Source: an uncultured Tateyamaria sp. (lineage in GTDB: Bacteria; Pseudomonadota; Alphaproteobacteria; Rhodobacterales; Rhodobacteraceae). Taken from it: a DNA stretch of 64,000 bases. Where the stretch lies: positions 186,001 to 250,000 of the forward strand of contig NZ_CANMBJ010000002.1 of NCBI RefSeq assembly GCF_947496075.1, in the 5' to 3' direction. The position numbers and the translations under genes were made by a program. This document shows, one piece after another, positions 1 to 64,000 of this stretch (its first letter is position 1; each line of letters starts with the position of its first letter). The notes beneath the pieces are model-generated. The model had not been told where the DNA came from and made no database searches. It saw only the letters and a program-made list of their open reading frames with translations.

Positions 1-22
1 CTGAATATGGTTTAAAAATGAT

Positions 23-814
23 GTGACAGCCTTGGTGAAATTGCTTCTGACAGCCATCCTCGTCTCATGTTGCGCGACACACGCGGCGGCAGGGGAACAA
101 ACAACCGTCCGTGGCTTGGCGGATCAGGCCGTGTTGGTTCACCGCATAACCAAATCCGTGTGTCTGCTCTTTGTCGGGGCACAAACCCCCGTGCACGCGG
201 AAGATGTGGCTGCATCAGTGAGGGAGCTCAACAGTTTGTCGTCAGCTATCGCCGCGCAACCCGGCGCAGATATCGGCCTAGTAGATGAGGTTGCAACCCT
301 GACAAAATCCGCACAACAGATTGTTGCAGGGGATCGGCACACCGTTCCCGTGACCTTGCTGATAAAGACCAACCCGACGCTCGCATCCCGCTACAGTCAG
401 ATGCGCTATCGGGCGGCCTCCGAGGTAGCAAGCAAGTACCAAAACTCTTATGCAGTACTGCACGAACTGCGTGTCGTTTCGCAGGCCTTTCAACGGGATT
501 TGTGCCTGTTCCTCACGGGCCTGGCGTCAGCAGGCGCTGAGCGCGCGATGATTGAGCGCATTGCCTACTTCAAAGCGTCCCTTGACGCTCTGGTGTCCGG
601 CGACCGGGCGACTGGTCTGGAGGCTGCGCCAAACATTCACATCAAGATTACGCTGGGAAAAGTTGCTGCCAAGTGGAACACCTTGCAACCTATCCTGTCC
701 GCGGCGGCCTCGGGTGGTCCAATAGATCCGCGCGACGTGCAGTTGGCCTCGGTCCTAGGGGACGCGATATTGAACAACCTTGATCAGATTTCTGACCGGT
801 TTCTCGACCTGTAG
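23..814 (+). CDS. Secreted protein with PilJ-like (type IV pili MCP N-terminal) domain
   Basis: 263 aa from a GTG start. Residues 1-23 form a signal peptide (short n-region, hydrophobic LLLTAILVSCCA, then ATHAAAG). The mature part is helical; the segment around residues 35-55 (HRITKSVCLLFVG) resembles the start of the PilJ-type sensor domain (PF13675 style), in which a Gln/His-Arg-Ile-x-Lys helix begins a four-helix bundle. A second similar helix (SQAFQRDLCLFL) lies near residue 155, as in these duplicated bundles. No membrane anchor or signalling domain follows, so it is a free periplasmic protein. It converges on carB with a 3-bp gap. The true start could lie left of the window. Function unknown; domain call tentative. 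Confidence 0.6.
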   Translation: MTALVKLLLTAILVSCCATHAAAGEQTTVRGLADQAVLVHRITKSVCLLFVGAQTPVHAEDVAASVRELNSLSSAIAAQPGADIGLVDEVATLTKSAQQIVAGDRHTVPVTLLIKTNPTLASRYSQMRYRAASEVASKYQNSYAVLHELRVVSQAFQRDLCLFLTGLASAGAERAMIERIAYFKASLDALVSGDRATGLEAAPNIHIKITLGKVAAKWNTLQPILSAAASGGPIDPRDVQLASVLGDAILNNLDQISDRFLDL

Positions 815-817
815 GGT

Positions 818-4150
<3,333 letters not shown>

Positions 4151-4270
4151 CTTGGCCCCCCGGCAGTGATTCAGTCCGCACCGTCAGGGCGCGAGCAAAT
4201 TGTCCTGCGTTATAGGGATGGCGCAAGAAGGTGCAAGAGGGGCAAGGCATGCAGAATGCGGAATCTGCGG

Positions 4271-5515
4271 TCAGGCAGAGACTCTTTTCGGTTGGCGCCC
4301 GCTCGCTATGGGGGCGGAAGCATCATAGAGATAGTCTCGCGTCAACGGTACAGCCGCGCGCTTGTGCGCCAATTGCAGGTGATAAACGCCCTGCATCTGA
4401 TGCTCAAAGGCCAGAATGCAAACCGTCAGATAGTAGCGGAACATCCGGACAAAGCGCTCATCATAGGTCGCTGTAATCTCGTCCAGATGTGCATCAAAAC
4501 GATCACGCCAGTGTCGGATGGTCTTGGCATAGTGCAAGCGCCAAACCTCAATATCGGTCTGCCACAGACCTGACCGTTCCATCGCGGGCGCCAACTCGGA
4601 AAGAGAGGGGACATAGCCGCCGGGAAAGATGTATTTGTTGATCCATGATGAATGCGCGATCGGCGGCGCCGACCGGCCAATCGTGTGGATCAAGGCCACA
4701 CCATCAGGATCCAGCAATTCGGCCACGCGGCCGAAATACGTATCGAAGTTGGGGACGCCGACGTGTTCCAGCATCCCGACCGATACAATGCGATCAAAAG
4801 TGCCCTTTGTATGTCGGTAGTCCTGTAATCGGAATTCGATCCGATCCGACAACCCCGCTGCATCTGCCCGCTGCCGGGCGGTTGCCAACTGGTTTTCGCT
4901 TAGGGTGATACCGGTCACGCGGCATCCATAGTCCTGCGCAAGGGTTAACGCCATGCCGCCCCAGCCACACCCTATATCCAGCACATGCATGCCCGGCTCC
5001 AGACACAGTTTGCCCGCTATATGCGCCTTCTTTGCGGCTTGGGCCTGCTCCAGTGTCATCTCGTCATCCCGGAAGTACGCACAGGAATACTGCATGTCCT
5101 GATCCAGAAAGAGCCGGTACAGATCGTCCGAAATGTCATAGTGATGTGCGACGTTCTTGCGCGATGTGTTGGGCGTATTGTTTTGAATGAAACGACGCAT
5201 GTGAAACCGGGCACGATTGGCCATCAGCATCCAGGGCGGAATGGTCCCCTTGAACCGGTTGCGGATGATAAGCGTCAATGCGTCATCCAGCGTGCAGTTC
5301 CTCGGCGTGATTTTTTCTTCCATATACCCTTCGCCAAGGCCCAGATCCGGATTCAGAACCAGCGCGCGCAGGGTTGCCTCATCGGAAATCTCAAGGTGAG
5401 CCGATGCCCCGGTGTCTGGCCCATAGTCCCGCGTCGTTCCATCCGGATAGGTCAGGCTAAGACGGTCCTCCACCATCATGCCTGTCAGAAAACGGTCAAG
5501 CAGTGTGTCCCACAT
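4271..5515 (-). CDS. cfa: Cyclopropane-fatty-acyl-phospholipid synthase
   Basis: 414 aa. It transfers a methylene group from S-adenosylmethionine to cis double bonds of membrane phospholipid acyl chains. The N-terminal part (residues 1-110) is the lipid-binding region typical of Cfa; the SAM-binding Rossmann motif is HVLDIGCGWGGMA near residue 177, and the family marker YSCAYFRDD is just before it. Conserved FDRIVSVGMLEHVG and YIFPGGYVPSLSE follow. Length is normal for bacterial Cfa (380-420 aa). It stands alone between the hydrolase and carB on the minus strand. Other SAM-dependent fatty-acid modifiers of the same family are possible but less likely. Confidence 0.93.
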   Translation of the reverse strand: MWDTLLDRFLTGMMVEDRLSLTYPDGTTRDYGPDTGASAHLEISDEATLRALVLNPDLGLGEGYMEEKITPRNCTLDDALTLIIRNRFKGTIPPWMLMANRARFHMRRFIQNNTPNTSRKNVAHHYDISDDLYRLFLDQDMQYSCAYFRDDEMTLEQAQAAKKAHIAGKLCLEPGMHVLDIGCGWGGMALTLAQDYGCRVTGITLSENQLATARQRADAAGLSDRIEFRLQDYRHTKGTFDRIVSVGMLEHVGVPNFDTYFGRVAELLDPDGVALIHTIGRSAPPIAHSSWINKYIFPGGYVPSLSELAPAMERSGLWQTDIEVWRLHYAKTIRHWRDRFDAHLDEITATYDERFVRMFRYYLTVCILAFEHQMQGVYHLQLAHKRAAVPLTRDYLYDASAPIASGRQPKRVSA

Positions 5516-5583
5516 GATCGCACTCCCCCAAAAAAAGCACTCCGATACTAAAATTGGGGTGGCTGTTGGGGTTACGTCAAGTG

Positions 5584-6366
5584 TTAGGGCGCTTCTGCGT
5601 CCAGATACGCCCTCACGGTACCTTCAAATGCGCGTGGATCATCTGCGTGCAGCCAATGCCCCGCATTGGGTATCTTCACGAAACGCGTTCTGGGAAAAAG
5701 GGTGCGGATGATTGGCCGGTGTTCACGCGTGACATAGTCGCTTGCCCCGCCCGAGAGGAAGAGCGCGGGGCCCTCGAACGACGTGTTCATTTTGGGAAAA
5801 TCAAGAATTGCAGGCATGTTTTCTGCCAATGCATCCAGGTTCAGGCGCCACCGCGCTTCGGCCACGTCCAGCGATTGGGTCAGAAAGCTGCACAAAGCGG
5901 GCTCGACTCCCAGGGCTGCAAGTTGGTCGTTTGCCTCGGATCGTCGAGTGACTTTGGTTAGATCAACAGCTCGCATTGCGTCGATGTATTGCATCTGGCT
6001 GTGGCCATAGCCCACCGGCGCAATATCGCCGACCACGAGCCTGTGCACAGTGTCTGGGCGGTTCAGCGCCAGCATCATGGCGGCTTTGCCCCCCATGGAA
6101 TGCCCAACGACATCCATCGGCCCACCCAACGTGTCAATCACCTGTGCCAAATCGCCCGCCATATCGGCATAGCCATGATCATCCGACCAAAAGCTCTGCC
6201 CGTGGTTGCGCATGTCCACCGTTATGACGCGCCGCGTGTCAGATAGGCGCTTTGCAATCACCCCCCAATTGCGGCCCGATCCATACAGACCGTGGGCGAT
6301 CAGGACAGGTGTGCCATCGATGTTGCCGTGTTCGGAATAGCTAAGCATAAGGGCAGACTTAGCCAT
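5584..6366 (-). CDS. Alpha/beta hydrolase (YbfF-like esterase)
   Basis: 260 aa from the ATG chosen at 6366 (MAKSALMLSY), because homologues begin with this strand; the longer reading frame starting at 6444 would overlap the divergent gene at 6425. Alpha/beta hydrolase fold with oxyanion motif AHGLYGSGRNW (residues 24-34), nucleophile elbow GHSMGG with Ser at residue 90, and C-terminal catalytic His in NAGHWLHAD. DMRNHGQS is typical of the YbfF/PldB-like esterase group. Likely hydrolyses short acyl esters or thioesters; substrate unknown. It lies 68 bp upstream of cfa and may be cotranscribed with it. Confidence 0.85.
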   Translation of the reverse strand: MAKSALMLSYSEHGNIDGTPVLIAHGLYGSGRNWGVIAKRLSDTRRVITVDMRNHGQSFWSDDHGYADMAGDLAQVIDTLGGPMDVVGHSMGGKAAMMLALNRPDTVHRLVVGDIAPVGYGHSQMQYIDAMRAVDLTKVTRRSEANDQLAALGVEPALCSFLTQSLDVAEARWRLNLDALAENMPAILDFPKMNTSFEGPALFLSGGASDYVTREHRPIIRTLFPRTRFVKIPNAGHWLHADDPRAFEGTVRAYLDAEAP

Positions 6367-6424
6367 GTTGGGCAGGCGCCACCAGAGGGATTGAGCGCTG
6401 GGGGACACGAGGTTAGAAAACGGT

Positions 6425-6799
6425 ATGGAAACGCAGGACAGCATTCAGGCCCGCGCAGCCCGCGTTCAGGGCGCACTGGCCGCAGCATTTGGCGTGCGCG
6501 CCAAGTCGCTGGAGGTTGCCCTGCGCCGCACCGGTCGTCGATTGCCCAAACGCCTGCACGCCGAGGCGAAGAAGATCGTCGCGGCACAATCGTTCGGAGC
6601 GCACCCCCGCCTGATGCGGCAGGTAGATGGCGCAGCGCTGTCTTTGGCCGAAGACCGGATTGTCGGCTTTTTGAGTGGGATAGACCGGGCCGACCGTCGC
6701 AAGGGGATGTGGCTGGGGATCGCAGCCGCTGTCGCCTTCAACATTCTGATGGTGTTCACAGCAGTGATTGTCTGGATGTGGTGGACCGGTCGGCTTTAG
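6425..6799 (+). CDS. Hypothetical protein with a C-terminal membrane anchor
   Basis: 124 aa. The first 90 residues are charged and probably helical; residues 97-119 (GIAAAVAFNILMVFTAVIVWMWW) are one membrane segment followed by only four residues, so it looks tail-anchored with the N-terminal domain in the cytoplasm. There is no family I recognise. It is divergent from the hydrolase gene and 46 bp upstream of bciA on the same strand, so it may share a transcript with it. The frame is clean and has alphaproteobacterial amino-acid use, which supports a real gene. Confidence 0.65.
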   Translation: METQDSIQARAARVQGALAAAFGVRAKSLEVALRRTGRRLPKRLHAEAKKIVAAQSFGAHPRLMRQVDGAALSLAEDRIVGFLSGIDRADRRKGMWLGIAAAVAFNILMVFTAVIVWMWWTGRL

Positions 6800-6845
6800 T
6801 CGATGCTGGATGTTTGCAGCAGGGTGTGACAAGGCTTTGTCCGCC

Positions 6846-7850
6846 ATGGCTTTGAATTACAATCAGGATTTGACCAAGCAACACCATCGCATAGTCGTTT
6901 TGGGGGCGACCGGTACAATCGGTCGCGCGACCACAGTGGCACTGCTGCGCAACGGGTATAACGTGACCTGCGTTGTGCGACCAGGTTCTGGTACAACGGA
7001 CCTGCAGATCAATCTGCACGGCGCAGAGATTGTTGAGGCAGATATCACGGATTCCGACGGCTTGCGCAGCACCGTATTCGCCAATGCCTCATTCGATGCG
7101 GTGATTTCGTGTCTTGCATCTCGCAACGGTGCACCCAAGGATGCCGTGGCCATCGATCATCACGCCACAGTCCGGGCAATCGAGGCGGCGAAGGCGGAAG
7201 GGGTTGCGCATTTTGTGCTGCTGTCGGCGATCTGTGTGCAGAAGCCGCGCCTTGCCTTTCAACATGCCAAGCTTGCGGCGGAACAGGCGCTCGTTGCCTC
7301 GGGTCTGACCTTTTCGATTGTGCGTCCGACGGCCTATTTCAAGTCACTCTCCGGCCAGATCGCGCGGCTGCAGAGGGGCAAACCGTACCTGTTGTTCGGG
7401 GACGGTGAACTCACGGCATGTACGCCAATCAGTGACCGGGACCTAGGGGAATACCTTGTATCATGCCTCGCCGATCCGGGGCTACGAAACCATATCCTGC
7501 CCATCGGTGGGCCCGGACCAGCGCTGACCCCGCACGCGCAAGGCGAATACCTGTTCTCGTTGCTTGGACGTAGGCCCAGGTTCAAATATTTCCCGGTTGG
7601 CATGATGCGCGGCATTGCAGGGGCACTGGGCGCGGCAAGCCGCTTGGTGCCATCGCTGTCTGCAAAGGCTGAGTTTGCACGGATCGGGCTGTACTACGCG
7701 ACGGAGTCCATGCTTGTACTTGACCCCGAAACAGGCCGCTACGACCGCGCGGCGACGCCTTCAACCGGTCAGGATACACTGTTTGACTACTATGCCGCCG
7801 TCATCAACGGCGAAACCACTGTCGAGCGCGGAGAGCACAGCGTGTTTTGA
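6846..7850 (+). CDS. bciA: Divinyl chlorophyllide a 8-vinyl-reductase
   Basis: 334 aa. BciA uses NADPH to reduce the 8-vinyl group of divinyl (proto)chlorophyllide during (bacterio)chlorophyll synthesis. The N-terminal nucleotide-binding motif is VVLGATGTIGRAT (residues 18-30). The central and C-terminal signature YLLFGDGELTACTPISDRDL and ILPIGGPGPALTP is the form I know from BciA rather than from generic NmrA-like SDR proteins. The start was set at the ATG at 6846 (MALNYNQD); the frame runs open upstream but that part has no resemblance to the family. No other pigment gene is nearby, as is common for bciA in roseobacters, which often lies outside the photosynthesis cluster. A hairpin terminator follows. 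Confidence 0.85.
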   Translation: MALNYNQDLTKQHHRIVVLGATGTIGRATTVALLRNGYNVTCVVRPGSGTTDLQINLHGAEIVEADITDSDGLRSTVFANASFDAVISCLASRNGAPKDAVAIDHHATVRAIEAAKAEGVAHFVLLSAICVQKPRLAFQHAKLAAEQALVASGLTFSIVRPTAYFKSLSGQIARLQRGKPYLLFGDGELTACTPISDRDLGEYLVSCLADPGLRNHILPIGGPGPALTPHAQGEYLFSLLGRRPRFKYFPVGMMRGIAGALGAASRLVPSLSAKAEFARIGLYYATESMLVLDPETGRYDRAATPSTGQDTLFDYYAAVINGETTVERGEHSVF

Positions 7851-7878
7851 AAGCCCCCCTCGCGATGCAGGGGGCTTT
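7850..7878. terminator. Hairpin between convergent bciA and glyA
   Basis: AAAGCCCCC and GGGGGCTTT form a perfect 9-bp stem around an 11-nt loop, between the stop codons of convergent bciA and glyA. It could end both transcripts; T-runs are only three bases on each side. Confidence 0.75.
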
Positions 7879-7883
7879 GTGAT

Positions 7884-9179
7884 TTATAGGTTCGGATAAA
7901 GTGGGAAGCGGGCGCACAGCGCGGCCACTTCTGCTTTCACCTTGGCCTCAACAGCCGCGTTACCATCCTCGCCGTTTGCAGCCAGCCCATCAACAACCTC
8001 GATGATCCAGTCACCGATCTGACGGAACTCGGTTTCGCCAAACCCGCGCGTGGTGCCTGCGGGGGACCCGAGGCGGATACCAGACGTGATTGTCGGCTTT
8101 TCGTCATCGAAGGGCACGCCGTTCTTGTTGCAGGTGATATGCGCCCGGCCCAAGGCCTTCTCGGTCGCGTTGCCTTTGACGCCCTTGGGGCGCAAGTCCA
8201 CCAGCATCACGTGGGTGTCGGTGCCGTGGGTGACAGTGTCCAGACCGCCCTTGTGCAGTTGATCAGCCAGCGCTTGCGCGTTCTTAATCACCTGCTGCTG
8301 GTAGGTTTTGAAGGACGGGTCCAGCGCCTCGCCAAAGGCAACGGCCTTGGCGGCGATGACGTGCATCAGCGGGCCGCCCTGAATGCCGGGGAAGATGGCC
8401 GAGTTGAACTTCTTGGCCAGCGCCTCGTCATTGGTCAGGATCATGCCTCCGCGCGGGCCGCGCAGGGTCTTGTGCGTGGTGGTCGTCGCCACATGCACGT
8501 GCGGGAAGGGTGAAGGGTACTCTCCAGCCGCGATCAGACCGGCAAAGTGCGCAACGTCTGCCAGCACATATGCGCCCACCTTGTCTGCAATCTCGCGAAT
8601 GCGTGCAAAGTCGATGACACGCGGAATGGCCGAGCCACCGGCAATGATCATCTGCGGCTTGTGCTCAAGCGCCAGCGCTTCGATCTGGTCATAGTCGATG
8701 TCCAGCGTGTCGCGACGCACGCCATATTGCACGGCATTGAACCACTTGCCCGACTGGTTGGGGCGGGCACCGTGGGTCAGGTGACCACCGGCGTCCAGCG
8801 ACATGCCAAGGATGGTGTCACCGGGCTGTAGCAGCGCCTGGAACACACCCTGGTTCGCTTGGGAACCTGAATTCGGCTGCACATTGGCAAAGCCGCAATC
8901 AAAAAGCTGTTTGGCACGTTCGATGGCGAGGTTCTCGGCCACGTCTACGAACTGGCACCCACCATAGTAGCGGCGTCCGGGATAGCCTTCGGCATATTTG
9001 TTCGTCATCACCGAACCCTGCGCCTCAAGCACTGCGGCGGACACGATGTTTTCTGACGCGATCAGTTCGATCTCGTCCCGTTGACGACCAAGTTCATCGC
9101 GGATTGAGCCGAACAGCTCGGGGTCACGATCGGCAAGGCTCTGGGTGAAAAAACCATCTGTGCGGTGGGGCGCATTCAT
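7884..9179 (-). CDS. glyA: Serine hydroxymethyltransferase
   Basis: 431 aa. A PLP enzyme interconverting serine and glycine with transfer of a one-carbon unit to tetrahydrofolate. The start ATG at 9179 is supported by AGGAG 8 bases upstream and by the family-typical N-terminus ([14 protein letters not shown]); the longer frame to 9359 is not coding. [10 protein letters not shown] (residues 38-47), [10 protein letters not shown] (207-216) and the PLP lysine K237 in [16 protein letters not shown] are visible. Divergent from nadK across 182 bp that should hold both promoters. Confidence 0.98.
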
Positions 9180-9361
9180 GGGAACTCTCCTGCGTGGACT
9201 GAGTCGATTTGATTTGCCGTTTCCTATCGGAAACTGGCCCTTTGAGCAAAGGATGTATCCCGACCATTTGCGCACTACCAGCGACAAAGCGCGCTCAGTA
9301 CTGGTAAGGCGCGAAAAGATATGGTTCTTTCGGCGCAGAACGAACGCCATAGGAAACACCG

Positions 9362-10123
9362 ATGTCTCTCAAGATCGCCTTTGCGGCCAGCCGCGCGCCG
9401 GTTGCGCAAACAGCGCGGGCGACATTGATCGGGCGCTATGGTGATGTGTCCACCGAAGCGGCGGACGTCATCGTCGCGCTGGGCGGCGATGGGTTCATGT
9501 TGCAAACCTTGCACGCCTCACAACATTTGAACGTACCTGTCTACGGCATGAACCGTGGGACAATCGGCTTTCTGATGAACGAGTATGGCGAGACCGATTT
9601 GGAAGCACGCCTCGAAGCGGCCGAGGAAGCGGAATTGAACCCGCTGTCCATGACGGCTTTGGATACCGAAGGCAAAAGTCATCATGCGCTTGCCATCAAC
9701 GAGGTGTCTATGCTGCGCGCGGGCCCGCAGGCTGCAAAGTTGCGGATCACAGTGGATGGCCGCCTGCGTATGGACGAACTGGTTTGTGACGGTGCGTTGG
9801 TGGCCACGCCCGCAGGTTCAACCGCCTACAACTATTCAGCACACGGGCCTGTCCTGCCCATCGGATCGGACGTGCTGGCCCTTACTGCTGTTGCCGCGTT
9901 CCGTCCACGCCGCTGGCGGGGGGCATTGCTACCAAAAACGGCCAATGTCAGAATTGACGTGCTCGAGGGCGACAAGCGCCCGGTCATGGCCGAGGCGGAC
10001 TCGCGGTCTTTCCGCGACATTGCCGCGGTGGAAATTCAGTCGGAGCCGACTGTCGTGCACCGCATCCTCTTCGACCCCGGTCACGGGCTCGAAGAGCGGC
10101 TCATTTCCGAACAGTTCAACTGA
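9362..10123 (+). CDS. nadK: NAD kinase
   Basis: 253 aa, the usual length in Rhodobacterales. It phosphorylates NAD to NADP with ATP or polyphosphate in the cytoplasm. The catalytic GGDG motif is at residues 41-44 ([10 protein letters not shown]), followed by [14 protein letters not shown], and the conserved glycine-rich [21 protein letters not shown] with the NE-x-S segment AINEVSMLR before it. It is divergently transcribed from glyA and abuts the SCO1 gene tail to tail with no gap. Confidence 0.96.
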
Positions 10124-10717
10124 TTAGCCCTGTGGCGTGATGTAGCCTCTGGCGATTTTCGTGGCCTGCGCCACGTCCAGAATGGGCGGCAACAGGGTTA
10201 ACAGCTCACCATCGCCATCCAGAAGATGCACGAAGCTGCCATGGGAGTAGATCCAGCCGTATTCCGGGTCCTGGAACAGCGGCTCAATCTCGACCTTGAA
10301 GGCATCGTAGGCCACCTGCAAAGCATCCTCTTCACCAGTCAAACCGATGAAATCCGGATGAATCTCCGCAAGCGGCGCGCCCATCGTATCGACCTGATCC
10401 TGATCCGGCGCGACCGTGATCATCACCGGCGTCACATCGATCCCGTCGGCGGCCAACTCATCCACCACCTGCGCCATCAACGGCAGGGCAGCTGAACAGA
10501 TGTTCAGGCAATTGGCATAGCCAAAGAACAACAACTGGTGCTTGCCGTCCGGATCAGCTTGTGTGCGTGTCTGGCCGTTCTGATCCAACAGCGCATAGGG
10601 CCCACCAATATCCACCGGAAACGGGCTTTGGCTTGCGGCGGGCATCCCCGCCACAAGCGTGATTGCCATCAAAGCTGCGCGCACCACCTCAGAAGTTGTC
10701 CGCAATCCAGGCCTCAT
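10124..10717 (-). CDS. SCO1/SenC family copper-binding protein
   Basis: 197 aa from the ATG at 10717, which gives a signal peptide or N-terminal anchor (ALMAITLVAGMPAASQS). Thioredoxin-like fold with the SCO metal site: CLNIC (the CxxxC pair) in FFGYANCLNICSAALPL, and the distant His in YSHGSFVHLL. SCO proteins carry or reduce the CuA site of cytochrome c oxidase, or act as periplasmic thiol/copper redox proteins. Third gene of an operon with two secreted Cys-containing proteins; its start overlaps the upstream gene by 29 bp, so translation is probably coupled. No oxidase gene is adjacent, so the client is open. Confidence 0.85.
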   Translation of the reverse strand: MRPGLRTTSEVVRAALMAITLVAGMPAASQSPFPVDIGGPYALLDQNGQTRTQADPDGKHQLLFFGYANCLNICSAALPLMAQVVDELAADGIDVTPVMITVAPDQDQVDTMGAPLAEIHPDFIGLTGEEDALQVAYDAFKVEIEPLFQDPEYGWIYSHGSFVHLLDGDGELLTLLPPILDVAQATKIARGYITPQG

Positions 10718-11252
10718 CGAGTTCAACTCCCAAGCCAAGATATCCTTCTTCAGCGATGATGGATTTGATGCGCGGATCCCGCCGGAACCACGGTCCCTTA
10801 CCTTTCGCTTCGGGATGCTCGGCGGCCCAGTTCTTGGTCCACTTGTTCGCCTTGATCTTGTCGCCACCACCCGGCGGCACAATGGTTTGCACCAGATAGA
10901 CATTGTTGGCCCCAAGCTCGGGGTCATCAATCATCAGCCCGTCCACGGTGATGGTCTGGTTGCAGAAGGGCTGCAGTTCCACCGCCGCGCCGGTAAAGGC
11001 TGGCTGGCTGTTTTTCATTGGCAGGATCAGCGTGTCATCGGCCGTGCGCAACAGGCCTAACTGACGCTTGCCCGCACCGCAATCTGCAGGGCAATCGCCC
11101 GTGAAGGTGCACAGAAGGTCAACGACGGTCGCTTCGAACTTGGCCGGCACTTCGGCATACAGGTTCCAACTGCGCGCCTCGGACCCTTCCGAGAAGTCCT
11201 GCGCGGCGAGCGGGCTGGCCATCATGGCCAGAAGAGCAATCAGTTTCTTCAT
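10689..11252 (-). CDS. Secreted Cys-containing protein of SCO operon, unknown function
   Basis: 187 aa. Residues 1-18 (MKKLIALLAMMASPLAAQ) are a clean signal peptide. The mature protein has four Cys: three close together in LLCTFTGDCPADCGAGKRQ (about residues 47-59) and one in LQPFCNQTI; the spacing suggests disulfides or a metal site. The Trp/Lys-rich C-terminal half (KWTKNWAAEHPEAKGKGPWF) has no motif I know. ATG overlaps the stop of the upstream gene by 4 bp (ATGA) and its own end overlaps the SCO gene, so the three products are made together. I do not recognise the family. Confidence 0.7.
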   Translation of the reverse strand: MKKLIALLAMMASPLAAQDFSEGSEARSWNLYAEVPAKFEATVVDLLCTFTGDCPADCGAGKRQLGLLRTADDTLILPMKNSQPAFTGAAVELQPFCNQTITVDGLMIDDPELGANNVYLVQTIVPPGGGDKIKANKWTKNWAAEHPEAKGKGPWFRRDPRIKSIIAEEGYLGLGVELDEAWIADNF

Positions 11253-11701
11253 TTGTTCGGATCCGGGATCGAGAAAGGGGGCACGTTGCCATAGTCGTCG
11301 TGGTTCTGGTTGGTGATATCGAGGTCGGACACCACGTCGGACACAACAAGGTAATTCAGGCCGTCACGCTCATAGAGCATGCCGTCGGCCTCGACGGTAT
11401 GTGCCGCCAGTTTGAGGGTCGTGTCTCCACCGGCCGTCTGGTCATCCTCACCCACCTTGAGCACCATGTAGACGGTGCCGTCTTCGGCAAGCAGGCCAAC
11501 GGGGATACCGCCCGCACTGCACCACAAGGCGCAGGTGTGGTGTGCCGACCCCACCACCGCATCGGGACTGCCCATAACACCAGAGTAATAACACCAGGTG
11601 TCAATAATCTCCCCTGTCACCTGAATACGTGTGCCTTCCGCAGCATGTCCCGCCAGCGGTAAGCTCATCGCAGCAAGCGCGCTCAGAATGAGTGATCGCA
11701 T
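11249..11701 (-). CDS. Secreted Cys/His-motif protein, first gene of SCO operon
   Basis: 150 aa from the ATG at 11701, preceded by AGGAAAGG; residues 1-20 are a signal peptide ending in AGHAA. The mature part begins with a beta-rich segment TRIQVTGEIIDTWCYY and then SAHHTCALWCSAGGIPVGLL, giving three Cys and a His pair in a compact arrangement that would suit binding copper or haem iron. The VTGEIID...GIPVGLL...TVYMVL pattern reads like a small OB-like barrel. Its neighbours (another Cys protein and a SCO protein) suggest a role in copper or redox handling in the periplasm. The family is not known to me by name. Confidence 0.7.
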   Translation of the reverse strand: MRSLILSALAAMSLPLAGHAAEGTRIQVTGEIIDTWCYYSGVMGSPDAVVGSAHHTCALWCSAGGIPVGLLAEDGTVYMVLKVGEDDQTAGGDTTLKLAAHTVEADGMLYERDGLNYLVVSDVVSDLDITNQNHDDYGNVPPFSIPDPNK

Positions 11702-11870
11702 GATACGGCCTTTCCTGTTCAACTGTTTTTTTACGCTGACAGTTGTAACCAATCCGGTCAAATCACGCTTTTGGTTTCGACCGTTTTGTGATCGCTTGGC
11801 GCTTGGCTACGGCTCTGTTATCCTGACGTCCAAAGACAGAGGCAATGAACCCGCCCGCCGAAGTACAGGT

Positions 11871-12887
11871 ATGACAGCACTCAGCAAATATGATCGGCTC
11901 GAAGCAACGGGCCTGTGGCGTGACACGGCGGATGCGCAACGGCGCGAAGTTATCGTGTCCATTGGGGATGCAACCTTGATCATCTCCGATCTGAATGATC
12001 GCGCCATCACCCATTGGTCACTGGCTGCCGTCGAAAAGGCACCTGCCTCCGACAAAGGAGGCGCGGCTTTTCATCCAGATGGAGACCCGGACGAAGTTCT
12101 GGAACTGGGTGCGGACGAGGCGGCGATGATCGACGCCATTGATACGTTGCGCCGCGCCGTTGCACGCGCACGGCCCAAGCAGGGCCGGCTGCGTTGGGTC
12201 GGCGCAGCGGTTTCTGTATCTGCCGTGGCCGCACTCGCGGTTTTCTGGTTGCCGGGCGCACTGGTGGACCATGCCATGCGTGTGGTCCCCCCGGTCAAAG
12301 AGGCCGAGATCGGTGCGGCCTTACTGGCCCGGATCGAACGCGTGTCCGGTCAACCCTGCAAAAGTATCGAGGCACGCCCCGGTCTTGTTGCGCTGGCAGG
12401 GCGCACCGGGGTGGCACGTGTCGTCGTATTGCCAGCGGGTGTCCGAGAGGCACTGGCCTTGCCCGGTGGTACAGTGTTGGTGAACCGGACGCTGGTTGAA
12501 GACTACGAAGAACCGGATGTCGCGGCGGGGTACATCCTTGTCGAACAGACACGCAGCGCCGAAACACCACCTCTGCGCGCCTTGCTGGAACATGCTGGTC
12601 CGCGCGCCACGGGCACCTTGTTGACAACCGGATCGCTTCCATCCAGCGCGCTCGAAGCGTTTGCGGAGGACCAGTTGGCCAAAGCCGTTGTTGAAATGCC
12701 AGCCGAAACCCTTTTGCCAGCTTTTGCAGCAGCAGAGGTTCGCAGCACGCCGTACGCGCGGGCGCGCGACATCTCGGGCGAGGCGACCTTGCGGCTGATC
12801 GAAGCTGACCCGATGTCAGGTCAAGACCCGGTCCCCATTATGCAGGACCGGGATTGGCTTCAACTGCAGGCGATCTGTGAAAGCTGA
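11871..12887 (+). CDS. Membrane-anchored protein resembling a degenerate M48 peptidase
   Basis: 338 aa from the ATG at 11871; the frame is open to 11631 but that stretch overlaps the divergent SCO-operon promoter. Residues 1-100 are cytoplasmic and acidic, one membrane segment lies near residues 106-126 (WVGAAVSVSAVAALAVFWL), and the rest is periplasmic. The segment ALALPGGTVLVNRTLVEDYEEPD recalls the pre-helix of M48 metallopeptidases, but where HExxH should be there is ILVEQTRSAE, so the zinc site is missing. Probably an inactive relative with a structural or binding role. Convergent with the SPOR protein gene (3-bp gap). Confidence 0.6.
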   Translation: MTALSKYDRLEATGLWRDTADAQRREVIVSIGDATLIISDLNDRAITHWSLAAVEKAPASDKGGAAFHPDGDPDEVLELGADEAAMIDAIDTLRRAVARARPKQGRLRWVGAAVSVSAVAALAVFWLPGALVDHAMRVVPPVKEAEIGAALLARIERVSGQPCKSIEARPGLVALAGRTGVARVVVLPAGVREALALPGGTVLVNRTLVEDYEEPDVAAGYILVEQTRSAETPPLRALLEHAGPRATGTLLTTGSLPSSALEAFAEDQLAKAVVEMPAETLLPAFAAAEVRSTPYARARDISGEATLRLIEADPMSGQDPVPIMQDRDWLQLQAICES

Positions 12888-12890
12888 CCA

Positions 12891-14186
12891 CTACTTCCTG
12901 ACAAAGGCGTCGGAAAAACCCAACGCCCGGCTGCGCGTCAGCCCGTTTGACAGGTCAGCAAACGACCCGAACGGTCCGGCCAGGACAACCTGATATGATT
13001 TGCCGCCGCGCTTGAGCTTGCCAATGCGTGCAGGCAGACCAGACCGTGCAATGCGTTGTGCCGCAGCCTTCGCATTGGCCGGCACACCATACGTTCCCAC
13101 TTGAACATACCGGCTTTTGAAAACTTGCGTCGACGCCTTGGGGACCGCACGCGCGGCAGTTTTCACGACGGGCTTTTCAGCGGACCGCGTTGAAATGACA
13201 GGTTGCCGCGCTTTTTTGCGCGTCTTGCGCTGCACCCGTTTCATGAGCTGCCCGTCGCGCTTCACCAAGGTCACAGTGCCAAGGTCACGCTCTTGCGTTG
13301 CGACATCCACGTATGGGTACACGAGTGGAACGGTCGCTGTAACATCACGACCAGTGCGACGATCGATCAGGCGCCGTGGCACAGTGCGTGTCCAGGCAAG
13401 TCGGGTTTGCGCAATGCCATTCAACGACTGCTCCGCACGTCTCCGGTTCAGGCGGTCATCCTCCCAAACTGGTTGGTACCCCTCAGGTATCGGTGCGGGG
13501 CGCTGCGCAATCCGGTTGTCATACACGTGAAGCGGAACAACCCGTGTTTCGGGATCAACCGCTTTCGGTTGCGCGGAATTGTTGATTGATGCGACCGGTA
13601 CCCGACGGACAGTCGTGTTCGGCACCACTCTGGCTTGTGCGACAGACGGGACGGTCCTCTGTGCCGCAGGCACCTGCACGCGGGTGGGGGCTGCGGTACG
13701 TGTAGCAGCTTGTTGAGGCGCCGTTGCTGCAGGTACGGACCGACGCACGATCACCCGCCGGGTTGGTTGCGCGGGCGCTGCCGGTGCGGCTTGTGTCGTC
13801 CGCACAGTCGGGCGCGGTGCCGGTGTTGACTGTACTGCAGTTGCCGTGCCCGAGGCAGAAGGCGCGATTGTAATCTGCTCTGGTGCTGCCCCCGCCGATT
13901 GGTTCGGCGTGACACGCGCCGCAGCGGCAGCCGCGGACGACAGGCTGGGTGTTTGCCCGCAAATCAACTGGCGCTGTCGATTGACCCGAGGGACCCAAGT
14001 TACATTGCCATCAATGCCCGCACGGACAAAGACACAGCCCTGGCTGTCGACATATTGTGTCCCTTTAAAGGACGCGGGTGGAAACTCGGCCGGAGCTTGC
14101 GCGTTTCGTAAGGATTGGGCGTGGCCAAACCCGATAGACAACGCCGCCGCGATAACAGCCCAAGCTGCAATTCTAGTTACTTTCAT
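12891..14186 (-). CDS. SPOR-domain secreted protein
   Basis: 431 aa from the ATG at 14186 (TGGGGGA just upstream). Residues 1-24 are a signal peptide (IAAWAVIAAALSIGFGHAQ). Residues 40-80 form a small Cys pair domain (QGCVFVRAG...LICGQTPS). Then a long Ala/Pro/Thr/Arg-rich linker (about 85-230) and a basic central part. The last ~75 residues are a SPOR fold (YVQVGTYGVPANAKAAAQRI ... YQVVLAGPF), which binds denuded peptidoglycan strands at division sites. Such secreted SPOR proteins act in septal cell-wall remodelling. No partner gene lies next to it. Confidence 0.85.
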   Translation of the reverse strand: MKVTRIAAWAVIAAALSIGFGHAQSLRNAQAPAEFPPASFKGTQYVDSQGCVFVRAGIDGNVTWVPRVNRQRQLICGQTPSLSSAAAAAARVTPNQSAGAAPEQITIAPSASGTATAVQSTPAPRPTVRTTQAAPAAPAQPTRRVIVRRSVPAATAPQQAATRTAAPTRVQVPAAQRTVPSVAQARVVPNTTVRRVPVASINNSAQPKAVDPETRVVPLHVYDNRIAQRPAPIPEGYQPVWEDDRLNRRRAEQSLNGIAQTRLAWTRTVPRRLIDRRTGRDVTATVPLVYPYVDVATQERDLGTVTLVKRDGQLMKRVQRKTRKKARQPVISTRSAEKPVVKTAARAVPKASTQVFKSRYVQVGTYGVPANAKAAAQRIARSGLPARIGKLKRGGKSYQVVLAGPFGSFADLSNGLTRSRALGFSDAFVRK

Positions 14187-14254
14187 TATATCCCCCACAA
14201 GATATGGGAAATACGATGCCTCAACACCCGGCGTGAGTAAAGCGGCGATACCTG

Positions 14255-14887
14255 CTATTTGGTGCCAAACATGCGATCGCCTGCATCGCCAAGTCCCGGA
14301 ACGATGTATCCCACGTCGTTCAACTGATCATCGACGGCAGCCGTCACGATGGGCACGTCCGGATGCGCTTCCTTCATGCGTGCGATGCCTTCCGGGGCAG
14401 CCAACAGGCACAGAAAGCGGATATTGGTCGCCCCGGCCTCTTTCAACTTGTCGATGGCCGCGGCGGATGAATTGCCCGTGGCCAGCATCGGATCAACCGC
14501 AATGACCAGACGATCTTCCAATGATTCCGGCACCTTGAAATAGTATTCGACGGGTTTCAGCGTCTCTTCATCCCGGTAAAGACCCACAAACCCGACCCGG
14601 GCCGATGGGATCAATTCCAGCACCCCGTCCAGCAACCCATTGCCCGCCCGCAGGATCGAAATCAGGGCCAGCTTCTTGCCATCCAGCGTCGGTGCATCCA
14701 TCGCCTGCATCGGGGTCTCGATACGCTTGGTGGTCATCGGCAGCCCGCGCGTCACCTCATAAGCAAGAAGTTGCGAAATCTCCCGCAAAAGCTGCCGAAA
14801 CACGGCCGTCGGCGTGCCCTTGTCACGCATGATGGTCAGCTTGTGCTGGACAAGCGGGTGATCAACGACGGTCAGATGTTCGGGCAT
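14255..14887 (-). CDS. upp: Uracil phosphoribosyltransferase
   Basis: 210 aa from the ATG at 14887, which has AAGGAG 8 bases upstream. It converts uracil and PRPP to UMP in the salvage pathway. The family start ([20 protein letters not shown]), [20 protein letters not shown], and the PRPP loop [18 protein letters not shown] are all present. It follows cdd-deoA-deoB on the same strand after 146 bp, consistent with a shared role in recycling pyrimidines released by DeoA and Cdd; a dispersed repeat sits in that gap, so it may have its own promoter. Confidence 0.97.
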
Positions 14888-14948
14888 GGGGCAGCTCCTT
14901 GATGATGCCCTCTTCTGCCGTGTCGAACGTGCAACGACAATCCCCAGT

Positions 14949-14990
14949 TTCTTCTGACCTGAAATACCACGGGGTTTGGGGCAGCGCCCC
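14949..14990 (+). repeat. Dispersed 42-bp repeat, copy A
   Basis: Begins TTCTTCTGACC, continues GAAATACCACGGGGTTTG and ends in the hairpin GGGGC-AGC-GCCCC. Nearly the same sequence occurs at 43825-43866 (reverse) and 55997-56039 (forward). Here it lies between deoB and upp. Confidence 0.8.
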
Positions 14991-15033
14991 AACGCGCGTC
15001 AGCGCCATGAAAATCGCGCGGGCCGTCAGGCGC

Positions 15034-16203
15034 TCATTTCGGTGAAACACCCAAGTGCCGCGCCACCAAATGCGCAACATCCTGAAAGCCAATCAACCCC
15101 AGCGGCGCGCCATCCCCGCCATGCACCAGAACAGGCACCCGCTCGCGCGTGTGGTCGGTGCCCACCCATGTGGGGTCGTTGCCATGATCCGCCGTCAGGA
15201 CCAGCAAGTCATCCGCGCGCAATTGCGGCAGAAGACGACCAATCTCGGCATCAAACCACTCCAGATGACGGGCATACCCCGAAACATCCCGGCGATGCCC
15301 ATACAGGCTGTCGAACTCGACAAAGTTCGCAAAGATCAGGCTGCCATCCTCAGCCGAGGCAACCAGATCAGCCAAATGACCCATCAGGTCGGCATCCGCG
15401 CCCTTGCGCACCTCGTCAAAGCCCTGCATCGAAAAGATATCGCCAACTTTCCCAACGCCGTAGACCCGGTGCCCCGCATCCTGCACCCAATTCGTCAGAA
15501 TGGGGGCGGGCGGTGTGATGGCATAATCCCGACGATTGACCGTTCGCTCAAATGCGCCCTCCACACCGACAAAGGGGCGGGCAATCACGCGGCCTACGCG
15601 CATCTTATGCAGTACGGGCGCCACGGCTTGGCACAGGTCCAAAAGTCGGTCCAGCCCGAAATGCTCTTCATGTGCGGCAATCTGGAACACGCTGTCGGCA
15701 GATGTATAGCAGATCGGTTTGCCAGATCGGATATGTTCGGCACCATGCTCGGCAATGATGGCAGTGCCCGACGCGTGGCAATTGCCCAGTATCCCGTCAA
15801 CACCGGCAGCAGCACAAACGGCCTCAACCACCTCGTCCGGAAAGGCCGGGCGTGTGTCAGGAAAGTAGTGCCACTCCCAAGGCACCGGCACGCCCGCCAA
15901 TTCCCAATGGCCCGAAGGCGTATCCTTGCCCTGCGACACCTCTGTCGCGGCACCCCAAGGCCCCGCAGTGCCATCTTGATCATTGGCAAGGGCGGCGGCC
16001 TCAAACAACCCAAGCGCCCGCAGATGTGGCACATCCAGCGGTCCGCTGCGGCCATCTTCCGCACGCCCTGCGGCACAGGCTTCGGCAATATGACCAACCG
16101 TATTGGCGCCCGCGTCCGGCACATCCCCATTGAAATATGCAGCCGCGTCAGGTGCCCCGCCAATCCCGACGGAGTCCATGACGATGAGGAACGCGCGCGG
16201 CAT
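15034..16203 (-). CDS. deoB: Phosphopentomutase
   Basis: 389 aa. It interconverts (deoxy)ribose 1-phosphate and 5-phosphate, using the sugar phosphates released by DeoA. Alkaline-phosphatase fold with the N-terminal metal Asp in AFLIVMDSVGIGGAPDA, the VGHIAEACAAG and GKDTPSGHWELAG segments (catalytic Thr region), and C-terminal metal site LTADHGNDPTWVGTDHTRE. The start ATG at 16203 overlaps the deoA stop by one base (TGATG), so translation is coupled. Length is near the usual 390-410 aa. Confidence 0.97.
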   Translation of the reverse strand: MPRAFLIVMDSVGIGGAPDAAAYFNGDVPDAGANTVGHIAEACAAGRAEDGRSGPLDVPHLRALGLFEAAALANDQDGTAGPWGAATEVSQGKDTPSGHWELAGVPVPWEWHYFPDTRPAFPDEVVEAVCAAAGVDGILGNCHASGTAIIAEHGAEHIRSGKPICYTSADSVFQIAAHEEHFGLDRLLDLCQAVAPVLHKMRVGRVIARPFVGVEGAFERTVNRRDYAITPPAPILTNWVQDAGHRVYGVGKVGDIFSMQGFDEVRKGADADLMGHLADLVASAEDGSLIFANFVEFDSLYGHRRDVSGYARHLEWFDAEIGRLLPQLRADDLLVLTADHGNDPTWVGTDHTRERVPVLVHGGDGAPLGLIGFQDVAHLVARHLGVSPK

Positions 16204-17510
16204 CAGCCGATCCGCTCTGCGATCAGGTCCGGCACATCCCGCGCTTGCCTGCCGATAGTGATGGCCCTGCGCACCGCAGCCTCGGCCCGATCCGCATCCG
16301 CCGGACGCGCCGCATGGATGACGCACAGAGGCTGCCCCTTGGACAGTTTGCTGCCCAACCGGGCCACGTCAGACAGGCCAACGGCCGGGTTGATCACGTC
16401 CCCTTCGGCCTTGCGCCCACCGCCTAGATCGACAACGGCCAATCCCAGCGCCTCGCCATCAATGGCGCAGACATGTCCCGGGGCCCGCGCGTTGATTTCA
16501 CGAATGACGGTCGCTTCCGGCAGGAACCTCGACCAGTTCTCGACAAACTGCAGCGGTCCGCCCATCGCGGCGATCATGGTCCCAAACCGTTCCGCCGCAC
16601 GCCCATCTGAAATAGCGGCGACAATGGCATCTGCGCCCGCCTGCACGTCGTTGGCCAAGCCGCCATTGGTCAGAAGTACACCACCCAACGCGGCTGAAAT
16701 CTCGACCAGCGGCCCCTGTGCCGGGCCGGTCAGGGTGCGCATGGCCTCTGCCACCTCAAGGGCGTTGCCAAGGGCCGGGGCAAGGGGCTGCGACATGTCC
16801 GTGATCAGCGCCGTTGTCTTGCACCCGGCGGCATTGGCAGTCTTCACGAGCGCATCCGCAAGGGCGCGCGCAGCTTCCGCATCTTTCATAAAGGCGCCGG
16901 ACCCCACCTTGACGTCCAGCACAAGCCCATCAAGGCCAGCGGCGAGTTTTTTCGACAGAATGGACGCGGTGATCAGGTCCATGCTTTCGACCGTGGCGGT
17001 CACATCGCGCACCGCGTAAAGACGTTTGTCTGCAGGGGCGACCTTGGCCGTTGCACCAACGATGGCGCAACCTGCCTTGGTCAACACGTCCCGCAACCGC
17101 TGCTCGCTCAGCTCGGTGGATACGCCCGGGATGGCGTCCAATTTGTCCAAAGTACCGCCTGTGTGACCCAACCCGCGCCCCGAGATCATCGGAACGTAGG
17201 CCCCACAGGCCGCAAGGGCAGGGGCCAGCACAAGGCTCACGCAATCGCCAACTCCGCCCGTCGAATGCTTGTCTAGGACAGGACCATCCAGATCCCAGTC
17301 CAGAACCTGCCCACTGTCGCGCATCGCCATGGTCAACGCGACCCGGCCCACATCGCCCAGGCCGTTCAAGCAGACGGCCATGGCAAAAGCCCCGGCCTGC
17401 GCATCGGTAACTGTGCCATCGGCCAGCCCTTCGGCAAACCAGCTCAGTTCCTCACGCGATGGGGTTTGACGTTGGCGAAGTTTGGCAATGATGGATCGTG
17501 CGTCACTCAT
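16203..17510 (-). CDS. deoA: Thymidine phosphorylase
   Basis: 435 aa from the ATG at 17510; the reading frame runs on to 17990, but that part is cdd in another frame. It splits thymidine and deoxyuridine with phosphate to the base and deoxyribose 1-phosphate. The signature for the phosphate/nucleoside site is VLDKHSTGGVGDCVSLVLAP, followed by MISGRGLGHTGGTLDKLDAIPG; the C-terminal alpha/beta domain contains DLGGGRKAEGD. The start overlaps the cdd stop by 4 bp (ATGA) and the end overlaps deoB. Family length is 430-440 aa. Confidence 0.97.
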   Translation of the reverse strand: MSDARSIIAKLRQRQTPSREELSWFAEGLADGTVTDAQAGAFAMAVCLNGLGDVGRVALTMAMRDSGQVLDWDLDGPVLDKHSTGGVGDCVSLVLAPALAACGAYVPMISGRGLGHTGGTLDKLDAIPGVSTELSEQRLRDVLTKAGCAIVGATAKVAPADKRLYAVRDVTATVESMDLITASILSKKLAAGLDGLVLDVKVGSGAFMKDAEAARALADALVKTANAAGCKTTALITDMSQPLAPALGNALEVAEAMRTLTGPAQGPLVEISAALGGVLLTNGGLANDVQAGADAIVAAISDGRAAERFGTMIAAMGGPLQFVENWSRFLPEATVIREINARAPGHVCAIDGEALGLAVVDLGGGRKAEGDVINPAVGLSDVARLGSKLSKGQPLCVIHAARPADADRAEAAVRRAITIGRQARDVPDLIAERIG

Positions 17511-17905
17511 GCATCGCCATCCATATGGGCGGCAACAAAGGCGCCAGGCAGCAATTCGGCCAACGTGGTGACCTGTTCCACGCCTCCGGTGGTGGCCATG
17601 GTCACGCGCACATCGCCCGAACCGAATTCTGCCAGCTTCTGACGGCATCCGCCGCAGGGCGTGACCGGCATCGGGCTGCCCGCAACAACATAGGCTTCGG
17701 TGATTTTGCCCTGACCGGCGGCCACCATGGCCGCGATGGCTCCGGCCTCGGCACAGGTCCCCTCGGGATAGGCGACATTCTCGACATTGCAGCCCACAAA
17801 CACAGTGCCATCTGCCGCACGCAGGGCTGCACCCACCTTGAAATTCGAATACGGCGCATGTGCGTTTTCTCGCACGGCCAACGCCGCCTGCTTCAACTCG
17901 TCCAT
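17507..17905 (-). CDS. cdd: Cytidine deaminase
   Basis: 132 aa, homotetrameric type. It deaminates cytidine and deoxycytidine to uridine and deoxyuridine, the substrate for DeoA. The active site is visible: Cys51 and catalytic Glu53 in TCAEAGAI, and zinc ligands Cys84 and Cys87 in PCGGCRQK. It is the first gene of the tight cdd-deoA-deoB operon, with a 4-bp overlap into deoA. The 111 bp upstream should hold the operon promoter; I saw no clear regulator site there. Confidence 0.96.
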   Translation of the reverse strand: MDELKQAALAVRENAHAPYSNFKVGAALRAADGTVFVGCNVENVAYPEGTCAEAGAIAAMVAAGQGKITEAYVVAGSPMPVTPCGGCRQKLAEFGSGDVRVTMATTGGVEQVTTLAELLPGAFVAAHMDGDA

Positions 17906-18016
17906 ATGTATCCTCGTATCGGAGCCCCGACACTAACCAAGCGTTCCAGCGTTGGCTACCGCTTTCAGATGGGCAAGGATCACGAGACACAGCCCGTCAT
18001 CGCCAAACACGACATC

Positions 18017-19102
18017 CTAGTCGGTGCGCGTTCCGAACGCCCCCGGCAACGATACCTCAAGCAACTCGATGTCATCAGACAGGTTGGTGTACCGCGTGGC
18101 CATATCCGGTGGAATAACAAAGGCATCCCCCGCCTCGAGCACTTGCGGACCGCGCCCTTCGCCCTCAAGGGTCATCGCGCCTTCAAGCACAAAGGTGAAC
18201 AGGATGTCGCTATCATGCCGGGTCCACGCAGTGTTGCCATGTCCCTTCCGCGCCACCTGAACGCCAGCAACACCAACGGTGCCCGCTGCAATACCAGTGT
18301 CGCAGGCCTCAAATCCTGGTAGGCGAAACGGCCCCCACGCTGCATCCTCGACCTTGTGGTGCACAAAGGACTGTCCCTGGAACCGCCGATCCGGGTTCGC
18401 TGGACCGTTCGGAAGCTCCATTTCGTGATCAATGGTCGTGACATGCTCTGCAGGCACACCGATCTCGATCACCTCGATATTTTCGCTCGCATACAGCACA
18501 CGGTGCCGGATCTCGGGCGGCTGGATCACACAGCATCCCTCCGCCAAGCGAAACGGCTCCCCCTGATCCTCGTACACAAGGTCCACCCAGCCGCGATAAC
18601 AATAGATCAGCTGAAACCCGACGGTATGATAGTGCACCATGTCCGGCACCGGCCCGCCATCGGGAATGCGGATGTGGCTTGCAATGATAGACCCGCCCAG
18701 CCGGTCCGGGATCAGATCGCGATAGTGCATACCGGCTCGCCCGATGATCCAGGGGGCCTGATCGGTCAGGCGTCGCACCACAAAGCTGTGCGCGGTCTCG
18801 GGCATGACCAAAGGCGGGTTCAGCTTGTCAATCTCGACGCGTGTGCCATTGGGGGCTGTCAGGACGCGCTGACCATCTGCAAACCGGTCCGGGTCATCGG
18901 TCAGAATGCGCAGCGTCCCGGGCGGCTCTTGCGCGCCCGCTTCAATCCGCACCCGCAGCCCATGACCGGAAAACACGGCCACCGAAGGATCATCAGCGGG
19001 ATAGATCATGTCCATCCGCATGCCCAACACTTTGGTGAAAAACGGAATGTCATCCCGCAATTCCTGCGTCGGCAACCGTATCTCGGCGCGTATCTCAGCC
19101 AT
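18017..19102 (-). CDS. VOC (glyoxalase-like) - double cupin fusion protein
   Basis: 361 aa from the ATG at 19102, with GAAGGGGA upstream. Residues 1-95 look like one half of a VOC/glyoxalase fold (ELRDDIPFFTKVLGMRMDMI ... VAVFSGHGLRVRIEAG). Then two cupin domains: the first around residues 150-215 with PDMVHYHTVGFQLIYCYRG and the second around 275-355 with HDSDILFTFVLEGAM. The double-cupin part resembles (S)-ureidoglycine aminohydrolase-like or gentisate-dioxygenase-like proteins, but the fusion differs from those. Likely metal-dependent; reaction unknown. Single gene between cdd and maeB. Confidence 0.7.
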   Translation of the reverse strand: MAEIRAEIRLPTQELRDDIPFFTKVLGMRMDMIYPADDPSVAVFSGHGLRVRIEAGAQEPPGTLRILTDDPDRFADGQRVLTAPNGTRVEIDKLNPPLVMPETAHSFVVRRLTDQAPWIIGRAGMHYRDLIPDRLGGSIIASHIRIPDGGPVPDMVHYHTVGFQLIYCYRGWVDLVYEDQGEPFRLAEGCCVIQPPEIRHRVLYASENIEVIEIGVPAEHVTTIDHEMELPNGPANPDRRFQGQSFVHHKVEDAAWGPFRLPGFEACDTGIAAGTVGVAGVQVARKGHGNTAWTRHDSDILFTFVLEGAMTLEGEGRGPQVLEAGDAFVIPPDMATRYTNLSDDIELLEVSLPGAFGTRTD

Positions 19103-19291
19103 TTCAATCCCCTTCACTTTGCCAAATAAACTTCGGGGGAATTGCGAATGCAATGGGGGCAGAGCCCCTGAAAAAAGTCGTGCGCGCAGCGCTCATTTGG
19201 GTCACGATGGCTTGACGTGACCAAACGTTAATTGGCGACTTCGAAAAAATAGTTTAACGCTAAACCAAATCCGAACACCCAAGGGGATTCC

Positions 19292-21565
19292 ATGTCCGAT
19301 ACACCGAACCTGCGCGACGCGGCACTTGCCTACCACGAATTCCCCAAACCCGGAAAACTCGAAATCCGCGCGACCAAGCCAATGGCAAACGGTCGCGACC
19401 TCGCGCGCGCCTATTCCCCGGGCGTGGCCGAGGCCTGTCTGGAAATCAAGGACGATGCCGCCAACGCCGCCCGCTACACCGCACGCGGCAACCTCGTGGC
19501 CGTGGTGTCGAATGGTTCAGCAGTGCTGGGCCTCGGCAATATCGGTGCTCTGGCCTCGAAACCGGTGATGGAGGGCAAGGCGGTCCTCTTCAAGAAATTC
19601 GCCTCCATCGACTGCTTCGATATCGAGGTGAATGAAAGCGACCCCGAAAAGCTCGCCGACATTGTCTGCGCGCTCGAACCCACCTTTGGCGCCATCAACC
19701 TCGAAGATATCAAGGCGCCCGAATGCTTTGTCGTTGAAAAACTGTGCCGCGAGCGCATGAACATTCCGGTCTTTCACGACGACCAGCACGGCACTGCCAT
19801 CGTTGTGGGCGCGGCCGCCAAGAACGCGCTGCACGTAGCCGGTAAAAACTTCGAAGACATCAAGATCGTCAGCACAGGCGGCGGTGCAGCGGGTATTGCC
19901 TGCCTCAACATGCTCCTGAAACTGGGCGTCAAACGCAAAAACATCTGGCTCTGCGACATCCACGGCCTCGTCTACGAAGGCCGGACCGAAGACATGAACC
20001 CGGCCAAAGCCGCCTTTGCCCAAAAGACCGACAAGCGCACGCTCGATGACGTGGTCGACGACGCGGACCTGTTCCTTGGCCTCTCCGGCCCCGGTGTCCT
20101 GAAACCCGAACACGTCCAGAAAATGGCGAAACAGCCCATCATTTTTGCCCTGGCCAACCCAACCCCCGAAATCCTGCCCGAAGATGCCCGCAGCGTTGCC
20201 CCCGACGCGATCATCGCCACGGGCCGCAGCGATTTTCCCAACCAGGTCAACAACGTCCTGTGCTTCCCCTTCATCTTCCGCGGCGCGCTCGACGTGGGGG
20301 CCACCACGATCAATGACGAGATGCAGCTGGCCTGCATCGACGGTATCGCGGCACTCGCCCGCGCCACCACCAGCGCAGAGGCGGCAGCGGCCTACCAGGG
20401 CGAACAGCTCAACTTCGGCGTAGATTACCTGATCCCCAAACCCTTCGACCCGCGCCTTGTGGGCATCGTCAGTTCCGCCGTTGCCAAAGCGGCGATGGAG
20501 ACGGGCGTTGCCACCAGACCCATCGAGGACCTCGATGCCTACAAGACCTCGCTTGACGGGTCTGTTTTCAAATCCGCCCTTCTCATGCGCCCCGTGTTCG
20601 AAGCGGCCCGCGTTACCTCGCGCCGCATCGTGTTCGCAGAAGGTGAAGAAGAACGCGTGCTGCGGGCCGCCCAGGCGATGGTCGAGGAAACGACAGAACG
20701 CCCAATTCTGATCGGGCGGCCAGAGGTGATCGAGGCACGGATTGCCCGCGCAGGCCTCACGATCAAGATCGGCGATACGGTCGACCTCGTGAACCCCGAG
20801 AATGACCCGCGCTACCGCGACTATTGGGGCACTTATCACGAGCTCATGTGCCGTCGCGGCGTCACACCCGATCTTGCCCGCGCCATCATGCGCACCAATT
20901 CCACTGCCATCGGTGCGGTCATGGTCCACCGTGAGGAAGCCGATAGCATGATCTGCGGCACGTTCGGCGAATTCCGCTGGCATCTCAATTACGTGCAGCA
21001 CGTGCTTGGCCGCGACTCCTATCACCCCGTGGGTGCGCTCAGCATGATGATCCTCGAAGACGGGCCGCTTTTCGTGGCGGATACGCAGGTGCATCTGCAT
21101 CCCAATCCAGACGAGATCGCAGAAATCGCCATCGGTGCCGCGCGCCACGTGCGCCGCTTCGGCATCGAACCGAAAATCGCCTTCTGCTCGCAAAGCCAGT
21201 TCGGCAACCAGGGCGACGGCTCCGGCTGGCGCCTGCGCGAAGCGATCCGGATGCTCGACGCACAGAACCATGATTTCTGTTACGAGGGCGAAATGAACAT
21301 CGACACGGCGCTTGATCCCGAGCTGCGCCAGCGTCTGTTCCCGGGCAGCCGGTTGGAAGGGGCCGCCAACGTGCTGATCTTCGCCCACGCCGACGCTGCT
21401 TCGGGTGTCCGCAACATTCTCAAGATGAAAGGGGGCGGGTTGGAGGTTGGCCCGATCCTGATGGGCATGGGCAACCGTGCCCATATCGTGTCGCCGTCCA
21501 TCACGGCGCGTGGATTGTTGAACATGTCAGCCGTGGCTGGCACGCCGGTGGCGCATTACGGCTAA
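19292..21565 (+). CDS. maeB: NADP-dependent malic enzyme with phosphotransacetylase-like domain
   Basis: 757 aa. It oxidatively decarboxylates malate to pyruvate with NADP, supplying NADPH and linking the TCA cycle to pyruvate. The malic enzyme part is about residues 1-430 ([50 protein letters not shown] for [14 protein letters not shown]). Residues 440-757 are a phosphate acetyl/butyryltransferase-like domain ([17 protein letters not shown] ... [11 protein letters not shown]-type end) that is regulatory, binding acetyl-CoA, in this enzyme class. Monocistronic; a 5-bp inverted repeat GTTTA-ACGC-TAAAC lies at 19252-19265, just upstream. Confidence 0.96.
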
Positions 21566-21665
21566 AGAATAGCCAACCCAGCCTGAAAAATCGGCACAAC
21601 CCGCAGGTGTATTTTGGCGTCTTGCACCCTATCTGTATCCGAGTGGACAGACCGGGGTGATCATC

Positions 21666-21926
21666 ATGCGTGCAATTCTTGTGCTGGCTCTATTGGCAGC
21701 TGCGGGCTGCGCCGAGGTGGTCAGCGAAACCCGCGGCACCTATACCGAGTTCGGGCGCACATACCCATCGGTGACGCGGGTCTATCAGAACGACGATGGC
21801 AGCACCTATTCTCGGACCACGATCATCTCGGGGGCCGAGCGCGTGACCTGTATCACCGGTGACAGACGCGACTGCCGCACGGCACTGATCGACACAGTCA
21901 ACCGGGACCGCGACGGAGAACCCTGA
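21666..21926 (+). CDS. Small lipoprotein, paralogue 1
   Basis: 86 aa from the ATG at 21666. Signal peptide with lipobox LLAAAGC, so Cys15 should be lipidated. The mature ~70 residues end with a Cys pair context RVTCITGDRRDCRTAL, probably one disulfide. It shares a common pattern with the next gene: E-x-x-GT(Y/F), VTR-x-Y, RV-(T/S)-C-x-x-x-D-x-x-DCR-x-A. Family not recognised; likely an outer-membrane or periplasmic lipoprotein. The two genes are 38 bp apart. Confidence 0.7.
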   Translation: MRAILVLALLAAAGCAEVVSETRGTYTEFGRTYPSVTRVYQNDDGSTYSRTTIISGAERVTCITGDRRDCRTALIDTVNRDRDGEP

Positions 21927-21964
21927 CGCCGCCCAACCTGCCACCCTTCCGAAAGGAGACATTG

Positions 21965-22216
21965 ATGCGAATGATTGCTTCCGTTCTGATGCTGCTCACA
22001 GCCGCGGCCTGTACCGAGATCACTGCCGAACGCGAGGGCACGTTCGAATACCGTGGCGATACGCTCCGCGCTGTGACGCGTGACTATTCCGCGAACGGCC
22101 GGACCTTCACCAAGCGTGTCATTTACGACGGCCCCCGACGTGTCAGCTGTTCCGCGACCGACGATCTCGATTGCCGCGCGGCCATTTCCTACGAGCGTAT
22201 GGACAGCAACGACTGA
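21965..22216 (+). CDS. Small lipoprotein, paralogue 2
   Basis: 83 aa from the ATG at 21965, with AAGGAG 8 bases upstream. Lipobox LLTAAAC, mature start CTEITAEREGTF. It matches the preceding lipoprotein over its full length (AVTRDYSANGRTF; RRVSCSATDDLDCRAAISY), so the pair arose by tandem duplication and then diverged. Both are probably on one transcript. Function unknown. Confidence 0.7.
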   Translation: MRMIASVLMLLTAAACTEITAEREGTFEYRGDTLRAVTRDYSANGRTFTKRVIYDGPRRVSCSATDDLDCRAAISYERMDSND

Positions 22217-22327
22217 TATTTGCGCCTGTCCACGTGATATTCTGCCACAGTTGGCGCTCTCAGCCCTTGCCCCCGACAGTTGTCGCCGCGTAACCCTGCA
22301 GGCGACTATGACGGAGGAGTATGGGCC

Positions 22328-24217
22328 ATGGGCTATCGGGCGGAGTATGACAGTTGGAAAGCGGACCCGGAGGGGTGGTGGATGCAGGCGGCGGAAGCCA
22401 TCGACTGGGTCAAGGCCCCAACCAAGGCGCTGAGCCAACGCGGCGAACACCTCTATGACTGGTTTGCAGACGCGCAAGTGAACACCTGCTGGAACGCCGT
22501 CGACCGGCATGTCGAAGCGGGGCGTGGCGACCAGGTGGCCATCATCTATGACAGCCCAATCACCGGGGCCAAATCCAAGACAACCTATGCCCAGCTGCGG
22601 ACGCAGGTCGCGTCGCTCGCCGGTGCGCTGGCTGCCAAGGGCGTCACGGTGGGGGATCGGGTCATCATCTACATGCCCATGGTCGCCGAGGCGCTGGTGG
22701 CCATGCTGGCATGTGCACGGATCGGGGCGGTCCATTCGGTTGTGTTCGGTGGCTTTGCTGCCCACGAACTGGCTGTGCGCATTGACGATTGCACCCCCAA
22801 GGCGATCATCGCCGCCTCTTGTGGCCTCGAACCGGGGCGGATCGTTGCGTACAAACCGCTGCTCGACGGCGCGATCGAAGAGGCGGACCATACGCCCGAC
22901 TTCTGCGTGATCCTGCAACGCGAACAAAGCCCTTGCGACCTTGGCCCTCGCGATGTCGACTGGCATGCGGTGCAAGAGGGGGTAGACCCCGCACCCTGCA
23001 CACCCGTTGCCGGGACCCATCCCGCCTATATCCTCTACACGTCCGGCACCACCGGCGCGCCCAAGGGCGTCGTGCGGGCCACGGCAGGCCACCTCGTGGC
23101 GCTGAACTGGACGATGAAGAACATCTACCAGATGAACCCGGGCGAGGTGTTCTGGGCCGCCTCCGATGTGGGCTGGGTCGTCGGTCACTCTTATATCTGC
23201 TACGCCCCGCTGATCCACGGCAACACCACCATCGTGTTCGAGGGCAAGCCCATCGGCACCCCCGATGCGGGCACCTTCTGGCGCGTGATCGAAGAACATG
23301 ACGTCAAATCCTTCTTCACCGCCCCCACCGCCATTCGGGCCGTGAAGCGCGAGGATCCCAAAGGCGAATATCGCGCAAAATACGACCTCAGCTGCCTGCG
23401 CGCGCTCTATCTGGCAGGTGAACGGGCGGACCCGGACACCATCGAATGGGCCAAGGACCTGCTGGACGTTCCGGTCTACGATCACTGGTGGCAAACCGAA
23501 ACCGGCTACACCATCGCGGGCAATCCCGCTGGGCTCGAAGCATTGCCGGTCAAGGTGGGTTCACCCACCGTCGCCATGCCTGGTTATGATGTACAGATTC
23601 TGGATGATGCGGGGCACCCCGTCGCGCCCGGCGAACTTGGCGCCATCGCGGTCAAGCTGCCGCTGCCCCCAGGCACTCTGCCGACCCTCTGGAATGCAGA
23701 GGATCGGTTCATCAAATCCTACCTCCACACGTTCCCCGGTTACTACGAAACGGGTGACGCGGGGATGATGGACGAAGACGGCTACCTCTACATCATGGCG
23801 CGCACCGATGATGTCATCAACGTCGCAGGCCACCGCCTGTCCACCGGTGCTATGGAAGAGGTGCTGGCCGGCCACCCGGATGTGGCCGAGTGCGCGGTCG
23901 TGGGCGTCTCGGACCAACTCAAGGGGCAGTCACCTGTCGGTCTGTTGTGCCTGACCAACGGCGTGAACCGGGCGCATGACGAGATCGTCAGCGAATGCGT
24001 GAAGCGGGTGCGCGACCAGATCGGTCCAGTGGCCGCCTTCAAACAGGCGGTGGTCGTGGATCGCTTGCCCAAAACCCGCTCCGGGAAAATCTTGCGCGGT
24101 ACAGTGGTCAAGATCGCGGACAATCAGGACTTCAAGATGCCTGCCACCATCGACGATCCCGCCATTCTGGACGAGATCAAGGACGCGCTGCAAACCATCG
24201 GCTACGCCAAGGGGTGA
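22328..24217 (+). CDS. prpE: Propionate--CoA ligase
   Basis: 629 aa from the ATG at 22328, with GGAGGAG about 10 bases upstream. An ANL-superfamily enzyme activating propionate (less well acetate) to the CoA ester through an acyl-AMP. The P-loop is YILYTSGTTGAPKGVVR, the acetyl/propionyl-type pocket lies in VFWAASDVGWVVGHSYICYA, the A8 hinge is YYETGDAGMMDEDGYLYIM and the regulatory lysine is in LPKTRSGKILRG near the end, a common acetylation site. The N-terminal DUF3448-type cap fits PrpE/Acs. It stands alone rather than with prpBCD. A palindromic repeat ends the gene. Confidence 0.9.
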   Translation: MGYRAEYDSWKADPEGWWMQAAEAIDWVKAPTKALSQRGEHLYDWFADAQVNTCWNAVDRHVEAGRGDQVAIIYDSPITGAKSKTTYAQLRTQVASLAGALAAKGVTVGDRVIIYMPMVAEALVAMLACARIGAVHSVVFGGFAAHELAVRIDDCTPKAIIAASCGLEPGRIVAYKPLLDGAIEEADHTPDFCVILQREQSPCDLGPRDVDWHAVQEGVDPAPCTPVAGTHPAYILYTSGTTGAPKGVVRATAGHLVALNWTMKNIYQMNPGEVFWAASDVGWVVGHSYICYAPLIHGNTTIVFEGKPIGTPDAGTFWRVIEEHDVKSFFTAPTAIRAVKREDPKGEYRAKYDLSCLRALYLAGERADPDTIEWAKDLLDVPVYDHWWQTETGYTIAGNPAGLEALPVKVGSPTVAMPGYDVQILDDAGHPVAPGELGAIAVKLPLPPGTLPTLWNAEDRFIKSYLHTFPGYYETGDAGMMDEDGYLYIMARTDDVINVAGHRLSTGAMEEVLAGHPDVAECAVVGVSDQLKGQSPVGLLCLTNGVNRAHDEIVSECVKRVRDQIGPVAAFKQAVVVDRLPKTRSGKILRGTVVKIADNQDFKMPATIDDPAILDEIKDALQTIGYAKG

Positions 24218-24224
24218 CGGGCGG

Positions 24225-24247
24225 GGCGGAGGGCACCTCCGCCTTAC
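24225..24247. repeat. GGCGGAGG-GCA-CCTCCGCC-TTAC palindrome
   Basis: A perfect 8-bp stem with a 3-nt loop plus TTAC, between convergent prpE and the cyclase gene; its last bases form the cyclase stop codon. The same stem recurs at 47473-47491 and related GTAAGGCGG forms at 38096 and 47425. It probably serves as a two-way terminator. Confidence 0.75.
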
Positions 24248-25782
24248 GACATATCGCCAAACGCGTGAACCGCTGCGCTGACACCGCGCAACTCCAAAGG
24301 GCCCAGATCGGACAATCCGGTCTGGCCCGCCGCCACCTCGTCCGTGACCATGATCGCGTGGCCCTGGCGCTTGCCCGCATCGCACAGGCGCGCTGCCACA
24401 TTGGCAGCCAGGCCGATCACGGTGAAATCCAACCGCGTGCTTGACCCGATATTGCCATAAGTGACGCGACCAAAGGCGATCCCGATGGCGCAAGACGTCT
24501 GCGCTGTCACCTCATCCTCTGCCACCTTGGCAACCACCTCCCGCGCCGCCTCAAGGGCCGAGGCGCAGGCCGTCGCCGCATCCTCACCCGCGGGGAAGAC
24601 TGCCAGCACAGCGTCGCCAATGAATTTCAGAACCTCGCCGCCATGCGCGTCCACGATGGTCGAAGTGATGTCCAAAAACGCGTTCAGAAGTGCAATATAC
24701 TCATCCCGCGGCAGCTCCTGCTCCAACCGGGTCGATCCACGCAGGTCACAGAACATGATCGCCGCATCGATCTCGTCCCCATCGCCGCGCCGGATCTCTC
24801 CGCCCAGCACCCGCGCGCCGGACCGCTTGCCCACGTAAGTCTCCAGCAGCGCCTGCGCATTCTCGCGCTGCATGAACACTTCGTAGTACCGGCTGATGAC
24901 GGTCGCACATTCAAACACCAGCCCCAGGTTCTCGGTCGTGAAACCGTCGGGGTGGTTCGTGGTCAGGGTCAGCACATTCGTGCGCCCATCGGAAAAGGGC
25001 AGGGGCATGGCCACATAATCGGTCGCCCCCTCGGCCCGCAGATCGTCCATAATGGGAAAGCGTGACGCCTCGTCCGTATCCCCCAACCGCTGTCGCACGC
25101 CGCCCAGACCCTTGGACACATGCTGCAATGGGCTGTTCACAAAGCCCGGATAGCTGTGAATGTCATAGGATGGGGCAAAGGTCTGCACGTCATCCGTATC
25201 TGCGCGCCAGATATAGTTCTTGCCCGCAATCATTGGATGCAGCGACCAGATCAGAACGGCAAGGCGTGATACGGCGATCCCGTTCTCACGCATCTTGGTG
25301 GCCAGGGCGCGTGTAAAAGCCTCCGGGTCGGGCAGCGTACCCGCCTCGCGCATCAGCCAGTCGACCAGCGGCCCGGTGATGTTGCCATCGCGCTCGGTCT
25401 GCAACTGGTTTTCGCCCAATTCGACGCGCGTGGCAGCATTGGGCATGAAGCCGACATAGCCTTGAATACCCTTGCTCTCGGGCAATGCGGACACATAACT
25501 CCACACCCCGTTCAGGATCGTTTCGCTCTCCAGCAAAACATTATGATAGCTCGCTGTGCCCTTGAACGGGCAGAAGGTTTGCAGGTCGGTCTTGGGGCCA
25601 AGGTCGACCAGAATATCCTCACGCGGAACGTAGATCGCCGTAGGCAACCGTGTCTCATACATCGCGCGGGCGCGCGTGGTATCGGCCAGCAATACGTCGT
25701 CGTGCCAGATCCGCACCGGGTGCGTCAGTGGCTCAACGTCGATGCTGTAGCCCTCAGGTCCGGGCAGGTCGTCAAGGCTCAT
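24244..25782 (-). CDS. DUF427 domain - class III adenylate/guanylate cyclase fusion
   Basis: 512 aa, AGGGGGA before the start. Residues 20-115 are a DUF427 domain (HPVRIWHDDVLLADT ... TFCPFKGTASYHNV). A central region (about 130-320) looks like a GAF-like or sensory segment with an adjacent helix. The C-terminal catalytic domain (about 325-505) is a class III nucleotide cyclase: AAIMFCDLRGSTRLEQELP carries the first metal Asp, and GGEVLKFIGDAVLAVFP the second, followed by AIGIAFGRVTYGNIGS. Cytoplasmic; product likely cAMP. The adenylyl-cyclase part is typical of roseobacter paralogues; the N-terminal DUF427 is the unusual part. Confidence 0.85.
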   Translation of the reverse strand: MSLDDLPGPEGYSIDVEPLTHPVRIWHDDVLLADTTRARAMYETRLPTAIYVPREDILVDLGPKTDLQTFCPFKGTASYHNVLLESETILNGVWSYVSALPESKGIQGYVGFMPNAATRVELGENQLQTERDGNITGPLVDWLMREAGTLPDPEAFTRALATKMRENGIAVSRLAVLIWSLHPMIAGKNYIWRADTDDVQTFAPSYDIHSYPGFVNSPLQHVSKGLGGVRQRLGDTDEASRFPIMDDLRAEGATDYVAMPLPFSDGRTNVLTLTTNHPDGFTTENLGLVFECATVISRYYEVFMQRENAQALLETYVGKRSGARVLGGEIRRGDGDEIDAAIMFCDLRGSTRLEQELPRDEYIALLNAFLDITSTIVDAHGGEVLKFIGDAVLAVFPAGEDAATACASALEAAREVVAKVAEDEVTAQTSCAIGIAFGRVTYGNIGSSTRLDFTVIGLAANVAARLCDAGKRQGHAIMVTDEVAAGQTGLSDLGPLELRGVSAAVHAFGDMS

Positions 25783-26053
25783 GGCAGGTCCCCCTAAGCG
25801 TTCACCCTACATGGGCGCACAAGGTCAAACCACCAAGAGGGGCAGGGCATTTTGAATGACTGCGGCCTCTCGGCCGCCAGCTTGAAATTTCTTGGTTAAA
25901 TTTGACTGAAACAACAGCTCGGTGGGTGAGGGCCTTGAAAACAGGCGCAAATCACAAAACCCTAAAGATCGCGCAAACCCGCAGAACAGGTTGTCCCCGC
26001 GGGGACAAACCCCACGGGGACGGATGTTCGCGCTCAATTTGGTGCAAAAACCC
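25783..26053. other. Intergenic with two palindromes
   Basis: 271 bp between the start of the cyclase gene and the end of the acyl-CoA ligase gene, both on the minus strand. It holds GCGGCC-TCTC-GGCCGC (25862-25877) and a perfect 18-bp palindrome, TTGTCCCCGCGGGGACAA (25991-26008), which may end the ligase transcript. No gene seen; the cyclase promoter should be here. Confidence 0.6.
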
Positions 26054-27673
26054 TCACAAATCCGCAGCTGTTTTCCGCAATTCGAACTTCTGGATCTTCC
26101 CGGTCGAGGTCTTTGGCAACTCCTGAAACACAACCTGCTTCGGGGCTTTGAACCCGGCCAAAGTCTCACGCGAAAACGCGATCAAATCCGCCTCGCTCGG
26201 GTTGGTGCCGGGCTTCAATTCCACAAAGGCACAGGGCACCTCGCCCCATTTGTCATCCGGTTTCGCCACCACAGCGGCAAGGTTCACGTCCGGATGCCCC
26301 ATCAGCACACCCTCCACCTCGACGGAACTGATGTTCTCCCCACCCGAGATGATGATGTCTTTGGCGCGATCCGCGATCTGGATGTAGCCGTCAGGATGTT
26401 GGATCGCGATGTCGCCCGAATGGAAATACCCGCCCTCGAATGCCTCTGCCGTCGCATCCGGGTTTTTTAGATACCCTTTCATGACCGAGTTCCCACGGAT
26501 CATGATCTCACCCTGCGCGGCCCCATCCATCGGCACCTGAGCCATATCGGCGTCCATGACCGTGATATGCTCCATCATGGGAAAGGCCACGCCCTGCCGG
26601 GCCTTGATCGCTGCCGTGTCCTCGGCTCCGTCCCAATCACTGTTCCACAGGCATTCCGTCACGTGGCCATAGGTTTCCGTGAGGCCATAGACTTGCGTCA
26701 CGTTGAACCCTAACGCCTCGATCTTGGCGAGCGTGGCCGGGGCCGGGGGCGCACCGGCTGTAAAGACCTCGACCACGTGATCAAAGGTCCTCCGATCTTC
26801 ATCCAGCGCGTTCACGATCATGTTCAGGACAATGGGTGCACCGCCGAAATGGGTCACGCCTTCGTAGTGGATCGCATTGTAGATGGCCGTGGCCGTCACA
26901 TCGCGGCAGCACACCAAGGTGCCGCCCAGCATCGGCATCATCCACGTGTGGTTCCAGCCATTGCAATGAAACAGGGGTACGATGGCCATGAACACCGGAT
27001 GCAGAACCATGCGCCATGACACGACCGTGCCCATGGTCATCAGGTAAGCTCCGCGGTGATGATAGACGACACCCTTGGGCCGTCCGGTTGTGCCCGAGGT
27101 ATAGTTGAGCGCAAGGCTCTCCCATTCGTCCTCTGGCATGATCCAGCCAAAGGCAGGATCGCCCGTTGCAAGCAGATCCTCATAGGTCTGATGCCGTCCC
27201 GACGCGGGGAACCCGGCATGGGGGTCCGGGCATTCGATCAGAACAGGCGCCGAGCCGTCCATCTGCTGTGATGCAGCCTCCGCCAGCTCCAGGAACTGGG
27301 AATCCACCAGCACGACCTTCGCGCCGCCATGATCAAAGATATAGGCAACCGTATCCACGTCGAGACGGGTGTTGATCGTGTTCAGAACGGCGCCGCATGC
27401 AGGCACGCCGAAATGTGCTTCTGCCTGGGCGGGCAGGTTTGGAATCAGGGTCGCCACGACATCGCCCGCGGCCACGCCCTTGGAGACCAGCGCGGACGCA
27501 AGGCGTGTACATCTCTCGTAGTACTGCGCGTAGGTCACGCGGTGCGATCCATAGATCACCGCCACCCGGTCCGCAAAGACCGAAGCCGCCCGCCGCAGAT
27601 GCGACAGCGGTGTCAGGGGCACATAGTTCGCAGCCGTCTTGCCGAGGCCTGTTTCATCTGCCATCCAACCCAT
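26054..27673 (-). CDS. Acyl-CoA ligase, DmdB-like (3-methylmercaptopropionyl-CoA ligase type)
   Basis: 539 aa, GGGAGGA before the ATG. ANL-superfamily ligase: P-loop LNYTSGTTGRPKGVVYHHRG, VPLFHCNGWNHTWMMP, A5 motif QVYGLTETYGH, A8 YFHSGDIAIQHPDGYIQI and catalytic Lys in LPKTSTGKIQKFELRK. The N-terminus (MADETGLGKTAANYVPLTPL) and the 539-aa length match, from memory, DmdB of Ruegeria, which activates 3-methylmercaptopropionate in DMSP demethylation but also takes other short and medium fatty acids. No other dmd gene is adjacent, so the substrate remains open and I give no symbol. Confidence 0.85.
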   Translation of the reverse strand: MGWMADETGLGKTAANYVPLTPLSHLRRAASVFADRVAVIYGSHRVTYAQYYERCTRLASALVSKGVAAGDVVATLIPNLPAQAEAHFGVPACGAVLNTINTRLDVDTVAYIFDHGGAKVVLVDSQFLELAEAASQQMDGSAPVLIECPDPHAGFPASGRHQTYEDLLATGDPAFGWIMPEDEWESLALNYTSGTTGRPKGVVYHHRGAYLMTMGTVVSWRMVLHPVFMAIVPLFHCNGWNHTWMMPMLGGTLVCCRDVTATAIYNAIHYEGVTHFGGAPIVLNMIVNALDEDRRTFDHVVEVFTAGAPPAPATLAKIEALGFNVTQVYGLTETYGHVTECLWNSDWDGAEDTAAIKARQGVAFPMMEHITVMDADMAQVPMDGAAQGEIMIRGNSVMKGYLKNPDATAEAFEGGYFHSGDIAIQHPDGYIQIADRAKDIIISGGENISSVEVEGVLMGHPDVNLAAVVAKPDDKWGEVPCAFVELKPGTNPSEADLIAFSRETLAGFKAPKQVVFQELPKTSTGKIQKFELRKTAADL

Positions 27674-27736
27674 ATCGGTCCTCCCCGTATCGTCTTGCGC
27701 AGCGATGTTGCGTCGTTATGGCGAGGGGCGCAAGCA

Positions 27737-28681
27737 ATGGAAAGTCCCATGACGACATATCAGAGCCGCCACCCGACAGCCGCTGCGCTGAACATGGTGG
27801 GGGCAATGTGCGTGATCGGTGCCATCGATATCTATGTCGCCGTGATTGCCGAGACGATTTCGGTGTGGCAGTTCCTGATCATGCGGCTGCTGCTCGCGGC
27901 CCCCATCGTGTTTGCCCTGTCAGCCTTGGGCTTTGGGACCTTGCGTCCCCGCAGGGTCGGCGCCGTGGCGTTTCGGTCCATGCTTATCGCAACCGGCATG
28001 TTCTGCTACTTCGGGGCGCTTGCCTTCATGCCCATCGCAATGGCACTGGCGGGACTTTTCACCTCGCCTATCTTCGTTCTGCTACTGACGGCCTTCGTTC
28101 TCAGGCAGCGGATAGGTCCATGGCGGATCATTGCCGTGGCTGTTGGCTTTGCGGGCATCCTCGTTGTCCTTGGCCCATCCGGGGGCACCCTGGGGTGGGT
28201 CGCAGCGCTGCCAGTGGTGGGCGGGATCCTCTACGCCTCGGGCGTCGTCGCGACGCGGGCGCTGTGCGATGGAGAAAGCACGCTGACTTTGCTGTTCGGT
28301 ATCTTTGTCGCGCAGGGCGCACTCGGGACGGTCGTGCTTGCGCTCATCACCGTTCTTGATCCTCCGGTCGGCGCAGGAGGCATGGCCTTTCTGACGCGCG
28401 GTTGGGTCTGGCCCATTGACGCGGCATGGCCCTATCTGCTGGTGCAGGTGTTTGGGTCCGTGCTGGGCGTTGGCCTGTTGAATCGCGCCTACCAGATCGG
28501 CGAGGCCAGCCATGTGGCAGTCTTCGAATACTCGATCATGATCTTCGGGCCTTTCTTTGGCTGGATATTGCTGGGTCAGCCCGTCACTTGGCTGCAAGGT
28601 GCCGGAATTGCATTGATCGTGGCGGCCGGGTTCATCATCGCAGTGCGCAGCCGGGAAAGGGCGGCTAAGCTTGCGTCATGA
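27737..28681 (+). CDS. DMT-superfamily (EamA) transporter
   Basis: 314 aa from the ATG at 27737 (GAGGGG upstream). About ten membrane helices in two EamA repeats, starting with the helix at residues 15-35 (AALNMVGAMCVIGAIDIYVAVI) and ending with a basic tail (RSRERAAKL). DMT proteins of this type export or import small metabolites; no substrate can be read off. It is divergent from the acyl-CoA ligase gene (63 bp) and its stop overlaps the sulfotransferase start (ATGA). Confidence 0.85.
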   Translation: MESPMTTYQSRHPTAAALNMVGAMCVIGAIDIYVAVIAETISVWQFLIMRLLLAAPIVFALSALGFGTLRPRRVGAVAFRSMLIATGMFCYFGALAFMPIAMALAGLFTSPIFVLLLTAFVLRQRIGPWRIIAVAVGFAGILVVLGPSGGTLGWVAALPVVGGILYASGVVATRALCDGESTLTLLFGIFVAQGALGTVVLALITVLDPPVGAGGMAFLTRGWVWPIDAAWPYLLVQVFGSVLGVGLLNRAYQIGEASHVAVFEYSIMIFGPFFGWILLGQPVTWLQGAGIALIVAAGFIIAVRSRERAAKLAS

Positions 28682-29322
28682 TCCTGAGCACTGGCCGCAA
28701 ATACATCTTTGTCCACGCCCCCAAGACCGGAGGCACGGCCATGGCCCAAGCGCTTGAGGCGCGGGCGATGAAGGACGACATCATGCTGGGCGACACGCCC
28801 AAGGCTTTGAAACGGCGACGGCGGTTGGAGGGCGTCAAGACGCGCGGGCGTTTGTGGAAGCATTCAACACTGGCGGATATCGAGGGGTTGGTGCCCAGCC
28901 TTGACGGTCTTTTTGCCTTTACCCTTGTCCGCAATCCCTGGGATCGGATGGTCAGCTATTATCATTGGTTGCGGGAGCAGAGCTTTGACCATCCTGCCGT
29001 CGCGCTGGCCGGTCAAATGGAGTTTTGCGATTTTGCCTGTGCGTCCCATACGCGGTCGTCGATGCAGGCAAACCCGGCGCGTCGCTACATGACCGATGCT
29101 GCCGGGCGGGAGCGTTGCGATCTTTACATACGGCTTGAGCATTTTGACGCGGATGCTGAACCGCTTTGGGATCACTTGGGGTTTCGCCTGCAATTGCCCC
29201 CACGCGTCAACGCATCGGACAGGGTTGCAGATTACCGCGGTTATTACTCGGATGATGCACGTGATGCCGTCGCCGAAGCTTGCGCCGAGGACATCGAAAG
29301 ATTCGGTTATTCCTTCGAATGA
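28678..29322 (+). CDS. Sulfotransferase family protein
   Basis: 214 aa. The 5'-phosphosulfate-binding loop YIFVHAPKTGGTAMAQAL is at residues 9-26 and the 3'-phosphate-binding motif FTLVRNPWDRMVSYYHW near residue 80, the order and spacing of PAPS-dependent sulfotransferases of the bacterial sulfotransferase_2 group. It would transfer sulfate from PAPS to a sugar or small-molecule hydroxyl. The start overlaps the transporter stop by 4 bp, suggesting the two act together, perhaps on an exported product; this last point is inference. Confidence 0.85.
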   Translation: MILSTGRKYIFVHAPKTGGTAMAQALEARAMKDDIMLGDTPKALKRRRRLEGVKTRGRLWKHSTLADIEGLVPSLDGLFAFTLVRNPWDRMVSYYHWLREQSFDHPAVALAGQMEFCDFACASHTRSSMQANPARRYMTDAAGRERCDLYIRLEHFDADAEPLWDHLGFRLQLPPRVNASDRVADYRGYYSDDARDAVAEACAEDIERFGYSFE

Positions 29323-29509
29323 CACCCCATTTACCCGCATGCGCTGAAAACTGTCCTTAATTTGTAAACAACGAGGCAGTGGCTGGGTCACTGGAGCCGT
29401 TTGGGGCGACAGTGCCTCATTCCCGCCCAGATTGCGGCCCGTCTTGGCCTTGGGAATCACTGCAATTGGCGACATCAGAACAAAACCGGCGCGCTGCCAG
29501 CGCCGCACC

Positions 29510-30160
29510 ATGGGGATGGAAAAGATGTTTGGATGGGCAAAGACGCAAGCGCCACGCCGTATGCCGGAATCGACGGCAGCTTGGGATGGTGGGGTCATGA
29601 CAACGCGGGGGCTGTTGGCAGGCACGCGGGTGGCAACGTCGATGGGGTGGCGGGCGGTGGATGCGTTGGCCGCGGGCGATCTGGTTCTGACATTCGACGC
29701 AGGTTTGCAGCCCCTGGTCGAGGTGCGGCGCGACATTTTCTGGACCGCAGATGCGTCGGTGCCTTCCGCCTATCATTCGGTCCTTGTCCCCGCGGGGACA
29801 CTTGGCAACAGCGCTGATCTTGAGCTGTTGCCTGATCAGGGTGTGCTGGTGGAAAGTGACGCAGCTTGCGATGCCTTTGGCGATCCGTTTGCAGTTCTGT
29901 CGGCCAAGTCGCTGGAAGGGTATCGGGGTGTCCGTCGCATGGCGCCGCGGACGCAAATCGAAATCATCACTCTGGTTTTTGCCGGGGAACAGGTTGTGTA
30001 TGCCGAAGGGGGTGCTCTCGTTCATTGCCCCCGGCATATGATGCACCTTGATGAACTGTGCGCCGCGGTGCCGGGCTACGATGTGATCCCGGCCCGCGAT
30101 GCGGCTTTCCTGGTCGAATGCATGAAGGTCGAAGACGCACGCTACGGGATTGTGGCCTGA
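29510..30160 (+). CDS. Hint-domain (hedgehog/intein-like) protein
   Basis: 216 aa from ATG 29510 (an ATG two codons later is an alternative; neither has a strong RBS). Residues 30-160 are a Hint fold: GGVMTTRGLLAGTRVATSMG opens it, then RAVDALAAGDLVLTFD and PSAYHSVLVPAGTLGN and RHMMHLDE at the end. The catalytic Cys/Ser that starts splicing in true inteins is replaced by Thr-Thr-Arg, and the C-terminal His-Asn is absent, so it is the non-splicing roseobacter type (Hint_2), often secreted with RTX proteins. No RTX repeats are attached. Role unknown. Confidence 0.75.
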   Translation: MGMEKMFGWAKTQAPRRMPESTAAWDGGVMTTRGLLAGTRVATSMGWRAVDALAAGDLVLTFDAGLQPLVEVRRDIFWTADASVPSAYHSVLVPAGTLGNSADLELLPDQGVLVESDAACDAFGDPFAVLSAKSLEGYRGVRRMAPRTQIEIITLVFAGEQVVYAEGGALVHCPRHMMHLDELCAAVPGYDVIPARDAAFLVECMKVEDARYGIVA

Positions 30161-30171
30161 TCCGGGGGGGC

Positions 30172-30795
30172 TCAGGTGCCGGGCAGCGCCCGGTAGCCTT
30201 TGACAATCATTGTCAGGCCCACGCCCGTCAGCCCGGTCCCGGTCAGCACATGAGGGTTGAGCCAGCGTGAGGCCGCGCGGTTGACCGTGTGCATTGTCAG
30301 CAAGGCGTAACCGATGATCGACAGGGCATCGAGCACAAGAAAGATCGCCCCGTAGATCAGGGTTTGCATCAACACGCTGTGATCAGCCGAGATGAAGGCC
30401 GGAAACAGCGCCACGAAAAACACGATGGCTTTCGGGTTCGAGACGCAGGCAAAGAAGCCTGCCCAGAACGTCACCTTGTTTGCCGCTGTTGCCCGAAACG
30501 TGGTGCCATTGCGCATGGCGGTAAAGGATTGCAGTCCCATCCAGACGATGAAGATCCCCCCTGCAATTTGCAACGGCGGCAGGATTACGTCGGACAGCGC
30601 CAGCAGTGTGGCCAGTGAACTGGCCGCAATGGTGATGTGAACGATTGTGCCCAGTCCATCCCCGGCGACCGTGATGAACAGACCGCGACGCCCGTGTTTC
30701 AGCCCCTGCGCGGTGGCGAATGCCACCGAGGGGCCGGGGGCTGCAACGAACAGCAATGTCGTGGTGATGAAGGCGATGAGCAGGGTCGGGTCCAT
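30172..30795 (-). CDS. LysE/RhtB family amino-acid exporter
   Basis: 207 aa from the ATG at 30795 (GGAGAAG upstream). Six membrane helices, with the family motif FVAAPGPSVAFATAQGLKHG at residues 16-35 and FFACVSNPKAIVFFVALFP near residue 115. LysE-type proteins export amino acids or homoserine-lactone-like compounds. The start overlaps the stop of the GFA gene by one base (TAATG), so the two are coupled. Substrate unknown. Confidence 0.9.
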   Translation of the reverse strand: MDPTLLIAFITTTLLFVAAPGPSVAFATAQGLKHGRRGLFITVAGDGLGTIVHITIAASSLATLLALSDVILPPLQIAGGIFIVWMGLQSFTAMRNGTTFRATAANKVTFWAGFFACVSNPKAIVFFVALFPAFISADHSVLMQTLIYGAIFLVLDALSIIGYALLTMHTVNRAASRWLNPHVLTGTGLTGVGLTMIVKGYRALPGT

Positions 30796-31196
30796 TATGT
30801 CTTCTCCGATGTCGAGGTGTCGCGCCCACGCGCGTATTGGGTCATGCCGGGGAAGGTGAGTAGCCAGGGTTCCCGGCGGATTGTCCATAGTTCGTAGGTT
30901 GGGGTGAATTGCCCGGGTTCGTCGAGCGCACCCAGGTGGATTTCGACCTCACCATCGCTGATGGCAAAAACGGAGGAACCGCAGGTGGTGCAGGTGTGCC
31001 GCCCGGCATGACCCAGCGTTTCCCCCGTGATTTCAACGGCTTCGCGTGGGAAGATGGCTGCGGCAAAGAACAGGGCGCCGTGGTGCTTGCGGCAGTCCAG
31101 GCAATGGCAGATGCCCACCCTGTCGGGCTGTCCCGTGGCCACTAGGCGCACGGCACCGCAGACGCAACCGGCGGCCGTGATCTGATCCATGTGCAT
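30795..31196 (-). CDS. GFA family (glutathione-dependent formaldehyde-activating-like) protein
   Basis: 133 aa, from the ATG at 31196 (GGGGGAAG upstream; a second ATG lies two codons on). Zinc-binding Cys motifs in order: GCVCGAVRL (residues 12-20), CHCLDCRKHHGALF (32-45) and TCTTCGSSVF (67-76), the full GFA pattern. Family members bind zinc and in some cases glutathione adducts; most have no proven reaction. Couples into lysE by a TAATG overlap. Divergent from the acetyltransferase gene. Confidence 0.88.
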   Translation of the reverse strand: MHMDQITAAGCVCGAVRLVATGQPDRVGICHCLDCRKHHGALFFAAAIFPREAVEITGETLGHAGRHTCTTCGSSVFAISDGEVEIHLGALDEPGQFTPTYELWTIRREPWLLTFPGMTQYARGRDTSTSEKT

Positions 31197-31390
31197 GCTT
31201 CCCCCATTGTCGCGTTTGCAGTATGCCCGCGGGTCCGACCGCGTCCACAGGCGAAACCATGAGACGCTGTCATGCCGTGCCAAGGAAGGCCGATGTTCGC
31301 TGGTTCAGGCGCTTTGCCAAGCGGTGCGGTGCGCTGCGACAAAACAGGTCCTATGGTCGCGACACACGGCATAAACCGGGGCGTAAACCA

Positions 31391-31888
31391 TTGTTTTTAT
31401 ATCGCAAGCTTGGGATCGAAGATGCGGCGGCGTGGCTTGCTCTGCGCCATGAAGGTGCCGCTGTCGCGCCCAGTGGGTTTTTGGTGACCGAGGCTGAAAG
31501 CCGCGCGATGACTGTCGAGACCGCCAGCAAGGTTCTGGCTTATGGCGGACTGCGCGGGGTGTTCGACGAGGATGTTCTGATCGGTTTTTGCGGGTATCGC
31601 CCGCAAAGCATGGAGCGCACGCGGCATCGCGCTGAGCTTGGGCCGTTCTATGTGACCCCGGACTTTCAGGGTACGGGTGCGGCGCAGGCGATGATGCGTG
31701 GCGTTCTGGACGAAGCGAAGGAGGGTGGGGTGGAGCAGATCGAACTGAGTGTGGCCCCGGCAAACACCCGAGCGATCGCATTCTACGAACGTCAGGGGTA
31801 CGTACAGTTCGGCGTGCTACCGGATGCCATAAGAGACCATGGTACGTCAGAGGACGCTCTTTTGTACCGTTTGAAATTGAGTTGGTAA
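31391..31888 (+). CDS. GNAT family N-acetyltransferase
   Basis: 165 aa using a TTG start at 31391, chosen because GNAT proteins begin with the strand seen here (YRKLGIEDAAAWLALRHE) and because GGGG lies 9 bases upstream. An ATG at 31259 would add 44 Arg-rich residues with no resemblance to the family. The acetyl-CoA loop is VTPDFQGTGAAQAMM and the fourth motif is LSVAPANTRAIAFYERQGY. Substrate unknown. It converges on fadJ, with a hairpin between them. Confidence 0.8.
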   Translation: MFLYRKLGIEDAAAWLALRHEGAAVAPSGFLVTEAESRAMTVETASKVLAYGGLRGVFDEDVLIGFCGYRPQSMERTRHRAELGPFYVTPDFQGTGAAQAMMRGVLDEAKEGGVEQIELSVAPANTRAIAFYERQGYVQFGVLPDAIRDHGTSEDALLYRLKLSW

Positions 31889-31893
31889 CGTTC

Positions 31894-31941
31894 GAAGCAA
31901 TTGCTTCAAAGCAAAAGGGGCCGCGCAGAACGCAGCCCCTT
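31894..31941. terminator. Palindrome and hairpin between GNAT gene and fadJ
   Basis: GAAGCAATTGCTTC (31894-31907) is a perfect 14-bp palindrome just after the GNAT stop. AAGGGGC and GCCCCTT (31915-31921, 31935-31941) pair around an inner GCG/CGC stem; on the minus strand the stem runs into TTTT, which suits the end of fadJ. Confidence 0.65.
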
Positions 31942-31964
31942 GAATGATTGCCTTTGGGTGCCGA

Positions 31965-34163
31965 TCAGGCTGCCGCGGCTTCCTTTGGACCGAAGCGGCC
32001 ATAGAAGCTCTGGTTCTTCTCTGCCATCTCGCGCAGCAGGGCGGGGCACTTGAACCGTTCGCCATATTTGGCTTCGAGTTGGTCGCACCGTTCGGCGGCG
32101 TAGGGTGCACCGATGATGTCGAGCCAGCTGAGCGGGCCACCGGACCACGGGGCAAAGCCCCAGCCGAGGATCGCGCCCACGTCGCCTTCGCGGATGTCCA
32201 TCAGCACGCCTTCTTCCAGCGCGCGAACGGCTTCGAGGACTTGGGAGAACAGCAGGCGGTGTTGCACCTCACCCAGTTCGGGCTGCTCGTCGAGCAGCGG
32301 ATACTTGTCGTGCACGCCGCGCCAGATGCCCTGACGTTTGCCCTTCTCATCGTAGTCATAGAAGCCTGCGTTCGCCTTGCGGCCCAGGCGGCCCAGCTCT
32401 TCCAACCAGAAAATCAGGTCGTCGGAGGGGCTGTCGGGATAGTCGTCGCCCATGGCGGCCTTGGTCGCGCGGGCGATCTTGGCACCCAGATCGATGGCCG
32501 TCTCATCCGTCAATTGCAGCGGACCCAAGGGCATGCCGACCATCTTGGCGGCGTTTTCGATCAGCGCAGGCTCGACCCCTTCGGTGACCATCCGCGTCCC
32601 TTCGTTGATGTAAGGGATGATGCAGCGGTTGGCGTAGAAGAAGCGCGCGTCGTTGACCACGATGGGCGTTTTGCGGATCTGGCGCACGTAGTCGAGCGCC
32701 TTGGCCACGGCCCGGTCGCCGGTGTTGGCGCCCTTGATGATCTCGACCAACAGCATCTTTTCGACGGGCGAGAAGAAGTGGATGCCGATGAACTGGTCCT
32801 GGTTTTTGCTGGCCTTCGCCAGTTCGGAGATCGGCAGGGTCGAGGTGTTGGAGGCAAAGATGCAGTCGTCGGGGATGATCGCCTCGACCTTTTGGGTGAT
32901 CTCGGCCTTGACCTTGGGGTCTTCGAACACGGCTTCGATGATCAGGTCGCAGCCTTTGAGGGCGTCCAAGTCAGGCGTGGCGGTGATGCGGGACAGGAGC
33001 GCGTCGCCCTTTTCCTGCGTGGTCTTGCCGCGCTTGATGCCGCCTTCGACATATTTCTCGGAGTAGTTCTTGCCCCGATCCGCGCTTTCCTGATCGCGGT
33101 CGATCAGCACCACTTCCATGCCCGCCTGAGCGGAGACAAGCGCAATGCCCGCGCCCATCAGGCCCGCACCCAGCACGCCAAGTTTCTTGACCCGCTGATC
33201 TTCGATGCCTGCGGGGCGCACGGCCCCTTTTTCAAGCGCTTCCTTGTTCAAGAACAGCGATCGGATCATGGCACCCGACGAGGGGTTCAAAAGGACATTG
33301 GTGAACCAGCGCGCTTCGATCTTCAGCGCGGTATCGAATGGCACAAGCGCGCCTTCATAGACGGCACTCAGCAGCGCCTTGGCGGCGGGATAGACGCCTT
33401 GGGTCTTGCCGTTCACCATGGCGGCCGCACCAACAAAGGTCATGAAGCCCGCAGGGTGATAGGGGGCACCGCCGGGCATTTTGTAGCCCTTCTGGTCCCA
33501 GGGTTTCACAAGGTCCGCGTCAGTGGCGTTCAGCACCCATTCGCGGGCAGCGGCAACGGGATCAGCGACGACTTCATCCACCAGCTTGCCCTTGGCTTTG
33601 GCGGGCGACACCATCTTGCCTTCGAGCAGGAAGGGCGAGGCGTCCATCGCGCCCAGCTTGCGCGCCAGACGGGTCGTGCCACCCGCACCGGGGAAGATGC
33701 CGACGAGGATTTCGGGCAGGCCGACTTTGGCCTTCGGGTTGTCCGCGATGAAAGTGCGGTGCGTGGCCAGCGGCAGCTCCAGACCGATGCCAGCGGCGGT
33801 GCCGGGCAGGGCGGCGGCAATCGGCTTGCCGCCCTTGTTGGTCTTGGGATCCATGCCCGCGCGTTCGATCTTGCGCAGCAGACCGTGCATTTTCATCGTG
33901 CCTTCGAACAGGCCCTTGGCAGGGTTGTCGCCTGCCTCTTCCTTCATCTTGGCGAGCAGGTTCAGGTCCATGCCGCCGGCGAATGTGTCCTTGCCGGAGG
34001 TGATCACCACGCCCTTGACCGCGTCATCGGCGAGCACGTCGTCGATGTGGTCGTTGAGTTGCGCCAGCCCTTCGAGGGACATGACGTTCATGGTCTTGCC
34101 TTCGACATCCCATGTGATGGTGGCGATGCCGTCGGCGTCTTTGGTCAGTGTAAAGTCAGCCAT
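31965..34163 (-). CDS. fadJ: 3-hydroxyacyl-CoA dehydrogenase / enoyl-CoA hydratase
   Basis: 732 aa, the alpha subunit of the fatty-acid oxidation complex. Residues 1-190 are a crotonase domain (enoyl-CoA hydratase; VITSGKDTFAGGMDL, LPGTAAGIGLELPLATH). The NAD-binding 3-hydroxyacyl-CoA dehydrogenase domain starts near residue 330 with VLGAGLMGAGIALVSAQAG, followed by SNTSTLPISELA and GIHFFSPVEKMLLVEII (catalytic His), and a C-terminal dehydrogenase domain. GGGGAGAAG precedes the start. It follows fadA by 15 bp and the pair should be cotranscribed from the operator-bearing promoter at 35391-35485. Confidence 0.96.
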   Translation of the reverse strand: MADFTLTKDADGIATITWDVEGKTMNVMSLEGLAQLNDHIDDVLADDAVKGVVITSGKDTFAGGMDLNLLAKMKEEAGDNPAKGLFEGTMKMHGLLRKIERAGMDPKTNKGGKPIAAALPGTAAGIGLELPLATHRTFIADNPKAKVGLPEILVGIFPGAGGTTRLARKLGAMDASPFLLEGKMVSPAKAKGKLVDEVVADPVAAAREWVLNATDADLVKPWDQKGYKMPGGAPYHPAGFMTFVGAAAMVNGKTQGVYPAAKALLSAVYEGALVPFDTALKIEARWFTNVLLNPSSGAMIRSLFLNKEALEKGAVRPAGIEDQRVKKLGVLGAGLMGAGIALVSAQAGMEVVLIDRDQESADRGKNYSEKYVEGGIKRGKTTQEKGDALLSRITATPDLDALKGCDLIIEAVFEDPKVKAEITQKVEAIIPDDCIFASNTSTLPISELAKASKNQDQFIGIHFFSPVEKMLLVEIIKGANTGDRAVAKALDYVRQIRKTPIVVNDARFFYANRCIIPYINEGTRMVTEGVEPALIENAAKMVGMPLGPLQLTDETAIDLGAKIARATKAAMGDDYPDSPSDDLIFWLEELGRLGRKANAGFYDYDEKGKRQGIWRGVHDKYPLLDEQPELGEVQHRLLFSQVLEAVRALEEGVLMDIREGDVGAILGWGFAPWSGGPLSWLDIIGAPYAAERCDQLEAKYGERFKCPALLREMAEKNQSFYGRFGPKEAAAA

Positions 34164-34178
34164 TGTTCTCTTCTCCCC

Positions 34179-35390
<1,212 letters not shown>

Positions 35391-35436
35391 CGGATTGGTC
35401 CTCCTGCCAATGGCGTGTCTTTGTCTTCAAGTGGGG

Positions 35437-35452
35437 TAGACCGGATGGTCTA
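35437..35452. promoter_or_regulatory. TAGACC-GGAT-GGTCTA dyad upstream of fadA
   Basis: Perfect 6-bp arms with a 4-bp centre, between the longer operator and fadA. It has the form of a TetR-family half-site pair; it may equally be a chance palindrome. Confidence 0.3.
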
Positions 35453-35458
35453 ATCAAG

Positions 35459-35485
35459 GGTGACGTTGCGGCGCTTTACGTAAAC
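35459..35485. promoter_or_regulatory. MerR-type operator in front of fadA-fadJ
   Basis: GGTGACGT-N11-ACGTAAAC. Seven of eight bases in each arm match GTTGACGT-N11-ACGTCAAC, the perfect repeat upstream of the merR gene (40444-40470), with identical spacing. It begins one base after the GST stop codon and lies 68 bp before fadA. Confidence 0.7.
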
Positions 35486-36118
35486 TTACGCGCGGTCGGC
35501 AGGCGAGCCGGGCATGAGGTCGTACGGGGCCTTCCAGCCGGGCGTGTTCGAGATGTTCGTCAACCAGCGGTCGATATTGGGCCAGTCGGCGCGGTCGAAC
35601 CCGAACGGTTCGGGGTAGTAGAGGTAGCCGCAGCACGACAAATCGGCATTGGTCAGGCTGTCGCCGACGATCCAATCGCGACCTTCGAGGTGGGCGTCGA
35701 GGACGTTGTAGGCGGCCTTGAGACGGCCCTGGTTGAAGGCGATGACCTCTTTGGGTTGCTTGTCTTCGGGCAAGAAGTTCATCAGGAACCGGGTGACGCC
35801 GCACATGGAGCTGAGCTTGTGGTTGTCCCAGAGGACCCAGCGCAGCACTTCGTATTTGTCGTCACCTTCACCGCCGAATTTACCGGTCTTGTCGGAGACG
35901 TATTTCTGGATGACGCCCGACTGGCTGATCTTGCGGTCCCCATCCACCAGCAAAGGCGCCTCGCCCATCGGGTTGAGGGCGCGGTATTCGTCTGTGCGCG
36001 CGGCGCCGCCGAAGAAATCAACGAAGACGGGCTCCCAATCGAGACCGGAGAGTTGCAGAGCGAGGGCTGCCTTGTAGGAGTTCCCGCTTTCGCCGAAGCA
36101 GTGCAGTTTGAGGGTCAT
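35486..36118 (-). CDS. Glutathione S-transferase family protein
   Basis: 210 aa from the ATG at 36118. N-terminal thioredoxin-like domain with the glutathione Ser in FGESGNSYKAALAL (residues 6-19) and the cis-Pro region NPMGEAPLLVDGDRKISQSG (49-68; E-S-type loop here is S-Q-S-G). C-terminal helical domain with GDSLTNADLSCCGYLYY. Nu/beta-like bacterial GST. Situated inside the fatty-acid region on the same strand as fadA, with its own start 95 bp before the operator-bearing gap; function probably in detoxification or handling of an acyl/epoxide by-product, which is inference. Confidence 0.88.
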   Translation of the reverse strand: MTLKLHCFGESGNSYKAALALQLSGLDWEPVFVDFFGGAARTDEYRALNPMGEAPLLVDGDRKISQSGVIQKYVSDKTGKFGGEGDDKYEVLRWVLWDNHKLSSMCGVTRFLMNFLPEDKQPKEVIAFNQGRLKAAYNVLDAHLEGRDWIVGDSLTNADLSCCGYLYYPEPFGFDRADWPNIDRWLTNISNTPGWKAPYDLMPGSPADRA

Positions 36119-36422
36119 TGGTGCGGGCCTTTCCGGTCTTGAGATTTGGGAGGGCAAGACCGGTGGGTTTCACACCCCCCGGACCCCCCGTGCGGTTTAT
36201 CTGGCGAAATGAAGATGATCCCGTTTACGCCACATTAAGGTTAATGCCCCGAAGATGAGAAGGTATGGCAGGCTGCGGAGCTGAGCCATGTGCGAAGTGA
36301 AACCCTGCTTTCCCGGCCTCGGTGGACGCCGCCCGCGGAAAGCAGGGTGGACCCCACCTTCATTTCGCCAGGTAAACCGCCCCCGGAGGGCCGGCTGGCG
36401 GCAAGCGCCAATGCGTTTCGCA
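36119..36422. other. Gene-free gap holding a nested repeat element
   Basis: 304 bp without a convincing gene. Short open frames (80 and 61 codons) on the minus strand follow the inverted repeats and look accidental. Most of it is the inverted-repeat element at 36192-36380. Confidence 0.7.
36192..36380. repeat. Nested inverted-repeat element (189 bp)
   Basis: Outer arms 36192-36217 and 36355-36380 are 26 bp long and complementary at 24 positions (left arm starts GCGGTTTATCTGGCGAAAT). Inside are CCCTGCTTTCC (36303-36313) and GGAAAGCAGGG (36337-36347), perfect 11-bp arms. The layout is that of a miniature inverted-repeat element or a strongly folded RNA. No flanking target duplication was found by eye. 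Confidence 0.75.
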
Positions 36423-37571
36423 TCAAAACGCCCTCGCAATCAGCTCTTTCATGATCTCATTGGTGCCACCATAGATGCGTTGTACCCGCGCGTCGGTCCA
36501 CATGCCGCCGATGTCGTAATCGTTGGTGAAACCGTAGCCGCCATGGAGTTGCAAGCACTCGTCCAGCACCCAGGCTTGGGTGTCCGTGGTCCAGTATTTG
36601 CACATGGCGGCTTTATCTACGGTCAACTCGCCGCGGATGTGTTCGGCCATGCATTCGTCAAAGAAAGACCGGCTGACCATAGTTTTGGTCTTGGCCTCGG
36701 CCAGTTTGAAGCGGGTGTTCTGGAATTGCAGGAGGTTGCCGCCGAAGGCCTCGCGTTCCTTGCAGTAGGCTAGGGTGCGCTCGACCGCGCCTTCCATGGC
36801 TCCGACAGCAGCACAGGCGATGACCATGCGTTCCTGCGGGAGTTGCTGCATCAGCTGGTAGAACCCCTGGCCTTCGCTGCCGCCAAGGATGTTTTCGGGA
36901 GCGATCTCGACGTTGTCGAAAAACAGCTCGGATGTGTCCGACGCGTGCATACCGATCTTGTCGAGGTTGCGGCCGCGCTGGAACCCTTCGGCGCCGTCGG
37001 TTTCGAGCACCACCAGCGACACGCCTTTGGAGCCTTCGGTCGGATCGGTCTTGGCCGCGACAACGATCAGGTTGGCGTGCTGACCATTAGTGATGAAGGT
37101 CTTGGAGCCGTTCAGCTTGTAGGCGTTGCCGTCTTTGATGGCGCGGGTCTTGATTGCTTGTACGTCAGAGCCGGTGGAGGGTTCGGTCATTGCCAACGCG
37201 CCGACCAACTCGCCCGTCACCAGCTTGGGCAGCCAGCGCTGTTTCTGATCCTCGGTACCGTATGCCAGAACGTAGTGCGCGACGATGCCGGAGTGAATGC
37301 CGTGGCCCCAGGCCGCCAGGTTGGCGCGGGATGCTTCGACAAGGATAGCGGCTTCGTGGCCGAAGTCGCCTCCGGCTCCACCGTATTCTTCAGGGATCGA
37401 CGGGCAGAGCAGGCCCAACTCGCCCGCTTGTGCCCAGGTTGAGCGGTCCATTTCGCCCTGCTTGCGCCAGCGTTCGAAATGGGGCGCCCACTCATTTGTG
37501 ATGAATTGCGCCGTCATGTCGGCGATCATCTGGTGTTCCTCGGTCATCCACGTAGACGGACCGGCAGCCAT
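36423..37571 (-). CDS. Acyl-CoA dehydrogenase
   Basis: 382 aa from the ATG at 37571; the frame extends upstream to 37787 but that part overlaps another gene. FAD enzyme for the first step of beta-oxidation. [17 protein letters not shown] is the FAD/substrate loop, and near the C-terminus [22 protein letters not shown] and [17 protein letters not shown] include the usual catalytic position (…GGTNEI). Short/medium or branched-chain type; closer to the long-standing FadE-like roseobacter enzymes than to glutaryl-CoA dehydrogenase. Last gene of a minus-strand string that begins with the small genes at 37.6-38.1 kb. Confidence 0.92.
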
Positions 37572-37576
37572 ATCTT

Positions 37577-37864
37577 TCACTTGTTTCCTCCCAGAAGTGA
37601 ATTGAACAAAAAAGCCACAACACACACCACAAAACTCAAAACGAACAACAGAAAGGAGAGCCCCATAAAATAACCTGAGGCAATTCCTGAGTACACGAAA
37701 CCTCCGACTTGAACTCCCAAGACTGAGCAATCGGGTTCTGCAGCTGCCGTAACTCGTCCGCATCCCGCTACTTTGCCAACAGCCCATGTTGCTCCAAAGT
37801 GGAGCAGTACCAAGGCCATCGGCACCAGCCCAAGGCCAATGATCCAGCGTGTGACGGCCTGCAT
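37577..37864 (-). CDS. Small membrane protein, two helices
   Basis: 95 aa. Helix 1 near residues 7-29 ([21 protein letters not shown]), then a loop with two Cys ([18 protein letters not shown], probably periplasmic and disulfide-linked), and helix 2 near 61-90 ([26 protein letters not shown]). The start overlaps the stop of the upstream 70-aa gene by one base (TAATG), which supports real, coupled translation. I do not recognise the family. Confidence 0.6.
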
Positions 37865-38076
37865 TATCTTTTGCGCGCCTCCAACTCGGAATTGAACAGC
37901 CGCAGGCGGGCTGTCAGGTTTTCCTCGTTCATCACGCTATCGAAATTCTCGAACAGGAACGACAGGGCCTCGCCCTCGTCCAGACCCGCTTCGGCGGCAA
38001 ACCGCTTGAGGCGGCGATACCCGTCTTCGGTCATCGCGACGGGAAAGCGGCGGGTGAGGCGAAAGCGTTTGGGCAT
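37864..38076 (-). CDS. Small ribbon-helix-helix-like protein
   Basis: 70 aa. A short basic strand ([12 protein letters not shown]) followed by two predicted helices ([30 protein letters not shown]) has the outline of a ribbon-helix-helix DNA-binding domain, though with an acidic C-terminal half. It lies right after the terminator hairpin of the DmdC-like gene and is coupled to the two-helix membrane protein. Function unknown. Confidence 0.55.
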
Positions 38077-38088
38077 AAGCGGTCCTGC

Positions 38089-38122
38089 AAAAAAAGTAAG
38101 GCGGGGGATACCCCCGCCTTAC
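38089..38122. terminator. Hairpin terminator of the DmdC-like gene
   Basis: GTAAGGCGGGGG-ATA-CCCCCGCCTTAC (38096-38122), a perfect 12-bp stem. Read on the minus strand it follows the dehydrogenase stop and runs into seven T's (38089-38095). It belongs to the GTAAGGCGG palindrome family of this window. Confidence 0.85.
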
Positions 38123-38127
38123 CAACT

Positions 38128-39909
38128 TTAGAAGTTTGCCGCTTCCAGCGCCATCACAGTGTCGGCACCGGTCTGGATGCGTGTCAGGTGCAACGCTGTG
38201 GCGGGCAGTTGGCGTGCCATGTAGTAGCGGCCCGTTGCCAGCTTGGTCTCAAAGAATTCCGGGTCGGACGTTCCACCCGCCAGTGCCTCACGCGACGCCT
38301 TGCCCATCTTGGCCCACATCAGGCCTAGGCAGACATGGCCGAACATATGCATGAAGTCGTAGGACCCGGACAGCGCGTTATTCGGGTTCGTCATGCCGTT
38401 CTGCATGAAGTACATGCCCGCGGCCTGCAGGTCCTTGGAGGCTGCTTTCAGCGGTTCCAGGAACTCGTTGTCGTAGGCCTCGTCCTGACCGGAGTTGTCC
38501 TTGATAAAGCCTTTGACCAGATCAAAGAACGCCATCACATGCTTGCCACCGTCTTGCGCCAGCTTGCGGCCCACGAGGTCCAGCGCCTGCACGCCGTTGG
38601 CCCCTTCGTAGATCATCGCGATGCGGGCGTCGCGGGTGTATTGCGACATGCCCCATTCCTCGATGTAGCCATGACCGCCATAAACCTGCTGGGCCTTGAT
38701 GGTGTTGTCGTAGCCAACATCCGTCAGGAAACCCTTGATGATCGGGGTCAGCAGCGACACGAGGCCGTCGGCGTCCTTGTCACCAGCCCGGTGGGCGGCG
38801 TCGATCATTGTCGCGCCCCACAGGATGAACGCGCGTGCGCCTTCGGCAAAGGACTTCTGGTCCATCAGCGAGCGGCGGATGTCGGGGTGCACGATCAGCG
38901 GGTCGGCGGGCTTTTCAGGGGCCTTGGCACCTGTCACGTCGCGCCCCTGCAGACGGTCGTTGGCGTACTCAACGGCGTTCTGATAGGCGACCTCGGCCTG
39001 GGACAGGCCTTGCATGCCCACACCCAGACGCGCTTCGTTCATCATGGTGAACATGGCGCGCATCCCCTTGTGCTCTTCGCCAATCAGGTAGCCCACGGCC
39101 CCGTCATAGTTCATCACGCAGGTGGAGTTGCCGTGAATGCCCATCTTCTCTTCGATGTTGCCAACAGCGACACCGTTGCGGGCACCCAGCGAGCCGTCTT
39201 CGTTCACGAGGAACTTGGGCACGATGAAGAGCGACACGCCTTTGATCCCCTCGGGGCCGCCAACGATTTTCGCCAGCACCAGGTGGATGATGTTGTCGGC
39301 CATGTCGTGCTCACCGGCAGAGATAAAGATCTTCTGGCCGGAGATTTTGTAGCTGCCGTCGTCTTGCGGTTCGGCCTTGGTGCGCATCAGGCCCAGGTCC
39401 GTGCCGCAATGCGGCTCGGTCAGGTTCATGGTGCCGGTCCATTCGCAGGACACCATCTTGGGCAGATAGGTTTCCTTCTGGGCTTGGCTGCCGTGCGCCA
39501 GAATGGCCGAGGCCGCACCATGGGTCAGGCCCTGGTACATAGTGAAGGCCATGTTGGCGGACGAGAACATCTCGCCCACGGCAGTGCCGATGACGTAAGG
39601 CATGTTCTGGCCGCCGAACTCTTCGGGCATGTCCAGACCGGGCCAGCCGCCCTCTTTCACCTGCTCGAACGCATCCTTGAACCCGGTGGGGGTGTAGACA
39701 ACGCCGTTTTCCAACCGGCAGCCTTCCTTGTCACCGACGACGTTCAGGGGCGCCAGCACTTCGGAGGTCAGCTTGCCTGCTTCGTCGAGGATCGCGGAGG
39801 TAAAGTCGGCCTCCAGCTCATCGTAGCCCGGGATGTCGGAGCCTGTGACGTTCAGAACGTCGTGCAGGATGAATTGCATGTCTTTGGTGGGGGGCGTGTA
39901 GCTTGGCAT
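38128..39909 (-). CDS. Acyl-CoA dehydrogenase, DmdC-like long form
   Basis: 593 aa, longer than classical acyl-CoA dehydrogenases because of an extra C-terminal domain, as in DmdC and related roseobacter enzymes. The N-terminus [18 protein letters not shown] is characteristic of this group. Motifs: [40 protein letters not shown], and [23 protein letters not shown] for FAD binding and catalysis. It could oxidise 3-methylmercaptopropionyl-CoA or, more generally, medium/long acyl-CoA. It follows the merR gene by 27 bp, so it is probably part of the MerR-controlled operon. Confidence 0.9.
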
Positions 39910-39936
39910 AAGTCTCTCTCCCTAGTGCGGCGGCGC

Positions 39937-40338
39937 TTATTCAGCGGCCTTCTTCGTGGTATTCATCGAGGCGATCATCTTTTCGCCCCACTTCAACTGG
40001 TTCCGAAGGTCATCGATGGCTTCGGTCAATTCAGCGCGTTGGTGCTCCATGTCGGCCAGGCGGTCACGGGCGATGTCATAGGTGCGCGCCAGTTGCGTCT
40101 GTTGCTGGTCACCCATGTCGTAGAGGTCCAGAAGCTGGCGGATTTCTTCGAGGCTGAAGCCAAAGCGCTTGCCGCGCAGGATCAGCTTCAGGCGGGCCCG
40201 GTCGCGTTTTGTGAACAGGCGCTTTTGGCCTTCGCGGATCGGGAACAGCAATTCCTTGGCTTCGTAGAAGCGCAGGGTCCGCGGCGTGACCTCGAAGGCG
40301 TCACACATTTCGCGGATGGTCATGGTTTTATCACTCAT
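39937..40338 (-). CDS. MerR family regulator of fatty-acid degradation
   Basis: 133 aa from the ATG at 40338. N-terminal winged helix-turn-helix (TIREMCDAFEVTPRTLRFYEAKELL, written here in two parts: residues 7-18 and 19-31) followed by a long coiled coil (about 75-120) and no metal-binding Cys, so it senses something other than metal, most likely an acyl-CoA. Immediately upstream of the DmdC-like gene and downstream of two copies of a 27-bp inverted repeat also found before fadA, so it is the best candidate for the protein that binds that site. Similar MerR proteins (LiuR-like) control acyl-CoA breakdown in other proteobacteria. Confidence 0.85.
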   Translation of the reverse strand: MSDKTMTIREMCDAFEVTPRTLRFYEAKELLFPIREGQKRLFTKRDRARLKLILRGKRFGFSLEEIRQLLDLYDMGDQQQTQLARTYDIARDRLADMEHQRAELTEAIDDLRNQLKWGEKMIASMNTTKKAAE

Positions 40339-40409
40339 CGGATCACTCGCATATCCTGTTGCGGTCATCACATGGTGGAGACGCGGATTCGATGCAACCG
40401 GCAGATGAC

Positions 40410-40470
40410 GTTGACGTAAACTGTACGTTGCGTCACGAAGGAAGTTGACGTGATTTTTTGCAACGTCAAC
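40410..40470. promoter_or_regulatory. Two MerR-type operators between merR and usp
   Basis: Site 1: GTTGACGT-N11-ACGTCAAC (40444-40470), perfect 8-bp arms. Site 2: GTTGACGT-N12-GCGTCACG (40410-40437), a weaker copy with one extra base in the spacer. Site 2 starts 71 bp before the merR start, nearly the same distance as the fadA operator to its gene. Auto-regulation of merR and its dehydrogenase is likely. Confidence 0.7.
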
Positions 40471-40568
40471 CGCCGACGCGCCGGGTTTTTGCACCTTGAT
40501 GCATATCAAGGTGGCGCGTTCATCGCCTCGCTACGCTGCGTATGCAGTCAAAGAAGGGAGTGCATGAT

Positions 40569-41015
40569 ATGTTCAAGAGAATTGTAGTTGGGGTCGATGG
40601 CTCGAGTACATCGGACAATGCGGTGCGCATTGCCTGCGATCTGGCCGGCAAGTACGACAGTGCGCTCTATCTGGTGCACACCCCACAGCCGCAAACGGTT
40701 GCTTTTGCGCTGGGGGCCGTAGCAGGATACCACGCCGTCACCACGATGCCGAGCCTCGAAGAGGTGGAGGAAGCGGCAAGCAAGATTGTGGAGGGCGCCA
40801 CCGCAATCGCGAACGAATGCGGCAACGAGATCGTCGAAGCACGTACGGATCAGGGGGATCCCGCCCAGAAGATCACGGCATGCGCACAGGATGTGGGTGC
40901 CGATTTGATCGTCACGGGACGGCGTGGTTTGGGCAGCATTGGGTCGCTGGTCCAGGGAAGCACCAGCCAGCAGGTCAATCATCTGGCGAAATGCGCGACC
41001 CTGTCCGTTATCTAG
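40569..41015 (+). CDS. Universal stress protein
   Basis: 148 aa from ATG 40569 (AAGGGAG upstream). UspA fold: RIVVGVDGSSTSDNAVRIAC at the N-terminus (ATP-binding Asp) and the C-terminal nucleotide loop VTGRRGLGSIGSLVQGSTS (G-2x-G-9x-G-S/T), so it should bind ATP. Divergent from merR, and its promoter shares the region with the operators, so the MerR protein could also affect it. Role: stress survival; targets unknown. Confidence 0.9.
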   Translation: MFKRIVVGVDGSSTSDNAVRIACDLAGKYDSALYLVHTPQPQTVAFALGAVAGYHAVTTMPSLEEVEEAASKIVEGATAIANECGNEIVEARTDQGDPAQKITACAQDVGADLIVTGRRGLGSIGSLVQGSTSQQVNHLAKCATLSVI

Positions 41016-41063
41016 GGTGCTTTGAAAAGATGACCGGGTGCGGCGATGTGCGCTGCGGTCGGT

Positions 41064-41435
41064 TTAACCCTTGAGTTCCCCGGCAACGCTGTCGCGCAGG
41101 CCCTGTAATTCGTCCCGCGCTTCGTCCAGTTGTTTACGCTGCTCGTCCAGTTCTTTGAGCTGCCCGTCGGCAAGTTCGATCCAGGCACGCATTTGGGCCT
41201 CGGTGCCTTCGTGTTCGTAGATGAGTAGCCACTGCCGAATGTCTTCCAGTTGGAAGCCAAACTTGCGTCCGCGCAGGATTAGTTTCATGCGCGCGCTTTC
41301 CCGGGGGCCGTAAAAGCGCGATCTGCCTTCGCGGTCCGGTTGCAGCAATTCGATGTATTCGTAGTAGCGCAGCGTGCGCGGCGTCACATCAAATTCCGCG
41401 CACATCTCTTTAAAGCTCAAGCGGTCGTCTGCCAT
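41064..41435 (-). CDS. MerR family regulator (second)
   Basis: 123 aa from the ATG at 41435, with AAGGAAG just before it; an ATG six codons upstream (41453) is possible. Winged helix-turn-helix with SFKEMCAEFDVTPRTLRYYE and then LQPDREGRSRFYGPRESAR, a coiled coil near residues 80-118, no Cys. It is closely related to the regulator at 39937 (same TPRTLR-YYE/FYE pattern and RMKLILRGRKFGF versus RLKLILRGKRFGF), so the two are paralogues. It is divergent from the thioesterase pair, which it may control. Confidence 0.85.
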   Translation of the reverse strand: MADDRLSFKEMCAEFDVTPRTLRYYEYIELLQPDREGRSRFYGPRESARMKLILRGRKFGFQLEDIRQWLLIYEHEGTEAQMRAWIELADGQLKELDEQRKQLDEARDELQGLRDSVAGELKG

Positions 41436-41560
41436 GACTTCCTTTGTCTCCATCCCTGGACTTCAAGCCTAAGGCGCGTGCGCGCGGCACGCAACAGGTG
41501 CCTTGCCCAATCTGCGCGCAAGACCCATAACTTGCATCCACGACCGTGTGACGAGGCCAT

Positions 41561-41989
41561 ATGTCCGATCCAGACAAACTCAAGCTTGCCCGACAATTCA
41601 TTGAAGCCATTCCACATTCCCGAGATTTGGGGATGAAGCTGACTGAGATGGAGGATGGTGTTGCGGTAATCACCATGCCCTATGATGACCGGTTGATCGG
41701 CGATCCTGAGACGGGCGTGATCAGCGGCGGCGCTGTATCCGCATTAATGGACACCTGTTGCGGGGCCGCAGTGATGAGCCACCCGGAAAACCTTGGCGGG
41801 ACGGCCACGCTTGATCTGCGCATCGATTACATGCGGGCGGCCACGCCCGGCCAGGCCATCACCGCCCGCGCGACCTGTTACCATGTCACGCGATCGGTGG
41901 CTTTCGTGCGGGCCACCGCCTGTGATGATGACAGCGACAATCCTGTGGCCACGGCCACGGGCGCTTTCACGGTGGAGGGCAAGCGATGA
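41561..41989 (+). CDS. PaaI-family hotdog thioesterase 1
   Basis: 142 aa. Hotdog fold: [22 protein letters not shown], then [19 protein letters not shown] (the helix after the G-G-x-x-x-x-x-D motif; the catalytic Asp is Asp64 region), and [18 protein letters not shown]. Likely hydrolyses acyl-CoA thioesters of short or aromatic acids. Overlaps the next, related gene by 4 bp (ATGA), so the two may form a heteromer. Confidence 0.85.
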
Positions 41990-42486
41990 AGCGTCCCGAG
42001 CCCGTGCAGGTCGTCAAGCAACGGCGAGATGCTGCGCTATCGGCGCTGGTCAGCGGTGTGCCCTATATCCAGTATCTTGGACTGACCTTTGATCGGCGCG
42101 GGGACGAGTTGACCGGCGTGCTGCCCTTTGATGAAAAGCTGATCGGCAACCCGCTGTTGCCCGCGCTGCATGGCGGGGTGACGGCTGCGTTCCTTGAAGC
42201 GACGGCGGTGATCACCTTGTCCTGGTCCTACCTGTGGGAAGACATCGAAAGCGGTGCGCTGGACTTTGATCCGAGTACCGCACCCAAACTGCCCCGTTTG
42301 CCCAAGACGGTCGATTTTTCGGTCGACTATCTGCGCTCAGGCTTGCCGCGTGACGCCTACGCCCGTGCGCGCATCAACCGGTCGGGGCGGCGCTATGCCT
42401 CGGTCCATGTGGAAGGCTGGCAGGACAATCGAGACCGGCTGTTTGCGCAGGCCACCGGGCATTTTGTCATGCCGCAACGGCGCTAG
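41986..42486 (+). CDS. PaaI-family hotdog thioesterase 2
   Basis: 166 aa. Same fold as its neighbour: [24 protein letters not shown], then [19 protein letters not shown] and [21 protein letters not shown]. Here the usual catalytic Asp in the helix is replaced by Glu (FLEATA), as in some active and some inactive family members. Coupled to the first thioesterase by ATGA overlap and directly abutting the MATE gene (TAG then ATG). Confidence 0.82.
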
Positions 42487-43818
42487 ATGGAGGCGGCAGC
42501 CACCACCGAACCACCAGCGCCGCTGACCCACAAGCGGGTGCTCAGGATTGCGCTTCCCATTGTGTTGTCCAACGCCACCGTACCGATCCTGGGGGCTGTG
42601 GATGTCGGTGTCGTGGGGCAAATGGGAGAGGCCGCGCCTATTGGCGCCGTGGCTATGGGTGCCATTATCCTCAGCACCGTTTATTGGATTTTCGGGTTCC
42701 TGCGCATGGGCACCGTCAGCCTTGCCGGACAAGCGGCAGGCGCAGGGGATGATGACGAGGTATCAGCCTGGTTGACCCGCGCCTTGTTGGTGGCTGGCAT
42801 GGGCGGGGCGGGTCTGATCCTGCTGCAATTCCCGATCGTCTGGCTGGCTTTCCAGCTGTCGCCTGCCAGCGCCGAGGTCGAGAGCCTGGCCCGCGACTAC
42901 TTGTTCATCCGCATATGGACCGCCCCGGCGGCCATTGCCGTTTATGCGCTGACCGGCTGGCTTGTGGCGATGGAGCGGACGGGTGGCGTGTTCTGGGTCC
43001 AGCTGGTGATGAACGGGGTGAACATCATCCTGAACTTTGTCTTCGTGCTGGGCTTTGGCTGGGGGGTGAGCGGTGTTGCCATTGCTACCGTCATCGCCGA
43101 GGTGCTTGGCGCGGGTCTGGGGCTATGGTTCTGCCGAGCCGCCTTTGATCGCCCCGCGTGGCGTGACTGGCCGCGCGTGCTGCGCCGGGCGCAACTGATC
43201 AAGATGGCGCTTTTGAACACGGATATTCTGCTGCGGTCGCTGATGCTGATGATCATCTTTTCCAGCTTCGTGTTTCTGGGCGCGCGGTTCGGTGATGTGA
43301 CGCTGGCGGCAAACGAGGTGTTGATCCAGTTCATGTATATCACGGCCTACGCCATGGACGGCTTTGCCTTTGCCGCTGAGACCCTGATTGCGCGTGCCTA
43401 TGGTCGCCGCGATCCCATGCGCGTGCGCCGGTCGGCGTTGATGACATCCATGTGGGGCATGGCTATTTGCTGCATCACCGCGGGTGCGTTTCTTTTTGTC
43501 GGTCCGTGGCTCATTGATGTGATGGCCAAGGATATCGAGGTGCAGATGGTGGCGCGAGAGTACCTGTGGTGGATGGTTGCCGCCCCGTTGGTGGGGTGCG
43601 CGGCATGGATGTTCGATGGCATATTCATTGGCGCTGGCCGGGGGAGGGACATGCGCAACATGATGGCGATATCCTTTGTGCTGTATTGGCTGGCCGTGCT
43701 GATCCTGCTGCCGCTTATGGGCAATCACGGGCTGTGGGCTGCGATCCTTATTTCATTTGTCGCGCGGGGGGTGACGCTGGGGCTACGTTATCCGGCGCTG
43801 GAGCGGGCGGCCGGGTGA
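42487..43818 (+). CDS. MATE family efflux transporter
   Basis: 443 aa, twelve membrane helices in two MatE repeats, with the first helix around residues 17-40 (RIALPIVLSNATVPILGAVDVG) and the central loop near residue 225. The family pattern is clear (IGAVAMGAIILSTVYWIFGFLRMGTVSLAGQ). Na+- or H+-driven export of drugs or metabolites; DinF-like by length and layout. It begins with no gap after the second thioesterase, so it is likely in the same operon. A dispersed repeat follows its stop. Confidence 0.92.
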   Translation: MEAAATTEPPAPLTHKRVLRIALPIVLSNATVPILGAVDVGVVGQMGEAAPIGAVAMGAIILSTVYWIFGFLRMGTVSLAGQAAGAGDDDEVSAWLTRALLVAGMGGAGLILLQFPIVWLAFQLSPASAEVESLARDYLFIRIWTAPAAIAVYALTGWLVAMERTGGVFWVQLVMNGVNIILNFVFVLGFGWGVSGVAIATVIAEVLGAGLGLWFCRAAFDRPAWRDWPRVLRRAQLIKMALLNTDILLRSLMLMIIFSSFVFLGARFGDVTLAANEVLIQFMYITAYAMDGFAFAAETLIARAYGRRDPMRVRRSALMTSMWGMAICCITAGAFLFVGPWLIDVMAKDIEVQMVAREYLWWMVAAPLVGCAAWMFDGIFIGAGRGRDMRNMMAISFVLYWLAVLILLPLMGNHGLWAAILISFVARGVTLGLRYPALERAAG

Positions 43819-43824
43819 AGGACT

Positions 43825-43866
43825 GGGGCGCTGCCCCAGACCCCGTGGTATTTTCAGTCAGAAGAA
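43825..43866 (-). repeat. Dispersed 42-bp repeat, copy C
   Basis: Reverse-oriented copy of the 14949 repeat: on the minus strand TTCTTCTGACTG, GAAAATACCACGGGGTCTG-type core and hairpin GGGGC-AGC-GCCCC. It fills the gap between convergent MATE and pyrD. Confidence 0.8.
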
Positions 43867-43868
43867 GC

Positions 43869-44912
43869 TTAGAGCCAGTTCTTTGTTTCCGTGCCGACCG
43901 CTTCCGCCACGGATTGGAAGCTGTCTTGTTGCAGTTGGGCGTCCAACCCTTCCGCGATGCGAGCTGCGAGGCTGAGACCGCCATAAACGAGGCCTGTGTA
44001 GAGCTGCACCGCTGACGCCCCGGCCTTGATCTTGGCGTAGGCTTGTTCGGCGGATGCCACGCCACCGACCCCTATCAGAGGAACCTTGGTCAGGTTGTGC
44101 AGTTTGGCGAGGACGCGAGTGGATTTTTCGAACAGCGGAGCACCGGACAGGCCACCCTTTTCCTGAGCATGCGCGCTGCGCAGGCCGGTGCGGTCCAGTG
44201 TGGTATTCGTTGCAATGATCGCGGCCACCCGGGCGTCTTCGGCCACTTTGGCGATGTCGGCGAGGTCCTGATCGGTCAGATCCGGAGCGATTTTAAGGAA
44301 GACCGGGATGTCACCGCGCACCTGCATCACGCCGTCCAACAGCGCCGCCAGCGCCATTGGTCCTTGCAGGTCCCGCAGTTTTTCCGTGTTGGGGCTGGAG
44401 ACATTGACCGTGGCGAAGTCGATGTGCGATGCGCAGTGTTGCAGCACCTTGGCAAAGTCTTCGGCCCGGTTGGCGCTGTCCTTGTTGGCGCCAAGGTTCA
44501 GGCCCACGGGCACACCTTTGGGGCGTTTCGCCAGGCGGGCGGCAATCGCCTCCATCCCGTCATTGTTAAATCCGAAACGGTTGATGGCCGCTGCATCTTC
44601 GGTCAGCCGGAAAAGCCGCGGTTTGGGGTTACCGGGTTGGGGCAGTGGGGTGGCGGCGCCGACCTCGATCCAGCCGAAACCGGCCCGGCTGAGGGGGGCG
44701 ATGGCCGTGGCGTTCTTGTCGAAGCCCGCAGCAAGGCCCACGGGGTTGGGCAGATCCATACCGGCCAGCGATGTGCGCAGACGGTCGCTTGTGATCGGGC
44801 CTGGGAGCGGCGCAAGCGGTGTGTGCAGCGCCTTGAGGGCCAATCCGTGCGCCGTTTCCGGATCCAGCCGGCGCAGGGCTTGGGTTCCGATGCGTTCCAG
44901 TGCTTGTTTCAT
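43869..44912 (-). CDS. pyrD: Dihydroorotate dehydrogenase (quinone)
   Basis: 347 aa from the ATG at 44912. Class 2, membrane-associated: it oxidises dihydroorotate to orotate and passes electrons to ubiquinone (pyrimidine synthesis). Motifs: [73 protein letters not shown] with the catalytic Ser, and [22 protein letters not shown] for FMN phosphate. The N-terminal helix (residues 1-40) is the quinone-tunnel extension. Start overlaps the DUF1330 stop by 4 bp. Confidence 0.97.
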
Positions 44913-45337
44913 CCGAACGACGCGCCCTTGTCTGCTGGTTTGCACCGGATCAGGCGCGAGGTTTTAACTGCTGCCTGTCGGTGCACCACAGCGCGCCTGT
45001 ATTCAGGATCTGTGACCATGGCGAGGAAGGCACCTGCAGTCGGGTAGCGGGCGATGAACACGGCGTCCCATGCCTCGTCCGCGGGTCCGATCAATGTGGT
45101 TTCAAACCCGCCGCGCCATGCAATCCAGCCACCGACCTTGTTGAGAACCGGGGCCGACTGCTTGCCATAAAGCCCATAGGCTTGCGCGCCGGTCAGTCCG
45201 TCGCGCGCCAATTCGTGGTCGCCGGGGTAGTTGGCGAGATCGTTGAAACGGACGAGGTTGAGCATCTCGATCGGTGTGTCGCGTGGCAGGTCCTTGAAGG
45301 CCTGAAACTGTTCTGCTGTGGGATCTATATGGGTCAT
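44909..45337 (-). CDS. DUF1330 family protein
   Basis: 142 aa from the ATG at 45337. Dimeric alpha/beta-barrel-like fold of the DUF1330/ABM type: [53 protein letters not shown]. Homologues are small cytoplasmic proteins without a proven reaction. Overlaps DUF952 gene and pyrD by 4 bp on each side, so it is the middle gene of a tight operon. Confidence 0.85.
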
Positions 45338-45681
45338 GTGTCGAACCCTGCGCCCGGCGGGAACTGGTGATGTCCGTTTTCCAGTGGCAAGGGTTGGGCC
45401 CAGTGGACATCTGCCAGCCACATCTCGCGGTACAGATGCGGGAACTCGGCCCCGCCGCGGGACACTTCCCATTTCAGGTTATCACCCAGGGCGCCTGTAT
45501 CGACCGCGATCAGGAACAGGTTGTCTTCGCCTGCAAAATGCTTGGCGGCGGTTTCGGCGGCCTGTGTGGCGGTCGAGAAATGGACATAGCCGTCCTGCAC
45601 ATCAATCGGCGCGCCGGGCGTGCTGCCGTTTTCGCGCAGATGCGCCCATTCGGGGGCGCGGAAAATCTTGTAAATCAGCAT
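45334..45681 (-). CDS. DUF952 family protein
   Basis: 115 aa. The family signature is complete: IYKIFRAPEWAHLRENGSTP, DVQDGYVHFSTATQAAETA, LFLIAVDTGALGDNLKWEVS, FPHLYREMWLADV. Fold similar to ADP-ribosyltransferases in some predictions; function unknown. First gene of DUF952-DUF1330-pyrD. The 141 bp before it is shared with the divergent 5'-nucleotidase promoter. Confidence 0.88.
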   Translation of the reverse strand: MLIYKIFRAPEWAHLRENGSTPGAPIDVQDGYVHFSTATQAAETAAKHFAGEDNLFLIAVDTGALGDNLKWEVSRGGAEFPHLYREMWLADVHWAQPLPLENGHHQFPPGAGFDT

Positions 45682-45783
45682 GGGTGCGTGATGCAGCTTG
45701 CTTACGCAGTGGTCAAGTGCGCGCTGTCATGGATTTGTTGCGCGCTTTCCCTAAGGAACCGCTTTGACTCGTGGTGCAGATTG

Positions 45784-45801
45784 TTGTCACGATACTGTCA
45801 T
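45784..45801 (+). promoter_or_regulatory. Pho-box-like site before the 5'-nucleotidase gene
   Basis: TTGTCAC-GATA-CTGTCAT: two 7-mers at 11-bp spacing, matching the alphaproteobacterial PhoB box (CTGTCAT-N4-CTGTCAY) at 12 of 14 positions or so. It lies 21 bp before the start codon, which is close for an activator site; a second, weaker CTGTCAT-N4-TTGTTGC is at 45724-45741. Fits a phosphate-scavenging enzyme. Confidence 0.5.
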
Positions 45802-45822
45802 AACCAATGAGGGAGACACCAG

Positions 45823-47382
45823 ATGATCCGACTTCTGATGGGCACTGCTGCGCTGGCGCTGAGCGCGGGCATGGCATCCGCCGAATATACGCTGCATATT
45901 TTGCACACCAATGACATGCACAGCCGCATTGAATCGATCAACCGTTTCGATTCGACCTGCAATGCCGAGGGCGAAGCCGAAGGCGAATGCTTTGGGGGTG
46001 TGGCGCGGGTCAAGACGGCCATCGACGCCAAGAAGGCATCGCTCGACAACCAGAACGTCGTCGTACTGGACGCAGGCGATCCGTTTCAGGGCTCGCTCTT
46101 CTACACCACCTACAAGGGCGCGGCCGAGGCCGAGTTCATGGAGCAGATGGGCTATGATGCCATGGCCGTGGGCAACCACGAGTTCGACGATGGCCCGCAG
46201 GGCCTAGCCGATTTCATCGAGAAGGTCAGCTTCCCGGTGATCTCCGGCAACCTTGATCTGTCTGCCGAAGAAACGCTGAGCGGCAAGGTCGAAAATCACG
46301 TGGTGCTCGAAGTCGGCGGCAAGAAGATCGGCGTGATCTCCGCGCTGGCCACTGACACGGTCGAGACATCCTCGCCCGGCCCCAACGTCGTTTTCCAGGA
46401 CGAAATCGAGGCGCTGCAAGCGGACGTCGCCACCCTGCAAGGCGAAGGCGTCGACATTATCATCGCACTCAATCACGTGGGCCTGAACAAAGACCTCGCG
46501 ATTGCCGAGGCGGTCGATGGCATCGACGTGGTGATCGGCGGTCACAGCCATACGCTGATGTCCAATGACGATGCAGAAACACCGGCCTATCCCACAATGG
46601 TGGGCGATGCGGCAGTGGCGCAGGCCTATGCCTATACCAAGTACCTGGGTCACCTGACGGTGACTTTTGATGACGACGGCAACTTGACTGCAGCCTCGGG
46701 TGATCCGATGCTGCTGGACGCTTCCGTTGAGCCCAACACTGATTTCCTTGCACGGATCGCAGAGATGGGCGCGCCCATCGAAGAGATGAAAACGCGGGTC
46801 GTGGCCGAGGCGGCGGAAGCCATCGAAGGCGGTCGCGACACATGTCGTGCGATGGAATGCCCCATGGGCTCGCTCATTGCCGATGCAATGTTGGATCGGG
46901 TGAAGGATCAGGGGATCGAGATTGCGATCCAGAACGGTGGAGGCATTCGTGCGTCCATTGACGCGGGCGAAGTGACCATGGGTGAGGTGCTGACCGTGCT
47001 GCCGTTCCAGAACACGCTGTCGACCTTCCAGGTGTCTGGTGCTGCTATCGTGGCTGCTCTTGAGAACGGTGTAGGCCAGATTGAGGATGGCGCCGGACGT
47101 TTCCCGCAGGTTGCGGGAATGAGCTATGCCTTTGACGCGGCAAAGCCCGCCGGTGAGCGGGTTAGTGATGTCATGGTCGGCGGCGCGCCCATCGACATGG
47201 ACAAACTCTATGGCGTGGTCAGCAACAACTACGTGCGCAACGGCGGCGACGGATATGCGATGTTCGTGGATGCGGAAAATGCCTATGATTTCGGCCCGGA
47301 TCTCGCAGACGTGACAGCTGAGTATCTGGCCGCGCAAGGGCCGTTCACGCCCTACATCGACGGTCGGATCACGGCCAAGTAA
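45823..47382 (+). CDS. Secreted 5'-nucleotidase / metallophosphatase (UshA-like)
   Basis: 519 aa, with GAGGGA before the ATG and signal peptide to residue 20 (LMGTAALALSAGMASA). Dinuclear metallophosphoesterase: HILHTNDMHSR (residues 26-36), VVLDAGDPFQGSLFY, AVGNHEFDDGPQG, and IIALNHVGLN and IGGHSHTL complete the metal site. C-terminal 5'-nucleotidase domain begins near residue 325 (IQNGGGIRASIDAGEVTMGEVL; YGVVSNNYVRNGGDGY for the base). It releases phosphate and nucleosides from external nucleotides. Divergent from pyrD operon; ended by the strongest terminator in the window. Confidence 0.93.
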   Translation: MIRLLMGTAALALSAGMASAEYTLHILHTNDMHSRIESINRFDSTCNAEGEAEGECFGGVARVKTAIDAKKASLDNQNVVVLDAGDPFQGSLFYTTYKGAAEAEFMEQMGYDAMAVGNHEFDDGPQGLADFIEKVSFPVISGNLDLSAEETLSGKVENHVVLEVGGKKIGVISALATDTVETSSPGPNVVFQDEIEALQADVATLQGEGVDIIIALNHVGLNKDLAIAEAVDGIDVVIGGHSHTLMSNDDAETPAYPTMVGDAAVAQAYAYTKYLGHLTVTFDDDGNLTAASGDPMLLDASVEPNTDFLARIAEMGAPIEEMKTRVVAEAAEAIEGGRDTCRAMECPMGSLIADAMLDRVKDQGIEIAIQNGGGIRASIDAGEVTMGEVLTVLPFQNTLSTFQVSGAAIVAALENGVGQIEDGAGRFPQVAGMSYAFDAAKPAGERVSDVMVGGAPIDMDKLYGVVSNNYVRNGGDGYAMFVDAENAYDFGPDLADVTAEYLAAQGPFTPYIDGRITAK

Positions 47383-47390
47383 TCTGGCAG

Positions 47391-47413
47391 GGCGCAGGAC
47401 ACCTGCGCCTTAC
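47391..47413. repeat. GGCGCAGG-ACA-CCTGCGCC-TTAC palindrome
   Basis: An 8-bp perfect stem with 3-nt loop and a TTAC tail, just after the 5'-nucleotidase stop. Variant member of the GGCGGAGG palindrome family. Confidence 0.65.
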
Positions 47414-47424
47414 AGTATCAAGAG

Positions 47425-47458
47425 TAAGGCGGAGCTGATGCTCCGCCTTATTTTTTTT
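47425..47458 (+). terminator. Strong intrinsic terminator
   Basis: TAAGGCGGAGC-TGAT-GCTCCGCCTTA followed by eight T's: a perfect 11-bp stem with a 4-nt loop and T-run, the classical form on the + strand, ending the 5'-nucleotidase transcript. Confidence 0.95.
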
Positions 47459-47467
47459 GTACCCAAT

Positions 47468-47518
47468 CGTAAGGCGGAGGTGTCCTCCGCCGCGCTGGCG
47501 GATCAAGATCCGCCTTAC
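47468..47518. repeat. Compound GTAAGGCGGA palindrome
   Basis: Outer GTAAGGCGGA and TCCGCCTTAC arms enclose GGCGGAGG-TGT-CCTCCGCC (47473-47491) and GGCGGATC-AA-GATCCGCC (47497-47514). Ten bases downstream of the terminator. Confidence 0.75.
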
Positions 47519-47550
47519 GGTTTTGGGATATACGAGATAGCGTCATCTGC

Positions 47551-48222
47551 ATGTGTGGACGTTTTTCTATATCGCTGGCCCCTGAAGACATGTCCGAGAT
47601 GTTTGCTGCGGTTGCTGCGAATGACATGCCCGACATACCCAACTTTAATGTCTGCCCGACCGACGCCGTACACACCGTTACCCTCCAGCGTGGGCAGCGA
47701 TGGCTGACCCCAATGCGGTGGGGGTTCATCCCGCATTGGTACAAGACACCCACCGACGGTCCGCTGCTGATCAATGCGCGGGCCGAAACCATTGCCGAAA
47801 AACCCGCTTTCCGGGCCGCTTGTCGGGAACGGCGCGCCGTGATCCCGGCCTCTGGCTTCTATGAATGGACCCGGGAGGGTGATACGCGCTTGCCTTGGTA
47901 CATCACCCGCAGCGATGGTGCGCCGCTCGTATTTGCAGCAGTTTGGCAGGAGTGGGCGCCAAAGGACCCCAATGGTGATCGAATCCGTACAGCGGCCATT
48001 GTGACCACTGCTGCCAACGCACCCATGTCGGCCATCCACCACCGCATGCCGGTGGTTCTGGAGCCTGAGGATGTCGCACTTTGGTTAGGCGAAAAGGGCA
48101 AAGGGGCCGCCACGCTTATGCGCGCCGCCCCTCATGATGCTCTGAAGTGGCATCGGGTTGATGCAGCGGTCAATTCGAACCGAGCGTCTGGTCCGGACCT
48201 CATCAACCCAATTGGCACTTAG
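47551..48222 (+). CDS. SOS response-associated peptidase (SRAP/HMCES) family protein
   Basis: 223 aa. The family start MCGRFS with catalytic Cys2 (after Met removal) is present, as are NARAETIAEKPAFRAACRE (Asn and Glu), RAVIPASGFYEWTREG and AIHHRMPVVL (His). SRAP proteins form a covalent thiazolidine crosslink with abasic sites in single-stranded DNA and shield them. Normal length. Single gene between the repeat cluster and the cupredoxin-like gene, whose stop codon overlaps its own on the opposite strand. Confidence 0.93.
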   Translation: MCGRFSISLAPEDMSEMFAAVAANDMPDIPNFNVCPTDAVHTVTLQRGQRWLTPMRWGFIPHWYKTPTDGPLLINARAETIAEKPAFRAACRERRAVIPASGFYEWTREGDTRLPWYITRSDGAPLVFAAVWQEWAPKDPNGDRIRTAAIVTTAANAPMSAIHHRMPVVLEPEDVALWLGEKGKGAATLMRAAPHDALKWHRVDAAVNSNRASGPDLINPIGT

Positions 48223-48569
48223 TCGAGTGGTGCGTCTGCAAAACTCAGATTGCCCTCGACGAGGAAGGATCCATCCTCCTCTGAAATGGCATTGGCGTCG
48301 TAGAACGTGGTTTGAACGCCCTGTTCAACGACCATGGTCATGGATCCCTGATCCGCGATCGGACCAAGTGCCCAGCTCTCATGTTTCGAGATGATGTTGT
48401 GTTCCGAGCCGGTGAGGTTGGTGAATTTCACCGTGTCGCCCTCGTCAAGATACACAACCGACGGGAAATAAGCGTCCGGTAGGATCAGAACCTCGTGTTC
48501 AGCTGCAGAGACCGCGGTCGCAGCCGTCAGCGTGGCCAGAACGGCCCCAATTTGCATCGCGCGCTTCAT
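48219..48569 (-). CDS. Cupredoxin-like periplasmic protein without the usual Cys
   Basis: 116 aa. Signal peptide to about residue 22 (MQIGAVLATLTAATAVSAAE). The mature chain has the plastocyanin-like layout: VLILPDAYFPSVVYLDEGDTVKF, then LTGSEHNIISKHESWALGP with His residues, then GSFLVEGNLSF. There is no Cys in the mature protein, so a standard type 1 copper centre (His-Cys-His) is not possible; His/Met sites or no metal are options. Convergent with SRAP. Confidence 0.7.
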   Translation of the reverse strand: MKRAMQIGAVLATLTAATAVSAAEHEVLILPDAYFPSVVYLDEGDTVKFTNLTGSEHNIISKHESWALGPIADQGSMTMVVEQGVQTTFYDANAISEEDGSFLVEGNLSFADAPLD

Positions 48570-48796
48570 GCCAGCACTCCTTTTGCTTCGGCCCCACCCG
48601 GAAGACAGAATCGTATCTGTTGTCTATGAGTGGAGAATGAGGCCGAATTGGGGCAGGCTTGCGTCCAGCCTGGGGCATGTCACCCGAATTGGTCTGGCCC
48701 CAAGTGCCGATGACGCATGGTGTTGCCAGCCGCGTCGCACTACATACCGATTGAAAGACATGCCGATCCGGCACACGCAGATGGATGGAGGACCCT

Positions 48797-50020
48797 ATGA
48801 ACGTCGAGACAAAGATCCTGAAGGCCAAGGATGCGCCGGACCTCGGGTCCTTTGACTGGGCCGATCCGCTGCGCCTGGCCGATCAGTTGAGCGAAGACGA
48901 ACGCATGATTCAGGCCTCGGCCCACGCCTACGCCCAGGAAAAACTGGCGCCCCGTGTGGTCAGTGCTTTTGCCGATGAGACGACGGATGCGGGTATCTTC
49001 CGCGAGATGGGGGACATGGGTCTTTTGGGGGTGACACTGCCCGAAGAGTATGGCGGGCTTGGCGGCTCGTATGTCTCGTACGGTCTGGTCGCGCGCGAGG
49101 TCGAGCGGGTCGACAGCGGGTATCGGTCCATGATGTCGGTACAATCCTCGCTCGTCATCTATCCGATCTATGCCTACGGATCAGAAGAACAGCGCAAGAA
49201 ATACCTGCCCAAACTGGCGTCGGGCGAGTGGATTGGGTGTTTTGGCCTGACGGAACCTGACGCAGGCAGTGACCCGGCTGGTATGAAGACCACGGCCAGG
49301 AAAACCGAAGGCGGCTATGTGTTGAACGGGGCCAAGATGTGGATTTCGAATGCGCCGATTGCCGATGTCTTTGTGGTTTGGGCCAAGTCCGACGAACACG
49401 GCGGCAAGATCCGTGGCTTTGTCCTTGAGAAAGGCATGGCGGGCCTGTCCGCCCCCAAAATCGAAAACAAGCTTTCCTTGCGCGCCTCGATCACCGGTGA
49501 GATCGTTATGGAGAATGTGGAGGTGGGTGAGGATGCGCTGCTTCCCGATGTTCAGGGGCTCAAAGGGCCGTTTGGTTGTTTGAACCGGGCCCGTTATGGT
49601 ATTTCTTGGGGGGCGATGGGCGCGGCCGAGTTCTGCTGGCACGCCGCGCGTCAATACGGACTGGATCGCAAACAGTTCGGCAAACCACTGGCGCAAACGC
49701 AACTGTTCCAAAAGAAGCTGGCCGATATGCAAACCGAGATCACACTGGGTTTGCAAGCCTCATTGCAGGTGGGACGTTTGATGGATGCAGCACAGGCCGC
49801 GCCCGAGATGATCTCGATCGTCAAACGCAACAACTGCGGCAAGGCGCTTGAGATTGCGCGTGCGGCCCGAGACATGCATGGCGGGAACGGGATTTCCGGG
49901 GAGTTCCAGGTGATGCGCCACATGGTGAACCTTGAGACAGTGAACACCTATGAGGGCACCCATGACGTACATGCCCTGATCCTTGGGCGTGCACAGACAG
50001 GTTTGCAGGCATTTTTCTGA
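48797..50020 (+). CDS. gcdH: Glutaryl-CoA dehydrogenase
   Basis: 407 aa from the ATG at 48797 (GGAGG 9 bases upstream). FAD acyl-CoA dehydrogenase that oxidises and decarboxylates glutaryl-CoA to crotonyl-CoA in lysine/tryptophan breakdown. [20 protein letters not shown]-type loop is here [15 protein letters not shown], with [19 protein letters not shown] and the GcdH-like [20 protein letters not shown] (here [16 protein letters not shown]). [20 protein letters not shown] and the catalytic Glu in [18 protein letters not shown] complete it. Not next to the beta-oxidation genes at 32-42 kb. Confidence 0.93.
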
Positions 50021-50044
50021 AGGTGACTGGCAGACGATTTCGAA

Positions 50045-50083
50045 CAGGGCTGGGGGCACATCGCTGTGCTGCCCCACGCCCTG
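50045..50083. terminator. Long hairpin between gcdH and the membrane protein gene
   Basis: CAGGGC ... GCCCTG outer arms (50045-50050, 50078-50083) with an inner GGGGCACA/TGTGC-TGCCCC stem. Between convergent genes; no T-run. Confidence 0.6.
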
Positions 50084-50104
50084 CGATAGCGTGGTTTCAG
50101 TTGT

Positions 50105-50518
50105 TTAGAGCGCACGAAGATAGAAGCCGAAGATCGTGACGCCCGCGTAGAATGGAACCGCTACACCCAAGACAATGAACGCGAAAACACCGGCGGCTTT
50201 CACGAGTCGCATATCTTTGGCGTTGGGCGGCACCTTGTGAAAGTTCAGGATGTCCATAATCGTGCTGCCTGCATTCCCGAAGCACAACCCAAGCCCGGTC
50301 AGCAGGGTCAAAAACCCCACGCCCCAAATCATGATCCCTTCCGGCAAGCCCGCCAAGCGCCCCAAATCAATTGCCGAAAGAGGCGCCTCGTTTTTGACGG
50401 CGGCACGCATCATTTGCGCACCGACCGCTGCCAGCGATCCAAAAATCGCGTAGTTCCGGAGATACGTCCCGATGTAGTTTACAGTGTATGGGTTGGGTGT
50501 GGTGTCGTCGGTTTTCAT
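50105..50518 (-). CDS. Hypothetical membrane protein
   Basis: 137 aa with about three membrane helices (YAIFGSLAAVGAQMM at 23-37 partly, IMIWGVGFLTLLTGLGLCFG at 62-81, AAGVFAFIVLGVAVPFYAGVTIFGFYL at 108-134). No domain recognised. It converges on gcdH and has no partner gene; the upstream side opens into a 700-bp gap. Confidence 0.6.
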   Translation of the reverse strand: MKTDDTTPNPYTVNYIGTYLRNYAIFGSLAAVGAQMMRAAVKNEAPLSAIDLGRLAGLPEGIMIWGVGFLTLLTGLGLCFGNAGSTIMDILNFHKVPPNAKDMRLVKAAGVFAFIVLGVAVPFYAGVTIFGFYLRAL

Positions 50519-51231
50519 ACGGTTTGACTTTCATAACTGGGTGGCGTGCAGGGCCTGATATGCCGCCTCCCGGGATGCGCTCAGACACCTTGAGGGACTG
50601 ATGCGTGACGCGATCTTGGGGGAACTGCATGGCCTGCCGCCTGGTGTAGGTATTTTCATTCACTGTCTGAAACGCGACCGAAGGTCATCATGATCCGTCG
50701 CTCGGGTCATAAACATGCCGATCCTCGCGCATCCCGGTAAGGATCGGGCGGACTGCGACAGTCTGGGCCGGTCCCTATCCTTGGGGTTCGATCGGTCCTT
50801 GAAACCATGGCCGATTCGCCGGAACGGTACGGGCGCGCGGTGTGGCAACGCTTTCGGTTGAGCGGACAAGCGTGGGTCTCTGGTGGCTGCGCGTCGCCAC
50901 ATTGGCGACCGATGATGAAAGTTTCATCGCGCGCTAGGCGCGCGCTGCGATGCAGCAGTGTGCAGGCTGGAATGCCCGGATCGTGAGACAACAAAGCCGT
51001 AGCAAAGCTCATGAAATGAAGGCCTTCTGATCTGCACTGCGCCTTTCGCAGGCTTGCTGCGTCGCAGCATGCCCGATTGCCCAAAAGCCGTGCATTCGCC
51101 TTTTCGAAAGACCCGGTCGGGTGGTTGCAAACAGGTTTTCAGACGGTTTTGCACACGTGTGCAAAAAACTGTTGCCAAGTCCCCAGCCCGGTGTCTAGCC
51201 TAAAACAACAACCTTTTGGCCGGGGGGTCTT
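50519..51231. other. 713-bp gap without a convincing gene
   Basis: Several short frames exist on the minus strand (80-125 codons) but they are rich in Arg, Ser, Cys and Pro and show no domain. The middle holds stacked hairpins: GTCGCCA-CAT-TGGCGAC (50893-50909) and GATGAAA-G-TTTCATC (50914-50928), then a GCGC-rich stem around 50925-50952. The right end holds the LacI-type palindrome and the promoter of the ABC operon. It could contain a small RNA or decayed gene. Confidence 0.6.
51147..51166. promoter_or_regulatory. LacI-type operator of the ABC/SnoaL operon
   Basis: TTTTGCACACGTGTGCAAAA is a perfect 20-bp palindrome with the central CG of LacI-family sites, 65 bp before the first operon gene. 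A likely -35 (TTGCCA, 51172) starts six bases after it. The LacI protein encoded at 60415 in the same operon is the natural binder. Confidence 0.75.
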
Positions 51232-52278
51232 ATGGCAGAAATCCAGCTGCGTAACATCAATAAGCGGTGGGGCACTTTCGTGGGGGTCGATAACTTTGAC
51301 CTGACCATCGCAGATGAGGAATTTCTGGTTCTGCTCGGCCCATCAGGCTGCGGCAAGACGACGACGATGCGGATGATTGCAGGGCTTGAAGATGCCACCG
51401 AAGGCGACATCATGATCGATGGCAAGCGTGTCAACGATCTGGACCCCAAGGACCGGGACGTGGCCATGGTGTTCCAGTCCTATGGTCTTTATCCGCACCT
51501 CAACGTCTATGAAAACATCCGCTTCCCACTGAAGGTGCGCAAGGTCGATCCGGCCTCGCACGACGAAAAGGTGCGCCGCGCCTCTGCCATGGTTGAGCTG
51601 GACGAATTTCTGCACCGCAAGCCTGCCGAGTTGTCGGGCGGTCAGCGTCAGCGTGTGGCACTTGCCCGCGCAATCGTGCGCGAACCCAACGTGTTCCTCA
51701 TGGACGAACCGCTATCGAACCTGGATGCCAAGCTGCGCGTGTCGACCCGTGCCCAGATCAAGAACCTGAGCCACGAGTTAAAGGTCACGACCGTCTACGT
51801 GACCCACGACCAGATCGAGGCGATGACGCTGGCCGACCGTGTCGTCGTGATGAAGCAGGGCAAGGTCCAACAGGTTGGCACGCCGACCGAGATTTACGAT
51901 CGGCCCGCAAACACCTTTGTGGCGAGCTTCATCGGTTCGCCCGCCATGAACCTGATGGACGGTACGATCAGTGGGGGCACGTTTACGGGTGACAATGTCA
52001 CGATCAGCGGTCTGACCGCGCCCGATGGTCCGACCACACTTGGCTTTCGGGCCGAGGACGCGGCGCTGGCCGAAAGTGACGGTCAGATCACCGCGCCCAT
52101 CTACACGATCGAATTGCTTGGCGATGCCACCATGCTGACCGTCCGCGCGGGCGGGCAGCTTGTGTCGATCAAGGCGCACAAAGAGTTCCGAGCCGAGATT
52201 GGCGACACGGTGTCCTTCTCGGTTCCTGCGGGCATTTGCCACGCATTTGATTCTTCTTCCGGCGAACGTCTTGCCTGA
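51232..52278 (+). CDS. ABC transporter ATP-binding protein (MalK/UgpC type)
   Basis: 348 aa. Walker A LLGPSGCGKTTTMRMIAGLE, signature ELSGGQRQRVALARAIVREP, Walker B NVFLMDEPLSNLDAKLR, H-loop TVYVTHDQIEAMTLADR, then a C-terminal TOBE/OB domain (about 240-348). This is the CUT1 carbohydrate-importer ATPase type. First gene of a long operon; the RBS is a G-run. A stem-loop separates it from the binding-protein gene. It probably powers uptake of the compound the later genes degrade. Confidence 0.95.
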   Translation: MAEIQLRNINKRWGTFVGVDNFDLTIADEEFLVLLGPSGCGKTTTMRMIAGLEDATEGDIMIDGKRVNDLDPKDRDVAMVFQSYGLYPHLNVYENIRFPLKVRKVDPASHDEKVRRASAMVELDEFLHRKPAELSGGQRQRVALARAIVREPNVFLMDEPLSNLDAKLRVSTRAQIKNLSHELKVTTVYVTHDQIEAMTLADRVVVMKQGKVQQVGTPTEIYDRPANTFVASFIGSPAMNLMDGTISGGTFTGDNVTISGLTAPDGPTTLGFRAEDAALAESDGQITAPIYTIELLGDATMLTVRAGGQLVSIKAHKEFRAEIGDTVSFSVPAGICHAFDSSSGERLA

Positions 52279-52319
52279 GGAACTTGTTTGTCCGGGGGCA
52301 CCCGGGCGGACCAATCCGG

Positions 52320-52346
52320 CCAGTGCAGCCTTGCAAGATGCACTGG
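52320..52346 (+). other. mRNA stem-loop between ATPase and binding-protein genes
   Basis: CCAGTGCA and TGCACTGG form a perfect 8-bp stem around an 11-nt loop. Placed just before the binding-protein gene, as in many ABC operons where it protects the mRNA so that the binding protein is made in excess. Confidence 0.55.
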
Positions 52347-52372
52347 CGTCAAACAAAACAGGGAGTCTGTAA

Positions 52373-53593
52373 ATGTATTTGAAGAAACTGGCACTGGCGG
52401 GCGCTGTCTCGCTTCTGGGCACCACGGCCTTCGCCGCGTGTTCCTATGAAAACGAGGTGCCGCTCAAGTCGCTGACCGCCGGGTTCGAAGCGTGGAAGGC
52501 CGTGACCGATGCCATGGCCGAGTGTGGCAACTTCCAGGCCGAGCTGGATCAGGAATTCCGCACCAAGCAGCCCGCCGCATTTGAAGCGAACCCGTCGCTG
52601 TATCAAATCGGCGGTGTGTCAAACGGCACGATCACGCCGCTCTTGAACGCGGGCACCATTCGGCCGCTGGACGATCTGGTGGCGAAGTATGGTCAGAACC
52701 TGTCCCCCAATCAGTTGATCCGCGTGGATGGCAAGATCATGGCCGTGGCGATGATGGTGAACACGCAGCACCTGATGTATCGCAGCGACATTCTGGCGGA
52801 TCTGGGCATCGACACCCCTACCACGTGGGACGAAGTGTTCGCTGCCGCCGATAAGATCAAGGAAGCGGGTGTCGTCGATCACGCCATTGGCGCGACCATG
52901 AAGTCGGGCTGGAACCTCGCCCAGGAATTCGTGAACATGTATCCGGGCTTTGGTGGGGCGTTCTTTAACGACGACAACACTGCTGCAGTGAATTCGGACG
53001 CCGGGATGAAGGCGCTGGCAGCCATGAAGAAGACGCTGGATTACACCGATCCAGAGGTTCTGGTCAGCGACTCTACTTACGTTCAGCAGCAGTTCCAGCA
53101 GGGCAAGATCGCTATGGCGAACCTGTGGGCATCGCGGGCCGGTGCGATGGATGACGAGAATGAAAGTCAGGTTGTCGGCAAAGTATCGATGGCTGCGGCA
53201 CCCATGGCGATGGATGGCGGCGCGCCTGCCACGACCCTGTGGTGGGACGGTATTGTGATCGCCGCCAACATCACGGACGAGGAGGCGGACGCGGCCTTCC
53301 GTCTGGCGATGGAAGGGCTGGACACCGAGATGGTGCAGGGCGCAAACGAGGCCGCCATTTGGCTCGTGAACGGTTACCAGCCCGGTCCGCTGGCCGAAGG
53401 CGCGATTGCGACAGCAACCGCAAACCCGGCACCGCCCGCATACCCTTCGACCACTCAAATGGGTCTGCTGCACACGGCGTTGGGCAACGAGTTGCCCGCG
53501 TTCCTGACGGGTGACCGTGATGCGGCGGCGACGCTTGCCGCTGTGGAAGAAGCCTACACCACGTCGGCCAAAGAGGCTGGCGTGTTGCAGTAA
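52373..53593 (+). CDS. ABC transporter extracellular solute-binding protein, family 1
   Basis: 406 aa. Signal peptide to residue 22 (LALAGAVSLLGTTAFA, then ACSYENEVPL). Mature protein follows the maltose-binding pattern: PSLYQIGGVSNGTITPLLNAG, KIMAVAMMVNTQHLMYRSDIL, DTPTTWDEVFAAADKIKEAG, then NLWASRAGAMDDEN. Two Cys after the signal (ACSYE and MAECGNF) may form a disulfide. The ligand is unknown; the fold class binds sugars, polyols and glycosides. Follows the ATPase gene after a stem-loop. Confidence 0.92.
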   Translation: MYLKKLALAGAVSLLGTTAFAACSYENEVPLKSLTAGFEAWKAVTDAMAECGNFQAELDQEFRTKQPAAFEANPSLYQIGGVSNGTITPLLNAGTIRPLDDLVAKYGQNLSPNQLIRVDGKIMAVAMMVNTQHLMYRSDILADLGIDTPTTWDEVFAAADKIKEAGVVDHAIGATMKSGWNLAQEFVNMYPGFGGAFFNDDNTAAVNSDAGMKALAAMKKTLDYTDPEVLVSDSTYVQQQFQQGKIAMANLWASRAGAMDDENESQVVGKVSMAAAPMAMDGGAPATTLWWDGIVIAANITDEEADAAFRLAMEGLDTEMVQGANEAAIWLVNGYQPGPLAEGAIATATANPAPPAYPSTTQMGLLHTALGNELPAFLTGDRDAAATLAAVEEAYTTSAKEAGVLQ

Positions 53594-53649
53594 GCAACTT
53601 GGGCTGGCCGTGGTGCATCCTCGGCCAGCCACTTCTTTGATGGGAACAG

Positions 53650-53814
53650 ATGACCGTTGAGTTCAACCATATCGATGTGAGCGGTGGCTCTGCCGGATGC
53701 GTATGTATCGCGCGTCTTGCTGAACGACCGGATACACACTCCGGTGCCGTGACCATGATGATCGAACGCGAGGTCGGTGTTGCCTTGCGCAGGGTGGAAA
53801 GGACAGCAGCATGA
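53650..53814 (+). pseudogene. GMC oxidoreductase N-terminal remnant (54 codons)
   Basis: 54 codons from ATG 53650, overlapping the permease start by ATGA. FNHIDVSGGSAGCVCIARL is very like the FAD-binding start of GMC oxidoreductases/choline dehydrogenases ([FY]DY-I-I-V-G-(G/A)-GSAGCVLA-RL), but the first Gly of GxGxxG is Ser here and everything after the first beta-alpha-beta unit is missing. So it looks like the stub of a deleted oxidoreductase gene, kept in frame perhaps because it couples translation to the permease. It may still make a small peptide. Confidence 0.6.
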
Positions 53815-54839
53815 AGTTCAAAACCTTCTTCTGGTTCGTGGCACCATCGGTGTTCATGATGCTGCTTTTCATCGCGGCGCCTCTGGTTTCGGTCTTCATA
53901 CAGTCATTCCAGATCACCCAACCTGTCATGCAGCAGATTGAGGTCGAAACCTGTACTCCTGGCTTTTTGACCCAAACCTGCACGACGGAAATCAAGACGG
54001 TTCCCGTGATCGATGGGGAAACGGGCAGGACGCAGACGACAACGGCATGGGTGGGTTTGCAGAGCTACAAAAACGTCTTGCAGATGGACAAATTCTGGGC
54101 CGCCATCGGGTCCGGGAACTGGGGTGACATCCTTCAGATCGACTTCTGGAAGGCGCTGCGGTTCACGCTGATGTACACGCTGGTCACCCTGCCACTTGTG
54201 GTGGGGGTCGGTTTGATGATCGCGCTGGCGGTCAACAACGCGGCCAAGGTGCTGCGCGGGCCGGTGATCTTTGTGTCGCTTCTGCCGTTCATCATCACGC
54301 CGGTTATCGGGGCACTGTCGATCTATTGGCTGTTTGTCGGGGATGGCATTCTGACAGCAATGCTTGAGCGTTGGCTTGACCGCGACATCGCCATGTTTGC
54401 GCAGGCATGGACCATTGAGCTGCTCATATATTTCTACAGGGTCTGGCACGTGGCCCCGTTTGCCTTCGTGATCTTCTATGCCGGTCTACAGACCGTGAAC
54501 ATGGACACGCTGGAAAGTGCGATCATTGACGGGGCCAACAGGTTCGAGCGGCTGCGCTACGTGATTGTGCCGCACCTGATGCCGCTGATCATCTTCATCG
54601 CGTTGATACACCTAATGGATTGCTACCGTGCGTTCGATGAAATCATCGGCTTCCGTAGCGAGGCCTACGTGACGTCGCTGCAATGGCTGACCTTCGATTT
54701 CCTCACACCTGACGATGCGGGCAACCGGGCGATCAGCCGTGCGGCAGCCAGCGCCATGCTCACGATGATCGGGATCGTGTTCCTGCTGATCCTGCCGCTG
54801 CGCCGCACATGGCGCGACCACAAGGGAGGGGCGCACTGA
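53811..54839 (+). CDS. ABC transporter permease 1 (MalF-like)
   Basis: 342 aa, six main membrane helices; the first at residues 7-30 (FWFVAPSVFMMLLFIAAPLVSVF). A periplasmic loop of about 60 residues after it carries two Cys (VETCTPGFLTQTCTTEIK). The EAA loop contacting the ATPase is ESAIIDGANRFERLRYVIVPHLMP. CUT1 importer subunit. ATG overlaps the remnant's stop (ATGA); its own stop overlaps the next start by one base. Confidence 0.92.
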   Translation: MKFKTFFWFVAPSVFMMLLFIAAPLVSVFIQSFQITQPVMQQIEVETCTPGFLTQTCTTEIKTVPVIDGETGRTQTTTAWVGLQSYKNVLQMDKFWAAIGSGNWGDILQIDFWKALRFTLMYTLVTLPLVVGVGLMIALAVNNAAKVLRGPVIFVSLLPFIITPVIGALSIYWLFVGDGILTAMLERWLDRDIAMFAQAWTIELLIYFYRVWHVAPFAFVIFYAGLQTVNMDTLESAIIDGANRFERLRYVIVPHLMPLIIFIALIHLMDCYRAFDEIIGFRSEAYVTSLQWLTFDFLTPDDAGNRAISRAAASAMLTMIGIVFLLILPLRRTWRDHKGGAH

Positions 54840-55993
54840 TGGCCTCGAAAGCTACTGCACAGCCGCTTTCGCTCAAGATTGCGTCTGGTGCGTTCCTCGC
54901 TTTCTGGTGCGTGCTGGCTGCTTTCCCAATCGCGTGGATCGCCGTCATGAGCGTGAAGTCCCCGCGCGACGCCTTTGCTGCGAGTGCGTGGGATGTGATT
55001 ACCGGACCGGTTACACGGGACAGCGGCAATGGGTTGAGTTTCATTGATATCGCGCTTGGCCTGACGTTCCTGTTTTTTGCGGTGCGCTGGGCCTTTACGC
55101 GCCTGCCCAGGATGGTCGAGCAATTCTCGCCCCCCGGTTTCATCGTGCTTGGATGGCTTGTCGGATCGGCTGTGTACGGCATTCTGTTCGTTCTGATCTT
55201 CTTTGGTGTGCTGCCTTCCGTTTTTGGTGCGCTCAACAGTATTGCAGGGCCGCTGGGTACGCCGATCTTGGGCCTCACGACCGAACATTACGTGGCGGTT
55301 TGGGCTGAGAACCAGTTCTACCGCAACTTCATGAACTCAATGATTGTGACGGCCGGTGTTGTCACAATCTCGCTGACCGTGGGCACCCTTGCAGGGTACG
55401 GGCTGGCACGATCGGGATCTAACCTGGCCTTCTGGCTGCTGATCCTCGCGCTTGTCTTCCGCGCGCTGCCACACTCGGTGCTGGTGGCCGGTTACTTGCC
55501 TTGGTTCATCAACTCGGCAGAGATCCTTAGACCGATTTTTGGAGACCTGAGTCCAACGCTGTATGGCCAGCCTTGGGCCGTCATCGCGGTGCTGGTGTCT
55601 ATCAATCAGCCCTTCACCATCTGGATGCTTCGGTCGTTCTTCCAGAACATCCCGAGTGAGCTGGACGAAGCAGCGCGAGTGGACGGCTGCTCTCACTTCC
55701 AGGCGTTTCGTCGAGTGATTATGCCGGTCATGTGGCCAGGAGTTATCACCACGGGGCTGTTCAGCTTCCTCTTGGGCTATAACGATTTCCTGGTGACGGC
55801 GCTGCTGCTTGATGCGCAGAACCAGACCATGGTTCCGGCCATCGCGGGCTACTTCAACCGCGAGACGACCACGACCGATCAGGTCGAGGCCGTTGCCGCT
55901 GCCGTGTCCATCACGGCACCCCTGTTCCTTCTGGTCATGGTGTTCCAGCGTCAGATCGTGTCGGGACTGACAGCGGGCGCGGTGAAGGGGTGA
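54839..55993 (+). CDS. ABC transporter permease 2 (MalG-like)
   Basis: 384 aa from the ATG at 54839, overlapping the first permease's stop by one base. Longer than usual MalG (about 280): an extra two helices lie at residues 60-130 (GLSFIDIALGLTFLFFAVRWAF; GFIVLGWLVGSAVYGILFVLIFF) between the first helix and the core. The EAA loop is ELDEAARVDGCSHFQAFRRVIMP. Forms the pore with permease 1. A dispersed repeat follows before the next gene. Confidence 0.92.
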   Translation: MASKATAQPLSLKIASGAFLAFWCVLAAFPIAWIAVMSVKSPRDAFAASAWDVITGPVTRDSGNGLSFIDIALGLTFLFFAVRWAFTRLPRMVEQFSPPGFIVLGWLVGSAVYGILFVLIFFGVLPSVFGALNSIAGPLGTPILGLTTEHYVAVWAENQFYRNFMNSMIVTAGVVTISLTVGTLAGYGLARSGSNLAFWLLILALVFRALPHSVLVAGYLPWFINSAEILRPIFGDLSPTLYGQPWAVIAVLVSINQPFTIWMLRSFFQNIPSELDEAARVDGCSHFQAFRRVIMPVMWPGVITTGLFSFLLGYNDFLVTALLLDAQNQTMVPAIAGYFNRETTTTDQVEAVAAAVSITAPLFLLVMVFQRQIVSGLTAGAVKG

Positions 55994-55996
55994 TGA

Positions 55997-56039
55997 TTTC
56001 TTCTGACTGAAAATACGACGGGGTTCGGGGCAGAGCCCC
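55997..56039 (+). repeat. Dispersed 42-bp repeat, copy B
   Basis: TTTCTTCTGACTG, then AAAATACGACGGGGTTC and hairpin GGGGC-AGA-GCCCC. Located inside the ABC/SnoaL operon, between permease 2 and the first SnoaL gene. Confidence 0.8.
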
Positions 56040-56070
56040 GGTTCGGCCCTATCACAAAGGAAAAACACTG

Positions 56071-56601
56071 ATGAAAGGTTCCCGACCGGAACAAGCGGTA
56101 CTGACCCGCGACACAGACATGACCAAGACCGACGAAACGCGCGCGGTCATTGAGGGTATGGTAGATGGTCTGAACGACCACCGCATCGATGATATCGGCC
56201 AGTTCTTTGCCCAGTCCTTCCGCTGGATGGGCAACACAGGCTGCGGCACCAAGACCGGGCTGCAAGAATTCCAGGACAACTGGCAGCGCCCGTTCCAAGT
56301 GGCCTTTGCCGACAAGGTCTGCGTGGATGAAGCGCGGCTTTATATGGGGGAATGGGCTGCAGCTTTCGGTCGGCAGGAGGCCACGCATGCTGGTGAGTTT
56401 ATGGGAATTGCGCCCACCGGCAAGCGGATCGAGATCCGGTACATGGATTTCTGGAAGGTCGAAGATGGCCGCATCACCGACAACTACGTGATGGTCGATT
56501 TTCCCCACGTCCTCGCCCAACTGGGGCGGGACGTATTTGATGGTGAAGGCTGGGAAGCCTTCGATCGTGGCGACAAGACACCGCCGCGCCCGGATGTATG
56601 A
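56071..56601 (+). CDS. SnoaL-like (NTF2 fold) protein 1
   Basis: 176 aa, AAAGGAAAA before the ATG. One SnoaL/ester-cyclase-type domain: helix DDIGQFFAQSFRW, strand pair HAGEFMGIAPTGKRIEIRYMDF, and WKVEDGRITDNYVMVD. SnoaL-like proteins catalyse aldol-type cyclisation, isomerisation or hydrolysis, or bind small ligands. The C-terminal 60 residues align with the second half of the protein at 57979 (PTGKRIEIRYMDFWKVEDG against PVNKRIEMRSLDFWRIEKG), so they are paralogues. Confidence 0.8.
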   Translation: MKGSRPEQAVLTRDTDMTKTDETRAVIEGMVDGLNDHRIDDIGQFFAQSFRWMGNTGCGTKTGLQEFQDNWQRPFQVAFADKVCVDEARLYMGEWAAAFGRQEATHAGEFMGIAPTGKRIEIRYMDFWKVEDGRITDNYVMVDFPHVLAQLGRDVFDGEGWEAFDRGDKTPPRPDV

Positions 56602-56610
56602 GGTGACGAG

Positions 56611-57939
56611 ATGACAATCGAATATTTGAAACGCGGCAAGCCCGAGGCGGAGCGGGCTGAAGACGACGCCAAGACACGGGCCATCGTGGAGGCGACGCTG
56701 GCCGATATCGAGGCGCGCGGGGATGCGGCGGTGCGGGATCTGTCGGAGAAGTTTGACAGCTACAGCCCTGGCAGTTTTCGCCTGACGCAATCCGAGATCG
56801 ACGCGCTGATGGCAGAGCTGACCCCGCGCGAGATGGAGGACATCAAGTTCGCGCAGCAACAGGTCCGCGACTTTGCGCAAGCACAGCGGGATTCGATGCT
56901 GGATATCGAGGTCGAGACGATGCCGGGCGTGATCTTGGGCCACAAGAACATCCCTGTTCAATCAGTGGGCTGCTATGTGCCGGGGGGCAAGTTCCCCATG
57001 GTGGCGTCCGCTCATATGTCAGTGGCTACGGCGTCTGTCGCCGGTGTGCCCCGTATCATCGCCTGCACGCCGCCGTGGCAGGGGAAACCGAACCCGGCTG
57101 TGATTGCCGCCATGCATCTGGGTGGCGCGCATGAAATCTATGTCATGGGTGGTATTCAGGCCGTGGGCGCCATGGCTATCGGGACCAAAACCATTGACCC
57201 GGTGCACATGCTGGTCGGCCCGGGCAACGCCTTTGTAGCGGAAGCCAAGCGGCAGCTTTTTGGCCGTGTCGGCATTGACCTGTTCGCGGGCCCAACCGAA
57301 ACAATGGTCATTGCGGACGAAACCGTAGATGCCGAGATGTGTGCCACCGACCTTCTGGGTCAGGCGGAGCACGGTTACAATTCGCCCGCCGTGCTGCTGA
57401 CTAGTTCGCGCAAGCTGGCCGATGAGACAGCAGCAGAGATCGAGCGCATACTCGGCATTCTGCCCACCGCCGATACCGCCCGAAAAAGTTGGGACGATTA
57501 TGGTGAGATCATCCTCTGCGACACGTATGAGGAGATGCTGCAGGTGGCGGATGACGTCGCCTCGGAACACGTGCAGGTGATGACAGACCGCGACGACTGG
57601 TTCCTCGAACACATGACCTGCTATGGCGCGCTGTTCCTTGGCCCTCGCACCAATGTGGCGAATGGCGACAAGGTGATAGGCACCAACCACACCCTGCCGA
57701 CCAAGAAGGCAGGCCGGTATACGGGTGGCCTCTGGGTCGGCAAATACCTCAAGACGCACAGCTACCAGAAGGTCACCACGGACGAGGCAGCGGCAGAGAT
57801 CGGGGCCTACGGTTCACGGCTATGCATGCTCGAAGGGTTCGTGGGACATGCCGAGCAGTGCAATCTGCGGGTTCGTCGCTATGGCGGGATCAACGTACCG
57901 TACGGCGAGGGCGCACCGGCACGTGATGCGGCGGAGTAG
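56611..57939 (+). CDS. Histidinol dehydrogenase family NAD-dependent dehydrogenase
   Basis: 442 aa, GAGGTGACGAG before the ATG. All catalytic residues of the family are in place: zinc ligands Gln251 and His254 (LGQAEHG), Asp353 (NGDK) and His413 (GHAEQ), and the Glu319-His320 pair (VASEHVQV). HisD-type enzymes oxidise a primary alcohol to the acid in two NAD-dependent steps. The N-terminus [10 protein letters not shown] and overall layout are closer to sulfopropanediol 3-dehydrogenase (HpsN) than to biosynthetic HisD, but no hps partner genes are here. Probably oxidises the imported compound or a downstream alcohol. Confidence 0.88.
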
Positions 57940-57978
57940 GCACGCGCCTCGCAACAATTCTGGACAGGCAGGGATAAG

Positions 57979-59025
57979 ATGGATCCTCACTCGCGGCACA
58001 AGGCCCTGATCGCACCTCTCCGACAGGCTTTGTACGACTTTGACCGGGGCGCTGTGCGGGCGCAGTTGCATACCCTATGCGCGCTTGACGCTGTGTTCCG
58101 CCTCGCTTTTCCGTTCGAAAATGTGACGGGTGTGGATGCGCATGTGGACCGGGCCTATGGTGCGTTGGCCACGGCATGGCCTGACCTTGAGCGGCGGGAC
58201 ACCATCGTGATTGCCGGGCCGACACCGGACGGTGCGGATTGGGTCGGCTGCGGTGGCTACTACACCGGCACATTCGCGGCCCCGTGGCTCGATATCCCGC
58301 CGACGGGCCACATTGTGCACATGCGGTTCCACGAATTCTACCGTTTCGAGAATGACAAGATCGTCGAGATGCAGGCCCTTTGGGACATTCCAGAGGTGAT
58401 GATGCAGGCGAACGCCTGGCCGATGGTGCCATCATTGGGTCGCGAATGGCATGTGCCGGGGCCCGCCACTTGCGACGGTTTTGTTCAAGGACCACGTGAT
58501 GATGTGACCAGTGACGCATCCTGCCAGCACATCATCGACATGTTGGATCATCTCAAGAAGCACCCAAGCCAGGGTGGGCCTGAAGTGATGGAGATGGAGC
58601 GGTTTTGGCACCCCAAGATGATGTGGTATGGGCCAAGCGGTATCGGGTCGGGGCGCGGCATCTCGGGGTTCCGCGACTGGCATCAGATTCCGTTCCTGAA
58701 TGGCATGCCGGATCGCGGGAAATACGTTGACGAGATCACCTACCACTTCTTCGGTGATGGGCCTTTTGCGGCGGTGACGGGCTGGCCGGACATGTACCAA
58801 ACCATCACCCATGATGGATGGTTGGGCATCCCGCCCGTGAACAAGCGGATCGAAATGCGCAGTCTGGACTTCTGGCGCATCGAAAAGGGATTGATCCGAG
58901 AGAACTGGGTGATGGTCGATCTGTTGCACATGTATGATCAGATCGGTGTCGATGTTCTGGCCCGGATGCGCGAATTCAACAAAGCGCGCGCGGGTTTCGA
59001 TCCTGAAACGGGACGAGCGATATGA
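57979..59025 (+). CDS. Double SnoaL-like domain protein 2
   Basis: 348 aa. Two NTF2-like domains: the N-terminal one (about 20-145; DFDRGAVRAQLHTL ... PTGHIVHMRFHEFYRFENDKIVEM) and the C-terminal one (about 185-330; HPKMMWYGPSGIG ... KRIEMRSLDFWRIEKGLI). Several His, Asp and Trp in the pockets are candidates for catalysis. It overlaps the GST start by 4 bp (ATGA). Such tandem proteins are often annotated as ester cyclase or polyketide-cyclase-like; none in this operon has a proven reaction. Confidence 0.8.
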   Translation: MDPHSRHKALIAPLRQALYDFDRGAVRAQLHTLCALDAVFRLAFPFENVTGVDAHVDRAYGALATAWPDLERRDTIVIAGPTPDGADWVGCGGYYTGTFAAPWLDIPPTGHIVHMRFHEFYRFENDKIVEMQALWDIPEVMMQANAWPMVPSLGREWHVPGPATCDGFVQGPRDDVTSDASCQHIIDMLDHLKKHPSQGGPEVMEMERFWHPKMMWYGPSGIGSGRGISGFRDWHQIPFLNGMPDRGKYVDEITYHFFGDGPFAAVTGWPDMYQTITHDGWLGIPPVNKRIEMRSLDFWRIEKGLIRENWVMVDLLHMYDQIGVDVLARMREFNKARAGFDPETGRAI

Positions 59026-59657
59026 CCCTGATCGTTCATGGGCGTGCGACGTCGTCCAATGTGCAGGCGGTGATGTGGGGGGCTGCCGAATTGGGCCTTA
59101 CTGTCATGCGGAAGGACGTTGGCGGTCGGTTTGGCGGCACTGAAACGGCGACCTTCCGATGTATGAACCCAATGGGGCTGGTTCCCGTACTGGAAGATGG
59201 TGACACGGTGATGTTCGAAAGCGCCGCTATCCTGCGGTATCTTTTGGCAAGATATGGTGCAGGCGGCCTTGTGGCATCCCCGCGCGATGACATGTGGGCC
59301 GAATGGGCCAAGCATACGCTGTGTCGGTCCTTTACCGTGCCGCTGTTCTGGGCCTACTACCGCACCCCCGAGGCAGAGCGGGACATGGCAGCCGTGGATC
59401 GCGCTTTGCGCCAGTTCGAAGCCCACCTTGCCGTGGCCATGTCGGAAAGGGGCAAGCGTGCTTGGATGTCGGGAGAAGACCTCGGGCTTGCGGACATCTG
59501 GGTTGGTCATGTTCTCTATCGCTACTTCACGCTGGGTCTTGACCGGCAGGTGCCGACGGGCGCGCAGGACTACTTCGACGCCTTGACCGCGCGGCCTGCG
59601 TATCGGACGCATGTGATGGTGGATTATTCTGAATTGAAAGGGAGGCTGTCGTTTTGA
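59022..59657 (+). CDS. Glutathione S-transferase family protein
   Basis: 211 aa. N-terminal thioredoxin-like domain with the Ser-rich active site IVHGRATSSNVQAVMWGA (residues 4-21), cis-Pro segment NPMGLVPVLEDGDTVMFESAAIL, and a C-terminal helical domain with DLGLADIWVGHVLYRY. It is a different GST from the one at 35486. In catabolic operons such enzymes may cleave ethers or isomerise intermediates with glutathione; that role here is inference. The stop overlaps the SDR start. Confidence 0.85.
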   Translation: MTLIVHGRATSSNVQAVMWGAAELGLTVMRKDVGGRFGGTETATFRCMNPMGLVPVLEDGDTVMFESAAILRYLLARYGAGGLVASPRDDMWAEWAKHTLCRSFTVPLFWAYYRTPEAERDMAAVDRALRQFEAHLAVAMSERGKRAWMSGEDLGLADIWVGHVLYRYFTLGLDRQVPTGAQDYFDALTARPAYRTHVMVDYSELKGRLSF

Positions 59658-60415
59658 CCGAACTGCCCCGTACCCCATCCTTTGATCTGTCTGGCAAGCG
59701 CGCGCTTGTGACCGGTGCGTCGTCCGGCATCGGCCTTGGATGCGCTGTGGCTTTGGCAGAGGCGGGCGCGCATGTCGTGTGCGCCGCGCGCCGTGCAGAT
59801 GCCTTGGCCGATGTGGTTTCTGCCATGGCTGATCAGGGGTGGAGTGCTGAAGCCATGCCGCTTGATCAGTCAAGTATCGAAGCGGTCAACGTAGCCTTTG
59901 ATGAACCATACGATATCGTCCTGAACTCTGCGGGGCTGGCGCGCCATGGCCCGTCAATGGAGACGAGCCCCGACGAGTTCGACGCAGTGGTTGGTATCAA
60001 CCTCAAGGGGGCTTACTTCCTGTCCACGGCGGCTGCGCGGGCGCTCACAAAGGCGGACAAGCCGGGTTCGATCATCCATATCTCATCTCAAATGGGCCAT
60101 GTGGGGGGCATTGATCGCGCCGTCTATTGCGCCACGAAACACGGGGTCGAGGGGATGGTGAAGGCCATGGCCATCGAGTGGGGCAAGGCAAATATTCGGA
60201 TCAATACCATCTGTCCGACTTTCGTCCGCACAGCATTCACCGAAAAGTCGTTTCAGGACCCCGAGCGCTATGCGTGGATCATGGACAAGATCAAGTTGCC
60301 ACGCGTGGCAGAGGTCGAGGATATCATGGGGGCAGCCCTGTTCCTGGCATCTGACGCGTCGGCGATGGTGACCGGCACATCCATGTTGATCGATGGCGGG
60401 TGGACAGCGGACTGA
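59654..60415 (+). CDS. SDR family dehydrogenase
   Basis: 253 aa from a TTG start at 59654, supported by GGGAGG 8 bases upstream and the TTGA overlap with the GST stop. Classical SDR: TGASSGIGLG at residues 20-29, LNSAGLARHG, catalytic Ser in IIHISSQMG, Tyr and Lys in AVYCATKHG, and C-terminal TGTSMLIDGGWT. Prefers NAD or NADP is not decidable (ARR after beta-2 favours NADP). Similar to gluconate/sorbitol-type dehydrogenases, so an alcohol/ketone conversion of the imported substrate is likely. Stop overlaps lacI by one base. Confidence 0.9.
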   Translation: MTELPRTPSFDLSGKRALVTGASSGIGLGCAVALAEAGAHVVCAARRADALADVVSAMADQGWSAEAMPLDQSSIEAVNVAFDEPYDIVLNSAGLARHGPSMETSPDEFDAVVGINLKGAYFLSTAAARALTKADKPGSIIHISSQMGHVGGIDRAVYCATKHGVEGMVKAMAIEWGKANIRINTICPTFVRTAFTEKSFQDPERYAWIMDKIKLPRVAEVEDIMGAALFLASDASAMVTGTSMLIDGGWTAD

Positions 60416-61434
60416 TGCCCGACAAGGTGACAGCACTTGATGTGGCCGCGCGGGCCGGGGTCTCCAGGTCGGCGGTCTCTCGTGTGTTCACACCGGGGGC
60501 GTCGGTGTCCAAGCGCACGGCTGACAAGGTGCGGCAGGCGGCAGATGCGCTGGGCTATCGTCCCAATGTGCTTGCGCGCAGTCTGATCACGGGGCGCAGT
60601 CGTATCATCGGTCTCGTCGTCGCCTATCTGGAAAACCACTTCTACCCCGAAGCTATCGAACGGCTTAGCCGCAAGCTGCAGGAACAGGGCTATCACGTTC
60701 TTGTTTTCCTCTCTTCCAACAGTGGTGAAGAGGCGGATGAGGTTATGGCTGAATTGCTCGACTATCAGGTGGACGGCATCATTGCCGCCAGTGTCGGAAT
60801 GTCTAACGATCTTACGCAGCGGTGCGAGGCGGCGGGGATTCCCATCGTTCTGTTCAATCGGGCGCAGGATGATGATCGGTTATCTGCCGTGACCTCTGAC
60901 AACTACCATGGTGGCCGCAAGCTGGCCGAGTTTTTGGTGGCGGGAGGTCATACGCGTATCGCCCATGTCGCGGGGTGGGAGGGCGCTTCGACCCAGCGCG
61001 ACCGCGAGGCGGGGTTTGTCGCGGGGCTTCAAGCCGCCGGTCAGACGCTCTTTGCCCGTGGGGTAAGTGACTTCAATTTCGAACAGGCAAAGGATGTTGC
61101 GCGCGAGATGTTTGCAGGGCCCGACCGTCCCGATGCTGTCTTTTGCGCCAATGACCACATGGCCTTTGCGGTCATGGATGTTTTACGGTTCGAATTGGGG
61201 CTGAGCGTGCCGGGGGATGTCTCCGTCGTTGGCTATGACGATGTCACCCTTGCGGCGTGGCCCAGCTACGATCTGACCACCGTGCGCCAGCCCGCCGGTC
61301 AGATGGCCGAAGCCACGGTCGATATTCTGATGGACCGGCTCGCCGATCCCGACACCAAACCCCGCCGCGTCGCGCTGGATGGACCGCTGGTCCTGCGCGG
61401 GTCGGCTCGTATTCCCAAAGGATGGACCTCATGA
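60415..61434 (+). CDS. LacI family transcriptional regulator
   Basis: 339 aa from the ATG at 60415. Helix-turn-helix TALDVAARAGVSRSAVSRVF (residues 6-25) with hinge helix RPNVLARSLITGRS, then a periplasmic-binding-protein-like sensor domain (RIIGLVVAYLENHFYPEAI ... DAVFCANDHMAFAVMDVLR ... SVVGYDDVTLAAWPSYDLT). It is embedded in the operon it most likely controls; the 20-bp palindrome at 51147 is the expected site. The inducer should be the transported compound or its first product. Confidence 0.92.
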   Translation: MPDKVTALDVAARAGVSRSAVSRVFTPGASVSKRTADKVRQAADALGYRPNVLARSLITGRSRIIGLVVAYLENHFYPEAIERLSRKLQEQGYHVLVFLSSNSGEEADEVMAELLDYQVDGIIAASVGMSNDLTQRCEAAGIPIVLFNRAQDDDRLSAVTSDNYHGGRKLAEFLVAGGHTRIAHVAGWEGASTQRDREAGFVAGLQAAGQTLFARGVSDFNFEQAKDVAREMFAGPDRPDAVFCANDHMAFAVMDVLRFELGLSVPGDVSVVGYDDVTLAAWPSYDLTTVRQPAGQMAEATVDILMDRLADPDTKPRRVALDGPLVLRGSARIPKGWTS

Positions 61435-62399
61435 AGGGTTTTTCGAACCGGTGGAAGGATTTCCCCGACTACATCATCGGCATCACCAAAGAGATCTGGG
61501 AAGACCGCGGCATCGCGACCCTGCATCACTACTACAGCCCCGACATCGTTGTGCGGTCGCCCGGGTCCGTTGTGATCGGCAGTGAGAAGGTGATTGGGGC
61601 CACCATGGCGACCCTGGCCGAGTTTCCCGACCGGACGCTGCTGGGTGAGGACGTGATTTGGAGCGGAACGCCGGAGGAGGGCATGCTGTCCTCGCACCGC
61701 ATCTTCTCGACCGCGACCCACATGGCGGACGGGGTTTATGGCAAGGCCAGTGGCAAGACCCTGCAGTACCGCATCATCGCGGACTGCCACGCCATCAACG
61801 ACCAGATCAACGACGAATGGTTGATCCGCGACCAGACCGCCATTGTGAACCAGATTGGGTGGGAGGCGAAAGCCTATGCCGCTGACCTGATCGAGCGCGA
61901 GGGCGGGATGGAGAATGCGGTGCGTCCGTTGACACCTGTGACGGACCAGCCCGGACCCTACAAGGGGCGGGGCAATGACAACGAGTGGGGTGCGAAATAC
62001 GCTGACATCCTGACCCGGATCATGGGTGCGGATATGGCGGCAATTCCCTCTGAGTATGATCGTGCCGTACAATCCGAGTATCCCGGCGGAGTGACAGGTC
62101 ATGGCACCGGTCCGGTGGATCGGTTCTGGATGGGCCTGCGTGCGTCCTTTCCCGACGCCACATTCACCATCGACCATCAGATTGGGCGAGATGACGATAT
62201 GATGCCGCCCCGTGCTGCCATCCGCTGGGCGTTGCATGGCAAGCATGACGGTTGGGGCTATTTCGGTACGCCCACAGGAGCAGAAGTCTATGTGCTGGGC
62301 ATTTCCCATGCTGAGTTCGGGCCATGGGGTTTGCGCCGCGAATATGCGTTATTTGATGAAACGGCGATCTGGAAACAGATCCTGCTGCAGACGGGGTGA
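61431..62399 (+). CDS. Double SnoaL-like domain protein 3
   Basis: 322 aa from the ATG at 61431, overlapping the lacI stop by ATGA; a start at 61422 is possible. Two NTF2-like domains, N-terminal (about 5-150; DIVVRSPGSVVIGSEKVIG ... DEWLIRDQTAIVNQIGW) and C-terminal (about 195-320; RFWMGLRASFPDATFTIDHQ ... GWGYFGTPTGAEVYVLGIS). It shares the two-domain layout of the protein at 57979 but little direct identity. Third such protein of the operon; possible aldolase/cyclase, lyase or chaperone. Confidence 0.78.
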   Translation: MKGFSNRWKDFPDYIIGITKEIWEDRGIATLHHYYSPDIVVRSPGSVVIGSEKVIGATMATLAEFPDRTLLGEDVIWSGTPEEGMLSSHRIFSTATHMADGVYGKASGKTLQYRIIADCHAINDQINDEWLIRDQTAIVNQIGWEAKAYAADLIEREGGMENAVRPLTPVTDQPGPYKGRGNDNEWGAKYADILTRIMGADMAAIPSEYDRAVQSEYPGGVTGHGTGPVDRFWMGLRASFPDATFTIDHQIGRDDDMMPPRAAIRWALHGKHDGWGYFGTPTGAEVYVLGISHAEFGPWGLRREYALFDETAIWKQILLQTG

Positions 62400-62402
62400 C
62401 CC

Positions 62403-63017
62403 ATGGATCGCTACGATCATCTGATGTTCACTGATGCCGTGAAGGCGCTGCAAGAGGCAGATGGCTCGGCCGAAATGTATGCGCGCAGCTACGGCGCGCG
62501 CACGCATGCCCTGTCAGCGGATGAGGTCGCGTTCGTTGCCTCGCGCACGTCATTCTACATGGCGACGGTCTCTGAAACCGGATGGCCCTACATCCAACAT
62601 CGGGGTGGGCCTGCTGGGTTTCTGAAGGTGCTTGATGATCACACGCTCGCTTTTGCGGACTATCGCGGGAACAAACAGCATATCAGCGAGGGCAATTTGG
62701 CTGGCGACGATCGTGTTTCAATGTTCCTGATGGACTACCCTCGCAAGGCGCGGATGAAGCTGCAAGGGCGCGCGACGTTTGCACAAGCACAAGACAATCC
62801 CGACCTTGCGGAGCAACTGGCAGTGGACGGGCAAGGTCGTGTTGAGCGTCTGGTAACCATCCGGCTTGAAGCCTTCGACTGGAATTGTCCCCAGTTCATC
62901 ACACCGCGTTTCGATGCTTCCGAGATCGCGCAATTGGTTGGCCCGGAGATGGACAAGCTAACCGCGCGAATTGCTGAGTTGGAAATCGAGAACGCGAAGC
63001 TGAAAGGGCAAGGATGA
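62403..63017 (+). CDS. PPOX-type flavin-binding split-barrel protein
   Basis: 204 aa. Pyridoxamine 5'-phosphate-oxidase-like split barrel: FVASRTSFYMATVSETGWPY, RGGPAGFLKVLDDHTLAFADY, GNKQHISEGNLAGDDRVSMFL and MKLQGRATFAQ, which read as the FMN site. A C-terminal helix with heptads (DKLTARIAELEIENAKLKG) may be a coiled coil. Such proteins are FMN or F420 reductases; the role in the operon is open. Three bp after protein 3. Confidence 0.85.
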   Translation: MDRYDHLMFTDAVKALQEADGSAEMYARSYGARTHALSADEVAFVASRTSFYMATVSETGWPYIQHRGGPAGFLKVLDDHTLAFADYRGNKQHISEGNLAGDDRVSMFLMDYPRKARMKLQGRATFAQAQDNPDLAEQLAVDGQGRVERLVTIRLEAFDWNCPQFITPRFDASEIAQLVGPEMDKLTARIAELEIENAKLKGQG

Positions 63018-63550
63018 CCGATCTGTACCGCGCCGCCGAACGCCTGATGGGGATGCAGGATGCCGATTGGCGGCGTCACGCGAACCCGTGGAGCGTTTGG
63101 ACGCGGTTCTCGTGCCTGCCGCTGATTGTTCTGGCCATCTACGCCCGCCAGTGGATCGGCTGGTGGTGCGTACCGCTGATCTTGCTCGCGATGGCCTGGA
63201 CATGGATCAATCCGCGCGCCTTTCCGCCACCCGTCGATTTCGGATCTTGGGCGTCGCGTGGCACTTTGGGCGAACGCATCTTTCTGGCCCGCGACCAATA
63301 TGAGGTTCCAGCCCATCACATGCGTGCGGCCAATGTGCTGACGACGTTGGCCGCTTTGGGGGTGTTGCCACTCATTTACGGCCTGATCTTTTTGAAACCG
63401 TGGGCAACGGCCCTCGGTATTGTCGCGACCATCCTGCCCAAGGTCTGGTTCGTTGACCGTATGGTCTGGCTTCACTCTGACATCACCAAGACTCTACCGG
63501 GTGATCCGTTGCCCGACCCACCCCTCCCACATGAAAGGACCCCTACATGA
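63014..63550 (+). CDS. DUF6653-like membrane protein
   Basis: 178 aa. Opens with an amphipathic part (LMGMQDADWRRHANPWSVW), then about four membrane helices (LPLIVLAIYARQWIGWWCV; PLILLAMAWTWI; NVLTTLAALGVLPLIYGLI; ALGIVATILPKVWFVDRM). Between the second and third there is a polar stretch ending in RIFLARDQYEVPAHHM. The RHANPWSVWTRF pattern is that of DUF6653, function unknown. Overlaps the PPOX and cupin genes by 4 bp each. Confidence 0.65.
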   Translation: MTDLYRAAERLMGMQDADWRRHANPWSVWTRFSCLPLIVLAIYARQWIGWWCVPLILLAMAWTWINPRAFPPPVDFGSWASRGTLGERIFLARDQYEVPAHHMRAANVLTTLAALGVLPLIYGLIFLKPWATALGIVATILPKVWFVDRMVWLHSDITKTLPGDPLPDPPLPHERTPT

Positions 63551-64000
63551 CCCCCGCCGAGATGGAGCCGCGCATCGTGCGCTATGGCGACCTGATGCCG
63601 TGCAAAACTGCGTTCATTGACGCGCACACGCCGGGTTCGGACCAAAAGGAAAACTTCACCATCATCGGCGGCGGCGTGTCGGAGAGCCCGGATCAGCATG
63701 TCCATATTTCAATACCGCATGGGTTCAACATCGGGGCAGCGGGACAGCCGCCGAAATGCCGCAACTCCCTGCACAGCCACCGCACGGCCGAGGTCTTTTT
63801 TGTCTTGTCGGGCCGTTGGCGGTTCTTCTGGGGACGCTGGGGAACCGCGGGCGAAGTGGTTTTGGAAGAGGGTGACATAATCAACATTCCCACGGGCATC
63901 TTCCGCGGGTTCGAAAACATCGGCACCGATTACGGGATGATCATGGCGATCCTTGGCGGGGATGATGCTGGTGGCGGTGTGATCTGGGCCCCGCAGGTGA
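63547..64000 (+). CDS. Cupin domain protein (cut by the right edge)
   Basis: At least 151 residues; the frame is open at the window end. The start overlaps the membrane gene stop (ATGA). Cupin motif 1 is near residue 77-97 (CRNSLHSHRTAEVFFVLSGRWRFFWG in two parts: NSLHSHRTAEV and FFVLSGRWRF), motif 2 GDIINIPTGIFRGFENIG. His-His-Glu metal ligands are probable. Enzyme type (isomerase, dioxygenase or lyase) cannot be set; a further domain may follow to the right. Confidence 0.8.
   Translation, partial: MTPAEMEPRIVRYGDLMPCKTAFIDAHTPGSDQKENFTIIGGGVSESPDQHVHISIPHGFNIGAAGQPPKCRNSLHSHRTAEVFFVLSGRWRFFWGRWGTAGEVVLEEGDIINIPTGIFRGFENIGTDYGMIMAILGGDDAGGGVIWAPQV

Follow-up and report, generated by a model that had tools for sequence, protein, structure and literature searches.

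The locus analysed here raises the question of whether two sets of fatty-acid oxidation genes answer to one regulator. In the window, i.e., the whole stretch of 64,000 nucleotides from an uncultured Tateyamaria sp., a merR gene (merR1) precedes acyl-CoA dehydrogenase genes, and fadA-fadJ follow on the same strand. The initial annotation had proposed that a single regulator controls both operons and itself. The comparison of the promoters revealed a conserved operator type that is common to merR1 and fadA-fadJ, and its exact matches in the genus are limited to these two promoters.

The merR1 cluster and its regulator

The genes and the box before usp are as follows:

31965-34163, minus strand: fadJ/fadB-like gene, alpha subunit of the fatty-acid oxidation complex (NF008363 as best model, 516 bits, under its cut-off of 869)
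34179-35390, minus strand: fadA, acetyl-CoA C-acyltransferase (NF006090, 680.5 bits, cut-off 514)
35486-36118, minus strand: gst, glutathione S-transferase family protein (profile search)
36423-37571, minus strand: acad382, acyl-CoA dehydrogenase (profile search)
38128-39909, minus strand: acad593, acyl-CoA dehydrogenase with a PF12806 C-terminal domain (profile search)
39937-40338, minus strand: merR1, LiuR-like MerR regulator of 133 aa (profile search, tree, neighbours of homologues)
40496-40509, no strand: TTGATGCATATCAA, presumably an FNR-type box, before usp (exact match in the window)
41064-41453, minus strand: merR2, a 46% identical paralogue of merR1 (sequence comparison and tree)

MerR1 is a MerR family protein with an N-terminal winged HTH (PF13411, 58.6 bits, cut-off 21.6; PF09278, 65.9 bits, cut-off 25.4). 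All of its scores against the metal-sensor MerR models were far below the cut-offs, so that it does not fall among the metal sensors. It has a single Cys (residue 12), a C-terminal Cys pair is absent and acad593 lies directly downstream, which confirms the initial description of a regulator that lacks metal-binding Cys next to an acyl-CoA dehydrogenase. MerR1 is 44-46% identical over 98-111 residues to MerR proteins that head liu-type clusters outside the class. In the tree, the MerR1/LiuR-like lineage was separate from three other MerR proteins of the genome with a support of 94/97, which is just under the star limit and involves long branches; the order within the lineage is mostly open and its bootstrap is not settled. 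These comparisons place MerR1 in the same lineage as the MerR proteins that head liu operons.

The system resembles the LiuR regulon in this protein identity, in the leader gene that is followed by an acyl-CoA dehydrogenase, and in the 16-bp box that precedes the regulator gene, a likeness that is based on the upstream DNA of homologues. It differs in that the putative targets here are straight-chain beta-oxidation genes and in the presence of wide N11/N12 operators and the MerR2 paralogue. Its putative target pathway, fatty-acid degradation, is the same as that of PsrA, FadR and FadP (excerpt of PMC5343134); however, PsrA and FadP belong to the TetR family and FadR to the GntR family, whereas MerR1 is of the MerR family.

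Among the loci that were compared, acad593 was present in 80/80, merR2 in 79/80 and gst in 78/80, and acad382 was found behind merR1 in 42/80. Outside Rhodobacteraceae, a relative of acad593 with 56-65% identity stands behind the MerR1 homologue in 14 of 22 loci, and two further families of Alphaproteobacteria have the full set merR1-acad593-acad382-fadA-fadJ. The usp gene, whose promoter had been counted as a part of the shared region, occurs in one of the 80 fetched loci and has its own FNR-type box; its shared control was therefore rejected as a general feature.

Narrow and wide sites at the merR1 promoter

Four elements can be distinguished upstream of merR1:

40392-40420, minus strand: candidate merR1 promoter, TTTACG (40415-40420), 17 bp, TTGCAT (40392-40397), deduced from the sequence
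40405-40420, no strand: narrow box TTKACGT-NN-ACGTMAA, one mismatch in the window (comparison of loci and homologues)
40410-40436, no strand: second wide site (B-C1), minus-strand GTGACGC-N12-ACGTCAAC, letters GTTGACGTAAACTGTACGTTGCGTCAC (conserved template)
40444-40470, no strand: wide operator (site A), GTTGACGT-N11-ACGTCAAC, an exact match; full letters GTTGACGTGATTTTTTGCAACGTCAAC, confirmed together with the coordinates

The usual operator of the family would be the narrow 16-bp box, in which two half-sites are separated by N2, with TTKACGY as the putative MerR1 half-site. At least 13/14 letters of the box were found upstream of 23 of the 29 MerR1 homologues across the phylum, including four at the head of liu-type clusters, one of which is annotated gene by gene. 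With at most one mismatch, the box had 46 matches in the 81 loci, every one upstream of merR1 (reversed control, 0). The same search of the own genome gave four places, merR1 and three others, compared to two in the reversed control, which is near background; the three (C1:301553, C1:596096 and C2:1078942) lie within mechanically called reading frames and were rejected as sites. At this level, no narrow box was found in the own genome before the liu/ivd genes of branched-chain amino-acid degradation. Exact copies of TTACGTNAACGTMAA occurred at 11 loci of other genomes; tblastn with the window proteins detected parts of the merR1 cluster at six of these and not at the other five.

The right arm of site A was present in 64 of the 81 loci, at -15/-16 from B, and absent from 17. 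Its left arm stood at spacer 11 with 6-7/7 letters in 37 of these 64 merR1 promoters, and each other spacer within 4-21 accounted for at most one; the left arm matched on average 5.20/7 letters at spacer 11, and none of the spacers 4-10 and 12-21 gave a mean above 2.80. In the aligned merR1 promoters of the genus, site A reached 13-14/14 in 16 of 18 and was absent from two. The B-C1 template, TGACGYNRCGT-N5-TTACGTNAAC, scored 19/19 in 68 of the 81 loci, 18/19 in eight and lower in five, and both B and C1 were intact in 73/79 promoters. Six of the seven Rhodobacteraceae members sampled matched the N12 template at 18-19/19, and the top score among 22 loci beyond the family was 15/19. In 13/79 promoters, the narrow box had lost its inner half and the wide pair was retained. 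The site at 40410 had been described as a weaker copy that is as far from its start codon as the fadA site. The distances do correspond (71 bp to merR1 and 68 bp to fadA), but no element of this promoter is better conserved than the site, which includes the 16-bp box of the family. A TTGTAA/TTGCAT-like hexamer is kept at roughly the same distance in the merR1 promoters, and an operator arm would overlap the candidate merR1 -35.

Two palindromes at the fadA promoter

The fadA promoter carries two operator-like elements:

35437-35452, no strand: second palindrome TAGACC-N4-GGTCTA, candidate TetR operator (genus conservation and copies at a TetR promoter)
35459-35485, no strand: wide operator GGTGACGT-N11-ACGTAAAC, minus strand GTTTACGT-N11-ACGTCACC; full letters GGTGACGTTGCGGCGCTTTACGTAAAC (genus conservation)

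As stated initially, the two main wide sites share their arms and spacer, with 14 of 16 arm positions in agreement and N11 between them. In the window, TTKACGY-N11-RCGTMAA with at most two mismatches had six matches compared to a shuffle mean of 1.58, and one of 100 shuffles reached six. The 4.94-Mb genome contained a single perfect copy of TTGACGT-N11-ACGTCAA; when as many as two mismatches were allowed, which is the level of the fadA site, there were 38 places and 20 in the reversed control. This background is too high for a scan of one genome to prove an operator, and the fadA match alone is unsafe; it is the conservation in relatives that makes it safe. The wide site was kept in all 19 genus genomes with fadA (16/16 pattern letters in ten, 15/16 in nine), and its spacer, with a conservation of 0.87, came close to the arms (0.92 and 0.96). 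Locus L076, whose MerR1 is 80% identical to that of the window (genus members, 87-96%), also has the site: the 16 arm letters equal those of the window, and 4 of the 11 spacer letters differ.

Using a pattern that was composed once both sites were known, we found 15 exact matches in 20 genomes of the genus, all at merR1 (five) or fadA (ten) promoters. The scan for motifs before beta-oxidation genes that the initial annotation had suggested was insufficient in the own genome; together with the preference for spacer 11 and the 19/19 fadA promoters, the 15/15 exact places in the genus show the shared motif to be real and more than chance. With at most one mismatch, the N11 pattern in the 81 loci was located before merR1 in 42 cases, before fadA in three, inside fadA in seven (one exact), inside fadJ in one and elsewhere in one (reversed control, two). 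A one-mismatch site at C2:665700, with similar letters in four other genus genomes, was taken as coding because of these recurring letters. An exact wide site is present in genome G031.

The wide site adjoins the gst stop codon, directly behind it. In 62 of 78 loci, gst and fadA are 14-33 bp apart, and the site is present in 3 of the 16 loci with larger gaps; the putative separate fadA promoter is thus a local trait, limited to the genus and a few others. In 75 of the 78 loci, no wide site with at most one mismatch was found before fadA.

The second palindrome had been overlooked in the initial annotation. TRGACC-N4-GGTCYA, which we take to resemble the LmrA/YxaF box, was found at the fadA promoter in 19/19 genus genomes; its outer pair varies and is complementary in 14 genomes (A..T in 12, G..C in two) and not in five (A..C in four, G..T in one). 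Exact matches in the own genome numbered five (control, two), and two of them stand in tandem at the promoter of the TetR gene at C4:164505; those at C2:330719 and C11:28144 lie within mechanically called reading frames and were rejected as sites. The TetR protein with the tandem sites has a PF21993 C-terminal domain (46.2 bits, cut-off 27) and is the one protein of the genome above this cut-off, the second match (C4:182361) being below it at 24.8 bits. It is likened to the LmrA/YxaF (QdoR) TetR repressors, and the tandem TRGACC sites at its own promoter match the motif at fadA. The fadA promoter is probably also under a TetR-type repressor that acts at 35437-35452.

Candidate binders and biological meaning

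MerR1 is most likely the binder of the shared operator. We consider it likely that MerR1 is a LiuR-like, ligand-releasable repressor of its own beta-oxidation operon and, in the genus, of the separate fadA-fadJ promoter. The initial idea of one regulator for both operons and itself thus keeps its shared operator type, but the regulator becomes LiuR-like and the separate fadA promoter is confined to the genus and a few others. In the mechanism that we infer, from binding by MerR1 and repression to the ligand, the operon and the TetR input, the MerR1 operon would comprise merR1, acad593 and probably acad382 and gst. In Rhodobacteraceae, inverted pairs with a wide spacing (N11 at 40444 and 35459, N12 at 40410) would join and partly replace the narrow box. 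Bound MerR1 would cover the merR1 -35 region and hold down the expression of the acyl-CoA dehydrogenase, thiolase and hydratase genes until the CoA-thioester of either a fatty acid or a branched acid releases it.

The ACGT centres of the wide sites are 15-16 bp apart compared to 6 bp in the family box, and typical MerR operators are also narrower than this; therefore, a single MerR1 dimer may not span the wide site. It is conceivable, although we propose it tentatively, that the LiuR-like regulator switched its operator in Rhodobacteraceae from the narrow N2 to the wide N11/N12 form, once a duplication had provided MerR1 and MerR2 with operators of their own; the wide pair is about one helical turn wider than the N2 box, with the half-sites on nearly the same face. 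The same spacing, unlike that of the family box, would also suit another regulator as the reader of the wide palindrome (MerR2, a mixed MerR1-MerR2 form or an unrelated factor, e.g., a LysR-type protein), with MerR1 using the narrow 16-bp box only. Wide pairs occur in Rhodobacteraceae, where MerR2 is also present, and the T-N11-A at their centre agrees with the LysR rule. This is nevertheless unlikely, as the wide and narrow half-sites are identical and the exact wide sites in the genus stand nowhere but at the merR1 and fadA promoters of this cluster. In the case of MerR2, a different motif is found between its gene and the thioesterase genes:

41491-41506, no strand: candidate MerR2 operator GCAA-N8-TTGC (motif counts)

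GCAA-N9-TTGC was present in 47/80 and the N8 form in 9/80 of these intergenic regions (56 distinct; shuffle means, 0.1-0.2), and the motif occurred upstream of merR1 in 0/81. The ACGT wide pair was found at the MerR2 promoter in 0/80. MerR2 is disfavoured as the binder because the two promoter motifs are mutually exclusive.

Activation by MerR1 in the classical MerR manner, across an over-long -35/-10 spacing, would suit the fadA promoter, in which TTTACG and TTGATT are 21 bp apart and flank the operator. At merR1, however, the hexamers of the best pair are 17 bp apart and the pair overlaps the operator, and LiuR is described as a repressor (excerpts of PMC3223726 and PMC8871633), which makes an activator improbable. 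That the fadA site is a chance likeness in a conserved promoter, with fadA under the TetR site only, would agree with the near-background count in one genome (38 and 20) and with the 75/78 loci that have no such site, but it is highly improbable given the 15-16/16 letters kept in 19/19 genus genomes and the arms that L076 retains despite its spacer changes. These readings overlap, and their probabilities do not sum to one.

A keyword search of the literature, mostly at the level of listings, found no MerR-type regulator of fatty-acid degradation or fad genes in the Roseobacter group or Rhodobacteraceae. If the repressor reading is right, a LiuR-like switch, of a kind known from branched-chain amino acids, would control straight-chain beta-oxidation across at least several families of Alphaproteobacteria. 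The wide N11/N12 spacing in Rhodobacteraceae is unusual, and the operator would show that the half-site spacing can change while the half-site stays; the operator switch, if true, would imply a new MerR binding mode, in which either the dimer is stretched or two dimers cooperate. The fadA promoter would be a case of a separate promoter with the operator of the neighbouring operon and a second, predicted TetR-type input.

Proposed operators of the merR1 promoter

The promoter of merR1, which encodes the LiuR-like MerR regulator, was compared across the best 80 of 562 confirmed ortholog loci and the window itself (n = 81). In these best 80 loci, mate-thio2-thio1 lie divergent from merR2, a paralogue, followed by merR1-acad593-(acad382)-gst-fadA-fadJ, in which the acad genes encode acyl-CoA dehydrogenases. 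With some contigs stopping early, acad593 was counted in 80/80 of them, merR2 in 79/80, gst (glutathione S-transferase family) in 78/80, fadA and fadJ in 77/80 and acad382 behind merR1 in 42/80. The window itself comes from a genome of the Roseobacter group; among named loci, that of an uncultured Tateyamaria sp. is the closest, with a MerR1 95% identical. In one record titled Nocardioides marinus (L016), the merR1 locus is of the Roseobacter type, with 83% identity and its genes in the same order; the title or assembly of this record is probably wrong. The letters and coordinates that the initial annotation gave for the operator sites were exact. The features discussed are as follows:

35437-35452: perfect palindrome TAGACCGGATGGTCTA (TAGACC-N4-GGTCTA), downstream of the fadA site and ahead of the fadA start codon
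35459-35485: fadA site, wide N11 operator
39937-40338, minus strand: merR1
40405-40420: narrow 16-bp (N2) box, TTKACGT-NN-ACGTMAA type
40410-40436: N12 pair B-C1
40444-40470: site A, wide N11 operator
40496-40509: perfect box TTGATGCATATCAA, presumably of FNR type, ahead of usp
41491-41506: GCAA-N8-TTGC in the merR2/thioesterase divergent promoter, candidate MerR2 operator

Among the best 80 of 562 loci and the window, the best-conserved block of the merR1 promoter was TGACGYNRCGT-N5-TTACGTNAAC, with 19/19 letters in 68 of the 81 promoters, 18/19 in eight and fewer in five. This is the B-C1 pair, which had been located correctly but taken for a weaker copy of the operator. Upstream of the block, 64 of the same 81 promoters have the right arm of site A, always 15 or 16 away, and 17 lack it. 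When the fit to a left arm TTKACGY was scored at spacers 4 to 21 in those 64 promoters, its mean, out of seven, was 5.20 at spacer 11 and 1.47-2.80 at the remaining spacers; a score of six or seven was reached by 37/64 promoters at spacer 11 and by none or one elsewhere. Within the genus, the N11 site scored 13-14/14 in 16 of 18 aligned merR1 promoters, its spacer drifting, and was missing from two; L116, which was left out of this alignment, nevertheless shows it. Because the left arm fits at spacer 11 and the genus promoters keep the N11 site, site A is real.

At up to one mismatch in the same 81 loci, the 16-bp box gave 46 matches, every one upstream of merR1 (reversed control 0), and the N11 pattern gave 54 (reversed control 2): 42 before merR1, three before fadA (the window, L003 and L076), seven inside fadA (one exact), one inside fadJ and one elsewhere. 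Within the window, the N11 pattern matched six times against 1.58 expected, a number that 1/100 shuffles gets to, and the 16-bp box, at a loose three mismatches, seven times against 3.60 (6/100 shuffles).

The merR2 promoters of the best 80 loci carry GCAA-N9-TTGC in 47/80 and the N8 form in 9/80 (56 distinct loci; shuffles average 0.1-0.2). This motif occurred in 0/81 merR1 promoters, and the ACGT wide pair in 0/80 merR2 promoters. Since the merR2 motif differs and the wide pair is absent there, MerR1 is the favoured candidate for binding the ACGT sites. The usp gene is present in 1/80 of these loci.

The fadA promoter

The gap between gst and fadA is 14-33 bp in 62 of the 78 loci with both genes (from the best 80 of 562), and transcription of the merR1 operon therefore probably continues into fadA-fadJ there; in 16 loci it is 65-915 bp, and three of these have the N11 site. 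A two-mismatch scan of the window's genome found 38 places, the fadA site included, against 20 with the reversed pattern, which makes this site unconvincing on its own; the mismatch-free core TTGACGT-N11-ACGTCAA occurs at one place.

Both merR1 and fadA were present in 19/20 genus genomes at the thresholds used, and both were missing from the 3.1-Mb G019. In all 19, GTTKACST-N11-ACGTMAMC is kept before fadA, without mismatch in ten and with one in nine. Conservation is 0.92 and 0.96 in the arms, 0.87 in the spacer and 0.65-0.66 in the flanks; with the arms barely above the spacer and the flanks lower, what is conserved is a promoter block and not just the arms. L076, which we infer to lie outside the genus from its MerR1 identity (80% against 87-96% for genus members), has all 16 arm letters of the window's fadA site, and 4/11 spacer letters differ. 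With a pattern composed after both sites were known, the exact wide site occurred at 15 places in the 20 genus genomes, ten before fadA, five before merR1 and none elsewhere; one mismatch admitted many further places (110 strand hits; control 50). The gst-fadA gap of Ruegeria marina (L025) holds a degenerate related fadA promoter, ACGTTACTCTTGAT, without the full wide site, which hints at a separate fadA promoter older than the genus.

The form TRGACC-N4-GGTCYA of the second palindrome, which we take to resemble the published LmrA/YxaF box, is kept in 19/19 genus genomes, its outer pair being complementary in 14 (A..T 12, G..C 2) and non-complementary in five (A..C 4, G..T 1). Exact matches in the window's genome number five (control 2): the fadA promoter, two within reading frames and two in tandem at a TetR gene promoter on contig C4, between that gene and an alpha/beta-hydrolase-like gene named by eye. 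The TetR protein has an LmrA/YxaF-like domain (PF21993, 46.2 bits, cut-off 27), of which the genome holds one more match, under the cut-off. This protein is a natural candidate for a second-input regulator of fadA.

Operator spacing and the kinship of MerR1

In the phylum search, MerR1 matched at E <= 1e-18 in 53/200 genomes, and the 29 best-scoring loci, the window's own excluded, were analysed (22 outside the family Rhodobacteraceae, seven inside). Upstream of 23/29 of these homologues, 18 of them outside the family, TTKACGTNNACGTMAA was found at at least 13/14 letters, and an acad593 ortholog follows the MerR homologue in 14/22 loci outside the family. Ten neighbourhoods of about 10 kb were compared, five of them from the same class: L212 and L215 have the complete merR1-acad593-acad382-fadA-fadJ, one has acad593 and acad382, one acad593 alone, and L216 a different acyl-CoA dehydrogenase. 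Outside the class, L217 has an acyl-CoA dehydrogenase on the opposite strand, and in L208-L211 the MerR gene is followed by an acyl-CoA dehydrogenase and long liu-operon-like reading frames. In L210, the sole one of these four annotated by families, the frames encode a carboxyl transferase, enoyl-CoA hydratase, methylcrotonyl-CoA carboxylase alpha (PF21139) and HMG-CoA lyase. MerR1 is 44-46% identical to the L208-L211 proteins (41-46% in the phylum search). In a tree of 68 rows and 133 columns, whose bootstrap had not settled, MerR1 and MerR2 form a single family-specific group (100/99), set apart from three other MerR proteins of the genome (94/97).

According to earlier reports, LiuR belongs to the MerR family and represses the use of branched-chain amino acids (PMC3223726, PMC8871633, PMC5343134), and a LiuR candidate of Rhodospirillum rubrum, with an ILV box upstream, increases on butyrate (PMC7238569). 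The putative identity of the 16-bp box as a LiuR box rests on the liu-type homologues compared here.

Outside the family, the narrow box is the only clear form (22 loci). The N11 pattern scores at least 12/14 in 1/22 loci there, overlapping the narrow box, against 3/7 inside, and the N12 template reaches at most 15/19 in those 22 loci against 18-19 in 6/7 inside. In the best 80 of 562 loci and the window, 73/79 family promoters keep both B and C1 intact at their 12-bp separation, and in 13 of these 73 the narrow box no longer has its inner ACGT. Alternatively, B may be a distinct, weaker box with a 1-bp spacer. From the narrow box to the wide pairs, the distance between ACGT centres goes from 6 to 15-16 bp, a step of 9-10 bp that is near one helical turn.

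MerR1 would most likely act as a repressor because arm C1 overlaps the candidate merR1 -35 (40415-40420), which lies 17 bp from a TTGCAT/TTGTAA-like -10; by pathway logic, its putative ligand is likely a CoA-thioester. The initial annotation had proposed a MerR regulon for fatty-acid oxidation; its observation holds, its shared operator holds for this genus, and the regulator is of the known LiuR-like kind. MerR1 belongs to that kind but differs in its target set, and its operator spacing is unusual.
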